Shown one piece after another: positions 1 through 64,000 of a stretch of DNA of 64,000 bases. The DNA comes from Deltaproteobacteria bacterium (GTDB taxonomy: Bacteria; Desulfobacterota; GWC2-55-46): NCBI GenBank assembly GCA_016234935.1, contig JACRNL010000010.1, positions 1 through 64,000 on the forward strand, given 5' to 3'. The translations under genes and the position numbers were made by a program. The notes beneath the pieces were generated by a model. It was given only the letters and a program-made list of their open reading frames with translations. It made no database searches and was not told the DNA's origin. Every line of letters begins with the position of its first letter. Position 1 is the first letter of the stretch.

Positions 1-470
<470 letters not shown>

Positions 471-518
471 AATTGTAAAGATTGTATAAAGGGTTTTGAC
501 AGACTGTACTAATGCTTG

Positions 519-545
519 CTATTTAGTTTTCAAAGAGCAATTTCC
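519..545 (-). promoter_or_regulatory. boxA-like antitermination site in the rRNA leader
   Basis: On the minus strand the leader contains TTGCTCTTTGAAAACT, close to the bacterial boxA consensus TGCTCTTTA(A/C)A that recruits NusB/NusE to rRNA transcripts. It lies about 55 nt upstream of the mature 16S 5' end, a usual position. Confidence 0.7.
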
Positions 546-728
546 GCATCTTAAACTTAACACTGCCGGGCATTCCATGTCAAGCGTTTTTAATTCAGCC
601 TGACATCTTTTTTCTGCGTCCGCAGTGATGATACGCTGCGTAAGCCTTATTTGCCGCTTCGGGAGCTTCTTCATCCCCTGCGGCCTTGCCGGGCTTCACC
701 GCTTTATCAACGGATTTAAACTTTAACC

Positions 729-798
729 GGCGCTCTCTACTCAGTCGGTCTCAGCCGCGGCGAATTTCATATATTATACTAAAACAAAAGTATGTCAA
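729..798 (-). promoter_or_regulatory. proximal rRNA promoter module
   Basis: On the minus strand TTGACA (793-798) is followed by TATAAT (773-778, spacer 14) or TAATAT (771-776, spacer 16). A conserved downstream block containing CGGCTGAGACC follows (about 730-770). The same arrangement recurs about 101 bp upstream, so the rRNA operon has two tandem promoters. Confidence 0.7.
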
Positions 799-830
799 GA
801 GAAAATATTAAAACTTTCAAACCCCGGCAG

Positions 831-899
831 GCGCTCCCTGCTCATCAGGTCTCAGCCGTGGTGAGCTTTGTATAATATACTAATGCCAAAATATGTCAA
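831..899 (-). promoter_or_regulatory. distal rRNA promoter module (tandem copy)
   Basis: On the minus strand TTGACA (894-899), a 16-nt spacer and TATTAT (872-877) are followed by the same CGGCTGAGACC block seen in the proximal module. The two modules look like a tandem duplication with divergence. Confidence 0.7.
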
Positions 900-1063
900 G
901 AAAAAAAATTTAAGAACTGAATAATTCCTTTTAAGGGGCGTCGTTACCGTGCTTTAGCGGCGCCATCAGGCGCGCGGAAAGACCATGTGAAGGCCGCGCG
1001 CGTAAGGGGACTGTCTTTTTTACGCATCATGCATAACGGCCTTTACGCGCTGAAACGTATTTA

Positions 1064-1092
1064 TTGACAACAGAGGTTTTTTACGATATTTT
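1064..1092 (+). promoter_or_regulatory. tRNA-Glu promoter
   Basis: TTGACA (1064-1069), a 17-nt spacer and TATTTT (1087-1092) give a start about 12 nt before the mature tRNA. Between this and the divergent rRNA promoter (about 900-1063) I see only GC-rich sequence with no gene. Confidence 0.6.
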
Positions 1093-1111
1093 GAGCAGAT
1101 TGACAACGAAC

Positions 1112-1187
1112 GGTCCTATCGTCTAGAGGCCTAGGACGTGGCCCTCTCAAGGCTAAAACCCGGGTTCGAATCCCGGTAGGACCGCCA
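1112..1187 (+). tRNA. tRNA-Glu (anticodon CTC)
   Basis: A 76-nt cloverleaf. The acceptor GGTCCTA pairs with TAGGACC. The anticodon stem TGGCC/GGCTA has loop CTCTCAA, giving anticodon CTC. The T arm is CCGGG-TTCGAAT-CCCGG. The discriminator is G and CCA is encoded. It supplies glutamate to GAG codons. Confidence 0.96.
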
Positions 1188-1197
1188 GAAAAATTCA

Positions 1198-1230
1198 GGG
1201 GTTTGACGAAAGTCAAACCCCTTTTATTTT
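1198..1230 (+). terminator. Rho-independent terminator of tRNA-Glu
   Basis: A perfect 10-bp stem (GGGGTTTGAC / GTCAAACCCC) with a GAAA tetraloop is followed by TTTTATTTT. Confidence 0.92.
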
Positions 1231-1332
1231 AGCATCGCAAGCGCCTTCAATCACGCAGGCACGCAGGCCTTTAAAATATCCTTCTTATCGCCTCGCCGCT
1301 GTATTATAATTTATAAAACAAAGGAGAATCCA

Positions 1333-2532
1333 TTGCAGACAGTCATTTTGAGCCGCACCTCGCGCGTCCTTGCCGGACACCTGTGGGTCTTTTCAAACGA
1401 GCTTTCAGGAAGCCCGCGCGGCTTTGAGGCCGGTTCCATCGTGGAAATCCGCGACAGGAAAAACACATTCCTCGGCATCGGATACATTAACCCTAACTCT
1501 CTCATATCCGTGCGCATCCTTTCAAGGGAGCGCGTGGATATAGACGCCGGCTTCTTTAAAAAGAGGATACTTAACGCGCTTGAATACAGAAGACGCTTCG
1601 TAAAAGACCCGCTTGGCGCGGACGCCGCCTTCAGGGCCGTTTACAGCGAGGCCGACCTTCTGCCGGGACTCATCATAGACCGCTACGCAGGGTGCGTGTC
1701 AATGCAGTTCCACACGCTCGGCATGGAAAGGCTCTCTGACGCAGTTGTAGCCGCCGTTGATGAGATATTCTCGCCTGTGACCATCGTCTTTAAAAACGAC
1801 TCGGCCATCCGCGCGCTTGAAGGCATACCGCTTGAAAAGAAGATAGTAAAGGGCAGCCTTGAAAAGCTCCCTCTCGTGCGCATCGGTGATTCCATGTTCG
1901 AGGTCGACCCGATGGCCGGACAGAAGACCGGCTTTTTCCTTGACCAGAGCGAGAACAGGGCCGCATTCAGCGCGCTAATCAACAAAAGCGGAATTGCCAA
2001 AAGCGGCTATAGCGGCCTTGACCTGTTCTGCTACACAGGCGCGTGGAGCATCGCTGCGGCAAAAAGAGAAAACGTAGCGGTCACAGGGGTTGATTCCTCT
2101 GAAGTTGCCGTGGCGCAGGCCGGAAGGAACGCGGAGCTTAACGGCCTCGCTGAAAAGTGCGCCTTTGTAAAGTCCGACGTCTTTGAGTTCATAAAAGCGG
2201 AGACAGCCGGAAAAAGCTCCTATGACTTCATATCCCTTGACCCGCCGGCCTTTGTAAAGAGCAAGGCAAAGCTCGCCGAAGGGGTTAGAGCCTACCGGCA
2301 GATAAACGCCGACGCAATGCGCCTTTTAAAAAGAGGCGGCCTGCTCGCAACGTCGTCATGCTCTTTCCACGTTGACAGGAACACCTTCATTGAAGCCTTA
2401 AGGGACGCGGCAAGGGACGCGGGAAGGTTTTGCAGGATAATCGAAACGCGCTCTCAATCAAAAGACCACCCAGTCTCGCTCAACGTGCCTGAGACCGAAT
2501 ATCTGAAGTGCGTGATAATGGAAGTGGGGTAA
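1333..2532 (+). CDS. rlmI: RlmI-family 23S rRNA cytosine-C5 methyltransferase
   Basis: SAM-dependent RNA methyltransferase of the RlmI/YccW type, whose characterised members methylate a 23S rRNA cytosine. An N-terminal PUA-like RNA-binding domain (about 1-75) is followed by QKTGFFLDQ (about 197-205), the SAM-binding motif GLDLFCYTGAWS (about 228-239), DPPAF (about 303-307) and SSCSFHV (about 341-347), the usual order. The 399-aa length is normal. The TTG start is chosen because AAGGAG lies just upstream at 1321; there is no better in-frame ATG. Transcribed alone, downstream of tRNA-Glu. The exact target base is assumed from the family. Confidence 0.88.
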   Translation: MQTVILSRTSRVLAGHLWVFSNELSGSPRGFEAGSIVEIRDRKNTFLGIGYINPNSLISVRILSRERVDIDAGFFKKRILNALEYRRRFVKDPLGADAAFRAVYSEADLLPGLIIDRYAGCVSMQFHTLGMERLSDAVVAAVDEIFSPVTIVFKNDSAIRALEGIPLEKKIVKGSLEKLPLVRIGDSMFEVDPMAGQKTGFFLDQSENRAAFSALINKSGIAKSGYSGLDLFCYTGAWSIAAAKRENVAVTGVDSSEVAVAQAGRNAELNGLAEKCAFVKSDVFEFIKAETAGKSSYDFISLDPPAFVKSKAKLAEGVRAYRQINADAMRLLKRGGLLATSSCSFHVDRNTFIEALRDAARDAGRFCRIIETRSQSKDHPVSLNVPETEYLKCVIMEVG

Positions 2533-2550
2533 GGAATTAAAATGGTTTAT

Positions 2551-2584
2551 GATGTTTCGGCGTGAGGCGGCACGCCGAAACATC
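2551..2584 (+). terminator. strong hairpin after rlmI
   Basis: A 14-bp perfect stem (GATGTTTCGGCGTG / CACGCCGAAACATC) with a 6-nt loop lies 18 nt after the stop codon. There is no T tract, so it may be an mRNA 3' end or processing structure rather than a classical terminator. Confidence 0.5.
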
Positions 2585-2644
2585 ACTTTACGAACTATTA
2601 TCATAAAAGCATGGCTTCACCCCCTGTCATCCATTATTCCCAGT

Positions 2645-3898
2645 CTACCCCATCCACCTCAAATAAACCCAATAAACAAGCACGTTCACGACAGTCAGCG
2701 GCAGTCCGACGCGGGCGAATTCCAAAAAGGTCAGGGTGTGGCCTTTTCTTTCGGCGTTCTGGATGATGATGACGTTGCTGGCCGCGCCGAGGATAAAGAG
2801 GTTCCCCGCGATGGTGCTGCCTGCGGCAAGGGCCATCATGGCGGCGTTTGACGCGGCTGCGCCCTTTAAAAGCGGCAGATACATGGCGACAAAAGGCACG
2901 TTCGAGACAAACTGGCTTACTATCACGCTCGCGGCGAGGATAAAATCGGTCGAGCTTAAAAGGCCGTCCCTTGAAAACCACTCTTTAAGTGCATACTGGA
3001 GCGCGCCGCTTCTCCAGACCGCGTCCATGAGAACGAACATGGCAGCGAAGAAAACAAGCGTGGCCCAGTCAATGCCTTTTAATATCCTCCACCTTTTCGG
3101 GCTGAAGGCCAGAGGCACGCAAGCGGCGATCAAGGCTATCCAGCTTAACTTGAAATCAAACCCCGCCCCGGCAAGCACAAGCACTATCTTGACCCCTGCC
3201 AGAGCCGATATAACCAGCATTGATAACTTTGAAAGAAAGGCCAGCTTCCTGTCAACCGGATTGGCCTCAAAACATTCCAATTGATTTTTGTGAAATGCGT
3301 CCCTGTAAAAAATCTTCAGCACAACGTAGGCCAAAAAGAGATTTATGAACGTAGGGATAAGCAGGTACTTGAAAAATACGATAAACGGCGAGGCCACCGC
3401 TCCGGCGATAATCAGATTTTGAGGGTTGCCCATGGGGCTGGCGACGCTCCCTATGGTAACGGCAAAGCATAGGGCAAGCAGCATGAGCTTATGAGGCATA
3501 TTGTGCCTGTCCGCGTAAGTCAGGACAAGCGGCGTGCCGATGATGGCGACGGTGTCGTTCATAAGAAAGACGGAAAGCATTCCCATTACAAAGAGGATAA
3601 GACAGACCAGGACGCCGGTAGAGCGGGCGCGGCTGAAAAAGAGGTGAGACAGCTCTTCAAGATAACCGCTGTCGTGAAGCGCCGTGCCAACCACGAACAT
3701 GCCTGCTAAAAAAAATATAACGTCGAAATTTACCGCCCTCAGCGCGTCAACCGGCGCTATCGCCCCGGTCAAAAGAGCAGTTAGCGCGCCAAGGAGCATT
3801 ATCTGCCAAATGTGGAGATTGATATGCAGACGCAAAAACCCGGCCTGCCTTACGGCGACAAGGATAAATACGACGGCAAGTATGATTAAAGCGGACAT
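2645..3898 (-). CDS. SLC13/ArsB-NhaD superfamily membrane transporter
   Basis: Polytopic inner-membrane protein of about 417 aa with roughly 10-12 hydrophobic segments. It resembles the ion-transporter superfamily that includes ArsB, NhaD and the SLC13 dicarboxylate/sulfate carriers. Family-like features are a repeated two-half topology, an N-terminal FDVIFFLAGMF segment and SxxGNPQNLI in the first half, a signature seen in this group. The substrate (anion, sodium or arsenite) cannot be read from sequence. A TTG 18 bases upstream is possible, but the ATG at 3898 is preferred because GGAG lies 12 nt before it. Not obviously co-transcribed with hemW, which lies on the same strand upstream. Confidence 0.75.
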   Translation of the reverse strand: MSALIILAVVFILVAVRQAGFLRLHINLHIWQIMLLGALTALLTGAIAPVDALRAVNFDVIFFLAGMFVVGTALHDSGYLEELSHLFFSRARSTGVLVCLILFVMGMLSVFLMNDTVAIIGTPLVLTYADRHNMPHKLMLLALCFAVTIGSVASPMGNPQNLIIAGAVASPFIVFFKYLLIPTFINLFLAYVVLKIFYRDAFHKNQLECFEANPVDRKLAFLSKLSMLVISALAGVKIVLVLAGAGFDFKLSWIALIAACVPLAFSPKRWRILKGIDWATLVFFAAMFVLMDAVWRSGALQYALKEWFSRDGLLSSTDFILAASVIVSQFVSNVPFVAMYLPLLKGAAASNAAMMALAAGSTIAGNLFILGAASNVIIIQNAERKGHTLTFLEFARVGLPLTVVNVLVYWVYLRWMG

Positions 3899-3917
3899 TT
3901 TACAGGATGACTCCAAC

Positions 3918-3967
3918 AGGAGGATAGCTTGATGAAATTCTGTTTGATGATCCTCCTCAGAATTATA
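3918..3967 (-). promoter_or_regulatory. leader of the SLC13-like gene with SD-like hairpin
   Basis: On the minus strand a TATAAT element (3962-3967) is followed by AGGAGGAT (3950-3957), whose complement ATCCTCCT lies at 3918-3925. The pair could form an 8-bp stem with a 24-nt loop just before the start region. No convincing -35 hexamer is seen. Confidence 0.35.
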
Positions 3968-3994
3968 TAAAGCCGCCCCTGTCGGCCTGAAAAT

Positions 3995-5176
3995 CTAAGC
4001 GAGCATATTTGAAAAAAGCTCGTTTGAGATAAGCGCGCCCTTCGGCGTGAGGATAATGCTGTCTGCGGTGTTTTTTATGTAGCCTTCAGCTTCAAACTCT
4101 TTAAGCCTCTTAAACATATCCTCAGGCAGTATGCCGAACCTTTGCTTGAATTCAGACCTGACGATGCCTTTTGTGAGCATGCGCAGGCCGAGCATCAGGC
4201 TCTCGGCAGAGGCCTCTCCCATTTTAAGGGTTTCAGAGCCTTCAACGGCATTGCCCAGCAGTGCAATTCGCTCCATATACTGCTCAGGTTCCAGCGCATT
4301 CCACCAGCGCCTGCCCCAGCCCGGCGCAGACATATATGAATGCGCCCCTGCCCCAAGGCCGATGCAGTCAATACCCTGCCAGTAGCCGCTGTTATGGACG
4401 CTGAAGTAACCGGGAAGGGCGAAGTTCGATATCTCGTAATGGACGCAGCCTGCCTCGGCCAACGTGTCTATCGCTGTTTTATACATCTCTATCTCAACTT
4501 CCTCAGGCAAAAGGCTTAAAGAGCCGTTTTTTAAAAGGCGGCCAAAGGGCGTGCCCTCTTCAATAGTAAGGCCGTAAAGAGAGACGTGCCGGGGGCGCAG
4601 GGCAACCGCCGTCTTCAGGGTCTCCTTCCACAATGCAAGCGTCTGCCCGGGAAGGCCGAACATGAGGTCAATGCCGATATTCTCAAAGCCTGCCTCGCGC
4701 GCCATACGGAATGCGTTCAATGCCTTTTTCGCCGAATGTCTCCTGCCGAGCATCTTTAAAAGACCGTCATCCAGCGACTGCGCGCCTATGCTCAGGCGGT
4801 TTACCCCGGCTTTTCTGAAGCCTTCCAACCTGCCCGCGTCAACAGTGTCGGGATTTACCTCAAGCGTGACCTCGGCAGGTTCCTGCGGCCCGAAGCCGTC
4901 CGTTACGCCCCGGATAATCCCGCCGATTGCCGCAGGAGAAAATACCGACGGCGTGCCGCCGCCGAAGTAAACGGAACCGAGGCCCTTTTGCCGGTCAATG
5001 CCCTCTTTACCCACGCATGCGTTAAACTCCTTCAGGACGCACGCCGCATACCTCGCCTCAGGCACGCTGCCGGATGCAACGGAATTAAAGTCGCAGTACG
5101 GGCATTTTGACAGGCAAAACGGTATATGTATGTAAACGCCGATAGAGTTCATCTTCATCATGTTAACCGCGGGCAT
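3995..5176 (-). CDS. hemW: HemW-like radical SAM heme chaperone
   Basis: Radical SAM protein related to oxygen-independent coproporphyrinogen III oxidase. The N-terminal HIPFCxxxCPYCDFNS places Cys21, Cys25 and Cys28 as 4Fe-4S ligands. The FGGGTPS motif (about residues 70-76) and LEVNPDT (about 105-111) are typical of the group. The 393-aa length and the C-terminal HemW-type domain favour HemW (heme trafficking) over HemN (heme synthesis), but sequence alone does not fully separate them. No good ribosome-binding site precedes any of the clustered Met codons, so the start is uncertain by up to 8 codons. Confidence 0.82.
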   Translation of the reverse strand: MPAVNMMKMNSIGVYIHIPFCLSKCPYCDFNSVASGSVPEARYAACVLKEFNACVGKEGIDRQKGLGSVYFGGGTPSVFSPAAIGGIIRGVTDGFGPQEPAEVTLEVNPDTVDAGRLEGFRKAGVNRLSIGAQSLDDGLLKMLGRRHSAKKALNAFRMAREAGFENIGIDLMFGLPGQTLALWKETLKTAVALRPRHVSLYGLTIEEGTPFGRLLKNGSLSLLPEEVEIEMYKTAIDTLAEAGCVHYEISNFALPGYFSVHNSGYWQGIDCIGLGAGAHSYMSAPGWGRRWWNALEPEQYMERIALLGNAVEGSETLKMGEASAESLMLGLRMLTKGIVRSEFKQRFGILPEDMFKRLKEFEAEGYIKNTADSIILTPKGALISNELFSNMLA

Positions 5177-5336
5177 AATTACTATTCTAATACATTTCGA
5201 CCGGTAAGTTGAATCAAAAGTTTTAAGGTTAAAACCCGGCGCGCCTTTTCGTCAAAAAAGACCGCTTGACATTCCATTGTCTATTCAATAACATTCATTA
5301 GCTGACCCAAATCACTGGAAAAAATATCCATCCGAC

Positions 5337-6743
5337 ATGAACAGGTCTCCTGTAAAACAACGCCGCGGCATATACGCCTTCATCCTTGGCGGCATTCTCC
5401 TTGCCATGCTGTTTTCTCCCTCAGGCCTCATTGCGGCTGACGCCGCAGCCGTGGAAGCCGGGCATAATCTCTTTCCGATAACGTTCCTGTGGATAGCCGT
5501 CATTCTAATAGCGGCAAAGATTTCAAGCCTGATAGAGCGGGTGGGACAGCCCGCCGTGCTTGGCGAACTCATTATCGGCGTAGTCATCGGAAGTTTATAC
5601 CTCTTCGGCATAGATATCTTCGAGCCGATAAAGACAAATTACATAATACACTTCCTTGCCGAATTAGGCGTCGTGATACTCCTTTTTCAGATAGGGATGG
5701 AATCAAGCGTATCCTCGATGATGAAGGTCGGGGTGCCATCCTTCCTTGTGGCGTGCGTTGGCGTGATATTGCCGATGGCCGCTATAACCTACGCCGTCGG
5801 GCCGCTCCTTGTGCCAGGGCTTAAGAGCACTGCCTATCTCTTCCTCGGCGCCACCATGACGGCCACATCCGTCGGCATCACGGCAAGGGTCTTGAAGGAT
5901 ATAGGAAAGATAGACACCTCCGAGGCGCGCATCATCATCGGCGCGGCTGTAATAGACGACGTTCTCGGTCTTATAATCCTTGCAGTAGTGGCCGCGATAG
6001 TCGTGCAGGGGAGCATCGAACTCTACACGCTCAGCATTATCATCCTGAAAGCGGTGCTGTTCCTCGGCGGCGGCATCCTCATCGGCACTTGGCTTGCGCC
6101 GCGCCTCGGCTCGTTCTTTTCAAAGATACAAACCGGCGTCGGCATGAAGTTCGCCATTGTCATAGCCTTCGGCCTCGTGTTCGCCTACATTGCCTCGCTC
6201 ATGGGCCTTGCCCCCATAGTCGGCGCCTTCACCGCCGGGCTTATACTCAAACCCGTCCACTTCGACAACTTTGACAGCCCCGTGTTCATTAATGACCTGA
6301 AGGGCGCAATAAAGGAAGAAAACGTCTCCGGCCGCCTTGCGCAAAAACTGGACCAGGTAATCGAAACGCACTCGCACAAACACATCGAGGTCTTTACAGA
6401 GCACCTCGGTCACTTCATGGTGCCTATCTTCTTCGTGCTGACCGGCATGCAGGTAAAGGTGGCAACACTCATGGACCCGAAGGTCGTCCTGATGGCTGGC
6501 GGGATACTCATCGCGGCCATGCTCACGAAGGTCGCCGCGGGCGTCGCCGCGGGCAAAGGGCAGAGGAAGCTGGTCGTCGGCATAGGCATGATACCCAGAG
6601 GAGAGGTAGGCCTTATCTTCGCAAACATGGGCAAGGGCCTCGGCGTAATGGACGACACTCTCTTTTCAGCCATTGTCGTCGTAGTAATGCTGACCACGCT
6701 TGTCACCCCGCCGATACTGAGCGGCGTGTTCAAGGATAAATAA
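5337..6743 (+). CDS. CPA2-type cation:proton antiporter
   Basis: Membrane antiporter of the monovalent cation:proton antiporter-2 group (KefB/NapA-like), likely exchanging Na+ or K+ for H+. About 12-13 hydrophobic segments follow a first segment that looks like a cleavable or anchor signal (residues 10-35, ending SGLIAADAAA). Conserved-type motifs include GQPAVLGELIIGVVIG (about 62-77), the double-Asp AAVIDDVLGL (about 203-212), which probably carries the ion-binding aspartates, and PRGEVGLIFA near the C-terminus. There is no C-terminal TrkA-N domain, so it is unlike full KefB/KefC. A hydrophilic loop (about 318-350) contains ETHSHKH. Confidence 0.82.
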   Translation: MNRSPVKQRRGIYAFILGGILLAMLFSPSGLIAADAAAVEAGHNLFPITFLWIAVILIAAKISSLIERVGQPAVLGELIIGVVIGSLYLFGIDIFEPIKTNYIIHFLAELGVVILLFQIGMESSVSSMMKVGVPSFLVACVGVILPMAAITYAVGPLLVPGLKSTAYLFLGATMTATSVGITARVLKDIGKIDTSEARIIIGAAVIDDVLGLIILAVVAAIVVQGSIELYTLSIIILKAVLFLGGGILIGTWLAPRLGSFFSKIQTGVGMKFAIVIAFGLVFAYIASLMGLAPIVGAFTAGLILKPVHFDNFDSPVFINDLKGAIKEENVSGRLAQKLDQVIETHSHKHIEVFTEHLGHFMVPIFFVLTGMQVKVATLMDPKVVLMAGGILIAAMLTKVAAGVAAGKGQRKLVVGIGMIPRGEVGLIFANMGKGLGVMDDTLFSAIVVVVMLTTLVTPPILSGVFKDK

Positions 6744-6772
6744 GCGCCTTCAAGCCGGCGTCAGCGCCCTGC

Positions 6773-6808
6773 TTAACCCCCTGAGGGGGTTGAACCCCCT
6801 CAGGGGGC
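6773..6808. repeat. palindromic repeat family A
   Basis: Near-perfect palindrome of CCCCCTGAGGGGG units around TTGAA, between two convergent genes. Its edge supplies the last codons and TGA stop of the minus-strand DUF2156 gene. Confidence 0.85.
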
Positions 6809-7717
6809 GGTTGTCGTAATCATGTATTTTTTTATGAAACCCACGGGCCTGTAACTCTCTTTCGCCTGCCTGAGGCCGTCATCTCCCAGATCCTGCTCCC
6901 TGTTTACGAATTTATAGCTCGAAGGCAGTATCTCCGCAAAGCTCATGTTGACGAACTGCATAAGCCCCCTGAGGGGGTTCAACCCCTTTATGCCGCCGAT
7001 ACCCTTTTCAAAGTGGACGGCGAATGTCTCAGTCCCAAGTTCCTCCCCAAGCGCGTAGGCAGCCGGCTTGCCGTCAACGTAATAAATGCCGCCGCAAAGC
7101 TGAAGCGGGCCGGCCTTTTCAAGCGCCTCTTTCGCCGCGATATAATCCCCCCGGGCCCGGCTTTCCCTGCTCCAATCCTCCAATATCCGGAGGGCGTCTT
7201 TTATGCGGTCATCGGTAAGCGGCATGCCTTCGCACCTGTATTGTCCGAGGAACGCATTCACGAGGTTTTTCTTCTTATGGAACCTCCTGCCCGGCAGGCG
7301 GGCAAGCTCCGCGCGCGAATAGAGATAGTCGAAGTTATCCCTGTCTTCCAGCGCCGTGTATCCGGCGGCGCGTAAAAATTCCGCCTGCGCGCCGGTGGCC
7401 GCCTTCATGAATGAAAATTCCTTAAAAAGACGCTTAGCCGCGTCTTTCTCCGGCAGGCCCAGCGGGAGCATGAAAAACGTCTTTTCCCTGTCCCTGCCGG
7501 TAATCAAAACAAGGCCGCCTTCAAGGATAGACACCCTGTATTCATGGGCGTGCCTGAACAGATATATGTTCGCAAAGGTGAATTCCGATATGCCGCCGGA
7601 GGGCTCCCTTGCGTTAAGCCCCTGAAAAAGCGGATGGAGGAAGGGACGCAGGTCAAGCGTCACCTCCGATGATGCCGGATAATCCGCTATCTTCACTGCA
7701 TGAGCCGCTTCAGACAC
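6800..7717 (-). CDS. DUF2156 (LPG-synthase C-terminal-like) protein
   Basis: A 305-aa soluble protein resembling the DUF2156 domain found at the C-terminus of bacterial phosphatidylglycerol lysyltransferases (GNAT-like fold). Features include FTFANIYLFRH (about 46-56), LYSRAELARLPGRRFHKKKNLVNAF (central) and FVNREQDLGDDGLRQAKESYRPVGFIKKY at the C-terminus. The latter is typical of stand-alone DUF2156 proteins, whose function is not settled. The GTG start is preceded by AGGAGGAG. A family A palindrome lies inside the frame (6963-6988, read as GLNPLRGLM) and another forms the stop. Confidence 0.8.
   Translation of the reverse strand: MSEAAHAVKIADYPASSEVTLDLRPFLHPLFQGLNAREPSGGISEFTFANIYLFRHAHEYRVSILEGGLVLITGRDREKTFFMLPLGLPEKDAAKRLFKEFSFMKAATGAQAEFLRAAGYTALEDRDNFDYLYSRAELARLPGRRFHKKKNLVNAFLGQYRCEGMPLTDDRIKDALRILEDWSRESRARGDYIAAKEALEKAGPLQLCGGIYYVDGKPAAYALGEELGTETFAVHFEKGIGGIKGLNPLRGLMQFVNMSFAEILPSSYKFVNREQDLGDDGLRQAKESYRPVGFIKKYMITTTAP
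6963..6988. repeat. palindromic repeat family A, inside a CDS
   Basis: CCCCCTGAGGGGGTTCAACCCC within the DUF2156 frame. It is read on the minus strand as GLNPLRGL without breaking the frame. Confidence 0.8.
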
Positions 7718-8094
7718 CTGTCATCTCCTCCTTTCACTGAATTATACCAGCTTTGGCGCCGGTCCGTAAACAATTGTGCCTTTAGTCACAGCCTATGGAC
7801 ATGTATAGTGCTATAGTTGATGCGCAATGCGGCAATATATTCCTACATCTGGAATTAAGAGATACCCCGTTTGCGCCGGCAGGCCTTGAAACCCTGACCA
7901 ACCCCGTCTCATGTCCGGCATATGCCGCGGCATCCTAAAACCGCAATCCTTTAAAACCCCTCTCAAACGGGTCTTGCATCAAAAATGCAAGGCCCGCCAC
8001 GCCATTTTTACAAAAAAACGCGGGTTCAGACATTACGTCTGAACCCGCATCCCGTAAACATCCAAATTAACGGCCTGTCGCCGCGGCACGCCTG
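7718..8094. other. intergenic region with two hairpins
   Basis: About 375 bp with no gene seen. It contains GGGTCTTGCAT/ATGCAAGGCCC (about 7970-7997), an 11-bp stem with one wobble, and the terminator listed separately. Confidence 0.6.
8019..8051 (-). terminator. terminator of the TPR gene
   Basis: On the minus strand a perfect 12-bp stem GCGGGTTCAGAC / GTCTGAACCCGC with a 5-nt loop is followed by GTTTTTTT. Confidence 0.9.
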
Positions 8095-8544
8095 CTAAAG
8101 AATGTGACTGTACTCCAATCTGTCGGCAAGAAGCCCGAGGAACTTATTCACTACGTTTTGGCGGGAGAGGAAGGAAAATACCGGCCTCCTGCGCGCGCCG
8201 AGTTCTATAAGGGCGCTTATGTTGCCCCTGTGGTTGCTGTCGAACTTCAGGCCTTTTCTGAAGGACTTTATCGCGGCGCTCTTCTGTTTGTTCATGAGGA
8301 ATATGGAGCCCAGATTGTAGTAGATGTCCGGATTGTAAAACTCCCTCTCTGAGGCGATAAGGCAAAGGGCCACCGCCCTCTCAAAAAGACCGCCTGTGCC
8401 GGCCAAAGACCTCGCGTAGTAAGACAGGGCTAGGGGAACGCGCGTAAATGTCGAGTCACGCTCAAACAGCGTCATTGCCTCGGCGTAGCGCTCGGACTTT
8501 GCCAGTTCAACCGCCCTTGCGACCAATTCGCTCATCTCTATCAT
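8095..8544 (-). CDS. small TPR protein, paralogue of the 30.7 kb gene
   Basis: 149-aa soluble helical protein with about two to three TPR-like units: NPDIYYNLGSIFLMNKQKSA and the following helix pair are the clearest (about 73-105). The C-terminal tail (IELGARRRPVFSFLSRQNVVNKFLG) closely matches the tail of the protein at 30674-31144 (IELGFRSKSIIPALKRSNPINKFLG), so the two are paralogues with a conserved non-TPR end. The start is supported by GGAGG 5 nt upstream. It has its own terminator and is separated from the upstream Hsp70-like gene by another, so it is probably a separate transcript. Function unknown. Confidence 0.8.
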   Translation of the reverse strand: MIEMSELVARAVELAKSERYAEAMTLFERDSTFTRVPLALSYYARSLAGTGGLFERAVALCLIASEREFYNPDIYYNLGSIFLMNKQKSAAIKSFRKGLKFDSNHRGNISALIELGARRRPVFSFLSRQNVVNKFLGLLADRLEYSHIL

Positions 8545-8727
8545 AATAACCTCCGGTTTAAAAAGTTAATACAAGCGGCTCCAGATATAGGAACCAGCAT
8601 TAGCGCTCGATATGTAAAGCCTCTATTCATTACCATGATAAACCTTTACGGAACCGCTTAATGTAACCTACGTCACGGATGGGGAAAAGATTTGCCGGTA
8701 TGGAAAAACGGTCAGACGGCGCCGCGT

Positions 8728-8765
8728 AAAAAAAGGCCGGGGCGGATATTTATCCGGCCCGGCCT
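8728..8765 (-). terminator. terminator after the Hsp70-like gene
   Basis: On the minus strand AAGGCCGGG...CCCCGGCCTT forms a long GC-rich stem (with TATCCG/CGGATA inside) followed by TTTTT. It marks the end of the 15.2-8.8 kb operon. Confidence 0.88.
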
Positions 8766-8790
8766 TGAACTTTACCGATACGAAAAAAAT

Positions 8791-11463
8791 TTACTGCAAC
8801 CTCAAGCCGGTCTCCAATTTTTCGCCACCGGGCAATATGACCGTCAGAAAACCCTTTTCATCTATCTTGAAGGTCAGGTTCACGCTGTCACTGAGAGGCT
8901 CTTTGAACTTGACTATGATGCTCTTCATGGCCTTCAACGCGTCTTCCTTGGCCTCTATCAGCTCCTGCTTCAGGAACTCCATTCCCTCTTCCCTCACCCA
9001 TCTCCTTGAGAGGAGGCCGTCCGGGGCCTCAAAGAACTCTATGCGCATCTCGCTCTGCGGGCCGAGCTTTCTTGCGGGGTTGAGCCTGAAGGTCTTCTCA
9101 AGCGGCAGGGCGTCGCCCTTTTCAAGAAGGATGCTGTATGAAAAAAGCTTTTCCTTGTCCGTGGTGGCGTAGCGCACGGCGTAGGCCATGCCAAGATGCC
9201 TGTCCACCACCTCCTTTGAGCCGTAAAGCGCCGCGCCGGAGGCCACGGCCGAGAGCGGGCTGTGATCGTAGATAAGATTCTGCACGCGCAGGTTATGGAA
9301 TATGTGGCCTATCTTGTCCTTGAACGAGGGTATCTGCGACGAACCGCCGGTAAGGAGCACGGCCTCGATCCTGTCCTTCCGGAGGCCGACCTTTTCAGCC
9401 TGCTTCAGGACGTAGGCGATATTGCGGTCTATGTTCTTGTAGAAATCATGTTTATCGAGTATCTCTTCAAGCGTCTGCCGCGACACCTTGCAGACCTCGG
9501 CCCCGTTCCATTCGAACGTGCATTCGCTCTGGCTTGAAAGCGCTATCTTTACGGCCTCGGCCTTGACGATGAGCCTGTAAGGCGGAACTTCACCGGCAGG
9601 CAGCCCTATCTGCGCGGCAAGATACTCGGCAAGCCACAGATCTATATCCGAACCGCCAAGAAAGAGCGCCCTTTCCGGCTTTGCCACCACGTGAATCTCG
9701 CCAAGGTTCAGGCGCACTACCATCATATTAAGGGTCGAACCGCCGAAGTCAACGACCATGAATACCTTGTCCTGGGCCTCGGCCACCTCGTAGCCGATGG
9801 CGGCGGCAAGCGGCTCTTCTATGAACTCGGTCTTAACGCCCTTGAAGGCGCGTGAAGTTATCTCCCTGAGCGTGTTTTTATAATCGGCAAAACCCACCGG
9901 CACGGTCAGGTAGAGGACGTCGGCGAGGCTTTTTGAAAATACCGTATTGAACCAACCGGCATGCGCGACGGACTTCTTCAGATGGGCAAAGAGTATCTGC
10001 AAATACATCTCCATGTATTCGCGGCCCTTGCCGCTGCCGTCAAGGAGCATCTGTTTAATGTTAACGACGGGCTTATCCTCCGTCACCTCCGCGCCGATGG
10101 TGCTTGTTTCAAGGCCTAAGACCGTCGGAACGCAGTAGATACTCTCGTACCTCCTCGTGAGGCCGCCGAGCATGAGGAACTCCGGCCTCAGGCCGGTTTT
10201 TCTCCTCATGACGACCGTGTTGGTGGCTCCGAGGTCTATGACAAGACATTCCTCAGGGGCCTTCGCGCCCTTTGCCGCGTCAACGCGCGCCAGATGCTCG
10301 CTTTTGACAGGCGACAGATGCTTTAAAAACACCGGCCTTTCTATCTCGCCGCCGTGGTATGAGCTTTTAAGCGATTCAAGGCGGTCAACGACCTTCCTTA
10401 CGGACTCACGCAGGCGCTTAGGCTGAACCCAGACGTGGGCGAAGGGCTTTAATGTTTCGATAAAACGCGTGTCGCTTATATTCCTTCCCAGCTTTTCAAG
10501 CTCCAACGAAAAGAGGTCCGCGTACTTCTCCCGCAAAAACCGCCGCTGTTTGGCCTCGCTGAGGACGGTTTCCTCGGCGGACAGGACCATGTCCACAACG
10601 TCCAGGAACTCCACGTCCTCCATCCAGCTCTTCATGCTGAAAAAGCCCAGAGACTCCTCAAGCACATCCTGTATGAGCGGGAAAAATGCCTCTATTTTAG
10701 GGGCCTCCTGCAATATATCCAGAAGCGCGTGCTGCCTTGCGAACGAATCCTTCATTGCCTGGGCCGCCCTGTGGGCGCCTTCAACGGCCTGTTTGTAAAC
10801 AGGGAACAGCTCCGGCGCGCTCTTTACCTCGCCCGCCACGAACATTAGGGCGTATTTTCTGTAATACGGCTCGTCAATCGTTGCCGCCGCCTTGATGGCA
10901 AGCTCAAGGGCCTCGCGGTAGGCGTCAAAAAAAAGGCCTTCCTTTGGTATCTGCGCGGCCACGCCCATAAGCGTGTAGCCCCTGTAAAAAAGATAGTCGT
11001 TTGCCTTGGGGAGCTGGCTTCCTATCTTTTTCAGGTCGGGCTGGATGAAACGGGGTTTATCGGGAAGGCCCATCGCAAGCCGCCACGCCATTACGCGCAG
11101 TAGCAGGGTCTCCTTTGTCTTGGGGATATCGCTGCCCAGCTTTATAAGGTTTGTAATCCGTTTGGTGTTCTCGGTAACGGCGTCCGCAGAGGCTATTGCC
11201 TCCTCCACGGCCTTTTTGTAAAGCGGCAGGAACACGCCTGTATCAGGCACGCCCTTAATGAAGTCGACAAGCGCGGAGGTCTTGTCTTCGGGGTCGTCTA
11301 TCCGCCCGATAAGGTCAAGGGCGATCTCGTGATGCCGAAGGTATTCGGCCGTCTTGGGGAGCTGCCTTAAAACAACTCCCACGGCCTCCCGTATCTTCGA
11401 ATGGTCCGCATGCTCCCTTAATTCCTCAAGCGCATCTTTTAAATGATCAATGGATATCGTCAT
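8791..11463 (-). CDS. non-canonical Hsp70 with N-terminal helical domain
   Basis: 890-aa protein. Residues about 1-370 are almost wholly helical and repeat-like (several LP..YKxAVExAI-type helix pairs), resembling a HEAT/ARM-like scaffold; this half has no family I can name. Residues about 405-755 form an Hsp70/actin-type ATPase: phosphate-1 VIDLGATNT (408-416), EEPLAAAIGYE (549-559), phosphate-2 VVDFGGSTLN (570-579), GGSDID (603-608) and adenosine motif AVLLTGGSSQIP (701-712). A short beta-type substrate-binding-like region closes the protein; the usual helical lid and EEVD tail are absent. The start overlaps the radical SAM stop by 4 bp (ATGA), so the two are translationally coupled. Its partners suggest a dedicated chaperone rather than DnaK. 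Confidence 0.85.
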   Translation of the reverse strand: MTISIDHLKDALEELREHADHSKIREAVGVVLRQLPKTAEYLRHHEIALDLIGRIDDPEDKTSALVDFIKGVPDTGVFLPLYKKAVEEAIASADAVTENTKRITNLIKLGSDIPKTKETLLLRVMAWRLAMGLPDKPRFIQPDLKKIGSQLPKANDYLFYRGYTLMGVAAQIPKEGLFFDAYREALELAIKAAATIDEPYYRKYALMFVAGEVKSAPELFPVYKQAVEGAHRAAQAMKDSFARQHALLDILQEAPKIEAFFPLIQDVLEESLGFFSMKSWMEDVEFLDVVDMVLSAEETVLSEAKQRRFLREKYADLFSLELEKLGRNISDTRFIETLKPFAHVWVQPKRLRESVRKVVDRLESLKSSYHGGEIERPVFLKHLSPVKSEHLARVDAAKGAKAPEECLVIDLGATNTVVMRRKTGLRPEFLMLGGLTRRYESIYCVPTVLGLETSTIGAEVTEDKPVVNIKQMLLDGSGKGREYMEMYLQILFAHLKKSVAHAGWFNTVFSKSLADVLYLTVPVGFADYKNTLREITSRAFKGVKTEFIEEPLAAAIGYEVAEAQDKVFMVVDFGGSTLNMMVVRLNLGEIHVVAKPERALFLGGSDIDLWLAEYLAAQIGLPAGEVPPYRLIVKAEAVKIALSSQSECTFEWNGAEVCKVSRQTLEEILDKHDFYKNIDRNIAYVLKQAEKVGLRKDRIEAVLLTGGSSQIPSFKDKIGHIFHNLRVQNLIYDHSPLSAVASGAALYGSKEVVDRHLGMAYAVRYATTDKEKLFSYSILLEKGDALPLEKTFRLNPARKLGPQSEMRIEFFEAPDGLLSRRWVREEGMEFLKQELIEAKEDALKAMKSIIVKFKEPLSDSVNLTFKIDEKGFLTVILPGGEKLETGLRLQ

Positions 11464-12107
11464 CTGCTCTCTGCTGGCCGTGGTAATTGCAATGTCCTGC
11501 CAAAACCCGTGCCCGTCACTGTCCCGTCCGGGCTTATTGTTATCTCCGCCTTTGCGGGCATGTAAAGGTTGTCAAGGCAATAGCGATCAGTTAAAAAACA
11601 GAAGCTCTGATTCGTTGAGCCGCGCGCAAGGAGCGTGGGCTCCGGCATTTGCCCATTGTACGCGCCGTCAACGAGAAGGTCTATAAACGGCAGGGCGGCG
11701 CTCATATATTTACTCAGCCTGATATCTTCAAGCCTGAAGCCGGTATAGACAACGGTCGAAAGGCCATGCTCTGTTTGCGCGCATTCAAGAAGCTCCTGAA
11801 GGCCCTTTGCCTGCATGAAAGGCTCTCCGCCGCTGACGGTCATGCCTTCTATCCTGCCGGAAAGATGCCTTTCAAAAAGTTCGTTAACGCCATACGCAAG
11901 CCTCTTTTCAAAAGGGTGCGTGTCCGGGTTGAAGCATCCGTAACAGCGCCTTTCGCATCCCTGAAAAAAGACCACGAGCCTTGTCCCCGGGCCGTTCACC
12001 CTGGAGGCCGGTATAACCGCGTGAAGGTTTAGTTTGCCCTCGCGTGCCCCCCGCTTAAAACGTGCGGGGGCAGGCTGAAGCGGGGGTTTGTTGGTTTTGT
12101 CCTGCAT
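11460..12107 (-). CDS. NrdG-like radical SAM protein
   Basis: Small radical SAM enzyme resembling anaerobic ribonucleotide reductase-activating or 4Fe-4S single-cluster proteins. GPGTRLVVFFQGCERRCYGCFNP contains the CxxxCxxC cluster motif, and SGGEPF follows about 35 residues later as the SAM-binding motif. At about 215 aa it has only the minimal radical SAM fold with no auxiliary cluster. Start choice is uncertain: upstream codons come from inserted palindromic repeats (PFKGQAF, PARFKRG), and the ATG at 12107 is the first non-repeat Met. It sits between the DUF2997 gene and the coupled Hsp70-like gene, so its substrate may be one of the cluster proteins. That is inference. Confidence 0.8.
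   Translation of the reverse strand: MQDKTNKPPLQPAPARFKRGAREGKLNLHAVIPASRVNGPGTRLVVFFQGCERRCYGCFNPDTHPFEKRLAYGVNELFERHLSGRIEGMTVSGGEPFMQAKGLQELLECAQTEHGLSTVVYTGFRLEDIRLSKYMSAALPFIDLLVDGAYNGQMPEPTLLARGSTNQSFCFLTDRYCLDNLYMPAKAEITISPDGTVTGTGFGRTLQLPRPAESR
12046..12071. repeat. palindromic repeat family B, inside a CDS
   Basis: CCCCCCGCTTAAAACGTGCGGGGG. It is read on the minus strand inside the radical SAM gene as PARFKRG. Confidence 0.75.
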
Positions 12108-12113
12108 AAAAGC

Positions 12114-12136
12114 CTGCCCTTTGAAAGGGTTCAACC
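12114..12136. repeat. palindromic repeat family A variant
   Basis: GCCCTTTGAAAGGGTTCAACC at the 5' side of the radical SAM gene. The same variant occurs at 45553-45576. Confidence 0.7.
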
Positions 12137-12149
12137 CTCGCGTGTCCAA

Positions 12150-12465
12150 ACATGTCCTCGAATGTCTCTATCCGTCCTCGAATGCTCGTATCGGAGATAT
12201 AAACATTAGGGGAAAAGGAAGTAAGAATTTTTGAATCTTTTTTTTTCTCCTCTCCCCTCGCGGGAGAGGGTAGGGTGAGGGGGACATTTTTCACCCCCCG
12301 CCCTGTCCTTCCCCGTCAAAGGGGAAGGAAATAAGGAAGTGTCCATCGACCCACCCTACCCTCCCCCTCAAGGGGGAGGAATAAAAGAACAGCGGGGATG
12401 ACAGCCGGGCAGCATCCCCCGATAAAGACATTCGAGGGCGGATGACAGAAAGCGGGTCAGCGGCC
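12150..12465. repeat. repeat-filled gap inside the Hsp70/AAA cluster
   Basis: No gene seen. It contains several CTCGAATG...TATCGG units (12157-12200; inverse copy 12415-12438), CTCTCCCCTCGCGGGAGAG (about 12250-12270) and CCTTCCCC/GGGGAAGG and CCTCCCCCTCAAGGGGGAGG arms (12305-12382). These are dispersed genomic repeats. They do not form an obvious minus-strand terminator, so transcription may continue across. Confidence 0.65.
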
Positions 12466-12651
12466 TCATTTGCTCTCGACGTCTATCTTCACCTTAACGG
12501 ACGTGTCGCCCTCTTCCTTTTCGGAAAAACTTTCTATAGCGCCAAGGTTTTTCGTAAGGTGCTCCGCGACCTCCTTGCAGTCCGTGTAGACCGAAGAGTC
12601 TATCTCCACCTTGCCGTCTTTGCTTATGCGAATGCGTATCTGTCTGTCCAT
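12466..12651 (-). CDS. DUF2997 small protein
   Basis: 61-aa acidic protein. It starts with alternating beta-type residues (RQIRIRISKDGKVEID), then YTDCKEVAEHL with a single Cys, then a lysine/glutamate-rich end with KVKIDV. This matches what I know of DUF2997: a short I-x-I-x-x-G-x-V strand pair followed by G-x-x-C and a helix. It lies 6 nt after the DUF1257 gene with AAGGGAT as a plausible ribosome-binding site. Function unknown. Its fixed partnership with DUF1257 and Ycf46-type ATPase genes, as I recall from other genomes, suggests a small partner or substrate. Confidence 0.72.
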   Translation of the reverse strand: MDRQIRIRISKDGKVEIDSSVYTDCKEVAEHLTKNLGAIESFSEKEEGDTSVKVKIDVESK

Positions 12652-12657
12652 GAAATT

Positions 12658-12993
12658 TTATCCCTTGAGAAGTATTAATATCTCGCCGGCGGCGGTCTCG
12701 GTTTCCCTTGCCACCTCGAAGTCCAGCGGAAGGTTGTCCTTTATGGACTCAAGGGCGTAAACCTGTTTGAGCCTGTCGGAAAACACCCTGACCACGCGGT
12801 TGTCCCCGGCCACCTCGTGCATGCCCTCTTTAGTGACGCCGATGTTTATGATGTCGCCCTGCCTGTCGACTTGTATCTTGCCCTTAGACAGAATAAAATT
12901 CGTTATCTCGCCCCGTTTTTTCAGCTCCTCAAGGGCGGCCATCAGATATCTTTTGCTCCTGAGCTCTGTCTTTATCTTTGTGTAGAAGGACAT
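12658..12993 (-). CDS. DUF1257 (Ycf35-like) protein
   Basis: 111-aa protein starting MSFYTKIKTELRSKRYLMAALEEL, the pattern of the DUF1257 family that includes plastid/cyanobacterial Ycf35 (SHFSxIKTxIxDxxxLxxAL). An INIGVTKEG strand and a YALESIKDN helix follow. No catalytic motif is visible. It lies 118 nt after the ATPase-protease gene with a strong hairpin in between, and directly before the DUF2997 gene, so the two small proteins are very probably co-translated. No biochemical role is established that I know of. Confidence 0.75.
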   Translation of the reverse strand: MSFYTKIKTELRSKRYLMAALEELKKRGEITNFILSKGKIQVDRQGDIINIGVTKEGMHEVAGDNRVVRVFSDRLKQVYALESIKDNLPLDFEVARETETAAGEILILLKG

Positions 12994-13030
12994 GTTACCC
13001 CCCCTATTACATGATTTTTTAAGCTTTTTT

Positions 13031-13059
13031 GTCTCCTCTCCCCATCGGGGAGAGGAGAC
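13031..13059. repeat. 13-bp perfect hairpin between AAA-protease and DUF1257 genes
   Basis: GTCTCCTCTCCCC-ATC-GGGGAGAGGAGAC. On the transcribed (minus) strand it is followed by A-rich, not T-rich, sequence, so it is not a standard terminator. It could stabilise or process the mRNA. Related arms occur at about 12250 and 15907. Confidence 0.7.
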
Positions 13060-13111
13060 AAAAAGAACTTAACCGTCTATCCTTAAGTCTGAAGCCAAGC
13101 AAGCAAAGCGC

Positions 13112-15250
13112 TTAAACCGGCGGGTTATCCTTAAAAAACTTCTCAAGCGTGTCCCCGTTCATGAGAACGTCCTTCAGGAGCCTTTCCACAAGCTTCATGA
13201 GGATGCTCTTGTTTTTGTTGATTACCGAAGACGCCTTTTCCTTGGCTCTGTCTAATATTTTCTGGATGTCGTCAAGAACTTCACTGCCGGAGGTAATGGC
13301 ATAATCCTGGAGTCCGATGAGGCTTTTATTCTTCATTATCTCGCCAAAGCCGTACTCAACGACCATCTTTCTGGCTATCTCGGTGGCGTAGGCAAGGTCC
13401 TGCGACGCGCCGACGGTCTTTGAGTCGCTCCCCCCAAGCTCATCCTCCGTGACCATGCCGCCGAGGATGACGCCTATCTCCTTTTCCAGGTCTTTCTTGG
13501 TGAAGGTCGTTCTTTTCCCCTCGTCCATGGGAATGAAGGTGGCGTAGTTCCGGTAGTTGTCCACGCTCACGAATACCGGCGTAAGGTTGAAGTAGTGCTT
13601 CATGAGGATGGTATGGCCGGCCTCGTGCATGGCTATGTTCCCGCGCTCGGACTCCGAGAGAGACTCGGCCCTCTGCAAAAACAGGGCGCGGGATGCCGGA
13701 CGCGCCCGCTGGTGGCTCCAGTTCCTCAGCTCCTCGACCTCTTCCTTCTTGAGGACCGAGAGCGGAGTGATGTTGCGTATCGCCTTTAAAATTTGCTCCT
13801 GCGTCACGTCGAGGCCCGTGAGGGCGTCTATCACGTCGTCAACTTCCTTGCTCATCTCTCCGTGATGGACGAGGTTGAACGTCGACACCACCGCGTCCTT
13901 GGCGGCCTGCTCTATCTCCGCTCCGGTGTAGCCCTGAGAGTTCTGCGCAAGCTCGCGCAGGTTGAGCCTTGAGAGGTTCTTTACCCTCTTTTCAAGGTGT
14001 ATCCTGAATATCTCTTCCCGTTCATCAAGGCTTGGAAGGTCGACGAAAAATACCTCGTCGTATCTGCCCTTTCTCCACAGCTCCGGAGGAAGGTTTTTCG
14101 GCTCGTTTGCGGTTGAGATGACGAAGACCGGCTTTTCCTTTTCCTGAAGCCACGTGATGAACGTCCCGAAGACGCGCAGCTGCGTGCCGGAATCGCCCTG
14201 ATAGCCGCCGACGCCGCCGAACGCCTTGTCTATCTCGTCTATCCACAGCACGCACGGGCTTACGGCCTCGGCAAGCTGGATGCACTTTCTGATATTTTTT
14301 TCGGATTCGCCGACGGTTGAGCCAAAGAGCCTTCCCACGTCAAGGCGCAGGAGCGGCAGATTCCATATCCCCGCAAGGGCCTTGCAGCAAAGGCTTTTGC
14401 CCGAACCGGGCACGCCTATGAGCAGAAGCCCCTTGGGAACGTCAAGTCCCAAAGTCTCCATCCTGTCCCTGCTCAGACGGAAGACGTGCTCCCGCTCGAT
14501 GAACCACTTCTTTATCTCGCTGAGTCCGCCGATATTCTCGATAGTTTCTTTATACGGATAATAATCAAGTATCTTCTGCTTTCTTATTATCTGCTGTTTT
14601 TCATCCTGTATGTAGGAGATGCAGTCTTCATTCAGGGCGCCGTTGTTCATGCTGATGGCCTTCCTGATGACGCGCTTGACGTTGTCCATTGACAGGCCCT
14701 GAAGCGACTTGTAGAGGATGGACTTCGTGGAACTGTGCCACGTGGAGGGCATCAGGTGGCCGTAAGTGGCCGACACAAGCTCGGCTATCTCGTCGTAATC
14801 AGGCAGGGAGAGCTCCAGAACGACGATGTCCTCCTCAAGCTCCGCCGGTATCTCCGAAAGGGTCGGCGAAAGGATGCAGACGGTGTTCAAAGACCTCTGC
14901 TCCTCCATTATCGCCGGCAGGTCGCGGAACTTCCTTAAAAATTCATGCGAGTTGAAATAGCTGGCAATGTCTTTAAGCATGAAGAGGTTGTTTACGTCCT
15001 CGTCCTTGGTTATCTTTTCCTCGATAGTCGAAAGTATTTTTTCCCTTCCGAGCGCCTCTCTCTTTTTCTTCTCCGCGCCGCCGTAAAGCCCCCTTGACAC
15101 GGACCAGGTCCAAAAACTGACCTTCATGCCGTCGCAGAGCTTTTCAACTATGCGCTCCACCCTTCTTTCCTCGAAAGACACCAGCCATATGACCGGATAC
15201 CTCGCCTCGATGTGAATCTTTATCTCTTTCTCAAAGTCTCTGGTATTCAT
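13112..15250 (-). CDS. Ycf46-like AAA+ ATPase fused to M41 (FtsH-type) zinc protease
   Basis: 712 aa from the ATG at 15250, which has GAAAGG 8 nt upstream; a longer frame to 15316 has no such site. Residues 1-230 resemble the Ycf46 N-terminal region (EARYPVIWLVSFEERRVERIV). The AAA+ core has Walker A GVPGSGKS (279-286), Walker B VLWIDEID (334-341), sensor-1 Asn382 and the KGRYDE arginine-finger region (394-399). Residues about 535-690 are an M41 peptidase: HEAGH zinc motif (542-546), ILGGMVTEDEL (595-605), the third ligand in GASQDLAYAT (Asp618) and ARKMVVEYG. Unlike FtsH there is no transmembrane segment, so this should be a cytosolic unfoldase-protease. It heads the operon with DUF1257, DUF2997, radical SAM and Hsp70 genes. 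Confidence 0.88.
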   Translation of the reverse strand: MNTRDFEKEIKIHIEARYPVIWLVSFEERRVERIVEKLCDGMKVSFWTWSVSRGLYGGAEKKKREALGREKILSTIEEKITKDEDVNNLFMLKDIASYFNSHEFLRKFRDLPAIMEEQRSLNTVCILSPTLSEIPAELEEDIVVLELSLPDYDEIAELVSATYGHLMPSTWHSSTKSILYKSLQGLSMDNVKRVIRKAISMNNGALNEDCISYIQDEKQQIIRKQKILDYYPYKETIENIGGLSEIKKWFIEREHVFRLSRDRMETLGLDVPKGLLLIGVPGSGKSLCCKALAGIWNLPLLRLDVGRLFGSTVGESEKNIRKCIQLAEAVSPCVLWIDEIDKAFGGVGGYQGDSGTQLRVFGTFITWLQEKEKPVFVISTANEPKNLPPELWRKGRYDEVFFVDLPSLDEREEIFRIHLEKRVKNLSRLNLRELAQNSQGYTGAEIEQAAKDAVVSTFNLVHHGEMSKEVDDVIDALTGLDVTQEQILKAIRNITPLSVLKKEEVEELRNWSHQRARPASRALFLQRAESLSESERGNIAMHEAGHTILMKHYFNLTPVFVSVDNYRNYATFIPMDEGKRTTFTKKDLEKEIGVILGGMVTEDELGGSDSKTVGASQDLAYATEIARKMVVEYGFGEIMKNKSLIGLQDYAITSGSEVLDDIQKILDRAKEKASSVINKNKSILMKLVERLLKDVLMNGDTLEKFFKDNPPV

Positions 15251-15431
15251 TATATAAACCTTTCTCAGGCTGTGGCGAAAAGGAGGTAAGCCGCAATCCC
15301 GCCGCGCCGCAAGCACATATATAAATCTATTTTTGGGATTAGATTACTGTAACAATCATACCATATTAAAAGGGCGGTGTAAAAGGTCTTTTGCCTATTC
15401 GGCAAAACCCGTAGCGCGAGGCTTCTACCGA

Positions 15432-15476
15432 GCCAAAAAAAGACGGGCGCGTATTCTGAGTATGCGCCCGTCTTAG
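15432..15476 (-). terminator. terminator of the rhodanese gene
   Basis: On the minus strand AAGACGGGCGCATA / TACGCGCCCGTCTT with a short loop is followed by TTTTT. It lies downstream of the active-type rhodanese gene and isolates it from the AAA-protease operon. Confidence 0.88.
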
Positions 15477-15503
15477 ACTTCATGTGACTATATGAAACGG
15501 TCT

Positions 15504-15848
15504 TTAAGCGGCCTTCCTGTATGCCTGACCCTCAAGGCTGAAGCCCGATTGCTTCCACTCCTCAATGCCGCCTTTGAACCGTCTCACGTCCTTAAACCCC
15601 ATCTTCTGGAGCTTCTCGCCCGCAGTCTCGCTTGCCGAACACGCATCGTTTGTGCAGTGCACCACTATGGTTTCATCCCTGTCAAGAAGTTTCAGAGCCT
15701 CAGTCTCGATTTCGTCAACCGGGATGTTGATCGACCCATGAATATGCCCCTGCTCAAAGGCCGCCCTGCCCAGCACGTTCACCACGGTTACGTCCGTTAT
15801 GCTGTCCATCAACTTTTTAAGCTGTTTGCTGGTAATAGTTTTTAGCAT
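15504..15848 (-). CDS. single-domain rhodanese (sulfurtransferase)
   Basis: 114 aa, one rhodanese domain. RAAFEQGHIHGSINIP (about 28-43) is the substrate-side CH2A-like motif, and VVHCTNDACSAS places the catalytic Cys65 in the active-site loop, with a second Cys70. FKGGIEEWKQSGF is the typical C-terminal end. It transfers sulfane sulfur to a thiol or carrier; no partner gene is adjacent that fixes the acceptor. The ribosome-binding site is AGGGAGG. It is preceded by a strong promoter overlapped by a Fur-like box. The protein ends YRKAA, like the neighbouring inactive paralogue (LRKAA). Confidence 0.88.
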   Translation of the reverse strand: MLKTITSKQLKKLMDSITDVTVVNVLGRAAFEQGHIHGSINIPVDEIETEALKLLDRDETIVVHCTNDACSASETAGEKLQKMGFKDVRRFKGGIEEWKQSGFSLEGQAYRKAA

Positions 15849-15868
15849 AAGCCACCTCCCTTTTAGAT

Positions 15869-15926
15869 GAAATTGATTATCACTATCATCTAATTAAATT
15901 ATACATCCTCTCCCTTCTTCGGTCAA
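15869..15926 (-). promoter_or_regulatory. sigma70 promoter with Fur-box-like operator for rhodanese gene
   Basis: On the minus strand TTGACC (15921-15926), a 17-nt spacer and TATAAT (15898-15903) are followed by GATAGTGATAATCAATTTC (15869-15887). That matches 16 of 19 bases of the classical Fur box GATAATGATAATCATTATC. The box lies just downstream of -10, where a repressor would block initiation. Confidence 0.65.
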
Positions 15927-15983
15927 GAGGGAGGAATAAGAAGAATGTGAACAAACCGCCAACCTGCGATGCATGAATGCGGC

Positions 15984-16460
15984 CTAAGCCGCCTTCCTGA
16001 GCGCAATGCCCCTGCCCTCGATCAACTCACCCGCCTCTTGCCACTCACCGGCTGTGCCATCGAACCTGAGGAGTTTTTCGTAACCGATAGTAAAGAGCTT
16101 ATCGGCGGCTACGGCGCTCAGCGGCGACCCGATGCCGCCCTCGGCGTAGATTACCACGACGTCGTCTTCACTTATAAGGCTGTGCGCGTCGCGCTCTATC
16201 AGCCCGACAGGGATATTCACCGCCTTGAAGGGGATCCCCCGCCCGCGGACAGATGCCAGGGGTGCAACCCTCTTTTTCTTAAACGCATCTTCTATGTTCA
16301 CATCGAGGAGCGTGACTCTTTTCACGTTGCCAATCAACGGTTTCAGTCCATTAAGTGAGACAGTCCCATACATATCCATCAAAGGCCCCATGAAGATAGC
16401 CACGCTGTTCATCTTATTAAAGTCCTCCGGCCTTACCGGTCTGTCAAGATCCGTGTCCAT
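15984..16460 (-). CDS. rhodanese-fold protein lacking the catalytic cysteine
   Basis: 158-aa protein with rhodanese features: LLDVNIEDAF (about 51-60), FKAVNIPVGLI (about 78-88), a loop where the active-site Cys would lie but reads YAEGGIGSPLS, and LLRFDGTAGEWQEAGE near the end. There is no Cys in that loop, so it should not be a thiosulfate sulfurtransferase; it may bind or regulate. An extra N-terminal stretch (1-45) is not recognised. The ribosome-binding site is AAAGGAGG. It sits upstream of the active rhodanese on the same strand, 135 bp away, but the downstream gene has its own promoter. Confidence 0.7.
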   Translation of the reverse strand: MDTDLDRPVRPEDFNKMNSVAIFMGPLMDMYGTVSLNGLKPLIGNVKRVTLLDVNIEDAFKKKRVAPLASVRGRGIPFKAVNIPVGLIERDAHSLISEDDVVVIYAEGGIGSPLSAVAADKLFTIGYEKLLRFDGTAGEWQEAGELIEGRGIALRKAA

Positions 16461-16545
16461 AGGAATACCTCCTTTAAAGGCATATCCATAAGTAGCAACT
16501 GCTATATTAATTATAAGTCAGAATAAAAGAGTGTCAATGGGGACG

Positions 16546-17094
16546 TTAAGGGCGTCCGGCGGTAAGTTTTCTCAGTGCATTGCGGTAGGTTTCGAGGTCA
16601 TTATCGGAAAAAAGGCAAAAGCGTATGAGCTTAAAGAACCCTTTGTGCGCCCCGGCATATTCGATTACGGTCTTCAGGGCTGTCGTAGCCGCATCTTCAA
16701 CAGGGTAGCCATATGCGCCCGTGCTGATAGACGGGAACGCGACGGTCTCGATGCCGCGCTCGGCGGCAAGTTTAAGGCTCGATTCATACGCTTTGGCAAG
16801 CAGTGCGGCCTCGCCGCGCCTGCCGCCCGCGTAGACCGGACCTACCGTGTGTATGACGTAGCGGGCCTTCAGCATCCCGCCTGTCGTGATAACGGCGCTC
16901 CCGGTGGGGCAGCCGCCCTTTATCTTTCTGCACTCCGCCATTATCTCCGGCCCGCCGGCCTTGTGTATGGCGCCGTCAACGCCGCCGCCGCCGGCGAGCT
17001 TTGAATTGGCGGCGTTCACTATGGCGTCGGTCTCTTCTTTTGTTATATCTCCCTTCTTAAGAGAGATAACCGTTCCATCAACGTTGATTTCCAT
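16546..17094 (-). CDS. macrodomain protein (ADP-ribose binding/deacetylation)
   Basis: Stand-alone macrodomain of about 182 aa. GDITKEETDAIVNAANSKLAGGGGVDGAIHKAGG covers the catalytic NAAN and glycine-rich loop, and SISTGAYGYP is the second ligand loop. Members such as YmdB bind ADP-ribose or hydrolyse O-acetyl-ADP-ribose. The ATG at 17094 (MEINV) is preferred; the frame extends to 17148, but that extension (PLEGAEPLEGVQ) is translated from a family A palindrome that also forms the end of the upstream methyltransferase gene. Confidence 0.88.
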   Translation of the reverse strand: MEINVDGTVISLKKGDITKEETDAIVNAANSKLAGGGGVDGAIHKAGGPEIMAECRKIKGGCPTGSAVITTGGMLKARYVIHTVGPVYAGGRRGEAALLAKAYESSLKLAAERGIETVAFPSISTGAYGYPVEDAATTALKTVIEYAGAHKGFFKLIRFCLFSDNDLETYRNALRKLTAGRP

Positions 17095-17104
17095 AATGCC
17101 TGCC

Positions 17105-17136
17105 TGAACCCCTTCAAGGGGTTCAGCCCCTTCGAG
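17105..17136. repeat. palindromic repeat family A at a gene junction
   Basis: GAACCCCTTCAAGGGGTTCAGCCCC. On the minus strand it carries the TGA stop of the methyltransferase gene and lies just before the macrodomain start. Confidence 0.85.
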
Positions 17137-17689
17137 CGGATATCTCATAATGCGACTCGTTCAAGGACAAAGCCTTCACCTTTTCAAAACCCGCGCCTTT
17201 AAGCAGCCCTATAACTTCATCTTCAGTCAGCCTTTCTTCAAGCGGCGGCCCCTCTTCTTCCTTTTTTTTCTTCCAGTCAATGATAATGACCGCGCCTCCG
17301 TCCCTTATAATCCTTTTGACCTCTTTCAGGAAAAGGGGCTTATCCTCAGCTTCATGAAGCATATATCCAAGAAATGCAATGTCAACCGCCGAGTCTTTGA
17401 CAGGGACGGATGACTCCATGGACTTCAGGGGCACGACGTTTGCAGGGGGCCTTCGCTCCCTCAGGCGGCCAAGCATCTTTTCCTCGGTATCCACGGCATA
17501 GACGACGCCCTTTTCACCGACGATATGCGCGGCGGGTATCGCGAAAAATCCGGGGCCGCAGCCGATGTCGGCAAAGGCGTCGCCCGGTTTAAGGCCCGCT
17601 TCCCTTAAAAGCCTTTCCGGCGCGATATCCCTGTGCCTTTCTTCGCTTAAAAGGCGTTCAACGTCTGCGGGGTCGAATTTATGCGGCAT
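17123..17689 (-). CDS. class I SAM-dependent methyltransferase
   Basis: 188 aa. FADIGCGPGFFAIPAA (about 39-54) is SAM motif I, VVYAVDTEEKML (about 62-73) is the acidic ribose-binding loop, and DIAFLGYMLHEAEDKPLFLKEV is motif IV and after. These are typical of the UbiE/arsM-like type XI family. Substrate unknown. GGAGG lies before the ATG. The C-terminus ends in a family A repeat (ISARRG-stop), so the last residues are probably repeat-derived. Same strand as the macrodomain gene and 18 nt after the CopD-like gene, so likely one operon. Confidence 0.8.
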   Translation of the reverse strand: MPHKFDPADVERLLSEERHRDIAPERLLREAGLKPGDAFADIGCGPGFFAIPAAHIVGEKGVVYAVDTEEKMLGRLRERRPPANVVPLKSMESSVPVKDSAVDIAFLGYMLHEAEDKPLFLKEVKRIIRDGGAVIIIDWKKKKEEEGPPLEERLTEDEVIGLLKGAGFEKVKALSLNESHYEISARRG

Positions 17690-17707
17690 CGGAAACCTCC
17701 ATTTTTT

Positions 17708-18181
17708 TCACATCCCGCCCGCCCTCATAAAGACCGCGAAAATAACGATGAGTAGGGCTATCAGCAGGTTGGAGCGTCCGAAGACCCTTGCCCAGAAGGT
17801 AAGTCTCGGCGAGGTCTTGGCATTCGGGCCGAGGTAGAAGTCATGGAAAAGGCTTGAAAGGACAATAAGCGCGACGAGCGATAGCTTTACGGCCAATGCC
17901 TTGCCAAAGCCGGTGGCATGGAGTCCGGCGGAAAAAATACCGGTGATGGGTATGCCGTAGAGCAGATACAGCGCCGCCGGCCCTGTGATAAGAAGGGTGA
18001 TTATGGCTATCCAGCCGTACAATCTGTATTTTTTGCCGACTGTCTGATAGACTTTAGACCTCTCCCTGGGGTCTGGCGTTGACTGCAGGAACGGCACGAT
18101 GACAAGGGTCAGAAAAAGCATGCCTCCGATCCAGAATATGGCTGATACGATGTGCAAAAAAAGCGCAAGCTTGAGGAGCAT
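17708..18181 (-). CDS. CopD-like four-helix membrane protein
   Basis: 157-aa inner-membrane protein with four hydrophobic segments. The N-terminal LFLHIVSAIFWIGGMLFLTLVIVPFL has the His/Trp-Gly-Gly pattern of the CopD/DUF2269-like family; some members bind copper or heme, others are uncharacterised. There is an HDF motif in the third loop. AGGAGG precedes the ATG. Probably co-transcribed with the downstream methyltransferase. The function in this organism is not determined. Confidence 0.65.
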   Translation of the reverse strand: MLLKLALFLHIVSAIFWIGGMLFLTLVIVPFLQSTPDPRERSKVYQTVGKKYRLYGWIAIITLLITGPAALYLLYGIPITGIFSAGLHATGFGKALAVKLSLVALIVLSSLFHDFYLGPNAKTSPRLTFWARVFGRSNLLIALLIVIFAVFMRAGGM

Positions 18182-18301
18182 CCGCTTAAAACCTCCTTTT
18201 TTTCAAAAAACATTCTCAGCGAGACAGCCGACAAAAGGCATTCAATAAAACATCCCGCAAACTATATCAGATTTCGGTCATGCTTTACCATGATGAAAAT
18301 C

Positions 18302-18460
18302 ACTTACCTTTCTTGAAAGAAAGGTGCTGCGCACGTCTAAAGCCAAGATGCAACCCTTTAGCCATGTCCCCGCAGGTTTTAAGCGGGGATTTGCCCACCG
18401 CAGGCGCCCAAAGAACTTTAATGTCTTTACATGTTCAGACACAAAACATTTGACATTGGC
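18302..18460 (+). repeat. long dispersed repeat C, copy 1
   Basis: About 160 bp that match the reverse complement of 47591-47773. They share CTTTCTTGAAAGAAAGGTGCTGCGCAC, the family B palindrome and GGGATTTGCCCACCGCAGGCGCCCAAAGAACTTTAATGT up to ATTTGACATTGGC. It fills most of the 18182-18592 gap. A short frame here (about 67 codons) is repeat-derived and not called as a gene. Confidence 0.85.
18363..18389. repeat. palindromic repeat family B
   Basis: CATGTCCCCGCAGGTTTTAAGCGGGGA, the core of long repeat C copy 1. Confidence 0.8.
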
Positions 18461-18538
18461 AACCATGAACGCGGCGCGTTGCGGCAAAAAAGTTTTTTAC
18501 GCCAACCGCTTGAAATCAGGCGGTTAATGTGATAGATA

Positions 18539-18544
18539 TATAAT
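18539..18544 (+). promoter_or_regulatory. possible -10 element of the zinc-ribbon gene
   Basis: TATAAT lies 49 nt before the ATG. No -35 at normal spacing is seen (TTGAAA is 23 nt away). Confidence 0.35.
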
Positions 18545-18592
18545 ATCTCTTTAGTCTTACAATTCCATCAAGATGCACACAGGAAAAAATTA

Positions 18593-19945
18593 ATGATAAT
18601 CCAGTGCGACAAATGCTCCACAAAGTTCCGCATTGACGACTCAAAGGTCACGGGGGCGGGCGTCAAAGTCCGGTGCACAAAGTGCCAGAATGTCTTCATA
18701 GCCGCCCCTCCAGCTCCCCTGCAGGACGCAACCCCGGAAAATACGGAAACAGCTCAGCCGCCGGTCAAAGACATGCCGCCGCCTGAAGAAAAGCCCGAAG
18801 AAAAAAAAGACGCCGGCTTCGGCTTTGACCAACAGGCCGCGGACTCTTCCGGCGGATTTGGCGCGGACATGGGCGGAGCCGGTTTTTTAAGCGACAGCTC
18901 CGATGAAGGCGCAGACGCCCAGGCGTCTGCCTTCACAGCCGCTGACTCCGGCCGCTTTCAAGTGGACACTTCCCGGAATTTCGACCTCTCAGGCGGCACG
19001 GACATGGGCGGGGAAAAGCGCGGAGAAGAAGACAGCACGGCCGGATCTCAGCAACTCGGCGTTGGCGGGGAATTCAACTTCGACAACATGGCATCCGGCT
19101 CGCCCGCGGCTGACCAAAAGAATATGCCTGAAGAAAACCTTGAAGAAAACAAAAACGCCGGCGGATGGAAGATGCCTTCCAGAGAAAAGATCGAAGGATG
19201 GAAGCTGCCTTCTGATAAACCGGCCGAAGAAGAGCCGCCGGCGCCCTCGGCGCCAAAAAGAGAGTCCGTGGTTTCATATTCCGCGCCCGCGCCCGCAGAA
19301 GAGGAGAAAAATGCCGCCGCGAAGCAGGCCGGCGGCTTTGACGAATCCGCTTTTGACAAAACAGCGGACGAGCTTGAAGCGCTCGCCGGAAGCCTGCCCG
19401 GAGAGGAAAATGCCCTCGGAGAAGGAACGGAAGAAGGAGAAGGCGCCCGGACCGGCGTAGAGACCGGCGGACATGAAGGCGGCGGCAAAGGGCTTGTCAT
19501 CGGCATAATCATCATCGTCGCTTTGGCCGTCATCGGCGGCGCGGCCTATTTTTCCGGCGTCTTATCACCGGCGCAAACGCAGGTGGCGCAAAAGACCATG
19601 GACATCGCAAAGATGACCGGCTCATTTGTCGACAACAAGAACGCCGGCAGACTTCTGGTTATCCAGGCGCAGATAATAAACGTCACCGCCTCGCCGCAGA
19701 CCGTGCGCGGAGTGCGGGGAATAGTATACGGCTCTAAAAATGAACAGCTCTCGACCATCGTGGTTTCAGCCGGCAGGACGCTGACCGCGGAAGATCTAAA
19801 GAACATGTCTAGGGAAGATATCCTCAAGGCGTTCAAGGACCTCTCAAGCTCCGTCATCCCGCCCAGAGGCAGCGCGCCGGTCATGATAGTATTTACGACT
19901 GTCCCTCAGGGCATGGCGGAGTTCGGCATAGACATCATCCGTTAG
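18593..19945 (+). CDS. MJ0042-type zinc-ribbon, DUF3426 membrane protein
   Basis: 450 aa. Residues 1-40 hold a zinc ribbon (CDKCSTKF...VRCTKCQNVF, two CxxC pairs). About 40-295 is a low-complexity Glu/Pro/Ala/Gly-rich region. A single transmembrane helix follows (about 301-322, GLVIGIIIIVALAVIGGAAYF), then a C-terminal extracytoplasmic DUF3426-like domain (about 345-450, RLLVIQAQIINVTASPQTVRGVRGIVY). Such proteins are common in delta-proteobacteria-like genomes; their role is not established. A good Shine-Dalgarno (AGGAAAA) lies upstream. Followed by a HEAT-like gene on the same strand. Confidence 0.8.
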   Translation: MIIQCDKCSTKFRIDDSKVTGAGVKVRCTKCQNVFIAAPPAPLQDATPENTETAQPPVKDMPPPEEKPEEKKDAGFGFDQQAADSSGGFGADMGGAGFLSDSSDEGADAQASAFTAADSGRFQVDTSRNFDLSGGTDMGGEKRGEEDSTAGSQQLGVGGEFNFDNMASGSPAADQKNMPEENLEENKNAGGWKMPSREKIEGWKLPSDKPAEEEPPAPSAPKRESVVSYSAPAPAEEEKNAAAKQAGGFDESAFDKTADELEALAGSLPGEENALGEGTEEGEGARTGVETGGHEGGGKGLVIGIIIIVALAVIGGAAYFSGVLSPAQTQVAQKTMDIAKMTGSFVDNKNAGRLLVIQAQIINVTASPQTVRGVRGIVYGSKNEQLSTIVVSAGRTLTAEDLKNMSREDILKAFKDLSSSVIPPRGSAPVMIVFTTVPQGMAEFGIDIIR

Positions 19946-19992
19946 AGCTTTGATGCCAACGCGGCAGATAGGGGGTTTTCAGCGGCCTGATA

Positions 19993-20754
19993 ATGGAAGA
20001 ACTTGACGCATTCGTTTTGCAGTTAATCGGCGACGTCGGCGCCCTGCCTGAAGACAGCATGAGGCTTGAGCTCCTTGGCAGACGGTTGTCTCCGCTGCCC
20101 CCGGAGGAAATCGCGCTCTTTTTCGATTGCCTGTATAAGATAGACCCTCACCACAGAAACGCCTCAAAAGTGCGCCGCGCGCTTATGAACGAAGAAAGGC
20201 TCAGGGAAATCCTCGGGCGGGAAAAATACAGCGGCGTCCTCATCGCCGCCATGCATCTGGGGCTCAGGAAGGTAAGCCGCCTTTTCTCGCAACTGCCGCC
20301 GCACAAGCACGGCGTGTCGGGCTACGAACACGAAGAGGAGGCGCGAATGGAATACGTAAGCCTCGGCATGAAGAGGACGCTTTCCAAAAGCCGCTCAAAA
20401 GACACCCTCGACAGGCTCCTTTCAGACCCCGACCCAATCGTCATATCGAACATACTCAATAACCCGCGCACAACCGAGCGCGACGTGTTGAAGATAGCGT
20501 CGAAGAGGCCTAACTCTCCCCGGATATTAAAGCTCCTCGCAGGGCACGGCAAGTGGTCAAAACGCTACGACGTGATCAAGTCGATAGCGTTAAACCCCTA
20601 CTCCCCGCCGCGCCTTTCCATAGCGATACTTGAGATACTGCTCGCGCAGGACCTGAAAATCATAATGGAAAGCGGCTCCGTGCACCCGCAGGTGCGGATG
20701 AGCGCAAAGGACATATTCGGGCAGAAAAAGAGGTTGAACCCCTTGAAGGGGTAA
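19993..20754 (+). CDS. HEAT/LRV-like helical repeat protein, paralogue of 31.2 kb gene
   Basis: 253-aa helical protein. The central part (about 130-230) has repeated units such as DPDPIVISNILNNPRTTERDVLKIASKRPNSPRILKLLAGHGKW, which align with the C-terminal part of the protein at 31220-32419 (STSVLKNPRITENEVMRIAGSKSSPDALLRMIAAKKDW). These resemble leucine-rich-variant/HEAT helices in predicted effector or scaffold proteins. No catalytic motif. The last residues (RLNPLKG-stop) come from a family A palindrome. It follows the zinc-ribbon gene closely, so probably the same transcript. Function unknown. Confidence 0.75.
   Translation: MEELDAFVLQLIGDVGALPEDSMRLELLGRRLSPLPPEEIALFFDCLYKIDPHHRNASKVRRALMNEERLREILGREKYSGVLIAAMHLGLRKVSRLFSQLPPHKHGVSGYEHEEEARMEYVSLGMKRTLSKSRSKDTLDRLLSDPDPIVISNILNNPRTTERDVLKIASKRPNSPRILKLLAGHGKWSKRYDVIKSIALNPYSPPRLSIAILEILLAQDLKIIMESGSVHPQVRMSAKDIFGQKKRLNPLKG
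20732..20752. repeat. palindromic repeat family A at a C-terminus
   Basis: GGTTGAACCCCTTGAAGGGG ends the 253-aa protein (RLNPLKG). Confidence 0.8.
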
Positions 20755-20806
20755 TAGCCACAGGTTTGTGGAGGGATGAAAAACTCTCCATTGTCATCCC
20801 CGCCTG

Positions 20807-20848
20807 CCCTTTGAAGGGGTTGAGCCCACTCAGGGGGTTCAACCCTCA
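20807..20848. repeat. palindromic repeat family A, double unit
   Basis: CCCTTTGAAGGGGTTGAGCCC followed by CTCAGGGGGTTCAACCC, intergenic, preceded by TGTCATCCCCGCCTG as at 45535. Confidence 0.8.
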
Positions 20849-20987
20849 CGTGCCCCTGCTGCGGGTTCAAGTTTGTAACTTGAACCCAATAGTTCGTGTG
20901 AAATAAGCATATTCAGCGCGACAAACAAGGCCAGACAAAGCAAAGCGAAACCAGGCGCAATATGGCGATACAGGATTAAACGCAAAA

Positions 20988-21018
20988 GGCCGGCGCTGAG
21001 CCGCGCCGGCCTTTTTAA
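20988..21018. terminator. bidirectional terminator between HEAT-like gene and tatA
   Basis: AAAAGGCCGGCGC-TGAGCC-GCGCCGGCCTTTTT: an 11-bp stem with T tracts on both strands, serving the convergent genes. Confidence 0.9.
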
Positions 21019-21036
21019 TGCGGGATAAAATGCGGT

Positions 21037-21234
21037 CTACTTCAAGGGTTTTGACTCTGTTGCTTCTTTGCCATTCTCAGGCGTAACGTCTATGGCGGTG
21101 TCGCTCGTGACCTTCTTGGAGTTCCTTATCGCCTTTCCAAGCCCTGAGCCAAGCTCCGGGAGCTTGCCGGGGCCAAAGAGGATAAGGATGATTACAAAAA
21201 TAAGTACCAGTTCAGCTGTGCCGAGTCCAAACAT
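21037..21234 (-). CDS. tatA: TatA-family twin-arginine translocase subunit
   Basis: 65-aa protein with the TatA/E layout: a short N-terminal transmembrane helix (about 5-20, AELVLIFVIILILFGP), the conserved FGPGKLPELG hinge, an amphipathic helix (GSGLGKAIRNSKK) and a charged tail. TatA forms the pore of the Sec-independent export pathway for folded proteins. No tatC is in this window. A family A palindrome lies just upstream. Confidence 0.92.
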   Translation of the reverse strand: MFGLGTAELVLIFVIILILFGPGKLPELGSGLGKAIRNSKKVTSDTAIDVTPENGKEATESKPLK

Positions 21235-21246
21235 GTTTTTTCCTTG

Positions 21247-21281
21247 CAGGGGCTGAGCCCCCTCAGGGGGTCAACCCCTTT
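21247..21281. repeat. palindromic repeat family A before tatA
   Basis: GGGGCTGAGCCCCCTCAGGGGGTCAACCCC in the tatA 5' region. Confidence 0.85.
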
Positions 21282-21362
21282 TTTTAGCGTTGCGTTTGCA
21301 GGATAATCAGCCTGTTGAAAATACAATGTATTTTGGTAAGATAATGACAGATTCAGGCCGAC

Positions 21363-22334
21363 ATGTCAACACAAAACTTCCCTGACAACCATGTCCCAGC
21401 AGGCTTAAACCGGGGAACGGAAAACACCGCCAGCCATTTTACCGTTTTCCTCATACTTTCCATGGCAGTCCACATTGCCATGGTTTTGTCTTTCCTTGCG
21501 TTCCCGCCGGTTTACAAAAAGTTGGCGGCAAGGTTTTCCCCTGAGGAGCCTGAGACCATGACCGTTGACGTGGTGGAGATTCCCCCTGCAACCGGAGAGC
21601 CGCAGAAGGCGTCAAGGCCGCTTAAAACGCCCACGCGCTACGCGCAAAGGGCCAACATCGTGGAAAAAGAGACCTTCCCTGAGGCTAAACAGACAGACAT
21701 TTACCGTCCGGTCGTTATAATCCCTCCCCTGCAAAAGGCTGAAAACTCCCCTGTGCATGAAGGCGCAAAGACAAGCGGCCCGCAGAAGCCGTCAGCCGTA
21801 AGCACGAATGGCGAAGGCATCTCAAAGGGCGCCGGACAGACGGACGAGGAAACCGTCAGGACAGGCAAGGAGACCGCGGCAAAGGAGAGTTTAGAAAACG
21901 GCGAGAGAGCGCCATCAAGGCCAAACCTCTTTCTGCCAGAAGAGACTATCTCCGCGCTTGCAAAAAAGTACGAGGCCGAATCGCCAAAAGGCGAGCAGGG
22001 CAAGACCCTTAACCTCAATACATCCGAGCTCAGGTATGCAAGCTATCTCATCAACATGAAAAGACGCATCGAGCTTTACTGGGAATATCCGGAGGTCGCA
22101 TCGAGGAGCGGCTGGCACGGCAGGCTCTTCATAAACTTCACCATAAAAAAAGACGGCGCGCTCGGAGACATAACCCTTGCCAAGTCCTCAGGCTACCCCG
22201 TGCTTGACGACGCCGCCATAACGGCTCTTAAGCTGGCCGCCCCGTTCTCTGCCTTCCCGGAAAACTTCGGCATAGAGCAGATAAACATAAAAGGCCAGTT
22301 CGAATATAACATCAGTTATTCCCAGCCGAGGTGA
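21363..22334 (+). CDS. TonB-like protein
   Basis: 323 aa. One transmembrane helix (about 29-47, FTVFLILSMAVHIAMVLSFLAF) is followed by a Pro/Lys-rich periplasmic linker (about 60-200) and a TonB C-terminal domain (about 230-320): YPEVASRSGWHGRLFINFTIKKDGALGDITLAKSSGYPVLDDAAITALKLAAPF. It should energise outer-membrane receptors together with ExbB/ExbD, which are not in this window. The first 18 residues include HVPAGLNRG, read from a family B palindrome at 21391-21416. No strong Shine-Dalgarno (AGG at -9). Confidence 0.85.
   Translation: MSTQNFPDNHVPAGLNRGTENTASHFTVFLILSMAVHIAMVLSFLAFPPVYKKLAARFSPEEPETMTVDVVEIPPATGEPQKASRPLKTPTRYAQRANIVEKETFPEAKQTDIYRPVVIIPPLQKAENSPVHEGAKTSGPQKPSAVSTNGEGISKGAGQTDEETVRTGKETAAKESLENGERAPSRPNLFLPEETISALAKKYEAESPKGEQGKTLNLNTSELRYASYLINMKRRIELYWEYPEVASRSGWHGRLFINFTIKKDGALGDITLAKSSGYPVLDDAAITALKLAAPFSAFPENFGIEQINIKGQFEYNISYSQPR
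21391..21416. repeat. palindromic repeat family B, inside a CDS
   Basis: ATGTCCCAGCAGGCTTAAACCGGGGA, read in the TonB-like gene as HVPAGLNRG; a degenerate copy. Confidence 0.7.
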
Positions 22335-22455
22335 AAAAGCGCCGCAATTCCGTTTCTGCGCCGGGGCTTTGAAAGATAGCACTCTGCCGCGAAACGGCTT
22401 TTCAGCTGCGTCAACAAAACTTATGGAAAAACCTGATGAAACCTCTCCGGCCTTC

Positions 22456-22484
22456 TTGACAGATTTAAATAAAAATGCTACCGT
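22456..22484 (+). promoter_or_regulatory. promoter of the GT2 gene
   Basis: TTGACA (22456-22461), a 17-nt spacer and TACCGT (22479-22484). The predicted start falls within a few bases of the ATG at 22492, so the mRNA would have almost no leader. Confidence 0.4.
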
Positions 22485-22491
22485 TCAAATC

Positions 22492-23406
22492 ATGAACAAA
22501 GGCACCAAAGTTGCCATTATCGTACTTAACTGGAACGGCCACAAAGACACGATCGAATGCGTTGAATCGCTGAAAAAAACAACCTATCCTGACTATGAAA
22601 TACTCATCGTCGACAACGGCTCATCTGACGGCTCCGAGGCAATACTAAGAAAAAAATTCCCTGAATTAAAGCTCATCCAGACCGGTAAAAACCTCGGCTT
22701 TGCCGGAGGCGAAAATATCGGCATAAGAGAGGCCCTTGCAAAAGGGGCCGATTATGTCCTTCTCCTGAATAACGACACTACGGTTGACCCTGATTTCGCG
22801 GGGGAGCTTGTCAAGGCCGCTTCCCTCAATCCCCGGGCCGGAATCCTCTGCTCAAAGGTCTACTTACTTTCCAGACCCGGCATCATCTGGTACGCGGGCG
22901 CGTCCTTTCATCCGTGGCTCGGCTGGGGCAGACACAGAGGCTACGGCCGGAAGGATGCCGGGCAGTTCGACCGCACGGAGGAAACGCCCCGTGCCTGCGG
23001 ATGCTCTCTCATGGCGACGCGCGAGTTTTGCGAAAAGGCCGGCCTTCTCGACGAAAAATACTTCTGCTACTGCGAGGACACGGACTGGGGCATGAGGGCG
23101 CGAAAGGCCGGGTTTAAGGTGCTCTACGTGCCTGCATCAAAGGTCTGGCACAAGGTCGCGCAGTCAACCGGGGGACCGGCGACTTCAATGTCCCTTTATT
23201 ACTTTGTCAGGAACTCTTTGAGATGCGTTGACCGCAACGCGCCCCTGCCCTTTCCACTCAAGCAGGCAAGATACTTCAGCATATTGCTGACGAACCTTAT
23301 GGGCCTTGTTACCATGAACGCGCCAAAGATGCTCGGCATTAAACGCATATATCAGGGCTTCAGGGACTATTTCAAAGGCAAGTTCGGCGAGTTTAAGGAT
23401 TTCTAA
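22492..23406 (+). CDS. family 2 glycosyltransferase (rhamnosyltransferase-like)
   Basis: 304 aa from the ATG at 22492. VAIIVLNWNGHKDTIECVESL and ILIVDNGSSDGS form the nucleotide-sugar-binding GT-A half, and LLLNNDTTVDP carries the metal-binding Asp motif. CGCSLMATREFCEKAGLLDEKYF and YCEDTDWGMRARKAG (catalytic ED/W region) are typical of WcaA/rhamnosyltransferase-type GT2 enzymes that build surface polysaccharides. The frame continues upstream to 22369, but that part has no family similarity or ribosome-binding site. No neighbouring polysaccharide genes are seen, so the acceptor is unknown. Confidence 0.85.
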   Translation: MNKGTKVAIIVLNWNGHKDTIECVESLKKTTYPDYEILIVDNGSSDGSEAILRKKFPELKLIQTGKNLGFAGGENIGIREALAKGADYVLLLNNDTTVDPDFAGELVKAASLNPRAGILCSKVYLLSRPGIIWYAGASFHPWLGWGRHRGYGRKDAGQFDRTEETPRACGCSLMATREFCEKAGLLDEKYFCYCEDTDWGMRARKAGFKVLYVPASKVWHKVAQSTGGPATSMSLYYFVRNSLRCVDRNAPLPFPLKQARYFSILLTNLMGLVTMNAPKMLGIKRIYQGFRDYFKGKFGEFKDF

Positions 23407-23429
23407 GATAGACACCTTTTTTCAGGCAT

Positions 23430-23453
23430 CCCCTTGAAGGGGCTGAGCCCCTC
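23430..23453. repeat. palindromic repeat family A
   Basis: CCCCTTGAAGGGGCTGAGCCCC in the gap after the GT2 gene. Confidence 0.85.
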
Positions 23454-23516
23454 GCATAAATTCATGCAAGCAAATACGAATATACTTATAATAACCCCCG
23501 CAAATCCATAAACCCC

Positions 23517-23544
23517 TTGACTTTTCAAGGGATTAAATGATAAT
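23517..23544 (+). promoter_or_regulatory. promoter of the receiver-domain gene
   Basis: TTGACT (23517-23522), a 16-nt spacer and GATAAT (23539-23544), both 5 of 6 to consensus. AAGGGGG precedes the ATG. Confidence 0.55.
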
Positions 23545-23577
23545 TTTAATAAATCAAGTATTTTTAAGGGGGCCTGC

Positions 23578-24891
23578 ATGCCTAAAAAGCTGCTTCTGGC
23601 TGATGACAGCATCACAATCCAGAAGGTCATATCCATAACATTCGCCTCTGAAGACTTCGTAATCACAGTTGTCGGTGATGGCGACTCCGCCATTAAAAAG
23701 GCGAAAGAGACCGTGCCGGACATCATACTTGCCGATGTCGCCATGCCCGGTAAAAGCGGCTATGAGGTCTGCAACGCCGTTAAGGGCGATCCTGCTTTAA
23801 AAAATATACCGGTAATGCTTCTTGCAGGCACCTTTGAACCCTTGAATAAGGCCGAGGCCGCAAAGGTCAAGGCCGATGACAGCATCGTCAAACCTTTTGA
23901 ATCGCAGGAACTTATAGACAAGGTAAAAAACCTCCTTGCAAAGGCAAAAGGAGCGCCGGCAGCCGCCCCTGTAATTGAAGAAGCCGGCATGGAAATCCCG
24001 CTTGAAGAAGGGCCTGAGATAATCGCCGCTGAACCGGCCATAGAGCCTGCCGGAGAGGAGATAATGCTCGGAGAAGGCGAAAATTTTCTCGGTTTTGGCG
24101 AAGAAGAACAGCCTGCCAAGCCTGCCCCTCAGCAGGAATTAATCGTTGCCGAAGAGGCCGGCGGATTCATGGACCTCGAATTCGGTGAAGAGGAATTAAA
24201 ACCACAGAAGGCCGCGCCGCCACCCCCACCGCAGAGACCGGTAACTCCGCCTCCTCCGCCAAGACAAGCCGCGCCGCCTCCGCCGCCGCCGAGGCCGATA
24301 GCGCCTCCTCCGCCAAGACAGGCCGCGCCGCCACCGCCGCCGATTAAAGAAGATGTTTTTACATTCGGGGAGCCGGAAGGAGGGCCGTCGTTTGAACCTT
24401 TCACGGCCGAGCCGGTAGAAGAACCTGCCCTGTCTGCTGAGACTTTTTGGGCCGAACCTGCCGCAAATGTGCCTGCGCCGGAAGAACCAACGCCGCCTGA
24501 GCCTGCCGCGGATATCTGGCAGGAAGAGCCTGCCGTGCCTCGGCCCCCAAAACAGGCGCCGCCACCGCCCCTTGAAGGGGTTCGACCGCGTCCGGCTGCG
24601 CCGCCGCATGCCGCCGAGGCATCCTTTGCCATGAGAGATGCACAAAAGCCCGTAATCGCGCAGGTGGTTAACCAAGCCGTCAAACAGGCCGCTGAAAGGA
24701 TAACCGCGGAAGCGGCAGAGCGCCTCAAAGGCGTAAGCGGCTACCCCAGGGAACAGGTCGAGCAGACTATCGAGCGCATCGCGCGTGAAGTCATAGAAGA
24801 GATCGCCTGGGAGATAGTGCCGGAGCTTGCCGAAGAGCTTCTCGCCTTTGAAATCGGCAAATTCAAAGATATCTGGGCAAAATCACGCTAA
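23578..24891 (+). CDS. receiver-domain protein with proline-rich linker
   Basis: 437 aa. Residues 1-122 are a CheY-like receiver: acidic pair DD at 9-10, phospho-acceptor Asp in ILADVAMPGKSG (about 53) and Lys in DSIVKPF (about 105). A Glu/Ala-rich stretch then leads into PPPPxR repeats (about 210-255). A second acidic region follows, and a C-terminal helical domain (about 350-437) with AERITAEAAERLKG and EQVEQTIERIAREVIEEIAWEIVPELAEELL, which resembles the C-terminus of frizzy-type or 'zinc-ribbon/PilZ-neighbour' regulators in delta-proteobacteria-like genomes. No DNA-binding domain is visible. A family A repeat lies in frame (24567-24585, PLEGVRP). Confidence 0.8.
   Translation: MPKKLLLADDSITIQKVISITFASEDFVITVVGDGDSAIKKAKETVPDIILADVAMPGKSGYEVCNAVKGDPALKNIPVMLLAGTFEPLNKAEAAKVKADDSIVKPFESQELIDKVKNLLAKAKGAPAAAPVIEEAGMEIPLEEGPEIIAAEPAIEPAGEEIMLGEGENFLGFGEEEQPAKPAPQQELIVAEEAGGFMDLEFGEEELKPQKAAPPPPPQRPVTPPPPPRQAAPPPPPPRPIAPPPPRQAAPPPPPIKEDVFTFGEPEGGPSFEPFTAEPVEEPALSAETFWAEPAANVPAPEEPTPPEPAADIWQEEPAVPRPPKQAPPPPLEGVRPRPAAPPHAAEASFAMRDAQKPVIAQVVNQAVKQAAERITAEAAERLKGVSGYPREQVEQTIERIAREVIEEIAWEIVPELAEELLAFEIGKFKDIWAKSR
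24567..24585. repeat. palindromic repeat family A, inside a CDS
   Basis: GCCCCTTGAAGGGGTTC in the Pro-rich linker of the receiver protein, read as PLEGVRP. Confidence 0.7.
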
Positions 24892-24969
24892 AAAAATGGC
24901 GCGTTAAATCTCTTTGCTTCTTCATGGCCGTTATTCACAGCCGTTCTGTAAATTTATCTTGCGGCGTCC

Positions 24970-24992
24970 GCCCCTGAGGGGGCTTGACACTC
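24970..24992. repeat. palindromic repeat family A, short copy
   Basis: GCCCCTGAGGGGGCTTGAC, intergenic. Confidence 0.65.
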
Positions 24993-25078
24993 AAAGCCCG
25001 ACAGAAACAGGATATGACCGGCGGCCTTAGGCCGTGTTCCATTTTCCGGCATGCAGGGATGAACTGTAAGAAACAGGA

Positions 25079-25110
25079 AGCGGTCCGGCGGCGGCCGCTG
25101 TTTTTATTTT
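25079..25110 (+). terminator. terminator before valS
   Basis: AGCGGTC / GGCCGCT stem (one wobble) with a 7-nt loop, followed by GTTTTTATTTT. It ends transcription from the receiver gene. Confidence 0.7.
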
Positions 25111-25160
25111 ATCAATAACAGCCGTATTCGCAAAAAATACCATAGGACGTTTGACTGAAC

Positions 25161-27839
25161 ATGAGCGAACAGACGCTGGAAAAAATCTACGAACCCAAGG
25201 CCGTTGAGGAGAAATGGGCAGGCCACTGGGCCTCCTGCGGCCTTACTTCGCCTGAGGAGAATTCGAAAAAGCCGAGCTTCTCGATGGTCATCCCGCCGCC
25301 TAACGTCACGGGCGCGCTTCATGTGGGCCACGCGCTTAATTCCACCCTCCAGGACATCCTTGCGCGCTACAAGCGCCTTAAAGGGTATAACGTCCTCTGG
25401 CTTCCGGGCATAGACCACGCGGGCATAGCCACGCAAAACGTCGTCGAAAAACAGCTCGCCGCCGAAGGCGTCACCCGCCACGAGATAGGACGCGAAGAAT
25501 TTTTAAAGAGGGTCTGGACATGGAAGGAAGAGTACGGCGGGCAGATATTCAAACAGCTTAAGCGCCTCGGCGCGACGTGCGCATGGGAGCGGACGCGCTT
25601 CACCATGGACGCCGGCCTTTCGCGCTCCGTGCGCGAGGTCTTTGTCCGGCTCTACTCCGAAGGGCTTATCTACCGCGGCGACTACATCATAAACTGGTGC
25701 CCGCGCTGCCACACGGCCCTTTCCGACCTTGAGGTGCTCTTTGAAGAGACCGAAGGGAGCCTCTGGTATCTGAAGTACCCTGTTAAAGACGACCCTTTGA
25801 GGTTTCTAACCGTTGCCACGACAAGGCCGGAGACCATGATCGGGGACGCCGCCGTTGCCGTCAACCCCGCGGATGAACGGTACAGAGACCTGATCGGCAA
25901 GACCATACTCCTGCCGCTTACGGGCCGCGAGATACCGGTTATCGGAGATGACAGCGTAAGCATCGAATTCGGCACCGGAGCGGTCAAGATAACCCCGGCG
26001 CACGATTTTAACGACTTCGAAGTGGCAAAAAGGCACAACCTGCCCGCCATCAAGATCATGGACATAAATGCCGTCATGAACGACAACGCAGGCGCGTTCA
26101 AAGGCCTTGACAGATACAGCGCGAGAAAAAAAATACTCAGCGGCCTCGACGGCCTCGGCCTTCTCGACAAGACCGAAAAATATAAAATAATGCTCGGCGA
26201 GTGCTACCGGTGCGAGGCGGTCGTGGAGCCCACGCTTTCAAAGCAGTGGTTCGTAAAGGTCGCACCCCTTGCGGCCCCGGCTATAAAGGCCGTTGAGGAC
26301 GGCGTCGTCTCCTTCGTGCCGAAAGGCTGGGAGAACACCTACTTCGACTGGATGAGGAACATCCGTGACTGGTGCATCTCGCGGCAAATTTGGTGGGGCC
26401 ACAGGATACCGGCGTGGCACTGCAAGGATTGCGGCCACGTCACCGTGGAAACAACAGACCCGTCAGAGTGCGCAAAATGCAAAAGCAAAAACATCGAACA
26501 GGATCCGGACGTGCTTGACACGTGGTTCTCCTCGGCCCTTTGGCCCTTTTCCACATTGGGCTGGCCGGACAGGACGGAGGATTTAAAACGTTTTTACCCT
26601 ACGTCCGTACTTTCAACGAGCTTTGACATCATCTTCTTCTGGGTGGCCCGCATGATCATGATGGGGCTCAAATTCATGGAAGCGCCTCCCTTTAAGGAGG
26701 TCTACATCCACGCCCTCATCAGAGACGCGGAAGGGCAGAAGATGAGCAAATCGAAAGGCAACGTCATCGACCCGCTTGTTTTAATGGAAGCCTACGGCAC
26801 GGACGCTTTCAGGTTCACCCTCGCCGCGCTTGCCGCGCAGGGACGCGACATAAAGCTGGCCGAGGAACGGGTGTCCGGCTACAGGAACTTCTGCAACAAA
26901 CTCTGGAACCTCGCGCGCTTCACGCTCATGAACATTGACGCTGAAGGCGTTGACAACCCTGACTCCGGCGCGCCTTTTGACGACGCGGACCTGAGCCCTG
27001 CCGACAAATGGATACTCACGAGGCTGTCTATGGCCGAAGATGAAGTCTCGGACGCGCTTGACCATTACAGGTTCGACGACGCGGCGCGGACGATTTATAG
27101 ATTTGTATGGCATGAGCTGTGCGACTGGCACGTCGAGCTTTCAAAACAGGACCTGTGGGGCGACAGCGGCATCGAGAGAAAAAAGACGGCCGCGCTCGTG
27201 CTCCTCAGAGTCTTGAAAGACACTTTAAAGCTCGTCCACCCCTTCATGCCTTTTATAACCGAGGAGATATATTCTAAACTTCCGGGCGCTGAGAAATTGG
27301 GCATACTGTCGGCCGGCTTTCCAGTTGGCGCGAAGACCTATCCCGCTCCGGCGGCGGCCATGGACAAGGTCATGGACGTAATAAGGGCGGTAAGGAACAT
27401 CCGCACGGAGATGAACGTAGCGCAGGGCGCGAAGGTCGAGTGCATCTGTTTTTCAAAGACCGGCATAATAAAGGCCGGCGAGGAATACATCAAGAGGCTC
27501 GCAAAGGTCGAAAAACTCGTTGTCTCAGAGGCCGGCCAGAGGCCCAAAGACGCCGTAAGCGCCCTTGCGGGCGCGCCCGGAGACAATGACGTGATAGAAG
27601 TCTTCGTGCCGCTAAAGGGTCTTATTGACTTTGAGGCCGAAGCTAAAAAGCTGAACAAAGAACTCCAGCAAGCCGTTGACGAGAGCGCGTCCATCGAGAA
27701 AAAACTGTCAAACCAGGGTTTTCTCGCGAAGGCCCCGAAAGAGGTCGTCGAAAAAGAGGAGCTTCGCCTGAAGACGCTCGGAGAAAAACGCTTCAAGCTC
27801 GAAGCGAGCCTCGATCGCATAAAGGAACTTGGCGCGTGA
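25161..27839 (+). CDS. valS: valyl-tRNA synthetase
   Basis: 892 aa, class Ia. The HIGH motif appears as HVGHA (54-58) after PPPNVTGAL, the editing (CP1) domain includes ATTRPETMIGDAAVAVNP, and KMSKSKGNV carries the KMSKS loop (about 527). Zinc-ribbon-like Cys pairs (CKDCGH...CAKC, about 415-440) lie in the insertion. The C-terminal coiled coil (FEAEAKKLNKELQQAVDESASIEKKL) is the tRNA-binding arm typical of bacterial ValRS. It heads a run with nadC, birA and coaX; its stop overlaps the nadC start by 4 bp. Confidence 0.97.
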   Translation: MSEQTLEKIYEPKAVEEKWAGHWASCGLTSPEENSKKPSFSMVIPPPNVTGALHVGHALNSTLQDILARYKRLKGYNVLWLPGIDHAGIATQNVVEKQLAAEGVTRHEIGREEFLKRVWTWKEEYGGQIFKQLKRLGATCAWERTRFTMDAGLSRSVREVFVRLYSEGLIYRGDYIINWCPRCHTALSDLEVLFEETEGSLWYLKYPVKDDPLRFLTVATTRPETMIGDAAVAVNPADERYRDLIGKTILLPLTGREIPVIGDDSVSIEFGTGAVKITPAHDFNDFEVAKRHNLPAIKIMDINAVMNDNAGAFKGLDRYSARKKILSGLDGLGLLDKTEKYKIMLGECYRCEAVVEPTLSKQWFVKVAPLAAPAIKAVEDGVVSFVPKGWENTYFDWMRNIRDWCISRQIWWGHRIPAWHCKDCGHVTVETTDPSECAKCKSKNIEQDPDVLDTWFSSALWPFSTLGWPDRTEDLKRFYPTSVLSTSFDIIFFWVARMIMMGLKFMEAPPFKEVYIHALIRDAEGQKMSKSKGNVIDPLVLMEAYGTDAFRFTLAALAAQGRDIKLAEERVSGYRNFCNKLWNLARFTLMNIDAEGVDNPDSGAPFDDADLSPADKWILTRLSMAEDEVSDALDHYRFDDAARTIYRFVWHELCDWHVELSKQDLWGDSGIERKKTAALVLLRVLKDTLKLVHPFMPFITEEIYSKLPGAEKLGILSAGFPVGAKTYPAPAAAMDKVMDVIRAVRNIRTEMNVAQGAKVECICFSKTGIIKAGEEYIKRLAKVEKLVVSEAGQRPKDAVSALAGAPGDNDVIEVFVPLKGLIDFEAEAKKLNKELQQAVDESASIEKKLSNQGFLAKAPKEVVEKEELRLKTLGEKRFKLEASLDRIKELGA

Positions 27840-28735
27840 AACAAACAAAAAGGACCGACAAAAAAAAACCCGGCTCTGCCGGACTTCATGACTACGCGGC
27901 CCTCATCGTAAAGGCCGCGCTTGCCGAGGACATCGGCTCAGGCGACATAACCACCGCCGCGATCGTCCAGCCCGGGATGCGCGGCCAGTGCGTCATTACC
28001 GCCAAAGAGGACATGACGGTTGCCGGGCTTTTCATCGCCGAGATGGCCTTCAGGCATCTGGACAAAGACGTTGTCTTCAAGCCCTTTGGCAAAGACGGCG
28101 AGCATGTCAAAAAAGGCCATACCATAGCGACCGTAGCCGGAAGGCTCGGCGCGCTTTTAACGGCCGAACGGGTGGCGCTTAACTTCCTCCAGCGCCTGTC
28201 CGGCATCGCCACCCTGACGCGCAGGTTCGCCGCAAAGGCCGCTCCGCACGGCGCGCGCATACTCGACACGAGAAAGACGACCCCGTGCCTCAGGATGTTT
28301 GAACGGTACGCCGTAAGGGCCGGCGGCGGCTCAAACCACCGCTTCGGACTCTTTGACGCGGTGCTCATAAAAGACAATCATATAAAGGCCGCCGGCGGCG
28401 TCCAAAAAGCGATAAGCCGCGTTAATGACCGTTATCAAAAGCGCATGCCTGTCGAAGTGGAGGTGACCAGCCTCAAAGAGACAAAGGAGGCCGTAAGGGC
28501 CGGCGCGGACATCATCATGCTCGACAACATGGGGATTGCAGATATCAAGAAGGCGATTAAGCTTATTAACGGCCTCGCCCTTATCGAGGCCTCAGGCGGG
28601 ATAAACATAGACAACGTCGAGGCCGTGGCAAGGACGGGTGTGGACTTCATCTCCGTGGGCGCGTTGACCCATTCGGCCAGGGCCGCGGATATCAGCATGG
28701 AAGTGACGCGCTATGCGCCCGAGCGAAAGCGCTGA
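27836..28735 (+). CDS. nadC: nicotinate-nucleotide pyrophosphorylase (quinolinate PRTase)
   Basis: 299 aa. It converts quinolinate and PRPP to nicotinate mononucleotide in de novo NAD synthesis. ERVALNFLQRLSGIATLT, ILDTRKTTPCLR, YAVRAGGGSNHRFGL and IKDNH are the family's active-site segments; EASGGI and DFISVGALTHS form the C-terminal phosphate-binding part. The GTG start overlaps the valS stop (GTGA), giving coupling. About 18 extra basic residues precede the usual start. Confidence 0.96.
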   Translation: MKQTKRTDKKKPGSAGLHDYAALIVKAALAEDIGSGDITTAAIVQPGMRGQCVITAKEDMTVAGLFIAEMAFRHLDKDVVFKPFGKDGEHVKKGHTIATVAGRLGALLTAERVALNFLQRLSGIATLTRRFAAKAAPHGARILDTRKTTPCLRMFERYAVRAGGGSNHRFGLFDAVLIKDNHIKAAGGVQKAISRVNDRYQKRMPVEVEVTSLKETKEAVRAGADIIMLDNMGIADIKKAIKLINGLALIEASGGINIDNVEAVARTGVDFISVGALTHSARAADISMEVTRYAPERKR

Positions 28736-29750
28736 GGCAAGGATAATAAGGCTTCTGAGAATGAGGCCGGACGGGCATGTGTCCGGTGAGCGAATAAGCC
28801 GGACGCTCGGCATGTCGCGTGCCGCCGTTTGGAAGCACATAGGCGCTCTAAGAAAGGCCGGCTACGAAATAAAGGCGGTCCCCTCAAAGGGCTACATGCT
28901 CGGCGAGACCGCACTTGAGGCCCTCGCGCGCTTCAACGCCGCCGAGATATCAGCAGGGCTTACTGCAAAGACCATCGGCAGGGAAATATTTTTTTATCCG
29001 GAGCTGACTTCCACCAACCAAAAGGCGATGGAGCTTGGAAGGCTCGGCGAAAAAGAAGGCTCTGTTGTTATCGCCGAGCGCCAGAGCGCCGGCAAGGGCA
29101 GGCTCGGCAGAAAATGGGAGTCGCCGTCAGGGGTAAACCTCTACACGTCAATAATCCTCAGGCCGAAGATACCTACGTTTGAGGCGCAAAAGCTCACCCT
29201 GATGCTCGCGGCGGCGGTCGCTGAAACCGTAGCGGAATTCAGCCCTGTCAGGCCTGAGGTCAAATGGCCGAACGACATACTCATTAACTCGAAAAAGGCG
29301 GCGGGCATCCTCACGGAGATGGACGCCGAACCGGACAGGGTCAACTTCATCGTCGCCGGCATAGGCGTGAACGTCAACATGACCGCGGCGGACACGCCGC
29401 CATTTTTAAGGCCGATAGCGACTTCTATCCGCCAGGTGCGGGGAGAAGATATCTCACGCGCGGTCTTCGCGCAGAGGCTTTATTCAAACGTCGAAAAATG
29501 GTATGATGTCTTCCTCAAGGACGGGTTCGAACCGGTCGTAGCCGGATGGAAAAGGTTTTTTTCAAGCGAGGGCAAGGCCGTGAAGGTAACGGTCTTCAAC
29601 CGCGTCATAGAAGGCCTTTGCATGGGGATTGACAAAGGCGGAGCGCTCCTCGTAAGGACGCCCTCCGGCGCGGTTGAGCGTATAATCTCAGGCGACGTCG
29701 AGACGGCGGGGTCCAGCCACCTGAGGGGGCTCAGCCCCTTCAAGGGGTAA
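28713..29750 (+). CDS. birA: bifunctional biotin-protein ligase / biotin repressor
   Basis: 345 aa. An N-terminal winged helix (about 1-60: RPDGHVSGERISRTLGMSRAAVWKHIGALRKAGY) indicates a DNA-binding BirA. The ligase domain has ERQSAGKGRLGRKWESPSGVNLY (GRGRxGRxW biotin-loop equivalent), KWPNDIL and the C-terminal SH3-like part. It overlaps nadC by 23 bp. The final residues (SSHLRGLSPFKG) are encoded by a family A palindrome (29718-29748), which also places the stop. Confidence 0.95.
   Translation: MRPSESAEARIIRLLRMRPDGHVSGERISRTLGMSRAAVWKHIGALRKAGYEIKAVPSKGYMLGETALEALARFNAAEISAGLTAKTIGREIFFYPELTSTNQKAMELGRLGEKEGSVVIAERQSAGKGRLGRKWESPSGVNLYTSIILRPKIPTFEAQKLTLMLAAAVAETVAEFSPVRPEVKWPNDILINSKKAAGILTEMDAEPDRVNFIVAGIGVNVNMTAADTPPFLRPIATSIRQVRGEDISRAVFAQRLYSNVEKWYDVFLKDGFEPVVAGWKRFFSSEGKAVKVTVFNRVIEGLCMGIDKGGALLVRTPSGAVERIISGDVETAGSSHLRGLSPFKG
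29718..29748. repeat. palindromic repeat family A at the birA C-terminus
   Basis: CCACCTGAGGGGGCTCAGCCCCTTCAAGGGG, read as HLRGLSPFKG. Confidence 0.85.
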
Positions 29751-29762
29751 AAATACAGACAC

Positions 29763-30539
29763 ATGCTCCTTGCGATAGACATAGGCAACACAAACATCAC
29801 CTCCGGAGTTTTCCGAGGAGACGCAGGGCCTGAAAAACACTGGAGGCTCGCCACCAGCAGGGAAAAGACCGCCGACGAATACGGCCTGGCGCTTACAGGC
29901 CTTCTGTCGTCGGCAGGGTTTGATAAAAAAAAGATAACCGGAGTTGTAATAGGATCCGTAGTGCCGCAGCTAAGCGGCACATTCAGGGAGGCGGTCTCCG
30001 GCTATGTCGGAATAAAGCCAATTATCGCCGGTGAAGACGCCGCCATACCGGTAGAAACGCTCGTTGACAGACCCGAAGAGGTCGGGGCCGACAGGCTGAT
30101 AAACGCCCTTGCGGCCTACCATGCGCACAGGACGTCTCTGATTATCGTTGATTTCGGCACGGCGATAACATTTGATTATGTTACGGCTGAGGGCAAGTTC
30201 TCCGGCGGGGCCATAGCGCCGGGGATAGGCGTCTCGGCCCAGGCCCTTTCGAGCAGGGCAGCTAAACTTCCGGTTGTAGACTTCGTGAAATCTGCTAAAA
30301 TAACCGGTAAGAATACCGTCGAGGCCATGCGCGCCGGCATTTACTTCGGCTTTGCCGCGCTGACGGACGGCATCATCGAACGGATGAAAAAAGAAAACGC
30401 CTCCGACGCAAAAGTCATCGCGACCGGAGGGATGGCCGGGATTATCGCCGGAGAGAGCAGACAAATCAACGTGACGGATGAATTCCTTACCCTCAAAGGG
30501 CTGAACATCCTCTACAGGGGCAGCTCTCACAAAGGGTGA
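29763..30539 (+). CDS. coaX: type III pantothenate kinase
   Basis: 258 aa. First step of coenzyme A synthesis. LLAIDIGNTNITSGVF is the phosphate-binding motif, and GADRLINALAAY and VDFGTAITFDYV are characteristic CoaX motifs. GGMAGIIAGESRQI corresponds to the nucleotide-binding end. It directly follows birA, as in many bacteria where birA and coaX are paired. Confidence 0.96.
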   Translation: MLLAIDIGNTNITSGVFRGDAGPEKHWRLATSREKTADEYGLALTGLLSSAGFDKKKITGVVIGSVVPQLSGTFREAVSGYVGIKPIIAGEDAAIPVETLVDRPEEVGADRLINALAAYHAHRTSLIIVDFGTAITFDYVTAEGKFSGGAIAPGIGVSAQALSSRAAKLPVVDFVKSAKITGKNTVEAMRAGIYFGFAALTDGIIERMKKENASDAKVIATGGMAGIIAGESRQINVTDEFLTLKGLNILYRGSSHKG

Positions 30540-30562
30540 GCATTCGGAATATGCGGGATAGC

Positions 30563-30587
30563 GGGGGCTGAGTCCCTTCAAGGGATT
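30563..30587. repeat. palindromic repeat family A
   Basis: GGGGCTGAGTCCCTTCAAGGGATTG after coaX, running into the tandem repeat. Confidence 0.7.
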
Positions 30588-30667
30588 GAACGCTTAAAAA
30601 GACCAGTTTCTAAAAAGGGGTTGCGGTTGAACGCTTAAAAAGACCAGTTTCTAAAAAGGGGTTGCAG
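30586..30667 (+). repeat. 41-bp tandem direct duplication upstream of the TPR gene
   Basis: Two head-to-tail copies (30586-30626 and 30627-30667) of a 41-bp unit beginning TTGAACGCTTAAAAAGACCA and ending AAAAAGGGGTTGC(G/A)G; a single base differs. Each unit carries a Shine-Dalgarno-like AAGGGG, so translation initiation of the next gene may be affected. Confidence 0.9.
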
Positions 30668-30673
30668 ATAACA

Positions 30674-31144
30674 ATGACGACAGATTCTTCCGAAGAGCAG
30701 TTCCGGGCCGGCAAAAGGTATTTAAAAGAAGATAACATGGATAAGGCGCTGCGCGCCTTTGAAAAGGCCTATAAAGAGGACAGGGACAGCCCGATATACA
30801 TGTCCTACTACGGCATGTGCAAGGCCCTGCGCGGCGGAGAGATGGGTCTGGGCCTTGAGCTTTGCACGAGGGCCATCAAAAAAGAATTTCACAAAGTCGA
30901 GTACTATATCAACCTCGGCAAGGTCTACATGGCCGCCGGCAACAAGAAAGGCGCTCTGAAGGTCTTTAAGACAGGCCTCAGGTTCGACCCCAATAGCGAA
31001 GAGATCAACAAATACCTCATAGAGCTTGGCTTCAGGAGCAAATCCATCATCCCGGCCCTTAAACGGTCAAACCCGATAAACAAGTTTCTCGGCATATTCT
31101 TCAGGCGCACACTGCCGAAATTCATGAAGAAGAAAACGAATTAA
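30674..31144 (+). CDS. small TPR protein, paralogue of the 8.1 kb gene
   Basis: About 156 aa. EEQFRAGKRYLKEDNMDKALRAFEKAYKEDR and EYYINLGKVYMAAGNKKGALKVFKTGLRFDPN are clear TPR units with a third between. The C-terminal tail NPINKFLGIFFRRTLPKFMKKK is basic, shared in its first half with the 8.1 kb protein, and could associate with membrane or nucleic acid. The ATG at 30674 is preferred over the TTG at 30662, which abuts the AAGGGG and leaves no spacing. Function unknown. Confidence 0.8.
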   Translation: MTTDSSEEQFRAGKRYLKEDNMDKALRAFEKAYKEDRDSPIYMSYYGMCKALRGGEMGLGLELCTRAIKKEFHKVEYYINLGKVYMAAGNKKGALKVFKTGLRFDPNSEEINKYLIELGFRSKSIIPALKRSNPINKFLGIFFRRTLPKFMKKKTN

Positions 31145-31219
31145 GCGGCCCTCCCAGGGGGTTCCTGCGCATCTTGGAAGAAAGATAATGGAATCGCACA
31201 GGGAAAAAGGCAACCCTCA

Positions 31220-32419
31220 GTGAAAATATCTCAGACGGTTTTTAAATTAGTCGGCCCGGGCGCGCCTGACGAGGTGCGCATGAACACCGCCATGCGCCTT
31301 CAGCCCCCTGAGGGGGTTCAACCCCCTGACGGGAGTCAATCCCCTGAACCCGAAGCGCCGCCGCTTTCCCCTTCCGACGAGGTTACGGCCCTCTTCATAT
31401 TGACTCACGACAAAAACCCCGGCGTCGCAGCAGCGGCAAAAAAAAGCCTCGGCGAATATCCTCTCTCCCGCCTGCATGACGCGCTTGACATGCCCATTGA
31501 TCCGCTCGTGCTGGCCTGGGCGGTTGCCGAGTTCAGGGAAAACGACGCCGTGCTCGCCATGGCCGCCATGAACCCGAACATAGACGGCAATACTCTATTG
31601 AAACTTGCCGAGACAGGCCCTGAAGAAGTAATAATGATCCTCGCGGACGAAAAAAAAAGGATACTGCAAAACCCCGCCATCCTTGAGGCATTGAAGAAAA
31701 ACCCGCTTGCCCCGGCTAATGTCGTTGATGCGCTGGATGCCTATGTAAAATCAGGCGGCACGGCGCAGGTGGAGCTATTGCCGCCCCCTGAGGGGGTTCA
31801 ACCCCTTGAAGGGGCTGAGCCCCCTCAGGCGGTTCAACCCCCTGCCCTTTCCGAAGAGCAGGCAAGGCTGGCCGAAACCGCGCTTCCAGAAGAAGCCGCC
31901 GCCATTCTGGATGCGATGAAATCCGTTGTGGCAAAGACGTCAACGGGGGAAAAACCTGCGGAAGCCGAGAAAACCGTAAAAAAAACACCTGACGCTAAAA
32001 AATCGTTAAACATATACAAGCTGGCCGCCGAGCTGAGCTTCGGCCAGAAGATAAAGCTCGCCCTCACCGGCAACAAGTCGGTGCGGGAATATTTCGCCAA
32101 AGACGCGAACAAGCTCATCTCCACGTCAGTGCTTAAAAACCCGCGAATAACCGAGAACGAGGTGATGCGAATCGCCGGCAGCAAGAGCTCACCGGATGCG
32201 CTTTTAAGGATGATCGCCGCAAAAAAAGATTGGCTTAAGAATTACACCTTGAAATTGTCCGTCATACAGAACCCAAAAACGCCGATAGCCATTTCGACGA
32301 AACTGATGGACAGTCTCCAGCTGAAGGACGTGGAAATCCTCTCAAAGAGCAAGGGCGTGCCCCAGGCGCTGGTGAGCGCCGCCAAGAGAAAACTTGACTC
32401 AAAGAAAAAAAGCGGATGA
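31220..32419 (+). CDS. HEAT/LRV-like repeat protein carrying two inserted palindromes
   Basis: 399 aa. N-terminal helices (about 52-175) include HDKNPGVAAAAKKSLGEYP and LAMAAMNPNIDGNTLLKLAETGP-type units. A spacer follows, then a C-terminal block (about 270-395) that matches the 20 kb paralogue. Two in-frame family A arrays encode PPEGVQPPDGSQSPE (31300-31346) and PPPEGVQPLEGAEPPQAVQPP (31782-31844), each between folded parts. The GTG start has a weak AAGG upstream. No catalytic motif; function unknown, probably a protein-binding scaffold. Confidence 0.75.
   Translation: MKISQTVFKLVGPGAPDEVRMNTAMRLQPPEGVQPPDGSQSPEPEAPPLSPSDEVTALFILTHDKNPGVAAAAKKSLGEYPLSRLHDALDMPIDPLVLAWAVAEFRENDAVLAMAAMNPNIDGNTLLKLAETGPEEVIMILADEKKRILQNPAILEALKKNPLAPANVVDALDAYVKSGGTAQVELLPPPEGVQPLEGAEPPQAVQPPALSEEQARLAETALPEEAAAILDAMKSVVAKTSTGEKPAEAEKTVKKTPDAKKSLNIYKLAAELSFGQKIKLALTGNKSVREYFAKDANKLISTSVLKNPRITENEVMRIAGSKSSPDALLRMIAAKKDWLKNYTLKLSVIQNPKTPIAISTKLMDSLQLKDVEILSKSKGVPQALVSAAKRKLDSKKKSG
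31300..31346. repeat. palindromic repeat family A array inside a CDS
   Basis: CCCCCTGAGGGGGTTCAACCCCCTGACGGGAGTCAATCCCC, in frame in the 399-aa protein. Confidence 0.85.
31782..31844. repeat. longest palindromic repeat family A array, inside a CDS
   Basis: Three or more linked palindromes (CCCCCTGAGGGGG, CCCCTTGAAGGGG, GCCCCCTCAGGCGG) over 63 bp, in frame in the 399-aa protein. Confidence 0.88.
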
Positions 32420-32457
32420 CCATGACAGCGCCTTGCGCCGCCCTGCCGCGCTCAAAC

Positions 32458-32494
32458 AAGGGGTTGAACCCCCTCAGGGGGCTCGGCCCCTTCA
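32458..32494. repeat. palindromic repeat family A before nfo
   Basis: AAGGGGTTGAACCCCCTCAGGGGGCTCGGCCCC, ending 9 nt before the nfo start. Confidence 0.85.
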
Positions 32495-32503
32495 ACCTGT
32501 AAA

Positions 32504-33373
32504 ATGCAGCCACTCGGCGTGCACGCTTCCATCGCCGGCGGGCTTCACATGGCGGCCCTCGGCGCGGCGGAACTCGGCTGCACCGCCGTTCAGCTCTTCA
32601 GCCGCAGCCCCCGGAGCTGGGATCTTCGAAAGGCCGGCAAAAACGACGCCGCGCTTTTTAAGGCCGCGCGCAAAGACGCCGGTATAAAAGCCGTAAGCGT
32701 CCATACGTCCTACCTTATCAACCTCTCGTCCCCGGATGACCGGCTGTTTGGAAGGTCGGTGGAGCTTTTCAAGACGGAGCTTGACGCCGGAGCGGCATTA
32801 GAAGCGGACTTTCTCGTGACGCATCTTGGCTCTCATTTGGGCATGGGAGAGGCATTCGCGCTTGAAAGAATACGCCAGGCGCTCAGTAGCATGGCCGATG
32901 ACTTCCCTGCCGGCCGGTTGACATTGCTTTTTGAAAACAGCGCCGGCGGCGGGAATACCTTCGGACGCAGGATGGAAGAATTAGGCATGGTCATCGAAAC
33001 GGCCCGCGCGCTCGGCATGAATGCGGGGCTGTGCCTTGACACGTGCCACGCCTTCGCCGCGGGATACCCCATGCGCCGCGCAGGCGACATAAAAGCGCTT
33101 GCAAACGAGATAAAAAACAAAGCCGGGCGCGAAAGCCTCGGCCTCATACATCTTAACGATTCAAAGGCCGCGTGCGGCTCAAATACAGACCGTCACGAGC
33201 ACCTTGGCAAGGGGGCTATCGGCCTTGACGGCCTTCACGCTTTTTTTGATAACGCCCTTTTTTCCGGTCTGCCGGTCATCCTTGAAACGCCGAAAAAGAC
33301 CGTGGACGACGACAGGCGCAATCTCAGTATTGCAAGGGAAATCCTGAAGCAGCGGCCTCTGCCGCAAAAATAA
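32504..33373 (+). CDS. nfo: endonuclease IV (AP endonuclease)
   Basis: 289 aa. Base-excision-repair enzyme that cleaves 5' of abasic sites using three zinc ions. GVHASIAGGL, LFSRSPRSW, CLDTCHAFAAGY and HLNDSKAACGSNTDRHEHLGKGAIG contain the conserved His/Asp/Glu metal ligands in the family order. The 5' end abuts a family A repeat and has no clear Shine-Dalgarno. Confidence 0.96.
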   Translation: MQPLGVHASIAGGLHMAALGAAELGCTAVQLFSRSPRSWDLRKAGKNDAALFKAARKDAGIKAVSVHTSYLINLSSPDDRLFGRSVELFKTELDAGAALEADFLVTHLGSHLGMGEAFALERIRQALSSMADDFPAGRLTLLFENSAGGGNTFGRRMEELGMVIETARALGMNAGLCLDTCHAFAAGYPMRRAGDIKALANEIKNKAGRESLGLIHLNDSKAACGSNTDRHEHLGKGAIGLDGLHAFFDNALFSGLPVILETPKKTVDDDRRNLSIAREILKQRPLPQK

Positions 33374-33396
33374 CGGAAGAATCACATCACGCATTG

Positions 33397-33436
33397 CTGA
33401 GCCCCTTCAAGGGGCTGAGCCCCCTCAGGGGGCGGA
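33397..33436. repeat. palindromic repeat family A before trxB
   Basis: GAGCCCCTTCAAGGGGCTGAGCCCCCTCAGGGGGC. The adjoining GGCGGAGG serves as the trxB ribosome-binding site. Confidence 0.85.
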
Positions 33437-33448
33437 GGTTTTTTTAAA

Positions 33449-34363
33449 ATGCTCGATCTACTGATTATCGGCGGCGGCCCTGCCGGTCTTACGGCTGGGA
33501 TATACGCCCAGAGGTTCAGGCTCAAAACCCTTCTTGTGGAAAAGGAAATGGTCGGCGGGCAGATCGCCGTAAGCGACGTCATCGAGAACTATCCGGGCTT
33601 TCCATCCATAAGCGGGGCCGGCCTCATGGAGAAGTTCGAGGAGCACGCAAGGAAGTTCGGCCTTGAGATCAGGCTCGCCGAAATAATCAGCATAACCGCG
33701 GAAGGCGGCGTAAAGGTCGTAAAGACATCCGACGGCGAGCTAAGGGCAAAGGCCGTAATAGTCGCCACAGGCGCAAAGCCCTCAAGGCTCGGCGCCCAGG
33801 GCGAGAAGAAGTTCACCGGCAAGGGCGTGTCCTACTGCGCCACGTGCGACGGGCCTTTCTTCAGAGGCCTGACGGTCATGGTCGTAGGCGGCGGAGACAC
33901 GGCGGTAAAAGAGGCCCACTACCTCTCGAAACTCGCGGCAAAGGTATACATCGTTCACAGGCGCGATAAATTCAGGGCGGAAAAACTCCTCATCGAAAAA
34001 ATCGAAGCCGCGCCTAACATAGAGCTTCTTAAAAACCACGTCCTTAAGGATATCAAGGGCGACATGGTCGTAAAAAGCGTTCTTGTCCATGACCTGAAGA
34101 CGTCCGCGATAAAAGAGGTCCCGGTTGACGGCGTGTTTATCTTCGTCGGCATAAACCCGACGACGGACTTCGTTGACGTTGACAAGGACGAAAAGGGCTT
34201 CATCAGGACCAACCAGAAGATGGAAACAAGCGTGCCCGGCATCTTTGCCGCCGGAGACTGCCGCACGACTCCCCTCCTTCAGGTGGCGACCGCCGTAGGC
34301 GACGCCGCTATCGCCGCGTTCACGGCAGAGGCATACATTGACAGCCTTAAAGATATAAAATAG
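33449..34363 (+). CDS. trxB: thioredoxin reductase
   Basis: 304 aa flavoprotein. IIGGGPAGLTAGIYA binds FAD, the redox-active CATC (in YCATCDGPFF) is at about 131-134, VVGGGDTAVKEA binds NADPH, and FAAGDC near the end binds FAD. It supplies electrons to thioredoxin. GGAGG lies 11 nt before the ATG. Closely followed (14 nt) by the carbamate kinase gene. Confidence 0.96.
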   Translation: MLDLLIIGGGPAGLTAGIYAQRFRLKTLLVEKEMVGGQIAVSDVIENYPGFPSISGAGLMEKFEEHARKFGLEIRLAEIISITAEGGVKVVKTSDGELRAKAVIVATGAKPSRLGAQGEKKFTGKGVSYCATCDGPFFRGLTVMVVGGGDTAVKEAHYLSKLAAKVYIVHRRDKFRAEKLLIEKIEAAPNIELLKNHVLKDIKGDMVVKSVLVHDLKTSAIKEVPVDGVFIFVGINPTTDFVDVDKDEKGFIRTNQKMETSVPGIFAAGDCRTTPLLQVATAVGDAAIAAFTAEAYIDSLKDIK

Positions 34364-34377
34364 CGCCCGGCGAACGG

Positions 34378-35319
34378 ATGCCTGAAAAGACAATCATATC
34401 CATCGGCGGCAACGCCATCATTAAAAGAAACGGCGCCGGAACAATAGCGGAGCAGTTTGAGAATATCCAGGCCGCGTGCGCCGGGATTGCGCGGCTTGCC
34501 CTTGACGGATACCGCATCATCGTCACGCACGGCAACGGCCCCATCGTCGGAAACATCGTCCTCCAAAACGAAGCGGCCAAAGATATCCTCCCGCCAATGC
34601 CCCTGTACATCTGCGACGCTGACTCCGAAGGCGGCCTCGGCTTCACGATCCAGCAGGCCGTCTACAACGAACTTCGCAAAGTCCGCAGCGCTGCCGAATG
34701 CGCCGCCGTCATTACGCAAGTCGCCGTTGACCCTGATGACCCGGCATTCAAAAACCCCTCAAAGCCGATCGGCCCGTTTTACGCAAAAGAGGAGGCCGCC
34801 TCCCTTGCCGCCTCATGCGGCTGGGTGATGGCAGATGACTCCGGCAGGGGCTGGCGCAGGGTCGTCCCCTCGCCCCGCCCGGTGCGCGTAATCGAAGCCG
34901 GTGTCGTCGAAAGGCTCGCCGCGTCAGGCGTCATCGTCATAGCCGCCGGCGGAGGAGGCGTGCCTGTGGTCGAGGCCGCCGACGGCACGCTAAGGGGCAT
35001 TGACGCCGTCATTGACAAGGACTACGCGACAAGCCTCCTTGCGCGGCAGACCGGCGCCGGACTTTTCGTAAACCTCACGCAAGTAGACATGGTCTACATG
35101 GACTTCGGCAGGCCCGGCCAGAAGGGATTGCCCGAATTGAATGTCGAAAACGCAAAAAGATATCTGGCAAAAGGCCAGTTCCACCCGGGCTCCATGGGGC
35201 CGAAGATAGAATCGGCCATAGAGTTCCTTGAATCCGGCGGCCAGGAGGTCATCATCACGTCGCCGGAGCTTATGGGCGACGCGCTCAAAGGCCGGGCCGG
35301 CACGAGGATTTTTAAATGA
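34378..35319 (+). CDS. arcC: carbamate kinase
   Basis: 313 aa amino-acid-kinase-fold enzyme that makes ATP from carbamoyl phosphate, or the reverse. ISIGGNAIIKR, VTHGNGPIVGN, IAAGGGGVPVV and VIDKDYATSLLA are the family's nucleotide- and substrate-binding segments. HPGSMGPKIESAIEF is the typical C-terminal signature. No arginine deiminase genes are nearby, so the pathway here is not obvious. Confidence 0.93.
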   Translation: MPEKTIISIGGNAIIKRNGAGTIAEQFENIQAACAGIARLALDGYRIIVTHGNGPIVGNIVLQNEAAKDILPPMPLYICDADSEGGLGFTIQQAVYNELRKVRSAAECAAVITQVAVDPDDPAFKNPSKPIGPFYAKEEAASLAASCGWVMADDSGRGWRRVVPSPRPVRVIEAGVVERLAASGVIVIAAGGGGVPVVEAADGTLRGIDAVIDKDYATSLLARQTGAGLFVNLTQVDMVYMDFGRPGQKGLPELNVENAKRYLAKGQFHPGSMGPKIESAIEFLESGGQEVIITSPELMGDALKGRAGTRIFK

Positions 35320-35390
35320 AGAAATTCCTGCGTCATTATGATATTTTGAATTTAACAAATTAATTTTTCAACGCTCGGAATGGAGTCTTA

Positions 35391-36770
35391 ATGGATCAAA
35401 TTGTTTATATCATTTTCGGAGCCGTCGCAGGCGGGGTCATAGTTTGGCTTCTGGCCAGGGCCAATCTTGAAAAAAATTATTCCGCCAGACTCGCTGACTC
35501 CGACACAAAGGCCCGGTCATCGGAGGCGGTCGTCGCCGAGCTGAGGCAGCAGCTTATCGCGAAGGAGGCCGCGGCTAACAGCCTCCGGGCCGAGCTTGAC
35601 AATGAAAAAGGCGCGCGCATAGAAACCGCAACGCGCCTTCAGGCCGCGCAAAAGAGTTTCGAAGAGCAAAAGGCCGACTTCGAAACGATGAAGACCGAGA
35701 TGACAAATTCCTTTAACGCGCTTTCTTCCGCCGCCTTAAAGAGCAGCAACGAAGAGTTTCTAAAACTTGCCACGGAACGCCTCGGCAGCATCGTCACCGA
35801 GACAAAGGGGAAATTAGGCGAACATCAGAACTCGATAAACTCGGTAATAAAGCCGCTTCAAGACACCCTTGGCAGGTATGAGGCGCAGCTTAAGACCATG
35901 GAAGAGGGCAGGCACAGGGCGGAAGGAGACATTCAGGCGACATTGCGCGCGCTTGCATCCACCCACGAGAACCTGCAAAAGGAAACAGCCAACCTCGTTA
36001 CGGCCCTCCGCAGGCCTCAGGTGCGCGGCAGATGGGGCGAGATGCAGCTGCGGCGCGTAGCCGAACTTTCAGGCATGTCCGCTCACTTTGATTTCACCGA
36101 ACAGATATCGGTAGACGGCGACATGGGCAGACAGAGGCCTGACATGATCGTGCATCTTTCCATGGACAAAGATATTGTAGTTGACGCAAAGGTGTCTTTA
36201 GAAGCCTATCTCGACGCGATCAGCGCCGCGACGGACGAAGATAGGAAGAGGCACATGGCAAGACACGCCGCGCAGGTGCGCACGCACATGATGAAACTGG
36301 CCGCCAAGGATTACTGGAGCCAGTTCCCGACGTCGCCGGAATTCGTCATCCTCTTCATCCCCGGCGAGTCCTTCCTCAGCGCGGCGCTTGACGCCGAACC
36401 GTCGCTCATTGAAGACGGCTGGCAGAAAAAAGTAATCATAGCCACGCCCGCGACATTTAACGCGCTCCTTCTGGTAATCGCGTCCGGCTGGCGGCAGGAG
36501 AAGGTAAACGAAAACGTGCGGCAGATAGGCGAACTCGGCAAGGAGCTTTACGAGAGGATCGGCAAGATATCCGAGCATTTCAATAAACTCGGAAACGCCA
36601 TAAAAAGCGTCAACGAAAATTACAATAACGTCGTAGGCTCCATGGAAAGCAGGGTTATCCCTTCCGTTAGAAAGTTTAAGGAGCTTGGCGTGACAGGCGC
36701 CGGCGAAATCCCTCTCATAGAGCAGATAGACAAAACGCCGAGGGTTCTGAACGCGGATTCGGATAATTAA
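35391..36770 (+). CDS. rmuC: RmuC-family protein (DNA recombination/inversion limiting)
   Basis: 459 aa. N-terminal membrane anchor (about 4-22) followed by a long coiled coil (about 30-190), then the conserved RmuC domain with PQVRGRWGEMQLRRVAELSGM, RPDMIVHL, VDAKVSLEAYLDA and FVILFIPGESFLSAAL. These motifs belong to a PD-(D/E)XK-like nuclease fold. In E. coli rmuC affects short-repeat inversion rates. Single gene with GGAG before the ATG. Confidence 0.93.
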   Translation: MDQIVYIIFGAVAGGVIVWLLARANLEKNYSARLADSDTKARSSEAVVAELRQQLIAKEAAANSLRAELDNEKGARIETATRLQAAQKSFEEQKADFETMKTEMTNSFNALSSAALKSSNEEFLKLATERLGSIVTETKGKLGEHQNSINSVIKPLQDTLGRYEAQLKTMEEGRHRAEGDIQATLRALASTHENLQKETANLVTALRRPQVRGRWGEMQLRRVAELSGMSAHFDFTEQISVDGDMGRQRPDMIVHLSMDKDIVVDAKVSLEAYLDAISAATDEDRKRHMARHAAQVRTHMMKLAAKDYWSQFPTSPEFVILFIPGESFLSAALDAEPSLIEDGWQKKVIIATPATFNALLLVIASGWRQEKVNENVRQIGELGKELYERIGKISEHFNKLGNAIKSVNENYNNVVGSMESRVIPSVRKFKELGVTGAGEIPLIEQIDKTPRVLNADSDN

Positions 36771-36815
36771 CTCTGCTATTTAAAAAAACACAATCCCACA
36801 TCGGAGAGTTCAGAA

Positions 36816-39257
36816 ATGAAAAGGGCGTCATTGAATTTTCTTTCCGCATTATTAAAAAAAGGCCCCCTTGTGCTTGACGGCGCGATGGGCACGATGCTCC
36901 AGAAGCTCGGCCTCAGGCCCGGCGGATGCCCTGACGAGCTTTGCCTGCGCCAGCCTGATCTCATTAAAAAAGTCCATGCCCTCTACAAAGAGGCCGGCTC
37001 CGACGTCGTCACCACGAACACCTTCGGCGCGAACAGGAAAAAACTTGCCGAATACGGCCTGCAAAACAGGCTTCGCGAAATAAACGGCGCGGCTGTAAAC
37101 ATTGCGCGCGCGGCTGCCGGGGGCAAGGTCTTCGTTGCCGGAGGGCTCGGCCCTACGGGCAGTTTCGTGGAGCCTGTCGGCGACATGTCCTTTGACGAGG
37201 CGCTCGGCATATTCGCCGAGCAGGCGGGCGCCCTGGCGGACGCGGGGGCGGACCTTATCATCATCGAGACCATGATGGACATAAAGGAAGTAAAGGCCGC
37301 CGTCATCGGGGCGAAGTCAACGGGCCTGCCCGTGGCCGTCACCATGACATTCGACGAGACCATGCGCACGGTGCTGGGCACGCCTCCAGAGTCCTTTGCC
37401 GTCATGGCCGCGTCCCTCGGAGCCGACCTCATCGGGGCGAACTGCTCTCTTGGCATTGAAGGCATCTACAGGGCCGTATCCGCCATGAGCAAGGTCACGT
37501 CCACCCCGCTTATCGCGCAGCCGAACGCGGGCATCCCGGCGCTACGGGGCACGGAGACCGTATTCCCTGACTCGCCGGACGAGATGGCCGCATTTGTGCC
37601 GAAGCTCGCCCAGGCAGGCGTGCGCGTGCTCGGCGGATGCTGCGGCACCACGCCTGACCACATCAAAAAAATGGGCCGCGTCTTCAGAAAGGCAAAGTTT
37701 AAAAAAGGAACGGACGCCCCTGCCTTCACCACGCTTTCAAGCAGGACCGCGTTTGTATCTTTCGGCGGCGGGCTTCCGGCCATTATCATCGGCGAGAGGA
37801 TAAACCCCACCGGCAGGAAACTGCTGGCCGCGGAGATAAAAGAAGGCAAGACCGCCGGCATCAGGAACGAGGCGCGTATTCAGACCGAGGCCGGGGCGCA
37901 CACGCTTGACGTAAACGTAGGCGTTCCCGGAATAGACGAAGCCGGCGCGATGAGGCGCGCGGTCTTCGCCGTGAACGAGAACACGAGCCTGCCGATAGTC
38001 ATTGACTCGTCAAATCCACTGGCGATGGAGGCTGGCCTGCAATGCGCCGACGGCAAGCCCCTTATCAACTCCATCAGCGGAGAGGAAAAAAAGCTGCGCG
38101 AGATACTGCCGCTTGCCGGAAAATACGGCGGGGCGCTCCTTGCCCTTACGCTTGACGACAAGGGCATCCCCCCAACCGCGGAAGGCAGGCTTAAGGTGGC
38201 GGAAAAGATTGTCAAACGCGCCGCGAAAGAGGGCATAGGAAAGCAGGACATCGTTATTGACTGCCTTGCCATGACCGTAAGCGCCGACGCCAAGAGCGCG
38301 CTTGAGACGCTGCGTGCCATACGCCTTATAAAAGACAGGCTCGGCGTGGCGACGGCGCTCGGCGTAAGCAACATATCCTTCGGCCTGCCCGTTAGAGAAG
38401 TAATAAACGCGAACTTCCTTACCATGGCCATTGCCGCCGGGCTTGACGCGGCCATCATCAATCCCGGAAACAAGGCCATGATGGACGCATATCACGCGGC
38501 CCTCGTGCTGACTGCAAAAGACACGCGGGCGGAGAGATACATAAAACGGTTTAAGCCCGTCGTAATCGGGGAGACCGCAGGGGATGCCCGGCCAAAAGAG
38601 GCCGCCGGACCGGTCAAGGCGGCGGGCATAAGGGAGAGGCTCAAAAAAGCGATAATCGAGGGCGACGAGGACAACATAACGTCTCTCGTGGAGGCGGCTT
38701 TAACAGAAGGGCTTGACCCGATTACCATAAGCAGCGAAGGCCTTATTCCCGGCCTTGAGGAGGTCGGCAGGCTCTTTGCCTGCAATAAATATTTTCTGCC
38801 GCAAGTCATGCTCTCAGCCGACACCATGAAAAAGGCGTTCGAACGGCTTAAAAAGGAGCTGAAGGGGGCTAAGAGCGCGTCGGCGGGAAAGGTGCTTCTT
38901 GCCACCGTTGAGGGCGACATACACGACATCGGCAAGAACATCGTTGCAACGCTCCTTGAAAACCACGGCTTTGAGGTCATAGACCTCGGCAAAAACGTCT
39001 CGGCGGACAAGATAGTCAACGCGGCGCTAAAGCATAAGGTGGACGTTGTCGGCCTTTCAGCCCTCATGACCACGACGGTCATGGAAATGGACACGGTCAT
39101 TAAAAGGCTCAGGGACGCAGGGATAAACGCCGTGACTATAGTCGGCGGGGCCGTCGTCACCAGAGAGTTCGCTGACAACATAGGCGCCACAGCCTACGGC
39201 GGGGATGCCGTAAGCGCCGTTGATAAGATAAAACGGCTTATCCGCAGGAAAGCGTAG
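36816..39257 (+). CDS. metH: cobalamin-dependent methionine synthase, short form without AdoMet-reactivation domain
   Basis: 813 aa in three parts. Residues about 12-290 are the homocysteine S-methyltransferase domain (LDGAMGTMLQ, GANCSLG, GGCCGTTPDHI with zinc Cys). About 315-600 is the pterin-binding (methyltetrahydrofolate) domain (IIGERINPTGRKL, DVNVGVPG, GVSNISFG). About 620-813 is the B12 module with EGDIHDIGKN, whose His is the cobalt ligand. The C-terminal SAM-binding activation domain of E. coli MetH is absent, as in many anaerobes that need a separate reactivase. No cobalamin riboswitch is visible in the short leader. SD GGAG. Confidence 0.95.
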   Translation: MKRASLNFLSALLKKGPLVLDGAMGTMLQKLGLRPGGCPDELCLRQPDLIKKVHALYKEAGSDVVTTNTFGANRKKLAEYGLQNRLREINGAAVNIARAAAGGKVFVAGGLGPTGSFVEPVGDMSFDEALGIFAEQAGALADAGADLIIIETMMDIKEVKAAVIGAKSTGLPVAVTMTFDETMRTVLGTPPESFAVMAASLGADLIGANCSLGIEGIYRAVSAMSKVTSTPLIAQPNAGIPALRGTETVFPDSPDEMAAFVPKLAQAGVRVLGGCCGTTPDHIKKMGRVFRKAKFKKGTDAPAFTTLSSRTAFVSFGGGLPAIIIGERINPTGRKLLAAEIKEGKTAGIRNEARIQTEAGAHTLDVNVGVPGIDEAGAMRRAVFAVNENTSLPIVIDSSNPLAMEAGLQCADGKPLINSISGEEKKLREILPLAGKYGGALLALTLDDKGIPPTAEGRLKVAEKIVKRAAKEGIGKQDIVIDCLAMTVSADAKSALETLRAIRLIKDRLGVATALGVSNISFGLPVREVINANFLTMAIAAGLDAAIINPGNKAMMDAYHAALVLTAKDTRAERYIKRFKPVVIGETAGDARPKEAAGPVKAAGIRERLKKAIIEGDEDNITSLVEAALTEGLDPITISSEGLIPGLEEVGRLFACNKYFLPQVMLSADTMKKAFERLKKELKGAKSASAGKVLLATVEGDIHDIGKNIVATLLENHGFEVIDLGKNVSADKIVNAALKHKVDVVGLSALMTTTVMEMDTVIKRLRDAGINAVTIVGGAVVTREFADNIGATAYGGDAVSAVDKIKRLIRRKA

Positions 39258-39266
39258 CTGCGCGCT

Positions 39267-41015
39267 TCACTTCCCGTACCCGTTGGTTATCGGCATGCGT
39301 CTGTCCTTACCGAGCGCCCTCGGGGTTATCTTGATGCCGGGCGGGGCCTGTCTTCTCTTGTATTCGCTGATATCCACCATCCTTACGACCTTCCTGACGG
39401 TCTTTAAAGGAAAACCCAGCGCGGCTATCTCGCCGGCGCTTTTGTCCTCCTCGACATACGCCTTTAATATGGCGTCAAGGACGTCGTAAGGCGGCAGCGT
39501 GTCCTGGTCGGTCTGGTTATATTTAAGCTCCGCCGTAGGCGCCTTCGTGAAGACGCGCCTTGGTATGACACGCCTGCCGGCGCGCTTATTCAGGCGCGAG
39601 GAAAGCTCGTAGACAACGGTCTTTGGAACGTCTTTTATTACCGCGAACCCTCCGGCCATGTCACCGTAGAGCGTGGCGTAACCAACGCTCATCTCGCTCT
39701 TATTGCCGGTGGTAAGGACGAGCCAGCCGAATTTGTTGGAAAGGGCCATGAGTATGTTGCCGCGTATCCTTGCCTGGATGTTCTCCTCGGCGGTGCCGGG
39801 GCGCGACCCGCCAAGCGCCGTTTTAAGCGTCGAGATATAGCTCTCATGAACGCCGCGTATCGGGATGGTCAGGAATTCAATGCCGAGATTCTTCGCGAGC
39901 GCCTTTGCGTCCTCAAGGCTTTCCTTTGAAGTATAGACCGACGGCATGAAGACGCCGGTGACATTCCCGCCGCCGAGCGCGTCCGCCGCAATGGCTGCTA
40001 CGAGCGAGGAGTCTATCCCGCCGCTAAGGCCGACCACGGCATGACGGAAGCCGTTCTTTTTAACATAGTCGCAAGTGCCCAGCATCAAGGCTTCAAGCAT
40101 CTCGTCATTTTCGGAAAGGGGCTTGACCCCATCAGATGGTTTTTGCGCCGTTATCCTTAACGCGCGCTTTTTCGCGGTCCGTATGGGCGAAAGCGTAATG
40201 TCCCTGACCCCCTGAGGGGGCTCAGCCCCTTCGGTAATTTTTCGGGGCTTTTTGCGTAATATCTTCAGATCAACGACGATTAAATCTTCATCAAACGGCG
40301 CGCCCCTTGCGATGACCTTGCCGCTTGAGTCAATGACCATGCCCTGCCCGTCGAAGACAAGCTCGTCCTGGCCGCCGACCATGTTGTTGTAGGCAATCAC
40401 GACGCTGTTATCCCGCGCCCTTTGCCTCAGCATCTTTTCCCTGACGGCGAGCTTTCCCGCGTGATAGGGCGACGCGTTCAGATTCACGATGACGTCGGCA
40501 CCGGCGGCGGCCTGCGCCCTTACCGGGCCGTCCGGAAACCAGATATCCTCGCAGATGCCCACGCCGAAGGTGACGCCGCCGAGGGTAAAATTCAGCGCGG
40601 AGCTTCCTGGCCGGAAATAGCGCTCCTCGTCGAACACGCCGTAGTTGGGAAGGCGCATCTTATGGTAAACGTCTTTGATCCCGCCGTCGTGGATGAGCGC
40701 GGCGGCGTTGAAGCATGCCCCCGCATGTTTAAAGCGGGGGATGGCGTCTTTCCTGTCAACGAAGCCGACTATGGCCGTTATTCCTCTTATCTTTTTACTC
40801 AGGGCGTTCAAACAGGCGATATTGTCCGCGACAAAGCCGGGCTTCAGGACGAGGTCTTCAGGAGGGTATCCGGTTATCATGAGCTCAGGGAAAACAACGA
40901 CGTCCGCCCATGCCCGTTTAGCCTTTTCGGTCCACTCAAGCGTTTTTTCCGCGTTTGCGGCGAGGCTCCCTACGGTAGGATTGACCTGCGCCATCGCTAT
41001 CCTGATATTAAACAT
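39267..41015 (-). CDS. nadE: glutamine-dependent NAD+ synthetase with repeat insertions
   Basis: 582 aa. Residues about 1-260 form a nitrilase-type glutaminase (ELMITGYPPEDLV, HKMRLPNYGVFDE with catalytic Lys, GICEDIW with catalytic Cys). About 300-575 is the synthetase (GLSGGIDSSLVAAIA P-loop, TTGNKSEMSVGY). Three repeat-derived stretches interrupt it: AIPRFKHAGAC (family B, 40713-40740) in a nitrilase loop, and EGAEPPQGV and SDGVKPLSE (family A, 40203-40234 and 40119-40136) in the inter-domain linker. Catalytic residues remain intact, so it is predicted functional. Confidence 0.94.
   Translation of the reverse strand: MFNIRIAMAQVNPTVGSLAANAEKTLEWTEKAKRAWADVVVFPELMITGYPPEDLVLKPGFVADNIACLNALSKKIRGITAIVGFVDRKDAIPRFKHAGACFNAAALIHDGGIKDVYHKMRLPNYGVFDEERYFRPGSSALNFTLGGVTFGVGICEDIWFPDGPVRAQAAAGADVIVNLNASPYHAGKLAVREKMLRQRARDNSVVIAYNNMVGGQDELVFDGQGMVIDSSGKVIARGAPFDEDLIVVDLKILRKKPRKITEGAEPPQGVRDITLSPIRTAKKRALRITAQKPSDGVKPLSENDEMLEALMLGTCDYVKKNGFRHAVVGLSGGIDSSLVAAIAADALGGGNVTGVFMPSVYTSKESLEDAKALAKNLGIEFLTIPIRGVHESYISTLKTALGGSRPGTAEENIQARIRGNILMALSNKFGWLVLTTGNKSEMSVGYATLYGDMAGGFAVIKDVPKTVVYELSSRLNKRAGRRVIPRRVFTKAPTAELKYNQTDQDTLPPYDVLDAILKAYVEEDKSAGEIAALGFPLKTVRKVVRMVDISEYKRRQAPPGIKITPRALGKDRRMPITNGYGK
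40119..40136. repeat. palindromic repeat family A (degenerate), inside nadE
   Basis: AAGGGGCTTGACCCCAT, in the nadE linker region. Confidence 0.5.
40203..40234. repeat. palindromic repeat family A, inside nadE
   Basis: CTGACCCCCTGAGGGGGCTCAGCCCCTTC, read on the minus strand as EGAEPPQGV. Confidence 0.85.
40713..40740. repeat. palindromic repeat family B, inside nadE
   Basis: CATGCCCCCGCATGTTTAAAGCGGGGG, read on the minus strand as PRFKHAG in the nitrilase domain. Confidence 0.75.
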
Positions 41016-41052
41016 AACGAAAGATTATCAAAAATAATCCAAGTGCGCAAAG

Positions 41053-41086
41053 AAAAAGGGCGGCTTCATAGAAGAAACCGCCCTTG
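41053..41086 (-). terminator. terminator of the gcv operon
   Basis: On the minus strand AAGGGCGGT.../...CCGCCCTT, with an inner CTTC/GAAG stem, is followed by TTTCT. It lies downstream of gcvPB. Confidence 0.85.
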
Positions 41087-41107
41087 TTCAGCAGGTTGAT
41101 AAAAAAA

Positions 41108-42622
41108 TCATATGCCCGTCTTCGGCTTCCAGCGCAGTATCGGCTCCCTTGCGGCCCTTGTCTCATCCACCCTGCCGACCCGCGTGCTCGCCGGGGCGTT
41201 CTTTAGAAGCTCCGGAGATGTTTTTGCCTCTTGGGCGATGGCCTTCATCGCGTCAATGAACCTGTCAAGCGTTTCCTTCGTCTCGGTCTCGGTCGGCTCT
41301 ATCATTATCGAGCCGTGCACCACAAGCGGAAAATAAATCGTGGGCGGATGATAACCGTAATCTATGAGCCTCTTGGCGACGTCCAGCGTGGTGACGCCGT
41401 TTGATTGCTGGAGCTTATCCGAAAAGACGCTCTCGTGCATACAGGGGGTGTCATAGGCCAGCTGGTAATGGCCTTTAAGCCTTTCCCTGATGTAGTTTGC
41501 GTTGAGGATGGCGATCTCGGAGGCGCGTTTCAGGCCGTCCTTTCCCATGCGCCTCATGTAGGCATATGCCCTGACCATTATGGAAAAGTTCCCGTAAAAC
41601 GCCTTCATCCTGCCTATGCTGTCCGGGCGGTCGTAGGCGAATGAATACTTCTTGCCTGATTTTTTTATGCGCGGCACGGGCAGCAGCGGTTCAAGGGATT
41701 TTTTCACGCCCACCGGGCCGCTGCCCGGCCCGCCGCCGCCGTGCGGGGTTGAAAAGGTCTTATGCAGGTTGAACTGCACCACGTCCACGCCTATCTCGCC
41801 GAGCTTCACGAGGCCCATGAGGGCGTTCATATTCGCGCCGTCGCAGTAGACAAGGCCGCCTTTTTTGTGGACAATGGCCGCTATCTTTTTGATGTTGCGC
41901 TCAAACAGGCCGATGGTGTTGGGGTTGGTCAGCATGAGCGCAGCCGTGTCATCGTCCATGGCCGCTTCAACGGCCGCGGCGCTGAGCACGCCGTTTGCTT
42001 CGGATTTGACCGGCACGACCTTAAAGCCCGCAAGGTGCGCGCTGGCAGGGTTCGTGCCGTGGGCCGTGTCGGGGATGATTATCTTATGGCGCATGGCGCC
42101 TATGCCCTTGAAATACGCCGCTATCATCAGCAGTCCGCAAAGCTCGCCGTGCGCCCCTGCCGACGGCTGGAGCGTAACCGCGTCCATGCCGCTGATGTCC
42201 GCAAGGTATTCCTGAAGCTCGTACATCAACTGCAACGCGCCCTGGGCCGTCTCTTCCGGCGCGTACGGATGGAGCATGGAAAAGCCGGAAAGCCGCGCCG
42301 CCGCTTCGTTAATCTTCGGGTTATACTTCATGGTGCAGGATCCGAGCGGATAAAAACCCGTGTCAACGCCGAAGTTCCACTGCGAAAGCCTCGTGTAGTG
42401 GCGGACGACGTCTATCTCCGACACCTGCGGAAAGCCGCCTATGGCGTCCCTGAGCATCTTTTCAGGGATGAACTTTCTGGCGTCAACGGCAGGCACGTCC
42501 GGAGCCGCGGGGAGCACCCCCGGCCTTCCTTCCGAGGACCTTTCAAATATGAGCGGCTCATCCATAAGCATGTCCCCGCGGGCTTTAAGCGGGGAGAGAC
42601 CGGTTGTTCTGTTTATCGTCAT
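41108..42622 (-). CDS. gcvPB: glycine dehydrogenase (decarboxylating) subunit 2
   Basis: 504 aa, C-terminal-half homologue of the P protein of the glycine cleavage system. It carries the PLP lysine in FNLHKTFSTPHGGGGPG (mid-protein), with DTAHGTNPASA and VYCDGANMNA as cofactor-binding motifs. The start is set by a 4-bp ATGA overlap with gcvPA. The first 17 residues include TGLSPLKARGD from a family B palindrome (42569-42596), an insertion between the coupled start and the conserved body. Confidence 0.96.
   Translation of the reverse strand: MTINRTTGLSPLKARGDMLMDEPLIFERSSEGRPGVLPAAPDVPAVDARKFIPEKMLRDAIGGFPQVSEIDVVRHYTRLSQWNFGVDTGFYPLGSCTMKYNPKINEAAARLSGFSMLHPYAPEETAQGALQLMYELQEYLADISGMDAVTLQPSAGAHGELCGLLMIAAYFKGIGAMRHKIIIPDTAHGTNPASAHLAGFKVVPVKSEANGVLSAAAVEAAMDDDTAALMLTNPNTIGLFERNIKKIAAIVHKKGGLVYCDGANMNALMGLVKLGEIGVDVVQFNLHKTFSTPHGGGGPGSGPVGVKKSLEPLLPVPRIKKSGKKYSFAYDRPDSIGRMKAFYGNFSIMVRAYAYMRRMGKDGLKRASEIAILNANYIRERLKGHYQLAYDTPCMHESVFSDKLQQSNGVTTLDVAKRLIDYGYHPPTIYFPLVVHGSIMIEPTETETKETLDRFIDAMKAIAQEAKTSPELLKNAPASTRVGRVDETRAAREPILRWKPKTGI
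42569..42596. repeat. palindromic repeat family B, inside gcvPB
   Basis: CATGTCCCCGCGGGCTTTAAGCGGGGAG, read on the minus strand as SPLKARGDM. Confidence 0.8.
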
Positions 42623-43977
42623 GTCAATATTTTTGACAGCTCTTCCGAGAAGCGGTCTATCTCGTCCTTTGAGTTCATCTCCGTGGCGGCCACGAGCAGG
42701 TGGTTTGCAAGCTGAGGATAAAAGCGCTTGAGCGGGACTCCCGCGATGACGCCTTTTTTTAAAAGACCCTTTAGAACAAGGTCAACGTCCCCGCCTAACT
42801 TAATCGTAAATTCATTAAACACCGGAGAGCTGAAGCCCGGCGTCGCGCCGGATACGCCTGAAAGTTTTTCTTTCAGATAATTCGCCTTTGATACGTTGAG
42901 CGCGGCCAGTTCCCTGAGGCCGGCGCTTCCGAGGCTCGTCAGATGTATGGACGCCGCAAGGGCGCAAAGGCCGTGGTTCGTGCAGATGTTCGAGGTCGCT
43001 CTTTCGCGCCTTATGTGCTGCTCCCTCGTGGCAAATGTCAGACAGAATGCCCTGTTGCCGTTTTTATCAACCGTCTGGCCGATGATCCTGCCGGGCATCT
43101 GGCGGATGAACTCGGTCCGCGTGGCCATGAAGCCCAGATACGGCCCGCCGAAGCCGATGGTATTGCCGAATGATTGCAGGTCTCCTACGGCGATGTCAAC
43201 GCCACTTGAGCCGGGCGGCTTCAAAAGGCCCAGAGACACGCCCTCGTTCGTTACGGCTATCAAAAGCCCTTTTTTACGGTGGATTAAAGCGGCAAGCTCT
43301 TCAAGCTCTTCAAGAGAGCCAAAGAAGTTCGGATGCTGGATAACGAGGCACGCCGGGTCGTCGCCAACAGCCTTTTCCACCGCTCCGGCCAATGTCGTCC
43401 CCTTATCCGTGCAGAAAAGAATATCGTAAACATGGTCGCCCGCGCCTTTCAGGTACGTCCTTACCGTCTCACGGTATTCGGGGTGAAGCGCCGCGCTGAG
43501 GTAGACCTTGTCCCTGCCCGTGATGCGCCGGGCCATGAGCACGGCCTCGGCCACGGCGGACGCGCCGTCATAGAGCGAAGCGTTAGATACGTCCATCGCC
43601 GTCAACTGGCAGACGAGCGTCTGGTATTCGAAGATAGCCTGAAGGGTTCCCTGGCTTATCTCCGGCTGATAGGGGGTGTATGCCGTGTAGAATTCCGACC
43701 TTGAAATGAGAGCGTCAACGGCGGCTGGAATGTAATGGTTGTAAGCCCCGGCGCCAAGGAAACACGATAATTCACCGGCAGGACTGTTCTTTGCGGCAAG
43801 ACCTTTCAGCGCGCCGGAGAGTTCCTGCTCGGATATGCCTTCATGAAGAGTTTTCAGCCCTTTCTTGTCCCTTACGCCGGCGGGCAGCATTGAAGAAAGA
43901 AGCCCTTCAATCGAGGCCGCACCCACGGCCAGAAGCATCTCGCGTATCTCTTTTTCACTGTGCGGGATGTATGGCAC
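42619..43977 (-). CDS. gcvPA: glycine dehydrogenase (decarboxylating) subunit 1
   Basis: 452 aa, N-terminal-half homologue of the P protein. MPYIPHSEKEIREMLLAVG is the typical start. CFLGAGAYNHYIPAAV, TAYTPYQPEISQGTLQAIFEYQT and GGPYLGFMATR are conserved segments. With GcvPB it forms the PLP enzyme that decarboxylates glycine and loads the aminomethyl group on GcvH. It overlaps gcvPB and lies 4 nt after gcvH. Confidence 0.96.
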   Translation of the reverse strand: MPYIPHSEKEIREMLLAVGAASIEGLLSSMLPAGVRDKKGLKTLHEGISEQELSGALKGLAAKNSPAGELSCFLGAGAYNHYIPAAVDALISRSEFYTAYTPYQPEISQGTLQAIFEYQTLVCQLTAMDVSNASLYDGASAVAEAVLMARRITGRDKVYLSAALHPEYRETVRTYLKGAGDHVYDILFCTDKGTTLAGAVEKAVGDDPACLVIQHPNFFGSLEELEELAALIHRKKGLLIAVTNEGVSLGLLKPPGSSGVDIAVGDLQSFGNTIGFGGPYLGFMATRTEFIRQMPGRIIGQTVDKNGNRAFCLTFATREQHIRRERATSNICTNHGLCALAASIHLTSLGSAGLRELAALNVSKANYLKEKLSGVSGATPGFSSPVFNEFTIKLGGDVDLVLKGLLKKGVIAGVPLKRFYPQLANHLLVAATEMNSKDEIDRFSEELSKILT

Positions 43978-43981
43978 GGGC

Positions 43982-44368
43982 TTACTTTTCTTCCTCTATG
44001 AACTTCTGGTAATCATCCGCGTTCATGAGGTCGTCAAGCTCGCCTGCGTTGCTGAGTTCCACCTTTATCATCCATGCGTCGCCGTAAGGGTCTTCGTTTA
44101 TGACCTCTGGGTTGTCCACTATGGCGTCGTTCACCTCGGCCACGCTGCCGCTTACCGGCGAATACAGGTCTGAAACCGCCTTCACGGATTCAACCACCCC
44201 GAACGATTCGTTCTTGGTGACGCCGACCCCTTCCTGCGGCAGTTCCACATAGACCACGTCTCCGAGTGAATCCTGAGCGTAATCGGTTATACCGACAACT
44301 ACAACGTTACCTTCGAGCTTCACCCATTCATGCTCTTTGGTATACTTAAGATCTTTCGGAAACTCCAT
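43982..44368 (-). CDS. gcvH: glycine cleavage system H protein
   Basis: 128 aa lipoyl carrier. FGVVESVKAVSDLYSPVSG holds the lipoylated Lys (in ESVKA, about residue 64). GDVVYVELPQEG and NDDPYGDAWMIKVELSN-type flanks are standard. It shuttles the aminomethyl group between P, T and L proteins. SD AAAGGAG. Confidence 0.97.
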   Translation of the reverse strand: MEFPKDLKYTKEHEWVKLEGNVVVVGITDYAQDSLGDVVYVELPQEGVGVTKNESFGVVESVKAVSDLYSPVSGSVAEVNDAIVDNPEVINEDPYGDAWMIKVELSNAGELDDLMNADDYQKFIEEEK

Positions 44369-44411
44369 GCGCTTTCTCCTTTGCTTGCCGTATTATTGTT
44401 TTTTTTATTGT

Positions 44412-45539
44412 TCAAGCAGGAATCTTGCCGCGCTGCCTGCTGTAAAAAGGCGTCCTTACGGTCTTTGCCTTTAACGCCCTGCCCCTGACCATTATATCGA
44501 TGTTTATGCCGGGAGAGATTAAAGAGGCGTCAACATATGCCATGCCCACGCCCCTGCCGAGGGACGGCGAATGAGTTCCGCTCGTAACTTCGCCGAGTTT
44601 TACGCCCAGGGCCGCGACGTCATAGCCCTGGCGTGGCACCCCGGCCTCCAGCATCTCAAAGCCGATTATAGCCTTTCCGGCACCTTTTTCAACCTGCTTT
44701 TTAAGGGCCTCTCTGCCGATGAAGCCTGCTTTATCAAGGGCTACGAACCTGCCCAGCCCCGCCTCTATCGGCGTTATCTTTTCGCTAAGCTCGTGACCGT
44801 AAAGCGGGTAGCCCATCTCAAGCCTCAGCGTGTCCCTTGCCCCAAGTCCCGCCGGTTTTATGCCCGAATCCTTCCCCGCGTCCATCAACGCGTCCCAAAC
44901 CTTGACCGCGCTGTCCGGGGCGGAGTAGACTTCAAAGCCGTCCTCTCCCGTGTAGCCCGTCCTTGAGATTATCGCAGGGACTCCGGCGGCCTTTGCCTCG
45001 ATAAAATGGTAGCGTTTAACGGGCGCAGGGTCTTTGTCTGTTATCTTTTTCAGTATCCCGGCTGAAAACGGCCCCTGAATGGCTATCTCCGCGTAGTCGG
45101 CGCTTACGTTCCTTATTGCCGCCATCTTCCCGGCCTCGGAGCGCATCCACTCGAACGCCTTATCGGTGTTCGACGCGTTAACGCAGATTAAAAACCGCTC
45201 TGGACCGAAGCGGTAGACTATGCAGTCGTCAACCACGCCGCCGTCAGGATAGCAAAGCGGCGTATACTGGCACTGGCCTTCAACGGCCTTTTCAATGTCG
45301 TTGGTGCCAAGCCTTTGCACCGCCTTTATCGCGCCGGGGCCGGTTATGAGTATCTCGCCCATGTGGCTTACGTCAAAAAGCCCGCAGGCGTTCCTCACGG
45401 CGAGATGTTCGTCTATGACGCCGCTGTATTGCACGGGCATCTCCCATCCCGCGAACGGCACTATCCTTGCGCCCAGAGATTTGTGCGTCCCGTATAACGG
45501 CGTTCTTTTCAGTTCCAAAAAAGTTTCCCTTACTGTCAT
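44412..45539 (-). CDS. gcvT: glycine cleavage system T protein (aminomethyltransferase)
   Basis: 375 aa. It transfers the methylene unit from lipoyl-GcvH to tetrahydrofolate and releases ammonia. GLFDVSHMGEI, VDDCIVYRFG, SRTGYTGEDGFEVY and GLGARDTLRLEMGYPLYGHE are family motifs, including the folate-binding and catalytic Asp regions. It is the first gene of the gcvT-H-PA-PB operon. The upstream region (45540-45728) is repeat-rich and shows no glycine riboswitch. Confidence 0.96.
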   Translation of the reverse strand: MTVRETFLELKRTPLYGTHKSLGARIVPFAGWEMPVQYSGVIDEHLAVRNACGLFDVSHMGEILITGPGAIKAVQRLGTNDIEKAVEGQCQYTPLCYPDGGVVDDCIVYRFGPERFLICVNASNTDKAFEWMRSEAGKMAAIRNVSADYAEIAIQGPFSAGILKKITDKDPAPVKRYHFIEAKAAGVPAIISRTGYTGEDGFEVYSAPDSAVKVWDALMDAGKDSGIKPAGLGARDTLRLEMGYPLYGHELSEKITPIEAGLGRFVALDKAGFIGREALKKQVEKGAGKAIIGFEMLEAGVPRQGYDVAALGVKLGEVTSGTHSPSLGRGVGMAYVDASLISPGINIDIMVRGRALKAKTVRTPFYSRQRGKIPA

Positions 45540-45670
45540 CCCCGAATAGCCTGCCCTTTGAAAGGGTTCAACCCTCGAATGTTTAAATCGGGGATTAAAG
45601 CCTCCCCCGCTTTAGCTTGCCCTCGAATGTTTCTATCGGGGGACACGCGAGGGCAGGCGGGAATGACATA
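45535..45670. repeat. composite repeat cluster upstream of gcvT
   Basis: Contains family A variant CCCTTTGAAAGGGTTCAACCC (45553-45576) and two CCCTCGAATGTTT...ATCGGGG units (about 45580-45600 and 45620-45645), flanked by CTGTCATCCCCG and CGGGAATGACA, i.e. an inverted TGTCAT-like border. The arrangement resembles 12114-12200. Confidence 0.7.
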
Positions 45671-45728
45671 GCGGTTTGAGAATCAACGCAAAAGAATTAT
45701 TACCAAAAGGAAAAAGAATGTCAAAGGA

Positions 45729-45752
45729 AAAAACCGCTCTGCGGTTTTTTTT
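45729..45752 (-). terminator. terminator of the alpha-glucan phosphorylase gene
   Basis: On the minus strand AAAAAACCGC-AGA-GCGGTTTTTT (symmetrical, so usable on both strands). Confidence 0.85.
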
Positions 45753-45776
45753 GACGAATAACTCTGCAAAAACGCC

Positions 45777-47492
45777 CTACCTTATATACGCCTCCGTGAC
45801 GTATCTCCTCATCATCCTGTGGGAATTGAAGTAGTAGGCGTTCTTCCCGATTGCGTTCTTCATCATCTTTATCCATATCTCCCTGCGGCCGTGGTAGGCC
45901 GGGAGCACCTCGTGTTCCAATTTGTGATACAGGTCTTCCTCGTCCGTCCCGTCCTCAACGTGCGCAAGCGTGCTTTCAACCGGCGCAGGGCCTATTGACC
46001 AGCCCGTGTAGCCCTCGATGTGCCCTTCTATCCACCAGCCGTCAAGGACGCTCCAGTTTATTACGCCGTTGTGCGCGGCCTTCATGCCGCTTGTGCCGGA
46101 GGCCTCTCTGGGCCTCATCGGCGTGTTCAGCCAGACGTCAACGCCGGAGATTATCTTCAAGGCGAGGTCTATATTATAGTTCGGCAGGAATACGAGCTTT
46201 ATGTCCGGGGCTAATTGCCTGCCCCTGTTTATTATCTCCTGTATTATCTTCTTGCCGTCAAAGTCCTTGGGGTGGGCCTTTCCGGCGTATATTACCTGCA
46301 TCCTGCCTTTTGCTATCTTCCGCAGGCGGTCGGTGTCGGCGAAAAGGAGGTTTGCCCTTTTGTATGCCGTGGCCCTTCTGGCAAAGCCTATGGTCAGGGT
46401 ATCGCAGTCCATGCCGGCGCCGGTAGCGGCGTTCACGTAATCTATAAGCGTCTTTTTAGCCTCCATGTGCGCGGCCCAGACCTCATCGTCCGGTATCTTG
46501 TCCACCCTCACGAAAAGCTCGGGTTCGTTGGCCCAGCCCGGCAGATAACGGTCATAGAGCCTCGCAAAGCTGTCGCATGTCCATGAGAACGAATGAACGC
46601 CGTTTGTTATCGCCTGTATCTTGTAGCCGTGGAACATGCTTTTAGACACCTCTCCGTGCTTTTTGGCGACACCGTTTATGTATCTGCTCAGGTTCATGCC
46701 GAGGAGCGTGAGGTTAAGTTTATCTTTACCGGCAAGGTCTTTGAGGACGTCTTGCGGAAGTATCTCTCCCATGACATGCCCGACGAGGTCATAGGGAAAC
46801 TTGTCATGTCCGGCAGCCACCGGCGTATGCGTGGTGAACACGCACAGGTCCTTCACCTTATCCACGTCCCAGACCTGCCTTTCATCCCAGACGGTCTCTA
46901 TGTCCTTTTTGTGTCTGCTTAAAAGCTCAACGGTCAGCAGGGCGGCGTGCCCTTCGTTCATGTGGTACTTCTTCACCCTTACGCCGAGCGAGCGCAGCAT
47001 GACGACCCCGCCTATGCCGAGGACTATCTCCTGCTTGAGCCTGTAACGTTCGTCCCCTCCGTAGAGGTGGTCCGTAATGGCCCTGTCCTCCGGGGCGTTT
47101 TCATGCACGTTCGTGTCGAGGAAGAATATCGGGATGTTCCAGCCGCTCACGTGCCCGGCCACGTTATACGTCCATGCCTGTATGACTACCTCCCTGCCCT
47201 CGATGCGCACGGCCACCTTGTGCTTTAAAAGCGTCATATGGCGCGAAGGTTCCCACTCCTCCGGATGCTCCGTCTGCCATCCGCTTGAATCAAGCGTCTG
47301 CTTGAAAAAACCCTTCCTGTGTATGAGGGTCACCGCGACCATCGGGAGGTTCAGATCCGAAGCGGACTTGATGGTGTCTCCCGCAAGCACGCCCAGGCCG
47401 CCGGAATAGGTGGGGATGTCGCTCCTGAAGCCTATCTCCATCGAGAAATACGCTATCTTCGGCTCGTCGGTGATATCCTGTATGTGTTGCAT
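45777..47492 (-). CDS. glgP: alpha-glucan phosphorylase (GT35), short form
   Basis: 571 aa. It releases glucose-1-phosphate from alpha-glucans. PKIAYFSMEIGFRSDIPTYSGGLGVLAGD is the N-terminal signature. FTTHTPVAAGHDKFP, AITNGVHSFSW, FARRATAYKRANLLF and EASGTSGMKAAHNGVINWSVLDGWW (PLP-lysine region) follow. It lacks the long N-terminal extension of E. coli GlgP and matches the shorter bacterial/archaeal type. SD GGAGGG; promoter immediately upstream. Confidence 0.95.
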   Translation of the reverse strand: MQHIQDITDEPKIAYFSMEIGFRSDIPTYSGGLGVLAGDTIKSASDLNLPMVAVTLIHRKGFFKQTLDSSGWQTEHPEEWEPSRHMTLLKHKVAVRIEGREVVIQAWTYNVAGHVSGWNIPIFFLDTNVHENAPEDRAITDHLYGGDERYRLKQEIVLGIGGVVMLRSLGVRVKKYHMNEGHAALLTVELLSRHKKDIETVWDERQVWDVDKVKDLCVFTTHTPVAAGHDKFPYDLVGHVMGEILPQDVLKDLAGKDKLNLTLLGMNLSRYINGVAKKHGEVSKSMFHGYKIQAITNGVHSFSWTCDSFARLYDRYLPGWANEPELFVRVDKIPDDEVWAAHMEAKKTLIDYVNAATGAGMDCDTLTIGFARRATAYKRANLLFADTDRLRKIAKGRMQVIYAGKAHPKDFDGKKIIQEIINRGRQLAPDIKLVFLPNYNIDLALKIISGVDVWLNTPMRPREASGTSGMKAAHNGVINWSVLDGWWIEGHIEGYTGWSIGPAPVESTLAHVEDGTDEEDLYHKLEHEVLPAYHGRREIWIKMMKNAIGKNAYYFNSHRMMRRYVTEAYIR

Positions 47493-47527
47493 GCGCTCCC
47501 TCCGTGATACATCCTGAAAACATTAAA

Positions 47528-47555
47528 ATTATACACAAACGAAGCGGATTAGCAA
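47528..47555 (-). promoter_or_regulatory. promoter of the phosphorylase gene
   Basis: On the minus strand TTGCTA (47550-47555), a 16-nt spacer and TATAAT (47528-47533). Confidence 0.6.
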
Positions 47556-47590
47556 GAGACTAAACAGAAGCTAAACACAAAGCGTAATCA

Positions 47591-47773
47591 GCCAATGTCA
47601 AACATTTTGCGTCGGAATATTTAAAAACATTAAAGTTCTTTGGGCGCCTGCGGTGGGCAAATCCCCACTTAAAACCTGCGGGGACATGGTTTTGCGTTGC
47701 CCTTGCATGACTGCTGCGAGATTCGCATTCAGGCTTTAGCCGTGCGCAGCACCTTTCTTTCAAGAAAGGCAAG
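47591..47773 (-). repeat. long dispersed repeat C, copy 2 (opposite orientation)
   Basis: The reverse complement matches 18302-18460 over most of its length, with an about 25-bp extra segment between the CTGCGCAC part and the family B core. It lies between the divergent phosphorylase and transglycosylase genes, and no gene is called here. Confidence 0.85.
47661..47689. repeat. palindromic repeat family B
   Basis: ATCCCCACTTAAAACCTGCGGGGACATGG within long repeat C copy 2. Confidence 0.8.
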
Positions 47774-47786
47774 TAATTAAAGCGGA

Positions 47787-47815
47787 TTTAAAGCGGCCTT
47801 CAACTGTGCTATAAT
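47787..47815 (+). promoter_or_regulatory. extended -10 promoter of the lytic transglycosylase gene
   Basis: TGCTATAAT (TATAAT at 47810-47815) is an extended -10. TTTAAA at 47787-47792 is a weak -35 at 17-nt spacing. GGAG precedes the ATG. Confidence 0.6.
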
Positions 47816-47850
47816 GCGCGGTAAGGCGTTATCAAAAAACGGAGTTTTTA

Positions 47851-50304
47851 ATGCGCGCAGGTTCCCTTTTAAATCTAATTGGCGGCAGGGCCGCCGCGTC
47901 CGTCATTTTAGCCGCGGCCATGTTCATTTTTTCATCCTGTTCGCTCAATAATACCGCCGTTCAAACGCCGCCCGCTCTCCCGCGCGCGATCGATGAAGCC
48001 GAACTGACGGCCGCCGCGCTCGCGGCGCCCGGAGATTACCTTAAAAACGCCCTGAATCTGAAGACCGATGGCAAGGACGCGGCGGCAAAGCTCCTCGCGC
48101 TTCGAAGCGGCTTTCACGACACCCCGTGGGCGCTGCGCGCCTCTTTTCTTCTCGGGACCATCACGCTTGAAAAAAACGACCTTGTCAGCGCCGAGAAGTA
48201 CTTTTACGAGGCATTCGACCTCAAGGACGTCAGGGATTATGTCCTTTTCCACCTCGCGCGGACAAAGCGGATGCAGGGACAAACCAAGGAGGCCGTTGAA
48301 TACTGCGATTCGATCCTGAGGCTTTACCCTGATTCCCCTTTGAGACCGGAAACCCTTTACGAGAAGGCCGCTGCGCTGTCTGAAGGCGGAGATTTAAACG
48401 GGGCGCTAAAGGCCGTCAGCGAGCTTGTAGACGCTCACTCCGGCAGCCCCTTCGCGCCGGACGCGCTCCTTAAATACGCCCAATGGTCATGGAGGCTCGG
48501 CAGGCCCAAGGACGCGCTTGACGCCATCCGGCGCATCAGGATAAATTATCCCGCCGATAATGCCGCGGCCGCCGCCGACATGCTCCTTGCCGCCATTAAA
48601 AACGCGGGAGGCCCTCGGCCGCAACTTGCCGCTGAAGATATTATGATTCGCGCGCAAAGGCTCCTTGCCGCCGGCCGCTACAACGACGCGGCCCGGGAAT
48701 TTTCATATGTCTTTAATATCTCCAGCGGACATCTGCGCTGCAGGTCGGCCAGCTCGCTTGGGCAGACCCAGATAAAGCTCAAACGATACGCTGCCGCGCA
48801 AAAGTCCCTGCTGATGTTTCTTGGTGAAAAGACCGGCTGCGATAACGAAGCCGACGCCCTTTACTGGCTGGGACTTGCGGACTTGAGGCTCGGAAGGCTT
48901 GAGGAACTCGCCCGCGTTGAAAAGCGGCTTGAGTCCAGATTCCCTGACAGCGTTGCAAGGGCAAAGGCGCTGACCCTGCTGGCAGGCCTCTACGAGGACA
49001 ATAACGACAAAAAAGGCGCCCTCAGGATATGCAGGCGCATAATAAACAGATGGCCGGATTCTCCCGCCTCCGAACAGGCCTACTGGAAGGCCGGTTGGAT
49101 AGAATATTCAACGGGCAGGTACTCGACCGCTTACAAGGACTTCGCCTCATACGCCGGCCCGGCGCCGGGCGGCAAGGACGTCGGCCGTTTCTTATACTGG
49201 AGCGGCAGGGCGGCGGAAAAGGCAGGCATGACTAACGAGGCGGCATCCGCCTACGCAAGGGTATGCTCTGACGACGCCGGTTCTTTTTACTGTCTTCTTG
49301 CCCAGGCCCGTCCGGCCCTTCATGATGAAAACGCGGCCGATCCCCGCTTCAGGCACGCGGGGACAGGCGCAAGCGCGGCAAAGCCCCCTGATATCTCCAG
49401 CCGCAATCCCGCGTCTGAAAACTACCTTGAAAACCTTCTCACCGGAAGCCGCTACCCTGTTGTGGCCGAGCTCCTGACTATCGGGATGAACTCGCAGGCG
49501 GCCTCGGAAATAGAACTTCTCATGGAGACATACAAAGACGACGCGCCGGCCATGAACGCCCTTGCCGGGCTTTACGCAGCCACCGGCGAATACGGCCGGG
49601 CGCTTGGGGCATGGAAGAAGTATTTTAAAAAACCGTCCCCAGCTTCAGGCACGCGGGCGCAAGCCTATGAAGCTGCCCGGGACGGACAGGCGATGCCGGA
49701 CATCGCCTTTCCAACGGGCATAGTGGAGTCCATTAAAAAGGCCGCGCCGGACGGCTGGGTAGACCCGTATCTGGTGGCCGCCGTCATGCGCGAGGAAAGC
49801 TGCTTTGACCCGGGAGCCGTCTCCTCCGCCGGCGCGATGGGACTGCTGCAGGTAATGCCCAAGACAGGGAACTTTGCCGCAAAAAGGCTTGGCATCAAAG
49901 ACTTCGAACACATATCCCTTTTCAAGCCCGGCGTGAATATCCGCATCGGCGCGTGGTATTTAGGATACCTCGCGCTCAAATTCAACAACGACCTCGTCCT
50001 CACCGTGGCCGGATACAACGCGGGACCTAACGCCGCGGCGAAGTGGATAAAGACCCTTCCGCGGGAAACCGATGAATTCATAGAAGCGATACCATACAGG
50101 GAGACGCGCCACTACATAATGCGCGTCATCAGCAGCTACGCGCAGTATCTGCGATTTTCAGGGATTGACCCTAACGGGTTTTTACTGCGCCCTATGATTA
50201 CAAATGAGGCCGGCGAGGCAAATATGGCACAGCCCGCCGCCATGCCGGTTGACCCTAAGCAAGGGGTTGAAGAATCAGCGCTGGAAGCAAAGCCTGCCAT
50301 GTAG
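47851..50304 (+). CDS. Slt-type lytic murein transglycosylase lipoprotein with TPR scaffold
   Basis: 817 aa. The lipobox FSSC (about 27-30) marks a lipoprotein. A long helical TPR superhelix follows (about 60-600; e.g. SAEKYFYEAFDLKDVRDYVLFHLAR, DALYWLGLADLRLGRLEELARVEKRL). A C-terminal SLT domain (about 645-790) contains VAAVMREESCFDP with the catalytic Glu, SAGAMGLLQVMPKTG, VNIRIGAWYLGYL and VAGYNAGPNA. It cleaves peptidoglycan glycan strands. Alone on the plus strand between repeats and convergent minus-strand genes. Confidence 0.93.
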   Translation: MRAGSLLNLIGGRAAASVILAAAMFIFSSCSLNNTAVQTPPALPRAIDEAELTAAALAAPGDYLKNALNLKTDGKDAAAKLLALRSGFHDTPWALRASFLLGTITLEKNDLVSAEKYFYEAFDLKDVRDYVLFHLARTKRMQGQTKEAVEYCDSILRLYPDSPLRPETLYEKAAALSEGGDLNGALKAVSELVDAHSGSPFAPDALLKYAQWSWRLGRPKDALDAIRRIRINYPADNAAAAADMLLAAIKNAGGPRPQLAAEDIMIRAQRLLAAGRYNDAAREFSYVFNISSGHLRCRSASSLGQTQIKLKRYAAAQKSLLMFLGEKTGCDNEADALYWLGLADLRLGRLEELARVEKRLESRFPDSVARAKALTLLAGLYEDNNDKKGALRICRRIINRWPDSPASEQAYWKAGWIEYSTGRYSTAYKDFASYAGPAPGGKDVGRFLYWSGRAAEKAGMTNEAASAYARVCSDDAGSFYCLLAQARPALHDENAADPRFRHAGTGASAAKPPDISSRNPASENYLENLLTGSRYPVVAELLTIGMNSQAASEIELLMETYKDDAPAMNALAGLYAATGEYGRALGAWKKYFKKPSPASGTRAQAYEAARDGQAMPDIAFPTGIVESIKKAAPDGWVDPYLVAAVMREESCFDPGAVSSAGAMGLLQVMPKTGNFAAKRLGIKDFEHISLFKPGVNIRIGAWYLGYLALKFNNDLVLTVAGYNAGPNAAAKWIKTLPRETDEFIEAIPYRETRHYIMRVISSYAQYLRFSGIDPNGFLLRPMITNEAGEANMAQPAAMPVDPKQGVEESALEAKPAM

Positions 50305-50383
50305 CCACCCCATGCAAAGGAGGGACAAGGCGCCGAGCATGGGAACTATAAATATTAGAAAAGGGGCTTTGAGCAGCCTTGCC

Positions 50384-51085
50384 TCACTCGCTTAAGAAGT
50401 AGCCTCTTGTCGAGCCGTTTGGTTTTATACGCCATACATGGTTGCCTTCTCGTTTCAGCGTTTCGTTGCTGCCGATGATATTAAGCCCCTGCGAAAGGCT
50501 GTTCAGCAAATCCTGCGTTGCCTGGTCAAGCAGGGAGGCCGGTTCAAGCGGGACATGGTTCAGCCTGCCTGCGTTTAATTCGTAATAAAGGCGGCTGTTC
50601 CAGAACGCCTCAGGGTCTATGAAATCGCCTTTATTTACGACAACGCCATTTTTGATTTCAGGCTGCGTTATGACCTCATAATGAACGTGCTGGTCATACT
50701 GTTTTGCGCCGTTCGGCCCCCTGCCTCCCATATCGCCGATATACTGGCCTGCGTAGACAGGGGTGTCTTTCTTCACGTTAATCGAATTAAGATGCCATAT
50801 CCTGTGCCTGTATCCCTGCGCATCTTTGACTTCTATCATGCCCCATTCTTTTTTTATGTCAGTTATAGTGCCTGAGACAGGCGAGCCAACTTCGGGGTGC
50901 TTGCGATTTATGCCGGTCTGGCCAAACCCTTGATAGTTTATGTCCGCTGCCTTGTGCTTGCGGCCGTTGCGCGTGGCGTTAAAACCCTGCCTTTCGCCGT
51001 TTGAATAAGTCACCACAGCCTGGCGGAAGCTGCCGTCGATAAACTTTGGCTGCAAGATGTTATTTATCGCGTTCTGAAAGTTCAT
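50384..51085 (-). CDS. M23-like metallopeptidase domain protein without signal peptide
   Basis: 233 aa. HKAADIN gives HxxxD (His44, Asp48), and RHRIWHLN (His94, His98) and QHVHYEV (His133-x-His135) complete the LytM/M23 zinc and catalytic set. GSPVSGTITDI and VYAGQYIGDMG are typical M23 strands. No N-terminal signal or membrane segment is visible, unusual for a murein endopeptidase; it could be a phage-type or specially exported lysin. GAGGAG lies 7 nt before the ATG. It lies 22 nt after the exported protein at 51108, so probably the same operon. Confidence 0.78.
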   Translation of the reverse strand: MNFQNAINNILQPKFIDGSFRQAVVTYSNGERQGFNATRNGRKHKAADINYQGFGQTGINRKHPEVGSPVSGTITDIKKEWGMIEVKDAQGYRHRIWHLNSINVKKDTPVYAGQYIGDMGGRGPNGAKQYDQHVHYEVITQPEIKNGVVVNKGDFIDPEAFWNSRLYYELNAGRLNHVPLEPASLLDQATQDLLNSLSQGLNIIGSNETLKREGNHVWRIKPNGSTRGYFLSE

Positions 51086-51107
51086 AAAAAAACTCCTCTT
51101 TTTTTTG

Positions 51108-52127
51108 TTAGTGAACGTCTGTGCACAGATTGCCTGATTTGTAGATGTTTTCCCAGCCCAAGGGGCCGTGTCGCAGGATGTTTATCTCCACGCCTTCAAA
51201 GCTGGACTCCCGGACAGGGCTTACGCTCTTTTGCACTATAAGCTCCTGGACCCCGTCCTTGTCAATGTCAATAGGCCCTACGAAGTTGAAGATAGGCCAG
51301 CCTTCTTCAGAAGACATGACTTCTTCTACTTTGCCAGTGTCCCATAGAACAAAGAGCATCTCTGAAAACCCTCCAAGGTTGTGTTCTGAATCAGGGTTTG
51401 GTATACCCCCGCCAGCTAATATGTATATGCCGACAAGGTCTTTTTTTCCGTTGTTGTCAAGGTCAACCGCAATGACGGAATTTATCTTTCCTTCATTGTG
51501 TATAATGTGCCCCCTTATGTTGTGGAGTTCTTCAACGGACTTTTCTATGCGTATTATAGCCGCTGGGGCAAGCTCTTTCCAGATTGCCGCGGCTGCCAAT
51601 GCCCTGTCCTCCTCTGTTACGATGAATTCATCCTTTTGCGCTGGCAGGCCGATATCCTTTGGCGCGGCAACGGCTTTGAATACGTTGTATTTGTCAAAGT
51701 TTACTGACAGAGGCCTCTCGTATGTAACAGGCAGCCGGCCTCCTTCATATTCGCCTTTGCTAAAGTAAAACAACAGAAATTCATCAGTATCGCAATCTTG
51801 AGCAAAGAGTTTCAGGTTGCTTAATTTCCCAACAGGCTCTTTGCCGATAAAGACGTTGAACTGCCTGTCTTGGAAATATTTTTTTTCGAATGGTTCCTTT
51901 CCCTGCTTTTTTAAGAGCAGATAGGGGTCAATCAACTTGTTGTCTTCAACAATAACCAAGGGGCTGAACAAATCCTCCATGTTTGTCTTTATCTGATAGA
52001 GGTAAAGACCGTCAGGCAATCGTATCTTAAAAGCGCTTGCGCTGTTGGTTGCAGTTTGTTCTGCAATCGCCGCGCTCGCAAGGAGTTGAACAAGCAGAAA
52101 CAGCGCCATGAGAGCAGCCTTTTTCAT
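51108..52127 (-). CDS. exported protein with FG-GAP/EF-like calcium motifs
   Basis: 339 aa from the ATG at 52127, which has AAAAGGAGG upstream; a longer frame to 52169 has no support. Signal peptide about 1-22 (LLVQLLASAAIA). The mature part contains VDLDNNGKKDLVGIY and DIDKDGVQELIVQK, which resemble FG-GAP/VCBS or EF-hand-like DxDxDG calcium loops of beta-propeller proteins. No enzyme motif. Located upstream of the M23-like gene in the same direction. Function unknown. Confidence 0.72.
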   Translation of the reverse strand: MKKAALMALFLLVQLLASAAIAEQTATNSASAFKIRLPDGLYLYQIKTNMEDLFSPLVIVEDNKLIDPYLLLKKQGKEPFEKKYFQDRQFNVFIGKEPVGKLSNLKLFAQDCDTDEFLLFYFSKGEYEGGRLPVTYERPLSVNFDKYNVFKAVAAPKDIGLPAQKDEFIVTEEDRALAAAAIWKELAPAAIIRIEKSVEELHNIRGHIIHNEGKINSVIAVDLDNNGKKDLVGIYILAGGGIPNPDSEHNLGGFSEMLFVLWDTGKVEEVMSSEEGWPIFNFVGPIDIDKDGVQELIVQKSVSPVRESSFEGVEINILRHGPLGWENIYKSGNLCTDVH

Positions 52128-52274
52128 TAAAAACCTCCTTTTCAGAGATTTTAAGCGGATATAACACATCCTACACCCTATGGTGTTTTTATTCTACCCC
52201 TAAATCCGTAACAGTTCGTCTTTGCAAAGGAAAAGTGGTAAAATTATTCTGCCCTCTGCCTGTTTTTTAGGCAA

Positions 52275-52312
52275 TAAACAAGCCCCCTTCCGAAAGGAAG
52301 GGGGCTTGTTTA
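52275..52312 (-). terminator. strong terminator hairpin
   Basis: TAAACAAGCCCCCTTCC-GAAA-GGAAGGGGGCTTGTTTA: a 17-bp perfect stem downstream of the 52.3-53.0 kb gene. Confidence 0.88.
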
Positions 52313-52336
52313 GTTAGATAAACCGCATTTTCTCCC

Positions 52337-52957
52337 TTACTTCTCCTTCAAAAGCACCAGCCCCCTGTCAACGATGTCCTTTATCTCTTTCATGTCGCCG
52401 ACGTTCACGAAGATTATCGTCGTCTTCGGGAGGCCCCAGTCCTTTGACCTTGCGTCTGTCCTTCCGGCTGAAGCATAGGCGTGTATCTCCGCGCCCTTGC
52501 TGTATGTGCCCATCCCGAAGCCGCCCCTTGTGACGTAGAATATCTCCCTGTAAGCGCCGGGAGCCTCGCCCTTCCATTTCCATGCCGCGTCCATCATGCC
52601 GGCAATGGCCTTTGAAAGGCCTTCCAACTCATCCATGTCTACAAAGGCCGCCGAAGACCTGCCGAACTCTTCATCGCTCTTTTTCTCGGTTATCTCCATG
52701 CGAAGCCCCTTGTACTTCTTCTCCGGGTTGCCGGCGGCGAAGATGACGAGCGCGTCTATGGTCAGCTTTTTGTCTATCACACCGTAGACTGACTTTTCCC
52801 CCACGGCATAGATATTCTTGCTGATAAGCAGGCCGCTTCTTGAAGTAAAGCCCTCTATCTGACTCTGCGGCTCAGCCGCCTGCTCGGCGGCGTGCACGGC
52901 TTGAAAAGAACAAATGAATAAAAAAGCGGATAAAACTGCTGACACGAGAACTTTCAC
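52337..52957 (-). CDS. exported protein of unknown function
   Basis: About 206 aa. The GTG at 52957 is preferred: TGGAGG lies 5 nt upstream and the product starts with a clear signal peptide (VKVLVSAVLSAFLFICSFQAVHA). The mature part includes IDALVIFAAGNPEKKYKGLRMEI, GAYREIFYVTRGGFGMGTYSKGAEIHAYA and TIIFVNVGDMKEIKDIVDRGL, compatible with a mixed alpha/beta periplasmic protein. I do not recognise the family. It precedes the exported protein at 51.1 kb but is separated from it by a terminator. Confidence 0.65.
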   Translation of the reverse strand: MKVLVSAVLSAFLFICSFQAVHAAEQAAEPQSQIEGFTSRSGLLISKNIYAVGEKSVYGVIDKKLTIDALVIFAAGNPEKKYKGLRMEITEKKSDEEFGRSSAAFVDMDELEGLSKAIAGMMDAAWKWKGEAPGAYREIFYVTRGGFGMGTYSKGAEIHAYASAGRTDARSKDWGLPKTTIIFVNVGDMKEIKDIVDRGLVLLKEK

Positions 52958-53193
52958 TGCAACCTCCATTTTGTAATCGCGGATTACTGCGCGCAAATCC
53001 AGACGGGCTTTTCCGGTAAATGCCTGTCTCCGGACATCCCCGCCCATTAAGAAAGTATATACCATAAAAACAGGCTGATTTTTATCATAAGCGCAGATGA
53101 CCGACGGCATTACGCGTGAACGGACTTCTTCGTGCCTGAAAATGCTTGACAACGCATCTTCTTTAAATTATTGTAAAAGACTAATTCCTTCCT

Positions 53194-53269
53194 GCCCGGG
53201 TAGCTCAGTCGGTAGAGCAGGGGACTGAAAATCCCCGTGTCGGCGGTTCAATTCCGTCCCCGGGCACCA
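53194..53269 (+). tRNA. tRNA-Phe (anticodon GAA)
   Basis: 76-nt cloverleaf. Acceptor GCCCGGG/CCCGGGC. Anticodon stem GGGGA/TCCCC with loop CTGAAAA, giving GAA. T arm GGCGG-TTCAATT-CCGTC (final pair mismatched at one base). CCA is encoded. Confidence 0.96.
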
Positions 53270-53277
53270 CTAAAATC

Positions 53278-53311
53278 AAGGGGTTACGCCATTTCGCGTA
53301 ATCCCTTTTTA
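53278..53311 (+). terminator. terminator of tRNA-Phe
   Basis: 12-bp stem AAGGGGTTACGC / GCGTAATCCCTT (one G-T) with a 6-nt loop, followed by TTT. Confidence 0.85.
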
Positions 53312-53434
53312 TTTAATCTGTTCGTTGGTTGTTCGTTGGTAATTTATCCTGCCGCCGATACCGCTAAAACCGTATCCCAACCTTAACCCATGCGTCTATA
53401 CACGCCATAGCCTTGTTTAAGCTCCTCGCTTTTT

Positions 53435-53668
53435 TTATTTCCACATCATCTTGTCAATCGCGGCGCTCTTAGCCGCGTTGCCGGAGCTTGAGCCGAAGTA
53501 ATACTGGATAACTCCCATTACCATCGCGCTCGGCGCGCCGGGCATCAGCATCAAGGCATCATGGGCTTTATCGGTAATGTCGGCGAACATAATCATTGCG
53601 GGGACGCCCCGGAGCCGGCATCGTACGAACGCTGCCCTTGCCGTCACAATAAGATATTTACTTGACAA
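53435..53668 (-). pseudogene. phage-type small membrane protein remnant
   Basis: 77-codon frame. Its second half (MLMPGAPSAMVMGVIQYYFGSSSGNAAKSAAIDKM) resembles holin-like or short phage membrane proteins with a YFFGSSxGS motif; the first half has no such resemblance and no ribosome-binding site. It lies just downstream of tRNA-Phe, a common integration site, so it is probably debris of a prophage or integrative element. No integrase is visible. Confidence 0.45.
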
Positions 53669-53707
53669 TCAAATTCCACTATGTTAAGTATTTAATAAAT
53701 TGCGCAA
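53662..53707 (+). promoter_or_regulatory. possible promoter/operator of the ArsR-family gene
   Basis: TTGACA (53662-53667) without a good -10 at normal spacing, and a TTGCGCAA palindrome (53700-53707) in AT-rich sequence before the regulator start. It could be an autoregulatory site; weak evidence. Confidence 0.3.
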
Positions 53708-53735
53708 CTATATGAATAATTAAAATGCGAGCGCC

Positions 53736-54062
53736 ATGAAAAACAAAGAAATATATGCAATACACGCAGGCATCTGCCAGTGTCTTGCGAACCCAAAGCG
53801 GCTTGAGATAATAAACACCTTAAGGGATAAGGAGATGGCGGCGTCAAGCATTGCCGGGATAGTAGGAATATCAAAGGCTAACATGTCGCAGCATCTTGCC
53901 ATGATGCGCAACAAGGGTATCCTCAGGAGCAGGAGGGTCGGCGTCAATATCTACTACGCCATTGAAAACCCCAAGGTCATCCAGGCCTGCGATATAATGC
54001 GCGAGGTTCTTTTCGATTACCTTAACAAGAGGCAGCGGTTGACGAAAAAAATGAAGCTCTGA
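53736..54062 (+). CDS. ArsR-family winged-helix regulator
   Basis: 108 aa. CLANPKRLEIINTLRDKEMAASSIAGIVGISKANMSQHLAMMRNKGILRSRRVGVNIYYAI is a typical ArsR/SmtB winged helix with the recognition helix SKANMSQHLAMM. Cys14 and Cys16 (ICQC) lie before it, and a single later Cys is in QACDIM, so thiol or sulfane-sulfur sensing is possible, but the metal-binding ELCVCDL box is absent. It is the first gene of the run to 60.97 kb, probably its regulator. Confidence 0.82.
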   Translation: MKNKEIYAIHAGICQCLANPKRLEIINTLRDKEMAASSIAGIVGISKANMSQHLAMMRNKGILRSRRVGVNIYYAIENPKVIQACDIMREVLFDYLNKRQRLTKKMKL

Positions 54063-54113
54063 TTGGGCGCTTTTGTGAACAGGAATTGACGCTTGATTTT
54101 ACAGGAGGGTATT

Positions 54114-54557
54114 ATGTCTCACGATTTTTCCAGGGAGTTCTTTGCGGCTTATCACGCGTCGGTATTTGAAGCGCTCGGAGAAGACGCCGCCAAATGCAAT
54201 GCCAGGATCGGCGCAATTCTGGCCGGCCGCTGGCTTAAAAGTCTTACGGAGCTTCCGTCAAATACCGTAAAATTCAAAGATGCGCTCGAGGAGTATTTCA
54301 GCGGCCAGTTCAAGTTCTCGGACATTGCGGAACTGACATTCAACGAAAAAGGGGCTTCATTGCATGTCAAAGGCTGCGATATCTGCAACGGAAATGAAAT
54401 ACTGCGGAATGGCGGCAAGAAGGGCTCGTGCCCGATAAGCCAGATGTTGAAATCAGCCATGGGCAAGTCCCTTAAAAAGAATGTTGAGCTTACAGGAAGC
54501 GAAAAGCCGGGCACTGTCGGCGAATGCTACCTGAAGTATACGATAAAGGAGCTATGA
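54114..54557 (+). CDS. Cys-rich protein, V4R-like C-terminus
   Basis: 147 aa from the ATG at 54114 with AGGAGGG 4 nt before it. The C-terminal half (CDICNGNEILRNGGKKGSCPISQMLKSAMGKSL and GECYLKYTI) has a Cys pattern like V4R/hydrocarbon-binding or bacteriochlorophyll-synthesis domains, in which a later Cys precedes a final strand. Helical N-terminal half. The stop overlaps the start of the flavoprotein gene (ATGA). Ligand and function unknown. Confidence 0.6.
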   Translation: MSHDFSREFFAAYHASVFEALGEDAAKCNARIGAILAGRWLKSLTELPSNTVKFKDALEEYFSGQFKFSDIAELTFNEKGASLHVKGCDICNGNEILRNGGKKGSCPISQMLKSAMGKSLKKNVELTGSEKPGTVGECYLKYTIKEL

Positions 54558-55810
54558 TGGCAAAAATTACAATAATAGGCGCCTCCACCGGCGGGCTTCC
54601 AGCGGCATACGAGATGAAGCAAGCGCTTGGTTCAGGCCACGATGTTACCGTGATCTCAAACACCGAGACCTTTCACTTCGTGCCTTCAAACCCATGGGTC
54701 GCCGTAGGCTGGCGGACAAGGAAGGATATAAGTTTTCCTATAAGACCCTGCCTCTCAAAAAAAGGCATAAACTTCATCGCCGAAGCCGCAGGGAAGATAG
54801 ACCCCGTGAAAAACAAGGTGATAACGGTTTCCGGCGCCGTTGTGCCCTATGATTATCTTGTCATAGCCACCGGGCCCAAGCTCGCATTCGAGGAAATCGA
54901 CGGGCTCGGCCCTGAAAAAAATACGGTTTCCATCTGTACTGTCGACCATGCCGAGAAGGCGTATCAGGACTACCGGAAGTTTCTTGAAGACCCCGGCCCG
55001 GTTATAATCGGAGCCGCCCAGGGCGCATCTTGCTTTGGGCCCGCATATGAGTTCATCTTCATGCTTGATGCCGATTTACGAAAAAGAAAACTCCGTAAAA
55101 AGGTTCCAATCACCTACATCACTTCCGAACCTTATATCGGGCACATGGGTCTCTCAGGCGTCGGCGACTCAAAAGGCTTGTTTGAACATGAGCTGCGCGA
55201 AAGACACATAAACTGGCATACAAATGTAAAAATAAAAAAGGCCGAACCGGGAAGGATGACCATCGAGCTGCTTGGAGAAGGAGAGAAGCAACTCCCGTTC
55301 AAGTACTCGATGATTATACCGTCTTTCAAGGGGGTGGATGCCGTAGCCTCTGTCGAAGGTCTCTGTAATCCAAAGGGTTTTGTAATAGTGGATGAATTTC
55401 AGAGGTCTCCGAAGTATCAGAACATATACTCGATAGGCGTAAGTATCGCTATTACTCCGCCTGAGGCGACGCCTGTGCCGACGGGAGTGCCGAAGACAGG
55501 GTATATGATAGGTTCGATGGCCTCTGCCGCCGTCTATAACATCAAGTCCGCGATAAACGGGGACAGGCCGCCTGCAAAGGCCGCCTTGAACGCCATATGC
55601 CTCGCTGACATGGGTAATACGGGAATAGCCTTCGTCGCCATGCCCCAGATGCCCCCGAGGAACGTGACATGGGCAAAGAAAGGCAAATGGGTGCATCTTG
55701 CCAAAGTGGCCTTTGAAAAATACTTTATAAGGAAGATGAAGACCGGGGTAAGCGAGCCTTTTTATGAAAAAATGGTTCTTGAGGCGCTCGGCATAAGAAA
55801 ACTTGAGTAA
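54557..55810 (+). CDS. sulfide:quinone oxidoreductase-like flavoprotein
   Basis: About 417 aa FAD-dependent disulfide oxidoreductase. ITIIGASTGGLPAAYEM is the FAD-binding Rossmann motif and YDYLVIATGPKL is typical. GAAQGASCFGPAYEF and AICLADMGNTG carry the two Cys in positions expected for the SQR redox disulfide. IPSFKGVDAV is followed by the second flavin-binding part (NIYSIGVSIA). It should oxidise sulfide (or another thiol) and reduce quinone at the membrane. Second ATG of a pair, best spaced from AAGGAG. Confidence 0.8.
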   Translation: MAKITIIGASTGGLPAAYEMKQALGSGHDVTVISNTETFHFVPSNPWVAVGWRTRKDISFPIRPCLSKKGINFIAEAAGKIDPVKNKVITVSGAVVPYDYLVIATGPKLAFEEIDGLGPEKNTVSICTVDHAEKAYQDYRKFLEDPGPVIIGAAQGASCFGPAYEFIFMLDADLRKRKLRKKVPITYITSEPYIGHMGLSGVGDSKGLFEHELRERHINWHTNVKIKKAEPGRMTIELLGEGEKQLPFKYSMIIPSFKGVDAVASVEGLCNPKGFVIVDEFQRSPKYQNIYSIGVSIAITPPEATPVPTGVPKTGYMIGSMASAAVYNIKSAINGDRPPAKAALNAICLADMGNTGIAFVAMPQMPPRNVTWAKKGKWVHLAKVAFEKYFIRKMKTGVSEPFYEKMVLEALGIRKLE

Positions 55811-55820
55811 AAGAAAAAAT

Positions 55821-56519
55821 ATGCCATTGACGAGACGGTGGAACCCGCAGGCCTATGACGCCTGGTATGAGTCGCCGCTTGGGAAACTTTCTGACAGGCT
55901 CGAAAAAGATTTAATCTTTTCGATAGCCGGCGTCAAAGGAGGCGAAAAGGCCCTTGATGAAGGCTGTGGCACCGGGATTTATACCATTGAGCTTGCCAGA
56001 AGAGGGGCGGTATCTACAGGGGTTGACAGCTCAAAGGAGATGCTCGATTTGGCCGGAGCAAAGGCCCGAAAAGAGGGACTCACCGTAGAATTCGTTTCCG
56101 CTGACGCATTGATGCTTCCGTTCCCTGATGGTTGTTTTGATATGGTTCTATCGGCGGGCATGCTCTGTTTCATAAGGGAAAGGGAAAAAGCGCTTCAAGA
56201 GATGAGAAGGGTCTTAAAGCCCGGAGGGAAACTGATCGTCGGGGTTTTGAATAAATGGTCGCCATGGGCGGCTTTCAGGAGGATAAAAGGGTTATTCAAG
56301 AATACCATCTACAACAGGGTGGACTTCATATCCCCGCCGGAACTTGAGCTGTCCCTTGTAAGGGCCGGATTCCATGTCAAGGAGCTTAAAACGTGCCTCT
56401 TCTTTTTTCCCATAAACTGCCGTATGTATCTTGAGTTCGCAATGCCGTTTGAAAGGCTTGGCACTATAGCAACGCCACGATTGGGCGCATTCCTGGCCGC
56501 TTCTGCGGTAAAACCCTGA
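55821..56519 (+). CDS. class I SAM-dependent methyltransferase
   Basis: About 232 aa. KALDEGCGTGIYTIELARRG (motif I), STGVDSSKEMLDLAG (ribose loop) and FDMVLSAGMLCFI (motif IV) are present, with a C-terminal hydrophobic-aromatic stretch (LKTCLFFFPINCRMYLEFAMPF) that might contact lipid or a hydrophobic substrate. The ATG at 55821 is chosen over a TTG at 55803. Substrate unknown; context suggests a lipid- or sulfur-related small molecule. Confidence 0.75.
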   Translation: MPLTRRWNPQAYDAWYESPLGKLSDRLEKDLIFSIAGVKGGEKALDEGCGTGIYTIELARRGAVSTGVDSSKEMLDLAGAKARKEGLTVEFVSADALMLPFPDGCFDMVLSAGMLCFIREREKALQEMRRVLKPGGKLIVGVLNKWSPWAAFRRIKGLFKNTIYNRVDFISPPELELSLVRAGFHVKELKTCLFFFPINCRMYLEFAMPFERLGTIATPRLGAFLAASAVKP

Positions 56520-56580
56520 TGTGCCGCAAATTCCGGCAATAAAAAAGGTTCTCATGTTTTGTTTCCCGCGGAGACATTAA

Positions 56581-58905
56581 ATGAAGCACAAATTTTCGCT
56601 CGTTGAATTCTCAGTTGATCACCCTAGGCTGATCGTTTCCATTGCTATTATCATTACCATCGCCTTTTTGACGCAGTTTGCAAAATTAAAGACCGATACC
56701 AACCCCAAGAACATGCTCCCTGCGAATTCCGACGTCAGGGTCTGGAACGACGAGGTTGAAAAGACCTTCGGCCTATACGAAGACATGATCGTCGTTGGGG
56801 TGGTCAATGAGGCTGGCGTTCTTAACAAGGGAACGCTGGGCAAGATAAGCCGCATTACCGATGAGGCATTCAGGATAAAAGGGGTCGCCGCAAGGGATGT
56901 GGCGAGCTTTCCCACAATCACCAATGTCACGGCCGCGGCAGGGGTTTTAAAGGTTGCCCCCCTGATGACGCAGGTTCCAAAAAGCGATGAGGAGACAGCC
57001 GTTCTTCGAAGGGATCTCTTCGATAACCCGCTATATATAAACCGCATCATCTCAAAAGACGGCAAAACTACGGCGATTTATATACCTCTTGAAAAAGGCG
57101 CCAACGGCAAAGAGATAGCCGACAGGTTAAAAGACATAGTCAATAAGGAGGGCGGGCCTGAAAAGTACTATGTCGCGGGCGACCCTGTGGCTAGGGATAC
57201 CTTCGGCGCCGAGATGTTCAAGCTCATGGCGATATTTGCCCCCATTGCCGGAGCGGTCATGCTCCTTGTCAGATACCTCATGTTCAGGGATATTTTCCTG
57301 TCCGTTACGCTCATGATGGATGCCATGATCACCGTCATCTGGAGCATGGGGCTCCTCATAGCCCTGGGGTTCCCCATACATATAATGAGCTCCATGGCGC
57401 CCGTGTTCTTAATGGCCATCGCTACCGACAGCATACATATCTTCAACGAGTTTTATTTCCGCTATAAAGACAAAAAGGATAAAAGGGCCGCTATCATCGA
57501 GACGATGCATGCCGTCGGCCGCCCGGTGCGCTTCACGGCCCTTGCGACCGCTGTGGGTTTCGGCGTGCTCCTGTTCATGAACATTGTCCCGGTGAAGATA
57601 TTTGGCGGCCTCGTGGCATTCGGCACCGTGATCTTGAGGGTCTTGAGCTTCAGCTTCATACCGGCGATGTTTACTTTTGTAAAAGCGGAAAAAATGGAAG
57701 AGGCGTCTAAAGATGAAGACATCACATCGAGCAAGACGTCGCAATTCCTTAAAAGACTTGCCGGATACGGCGCAGATAAGCCGAAGGCCACTGTCATTGT
57801 CGGCCTTGTATTTGTCATTATCGCCGTCATGGGAATTTCAAGGATAGTCGTCAACAACAACATGGTCGAGTGGTTCAAGCCAAACAGCGAAATAAGAAAG
57901 GCCGATACCGTCATCAACAGTTCCCTCGGCGGGACATCCCTGGCTTATATCGTCGCCACTTCAGGTGAGGACGAGTATATCAAGACACCTGAGGCCATGA
58001 GACACATCGAGGGGCTCCAGAAGCACCTGGAAAAGCTATCCGTAGTCGGCAAGACCAGCTCCGTGGTTGATTACGTAAAGAGGATCAACCTTGTGCTCCA
58101 CGATAATGATCCGAAATATGATATTGTGCCAGACGCAAAAGGCGCCATCGGACAGTATCTTTTTTTATTCGGCATGTCGGCCAAGCCGTCTGATCTTGAT
58201 AATGTAATAGATAATCAATCGAGAAAGGCTAATGTCTGGGTGCAGCTCAAAACCTGGGACGTGGACGCGATGAGGCAGGTGATAAAAGCGGCCGATGATT
58301 ACACAAAGACCCATCCCTCCAGGCTGGAGCTAAAGCCCGCGGGCATCGCATACTTTAACCTGGTATGGAATGACGAAGTCCTCTGGGACATGCTCAAAGG
58401 CTTTATAATAGCCTTGCTGGTCATCTTCGTAATCCTTGCGTTCAACTTCCATTCCGTTAAATGGGCCATAGTAGGCTACATCCCCCTCCTATTCACGATA
58501 CTCCTTATCTACGGCGTCGTGGGGTTCGCGGGAAAAGACTTCGACATGCCGATATCCGTCTTAAGCTGCCTGTCGCTCGGCATGGCCGTTGACTTTGCCA
58601 TCCATTTTATAAGCAGGTTCAAAGGGCGGCTGGCCGAGGCCCGCGCCGAGGGAAAAACCTTTGACAACGCACTTCTAAAAGAAGCTCTCCTTTGGACGGC
58701 CGCAAGGCCGGGCAAGGGCATAATGCGCAACGCCGTTCTATTTGCCTCTGCCTTTTCGGTCATGCTCTTTGCGCCCCTTACGCCGTACATAACCGTGGGC
58801 GCCTTCATCGTAAGCATGATGATATTAAGCGCCGTTTTCACCATGATCTATCTGCCGGCCCTGATAGTTTTATGGAGAGGCTGGCTATTTAAAAAGGAGG
58901 CCTGA
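56581..58905 (+). CDS. MMPL/RND-superfamily exporter
   Basis: 774 aa with two repeats of one transmembrane helix, a large periplasmic loop and five to six helices. HPRLIVSIAIIITIAFLTQFAKLKTDTNPKNMLP is the entry, FLMAIATDSIHIFNEF and GMAVDFAIHFISRF are the D-containing proton-relay helices 4 and 10, typical of the MmpL/HpnN/Patched-like subgroup that moves lipids. It is followed at 1 nt by a LolA-like gene and then an outer-membrane barrel gene, so it probably feeds a lipid or lipoprotein to the outer membrane. Confidence 0.85.
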   Translation: MKHKFSLVEFSVDHPRLIVSIAIIITIAFLTQFAKLKTDTNPKNMLPANSDVRVWNDEVEKTFGLYEDMIVVGVVNEAGVLNKGTLGKISRITDEAFRIKGVAARDVASFPTITNVTAAAGVLKVAPLMTQVPKSDEETAVLRRDLFDNPLYINRIISKDGKTTAIYIPLEKGANGKEIADRLKDIVNKEGGPEKYYVAGDPVARDTFGAEMFKLMAIFAPIAGAVMLLVRYLMFRDIFLSVTLMMDAMITVIWSMGLLIALGFPIHIMSSMAPVFLMAIATDSIHIFNEFYFRYKDKKDKRAAIIETMHAVGRPVRFTALATAVGFGVLLFMNIVPVKIFGGLVAFGTVILRVLSFSFIPAMFTFVKAEKMEEASKDEDITSSKTSQFLKRLAGYGADKPKATVIVGLVFVIIAVMGISRIVVNNNMVEWFKPNSEIRKADTVINSSLGGTSLAYIVATSGEDEYIKTPEAMRHIEGLQKHLEKLSVVGKTSSVVDYVKRINLVLHDNDPKYDIVPDAKGAIGQYLFLFGMSAKPSDLDNVIDNQSRKANVWVQLKTWDVDAMRQVIKAADDYTKTHPSRLELKPAGIAYFNLVWNDEVLWDMLKGFIIALLVIFVILAFNFHSVKWAIVGYIPLLFTILLIYGVVGFAGKDFDMPISVLSCLSLGMAVDFAIHFISRFKGRLAEARAEGKTFDNALLKEALLWTAARPGKGIMRNAVLFASAFSVMLFAPLTPYITVGAFIVSMMILSAVFTMIYLPALIVLWRGWLFKKEA

Positions 58906-58906
58906 A

Positions 58907-59695
58907 ATGCTGAGATACCTGATAATACTGCTGGCTGTGCTGGCGCCCCTTAACGCGTCCGCCATTTCGCCCGAAGAAGTAATGAAAAGCTCGCAGGCCG
59001 CCTTCCTCTACCAGGGAAAGGATTTCAAGGCAAGGGTAACGATGCGTCTTTTGAGCAGCGCGGGCTCCGAGAGGATACGGGAGCTGACAATGCTCCGGAA
59101 GAACTTTGGCGCCGCCGGATCAGAGCAGAAGTATTTTATATATTTCTATCAACCCGCTGACGTCAAGGACATGACCTTTATGGTCTACAAGCGCCCGGGA
59201 AAGGAAAGCGACAGATGGCTCTTCGTGCCCGCGCTCAACATGGTCAGAAGGATAGCGGCCAGGGACAAAAGCTCAAGCTTCGCAGGCTCTGACTTCACCT
59301 ATGAGGACGTCTCCGGAAGGAACACGGAGGACGACACCCATGTCATCACAAAAGAGGAAAAACTGGGCCCGTCCGACTGCTACGTTGTAAAGAGCGCTCC
59401 GAAGGCCGGTGACATGGATTACAGTTACAAGGTTTCGTGGATAGACAAGAAAAGCTTCCTGCCCCTTAAAGAAGAATACTACGATAAGCGGGATGAATTA
59501 TACAGGATATTCACAGCCGACGAGATAAAAGAGATAAAAGGATTCCCCACGGTCACAAAAAGAACGATGAAAAACCTTCAGAGCGGGCATTCAACAGAGG
59601 CCGCGTTTACAAGGGTTGATTACAATATGGGCGTCGATGACAGCCTCTTCAGCGAAAGATACCTTAAAAATCCGCCAAAGAAATGGATTGAATGA
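58907..59695 (+). CDS. LolA-like outer-membrane lipoprotein-sorting protein
   Basis: 262 aa. Signal peptide 1-19 (LLAVLAPLNASA). The mature part has the half-barrel pattern of the LolA/TIGR-type 'outer membrane lipoprotein-sorting protein': FKARVTMRLLSS, FIYFYQPADVKDMTFMVYKR, DRWLFVPALNMVRRIAARDKSSSFAGSDFTYEDVSG. AAGGAGG lies 6 nt before the ATG. Clustered with the MMPL exporter, as is often seen, it probably carries a hydrophobic cargo across the periplasm. Confidence 0.83.
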   Translation: MLRYLIILLAVLAPLNASAISPEEVMKSSQAAFLYQGKDFKARVTMRLLSSAGSERIRELTMLRKNFGAAGSEQKYFIYFYQPADVKDMTFMVYKRPGKESDRWLFVPALNMVRRIAARDKSSSFAGSDFTYEDVSGRNTEDDTHVITKEEKLGPSDCYVVKSAPKAGDMDYSYKVSWIDKKSFLPLKEEYYDKRDELYRIFTADEIKEIKGFPTVTKRTMKNLQSGHSTEAAFTRVDYNMGVDDSLFSERYLKNPPKKWIE

Positions 59696-59708
59696 GGATC
59701 CCCGTAAA

Positions 59709-60965
59709 GTGCGTCCTGGAAAAGCCATAAACAGGATTCTACTGATATCCGTAATGACCGCGGTTTTGTTCTCCACGGCATACGCGGATGATCTTGCCCT
59801 GCACGGATTTCTTCAGGGCAACTATTCCTTTGATACCGCAAACGCCAACCCTGACAAGGGGCGGCTCAAGTGGTCTGAGGAAAGAGGTCAGATAAGGCTT
59901 GACGGCGTAGCCGAGCCTTTTCACCTTCTCATAAAGACTGACGTATTCTACGACCACATAGAAGAAAAGGGCGATGGCGAGCTGAGAGAAGGATATTTCG
60001 ACCTCACAAGGGAGACGTGGGATTTACGGGTGGGAAGACAGACCATGACCTGGGGTCTTGGGGATCTGGTGTTCATAAACGACATATTCCCGAAGGACTA
60101 CGAGGCCTTCTTCTCCGGCAGGCCTATGGAGTACCTTAAAAAAGGAGTAAACGGCGTAAAGCTCGGCTTATATCCGGGGACCGTCTCTTTAGAACTTGTC
60201 GTCATCCCTTTTTTTGAACCGAACAGACTGCCTGACCCGAACAGGTTCCGGATGTTCGATCCCATGCCGGGACTGACCAACAGGGTAAAGAAAGAGCCCT
60301 CGACAAGCCTGAAAAACACGGAACTGGCGCTGCGCGCATACCGTGATCTGGCAGGCTTTGAAGCGTCGCTGTACTTTTACAGAGGTTTTTCGAGGACGCC
60401 GTCAATGCTGCCTGACAACCCCTCTTCGCCGTCAAAGCTGACGATTTTTTATCCTGAGCTTTCAGTCTACGGCCTTAGCCTTCAAAGGAGCGCGCTCGAC
60501 GGCGTTTTAAGCCTTGAGGCAGGGCATTACGACTCAAGGGAAGACAGAAGCGGAACAGATCCTTTTATTCCGAATTCGCAGACCAAGTTCCTCATAGGAT
60601 ACCAGAGGCAGATGCTTGAGGACTTCACGGCCGGGCTTCAGTACCTCGGTGATTACATGCATAACTATTCCGAATACAAGTTGAACCTGCCTGCCGGGTT
60701 TCCTAAAGACCCTGAATTGAGGCAGGTTGCAAGCGTAAGGCTTACCTATCTTCTCCTGCATCAGAACCTCAAGCTGACCTGGTTCTCGTTCTATGGCATT
60801 ACTGACAGGGATTATCTCCTGAACCCGGAGATTAAATACAATTTTACCGACCACGTCTGGGGAGCGGCCGGAGCCAATATCTTCGGCGGAAAAAAAGATG
60901 CAACGCAGTTCGGCTCACTCGATAAAAACGACAATATCTATGTACAGGCCCGCTATGAGTTTTAA
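59709..60965 (+). CDS. outer-membrane beta-barrel protein of the exporter cluster
   Basis: About 418 aa from the GTG at 59709 (GAGGA upstream); a longer frame to 59616 and a TTG at 59688 are alternatives. Signal peptide RILLISVMTAVLFSTAYA. The rest alternates aromatic/polar strands (RETWDLRVGRQTMTWGLGDLVFINDIFPKDYEAFF, LIGYQRQMLEDFTAGLQYLGDY) and ends in YEF, the C-terminal aromatic of barrel proteins; it resembles DUF1302-type porins. It overlaps no other gene and is likely the outer-membrane partner of the exporter and LolA-like protein. Confidence 0.75.
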   Translation: MRPGKAINRILLISVMTAVLFSTAYADDLALHGFLQGNYSFDTANANPDKGRLKWSEERGQIRLDGVAEPFHLLIKTDVFYDHIEEKGDGELREGYFDLTRETWDLRVGRQTMTWGLGDLVFINDIFPKDYEAFFSGRPMEYLKKGVNGVKLGLYPGTVSLELVVIPFFEPNRLPDPNRFRMFDPMPGLTNRVKKEPSTSLKNTELALRAYRDLAGFEASLYFYRGFSRTPSMLPDNPSSPSKLTIFYPELSVYGLSLQRSALDGVLSLEAGHYDSREDRSGTDPFIPNSQTKFLIGYQRQMLEDFTAGLQYLGDYMHNYSEYKLNLPAGFPKDPELRQVASVRLTYLLLHQNLKLTWFSFYGITDRDYLLNPEIKYNFTDHVWGAAGANIFGGKKDATQFGSLDKNDNIYVQARYEF

Positions 60966-61011
60966 GGAGATATCACGAAAAAAAGTGAACACAAACATTA
61001 GCGCTTTGCCT

Positions 61012-62259
61012 TCACGGAAGCCCGGCAAGCCTTCTGGCGAAGATGCCGGAGCCTATGATACAAAAAATCCCGCCGATGACCAATGTCATGGGGCCGCCTA
61101 TCCTGCTCGCGGCGTATCCTGCAACGAGGCTTCCAAACGGCGCCATCCCCATAAAGGCCATTGTGTAAAAGCTCATGACGCGGCCGCGTTTGCTGTCGTC
61201 AACCACGGTCTGAAGGATGGTATTGCTTGACGCGAGGCAGACCATCATTCCCATCCCGACGAACATTATCAAAAAAAAGGACAGCCACGGCTGTCGCGAA
61301 ACGGAAAACACGATAAGCCCCGCCCCGAGAATCAGCACGGCAAGGACTATTATCATTCCAAGCCCCGCCACACCCCTTCTCCACGCGAGATATACCGTGC
61401 CGATAAGGGCGCCTATCCCTGCCGAGGCCATCAGGAATCCGAGCGTGTGAGGCCCGCCGTGCAGGATATCCCTTGCAAAGACCGGCATAAGCACCCCGTA
61501 TGGCGCGCCCGTGAAGCTTATAAGGCCGGTAAGCAGAAGGAGCGATCTTATGGGGGCGAAACCAAAGGCGTAAAAAAAACCATCCTTAAGCTCCTCGATG
61601 ACATGGCGGCCGGACGGGGCCTTTTCCTTCCGGCTTATCTTCATGCCCAGAAGCGCGGCTATTACCGCCAGGTAGCTTAGCGCATTGAGTAAAAAACAGG
61701 CGCCCTCGCCTCCGGCCGCTATGATAACGCCGCCTATGACAGGGCCGATGAATCTTGCCGAGTTCACAATGGACGAGTTAAGCGCGATGGCGTTGCCGAG
61801 GTCTTCCCTGTCTTCTATCATTTCAATAAAAAAGGCCTGACGCATCGGTATGTCAAAGGCATTTACCGTCCCTATGAAAACAGACAAGATAACGATATGC
61901 CAGACCTGCACGGCTCCGGTCAGTACCAGTACGGCTAAAACCGCGGCCTGAAACATGGAAAGCGTCTGCGTGACGACAAGCACCCTGTGACGGTTCCACC
62001 TGTCGGCCATAACGCCAGCCACAGGCGCCATAAAAAAAGTCGGTATCTGGCCTGAGAACGCCACAAGACCGAGAAGAAATGGAGACGCGGTAAGGCGGTA
62101 GACCAGCCAGCCTATGGCTATCTGCTGCATCCACGTCCCGGATAAGGATATCAACTGGCCGCCGAAGAACAGGCGGAAGTTCCTGTGCCTCAGGGCCCTG
62201 ACCACCCTCAAGACGCCCGAATGGGCCTGTTTATCGCGCATTGTCTTATGTGTAGTCAT
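61012..62259 (-). CDS. MFS transporter (MFS_3/EntS-like)
   Basis: 415 aa with 12 hydrophobic segments. RNFRLFFGGQLISLSGTWMQQIAIGWLVYRLT is the typical entry of the MFS_3/transmembrane secretion-effector group, and GVMADRWNRHRVLV is the loop 2-3 signature. FDIPMRQAFFIEMI and AIALNSSIVNSARFIGPVIGG are conserved. Members export siderophores or drugs; the substrate here is unknown. AGGA lies before the ATG. It converges with the barrel gene. Confidence 0.82.
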   Translation of the reverse strand: MTTHKTMRDKQAHSGVLRVVRALRHRNFRLFFGGQLISLSGTWMQQIAIGWLVYRLTASPFLLGLVAFSGQIPTFFMAPVAGVMADRWNRHRVLVVTQTLSMFQAAVLAVLVLTGAVQVWHIVILSVFIGTVNAFDIPMRQAFFIEMIEDREDLGNAIALNSSIVNSARFIGPVIGGVIIAAGGEGACFLLNALSYLAVIAALLGMKISRKEKAPSGRHVIEELKDGFFYAFGFAPIRSLLLLTGLISFTGAPYGVLMPVFARDILHGGPHTLGFLMASAGIGALIGTVYLAWRRGVAGLGMIIVLAVLILGAGLIVFSVSRQPWLSFFLIMFVGMGMMVCLASSNTILQTVVDDSKRGRVMSFYTMAFMGMAPFGSLVAGYAASRIGGPMTLVIGGIFCIIGSGIFARRLAGLP

Positions 62260-62369
62260 CTATCCTGCTCAATTTGCCATTCTATCAAACCGCTTTGTTT
62301 TTTTCTATGCCATAAGGCCTTCATGAGCGGCTTTAGCAGCGCGCAACGCCTGCGAGTTATCAGTAACGG

Positions 62370-62400
62370 TTAACGGATAACCGATAACCGATAACCTTTT
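62370..62400. repeat. short GATAACC direct repeats
   Basis: GGTTAACGGATAACCGATAACCGATAACC followed by a T tract, between the MFS gene and ispF. The first part can fold back on itself. Confidence 0.6.
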
Positions 62401-62415
62401 TTTAGCAATTACCCC

Positions 62416-62444
62416 TTGCATACACGCCGTTCTTTTTGTATTCT
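62416..62444 (+). promoter_or_regulatory. promoter of ispF (near-leaderless)
   Basis: TTGCAT (62416-62421), a 17-nt spacer and TATTCT (62439-62444). The predicted start is 62450-62452 and the ATG is at 62453, so the mRNA would be leaderless or nearly so; no Shine-Dalgarno is visible. Confidence 0.5.
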
Positions 62445-62452
62445 GAATTATT

Positions 62453-62956
62453 ATGAGAATCGGTTTCGGATACGACGCGCACAGGCTCGTCGAAGGCAGA
62501 AAACTTATTATCGGCGGCGTTGCCATCCCCTTTGGAAAAGGGCTGCTCGGCCACTCCGACGCCGACGTGCTTCTGCACGCCATTATCGACGCCCTCATAG
62601 GCGCGACCTCGCTCGGCGACATAGGCAGGCATTTCCCGCCGTCAGACCCAGCCTACAAGGACATCTCCAGCATAAAGCTCCTTGAAGAAACCGCAAAACT
62701 CATCCTGAAAAATGGTTTTACAATATCTAACATAGACTCTACCGTCGTGTGCGAGATGCCGAGGTTGTCCGCGCATATCCCTGAGATGATCAAAAATATC
62801 GCAAAGGCCGCCGGGTGCGATCCGGGGCGCGTAAACGTAAAGGCCAAAACAGAAGAAGGCATGGGCTTTACCGGCAAAGGTGACGGCATCTCGTCATACG
62901 CCGCGGCCCTCCTTGACGAGACGTCAATCAAGCCTTTTGACGGGGCGTCAAAGTGA
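62453..62956 (+). CDS. ispF: 2-C-methyl-D-erythritol 2,4-cyclodiphosphate synthase
   Basis: 167 aa. Fifth step of the MEP isoprenoid pathway. [61 protein letters not shown] is the full family signature with zinc-binding Asp/His residues; [15 protein letters not shown] is the second signature. The stop overlaps the gltX GTG start by 4 bp. Confidence 0.97.
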
Positions 62957-64000
62957 ACGCGGGTATACGGACACGATTTGCGCCGAGCCCGACCGGACGG
63001 CTCCACATCGGCAGCGTCAGAACCGCGCTCTTTAACTGGCTTTTTGCGAGGCATTCAGGCGGCAGTTTCATCCTGAGGATAGAAGACACGGACACAGCCC
63101 GCTCAACCCTTGAGTCTGAAAAAGGCATCATCGAAGACCTTGGCTGGCTCGGCCTCGACCACGACGAAGGGCCGGATATAGGCGGCAAAAAAGGCCCCTA
63201 CCGGCAGTCCGAACGGCTCGGCATATACACGGACAGCGCGCGCTTTCTTATTGAAAAAGGCGCGGCTTACAACTGCTACTGCTCAAAAGAAAGGCTCGAA
63301 ACGCTCAGGGCAAGCCAGATAAAGGCGGGAATGCCTCCGAGGTACGACGGCAGGTGCAGGGACATAAGCCCGAATGGCGCGCCGAAAGATGCCTTACCGT
63401 CCATAAGATTCCGCGTGCCGGACAAGACAGTTTATTTCAGCGACATCGTCCACGGCGACATGCGCTTTGACAAAAGCGCCTTCGGCGACTTCGTCATCAT
63501 CGGCTCGGACGGCATTGCCTCGTATAACTTCGCCGCGGCTGTGGACGACGCGCTGATGGCGATAACGCACATCATACGCGGGGACGACCACATCTCAAAC
63601 ACGCCGAGGCAGATACTCGTCTTCGAAGCGCTCGGCCATAAGCCTCCGGCCTTCGCGCACATACCGTTAGTCTTAACGCCGGAAAGAACGCCACTCGGCA
63701 AACGCGACCTCTCCGCTTCGCTGGACTCGCTCCGCGAAGAGGGCTTTTTGCCGGAGGCCGTAATAAACTCATCGGCGCGCCTGGGCTGGTCTTTCGGCGA
63801 TGAGTTCCTAACGCTTAATGAGATGGCGCGGATATTTTCCATTAAACGGCTCTCTGCCGCGCCGTCTGTCTTTGACCGCGACAGGCTGAAATCCTTCAAC
63901 AGGGCCGCGATTGAAAGGCTCGGCGCGCAGGATTTAATCCGGCTCACTGGCATTGACCCTGACGCGCCGCGCGTTAAGGAAATTATAAGCGCCGTCAAGC
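62953..64000 (+). CDS. gltX: glutamyl-tRNA synthetase, 5' part (runs off the window)
   Basis: 349 codons are open to the end of the window. The GTG start overlaps the ispF stop (GTGA). [32 protein letters not shown] holds HIGH as HIGS, and [12 protein letters not shown] is conserved. CYC followed by RCR corresponds to the zinc-binding loop, with the last ligand uncertain. The KMSKS loop, normally KLSKR, reads PLGKR here (in [15 protein letters not shown]), losing the first Lys. [20 protein letters not shown] begins the stem-contact domain. It is full GltX architecture, not GluQ-RS, so it is the charging enzyme or a second GluRS paralogue. Confidence 0.9.

Follow-up and report, generated by a model that had tools for sequence, protein, structure and literature searches.

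Ycf46 and Ycf35 are conserved plastid and cyanobacterial proteins for which, to our knowledge, no settled function is known. The FtsH family of M41 proteases has been described as membrane-anchored (PMC9020784). Previous studies in Synechocystis have shown that the genes for a DUF2997 protein, ycf35 and the ferredoxin fed7 are neighbours, and that Fed7 binds a DnaJ-like protein and is required for the cells to tolerate oxidative, metal and iron stress (PMC4284462). Here we describe a gene, in a 64,000-nucleotide stretch of DNA (the window), whose product, as far as its sequence indicates, is a complete Ycf46 ATPase joined at its C-terminus to an FtsH-type M41 zinc protease domain. Ycf46, the M41 domain and the operon partners are each known already; what is new is a different AAA+ lineage driving an FtsH-type protease ring. 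We found no published Ycf46-protease fusion, as judged by titles, the openings of abstracts and term searches, with most subscription journals outside this scope.

The fusion gene occupies positions 13112-15250 on the minus strand and encodes a product of 712 aa, as read from the list of open reading frames and the alignment of homologues. The mechanical open reading frame is longer (13112-15316, with a GTG at 15316); the ATG at 15250 was chosen as the start because it is at this Met that the aligned homologues start. Upstream of the gene there is a promoter-like site at 15355-15383 on the minus strand (TTTACA, 17 nt, TATGAT, with a TG before the -10), a candidate recognized by its match to the consensus only. 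Four parts follow one another along the protein, all coordinates being on the minus strand. Residues 1-225 (14576-15250) are the N-terminal region of Ycf46, predicted from its model on Rix7 and from hhalign to be a degenerate AAA+ domain (pseudo-D1), and residues 226-470 (13841-14575) are an active-looking AAA+ domain with its lid, assigned by Pfam, a tree and residue conservation. Residues 471-521 (13688-13840) are the C-terminal helices of Ycf46, whose last residues, RARPAS, mark the fusion joint at the end point of unfused Ycf46, and residues 531-703 (13142-13660) are the Peptidase_M41 domain, assigned by Pfam, phmmer and fold. The motifs of the AAA+ domain are Walker A at residues 279-286, Walker B at 335-341, the sensor-1 N382, the arginine fingers R393 and R396, and the pore residues F309-G310. 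The original prediction proposed an HMM comparison, in which both Pfam families score well over their cut-offs: AAA at residues 275-404 (E 1.4e-30) and Peptidase_M41 at residues 531-703 (E 5.1e-21, 75.8 bits against a gathering cut-off of 29.9).

The motor of this protein belongs to the Ycf46 lineage rather than to FtsH. Residues 1-521 align end to end with unfused Ycf46 (~500 aa) at ~40% identity to cyanobacterial proteins, named ones included, and the protein then runs ~190 residues, the Peptidase_M41 domain, beyond the point where unfused Ycf46 ends. In a search across the phylum, full-length fusions were found at 71-80% identity, below which came mostly proteins of ~500 aa at 34-49% that end near residue 521. 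Likewise, a scan of named genomes gave 26 fusion loci (L056-L081) at 71-86% identity, most of them full length and three cut by contig ends, all but one labelled as Deltaproteobacteria, Nitrospirae, Nitrospiria or Desulfuromonadales; the next matches were unfused Ycf46 of Nostoc, Fischerella, Oscillatoria and other bacteria at ~40%. In a quick tree of the AAA core, which contains long branches, the fusions and Ycf46 share one branch (SH-aLRT 100) with FtsH and CDC48 on the other side, and within it the fusions form one group (SH-aLRT 95) while 14 FtsH form a separate one (SH-aLRT 100). The step from fusions at 71-86% to unfused Ycf46, together with this tree, indicates that a whole Ycf46 was kept and that an M41 domain was added at its C-terminus. 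The claims that the protein has a Ycf46-like N-terminus and AAA+ core, and that Ycf46 itself ends after its AAA+ part, thus stand: the alignment covers Ycf46 in full, and the cyanobacterial proteins of ~500 aa stop near residue 521. The original prediction did not mention that Ycf46 is present in full to residue 521, nor the likely degenerate second AAA+ domain, the conserved operon and the spread within one class that are described below.

It would be tempting to view the protein instead as a classical FtsH that has drifted after losing its membrane anchor, as it shares with FtsH, i-AAA and m-AAA proteases the order of AAA and M41, the C-terminal M41 fold and the HEAGH and Asp zinc ligands, and as it obtains a partial score from the NCBIfam FtsH model and a global fold match to FtsH. 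However, its AAA core, which the original prediction named as a point where clustering inside classical FtsH would count against it, falls within Ycf46 with an SH-aLRT of 100, and residues 1-230 and 470-521 are specific to Ycf46. The NCBIfam FtsH model TIGR01241 scores it at 176.8 bits against a cut-off of 600. Moreover, the same genome encodes a normal 626-aa FtsH with membrane segments, and also a CDC48-like protein; no second Ycf46 was found in that genome. A drifted FtsH is therefore very improbable. Unlike the FtsH, i-AAA and m-AAA proteases, the fusion combines another AAA lineage with an extra N-terminal domain and has no transmembrane segment.

Several lines of evidence place the C-terminal part among the M41 proteases. 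A phmmer search with the last 193 residues returned FtsH-type proteins only, the best being Thermotoga maritima FtsH (3kds, E 3e-14), and the structure predicted for residues 472-712 can be superposed on that of T. maritima FtsH (2ce7_C; Z 21.2, rmsd 2.2 A over 178 residues), compared with Z 7.9 for the best structural match outside FtsH-type proteins. The HExxH motif, for which a position outside a metalloprotease fold had been named as a possible refutation, hence sits in an FtsH-type M41 fold. Both motifs of the original prediction were located as claimed, HEAGH at residues 542-546 (13613-13627, minus strand) and GASQDLAYAT, which holds the third zinc ligand D618, at residues 614-623 (13382-13411, minus strand); both assignments rest on sequence and conservation. 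H542, E543, H546 and D618 are invariant in 26 out of 26 distinct fusion sequences from several families, and the same holds for the residues of Walker A and Walker B, the sensor-1 Asn, the two arginines at finger positions and the pore-loop F-G. The predicted architecture of a Ycf46-FtsH hybrid is in agreement with all of this, combining an AAA+ part of Ycf46 lineage with an M41 fold whose zinc ligands do not vary. With this invariance, and with the recurrence of the architecture within the class (see below), the match lies well outside what chance would give. In pairwise comparisons with the window gene, dN of the M41 part was ~0.14-0.36 while dS was at least 1.0, and since dN is well below dS, the M41 domain is under purifying selection.

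The M41 domain is nevertheless divergent. It is ~23-29% identical to FtsH and contains neither the canonical IPRGxxLGxT segment nor the FLG loop, so that, judging from the sequence, its specificity or activity may differ. The main rival to the protease reading builds on this point: the M41 domain could be proteolytically silent and serve as an oligomerisation or substrate-holding ring, so that the protein would be an unfoldase like other Ycf46. The FtsHi proteins of plants, which are pseudo-proteases, offer a case for comparison, and not only the missing IPRGxxLGxT segment but also the faster evolution of the M41 part than of the AAA part would fit such a domain. However, pseudo-proteases usually lose their zinc ligands, whereas here all four catalytic-site residues listed above have been retained across several families. 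We consider a silent domain unlikely, and prefer the reading in which the M41 domain is an active protease.

How such a protein could assemble is a separate question. No transmembrane segment was found in the fusion protein of the window, in which the maximum hydropathy over 19 residues is 1.27; the same maximum is at most 1.33 in the 26 fusions and 2.13-2.89 in 14 FtsH of related genomes, so that the claimed lack of a membrane anchor is upheld. It has been shown that human YME1L stripped of its membrane anchor no longer forms hexamers and is inactive, except when a soluble hexamer is provided (PMC5095350), and that the soluble domains of some bacterial FtsH form hexamers alone (PMC9020784). 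As YME1L without its anchor fails to assemble, assembly of the fusion would rest on the putative pseudo-D1. The full-length AlphaFold model is only moderately confident (pLDDT 73.8 overall, pTM 0.43), with a pLDDT of 74-90 for the greater part of residues 1-200. In this model, residues 2-399 superpose on D1 and D2 of Rix7 (Z 19.3, rmsd 4.0, 377 aligned), and likewise on p97/Cdc48, and residues 227-711 superpose on FtsH. Furthermore, an hhalign comparison of the profile of residues 1-232 with the protein's own AAA core gave a co-linear match at 86.7% (E 4e-6), with CDC48-type AAA profiles weak at 1.5-2.5% and unrelated controls at 0.2% or less. No Walker A motif was found in residues 1-225. The models thus point to the N-terminus as a likely degenerate D1 that would be common to all Ycf46 proteins and could keep the ring assembled without a membrane. 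Such a two-tier layout would resemble that of the AAA+ unfoldases p97/Cdc48 and Rix7, from which the fusion differs in having a first domain without Walker A, a covalently attached protease and no N domain.

The fusion is widespread within one class of uncultured bacteria. With a profile of the joint and the protease, it was detected in 45 out of 63 genomes of the window's class, representing 27 out of 38 genera, and in 17 out of 394 genomes of the phylum at >=90% completeness, 15 of which belong to that class. Among the 18 genomes of the class without it, one carries a piece (76% identity) that covers residues 1-321, and another carries a distant unfused Ycf46. No fusion was found in 98 cyanobacterial genomes, a zero that is an empty answer without a positive control and by itself weak; the same profile does find the M41 domain of FtsH in two cyanobacterial genomes, with lower scores. 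Cyanobacterial and plastid Ycf46 thus has in common with the fusion residues 1-521, the AAA clade and relatives of DUF1257 and DUF2997 nearby, and differs from it in being ~500 aa long and stopping where M41 begins in the fusion. The unusual architecture might raise the suspicion of an assembly or annotation chimera of two genes, for which nothing else speaks. As the fusion recurs in many independent assemblies across the class and purifying selection acts on both sides of the joint, an artefact of this kind has a negligible probability. A stand-alone M41 domain beside unfused Ycf46, which seemed to occur at two other loci (L156, L157), was rejected, as both proved to be FtsH interrupted at a contig end or by a frame break.

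The gene order is conserved in the named loci that extend far enough, wherever the contigs allow it to be read. The Ycf46-M41 fusion gene is followed by two small genes (products of ~110 aa and ~60 aa), a radical SAM gene (~190 aa) and an Hsp70-like gene (~890 aa), frequently with a TPR gene after them. In the window, all on the minus strand, the first of these encodes a divergent DUF1257 (Ycf35)-like protein of 111 aa (12658-12993). It is assigned by profile-profile comparison with the DUF1257 neighbours of unfused Ycf46, two of them Pfam-confirmed (hhalign 94.4%, E 9e-8), by PHROG 20456, which it shares with a Pfam-confirmed DUF1257, and by its conserved adjacency; a direct Pfam search with it gave no hit. 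The second is a DUF2997-like protein of 61 aa (12466-12651), which is weak in Pfam, below the cut-off, and is assigned by profile comparison. Next is a conserved NrdG/PflA-like radical SAM protein (Fer4_12; 11460-12149), placed by family match, whose true start is probably the ATG at 12107 because the conserved part begins near residue 39, and whose CxxxCxxC motif is kept in 12 out of 12 examined. The Hsp70-like ATPase (8791-11463), also conserved and placed by family match, has a helical N-terminal extension of ~400 aa and retains most of its ATPase motifs, and the TPR protein (8095-8544) is present in several of the operons. In the gap that separates the fusion gene from its DUF1257-like neighbour, two 18-nt arms form a perfect inverted repeat around a 3-nt loop (TTTTTGTCTCCTCTCCCC / GGGGAGAGGAGACAAAAA; 13026-13064), to which palindromes near 12239-12269 and 12352-12392 are related; it resembles a dispersed repeat or a terminator that works in both directions.

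Modules with the same partners, built around an unfused Ycf46, occur in other phyla. The plasmid pPPM1a of Paenibacillus polymyxa carries Ycf46, DUF1257, DUF2997 and a radical SAM protein (Fer4_12), arranged as in the fusion operon, without an M41 domain and with no Hsp70-like gene annotated. That this order is kept with an unfused Ycf46 implies that the novelty of the fusion operon is the graft of the protease. A Paenarthrobacter plasmid has Ycf46, a 141-aa protein, DUF2997, one more gene and then a Fer4_12 radical SAM protein, and in a Treponema plasmid such a radical SAM protein adjoins Ycf46. A Pseudanabaena plasmid (L159, 1134-8746) bears a different version of the Ycf46 module, a single run of genes with Hsp70, DUF1257, an AAA_21-type ATPase (AbiEii toxin-like), DUF2997, Ycf46 and a WD40-repeat protein; it includes GrpE besides the separate Hsp70, DUF1257, DUF2997 and Ycf46. 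In the window's own phylum, unfused Ycf46 operons (L046-L050) contain DUF1257 and an Hsp70-like protein (the one tested had no Pfam match), and several of them add a HEAT-repeat protein, a small protein of 63-70 aa and DUF2997. The sharing of partners across phyla, taken together with the data on Fed7, suggests that a link between the Ycf46 module, an Fe-S protein and an Hsp70 system is a recurrent one.

The presence of unfused Ycf46 modules on plasmids and in phages could hint that the operon serves in conflict, against phages or otherwise, with the protease as effector, and PADLOC models of IetA match the AAA core. However, the IetA matches are limited to the shared AAA core, and the PADLOC matches to IetA and pVip were discarded as defence evidence because only the shared AAA and radical-SAM cores match. 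In addition, the fusion is present across most of a class, within a single syntenic operon. On plasmids and in phages it was not found: no matching record there reaches 80% coverage of the query at a single place, and the matches are unfused Ycf46 and other AAA proteins only. Nor did our scans find close relatives in viral contigs. Such a class-wide, syntenic spread makes the fusion look like a housekeeping gene and not a patchy defence island, and we regard a role in conflict as quite improbable. Phages do carry unfused relatives, as indicated by the match of phrog_8638 to residues 3-524 (E 2e-127). Full-length unfused Ycf46-like ATPases are also found in Mycobacterium phage Suarez and Rhizobium phage L338C, where they are annotated merely as AAA ATPase.

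We consider it likely, from what the sequence implies for solubility and proteolysis, that the gene encodes a soluble ATP-dependent AAA+ zinc protease. Six subunits would form a ring, kept assembled by the degenerate AAA+ domain at the N-terminus, a role that falls to the membrane anchor in FtsH. The second AAA+ domain would hydrolyse ATP and thread the substrate past the F309-G310 pore loop into the M41 ring below, which would cut it, with zinc bound by H542, H546 and D618 and water activated by E543. The products of the operon (DUF1257-like, DUF2997-like, radical SAM, Hsp70-like and TPR) would probably act as adaptors that hand over substrates. At the level of the operon, we tentatively propose a dedicated module for cytoplasmic proteolysis or quality control tied to Fe-S or radical-SAM chemistry. 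The more specific idea of a soluble two-tier AAA+ metalloprotease, built from the Ycf46 pseudo-D1, an active D2 and M41 and dedicated to a pathway linked to radical SAM and Hsp70, is plausible but somewhat short of an even chance. If it were true, the widespread module of Ycf46, DUF1257, DUF2997 and a [4Fe-4S] protein would be an unfoldase or proteostasis system, and in this lineage its clients would undergo direct degradation.

The protease claim is testable with one purified protein. A naturally anchor-free member of the M41 family would reveal another route of assembly, and would be a convenient model enzyme. The finding also offers a way into the roles of Ycf46 and Ycf35: that a protease is naturally fused to Ycf46 is an argument for a threading or unfolding activity of Ycf46, whose likely partners are named by the operon that they share.

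Some further features of the window were noted. Two rhodanese-like proteins are encoded upstream of the fusion gene at 15504-15848 and 15984-16460 on the minus strand; they are 31% identical over 129 columns, and no matches to either were found at the other fusion loci searched. Beyond them, at 16546-17689 on the minus strand, two overlapping open reading frames look, by their sequence, like a macrodomain protein and a SAM methyltransferase, and homologues of both occur upstream of the fusion gene in two other loci (L056, L069). Finally, the 5' part of a 16S rRNA gene (Rfam RF00177) lies at the edge of the window, at 1-470 on the minus strand.
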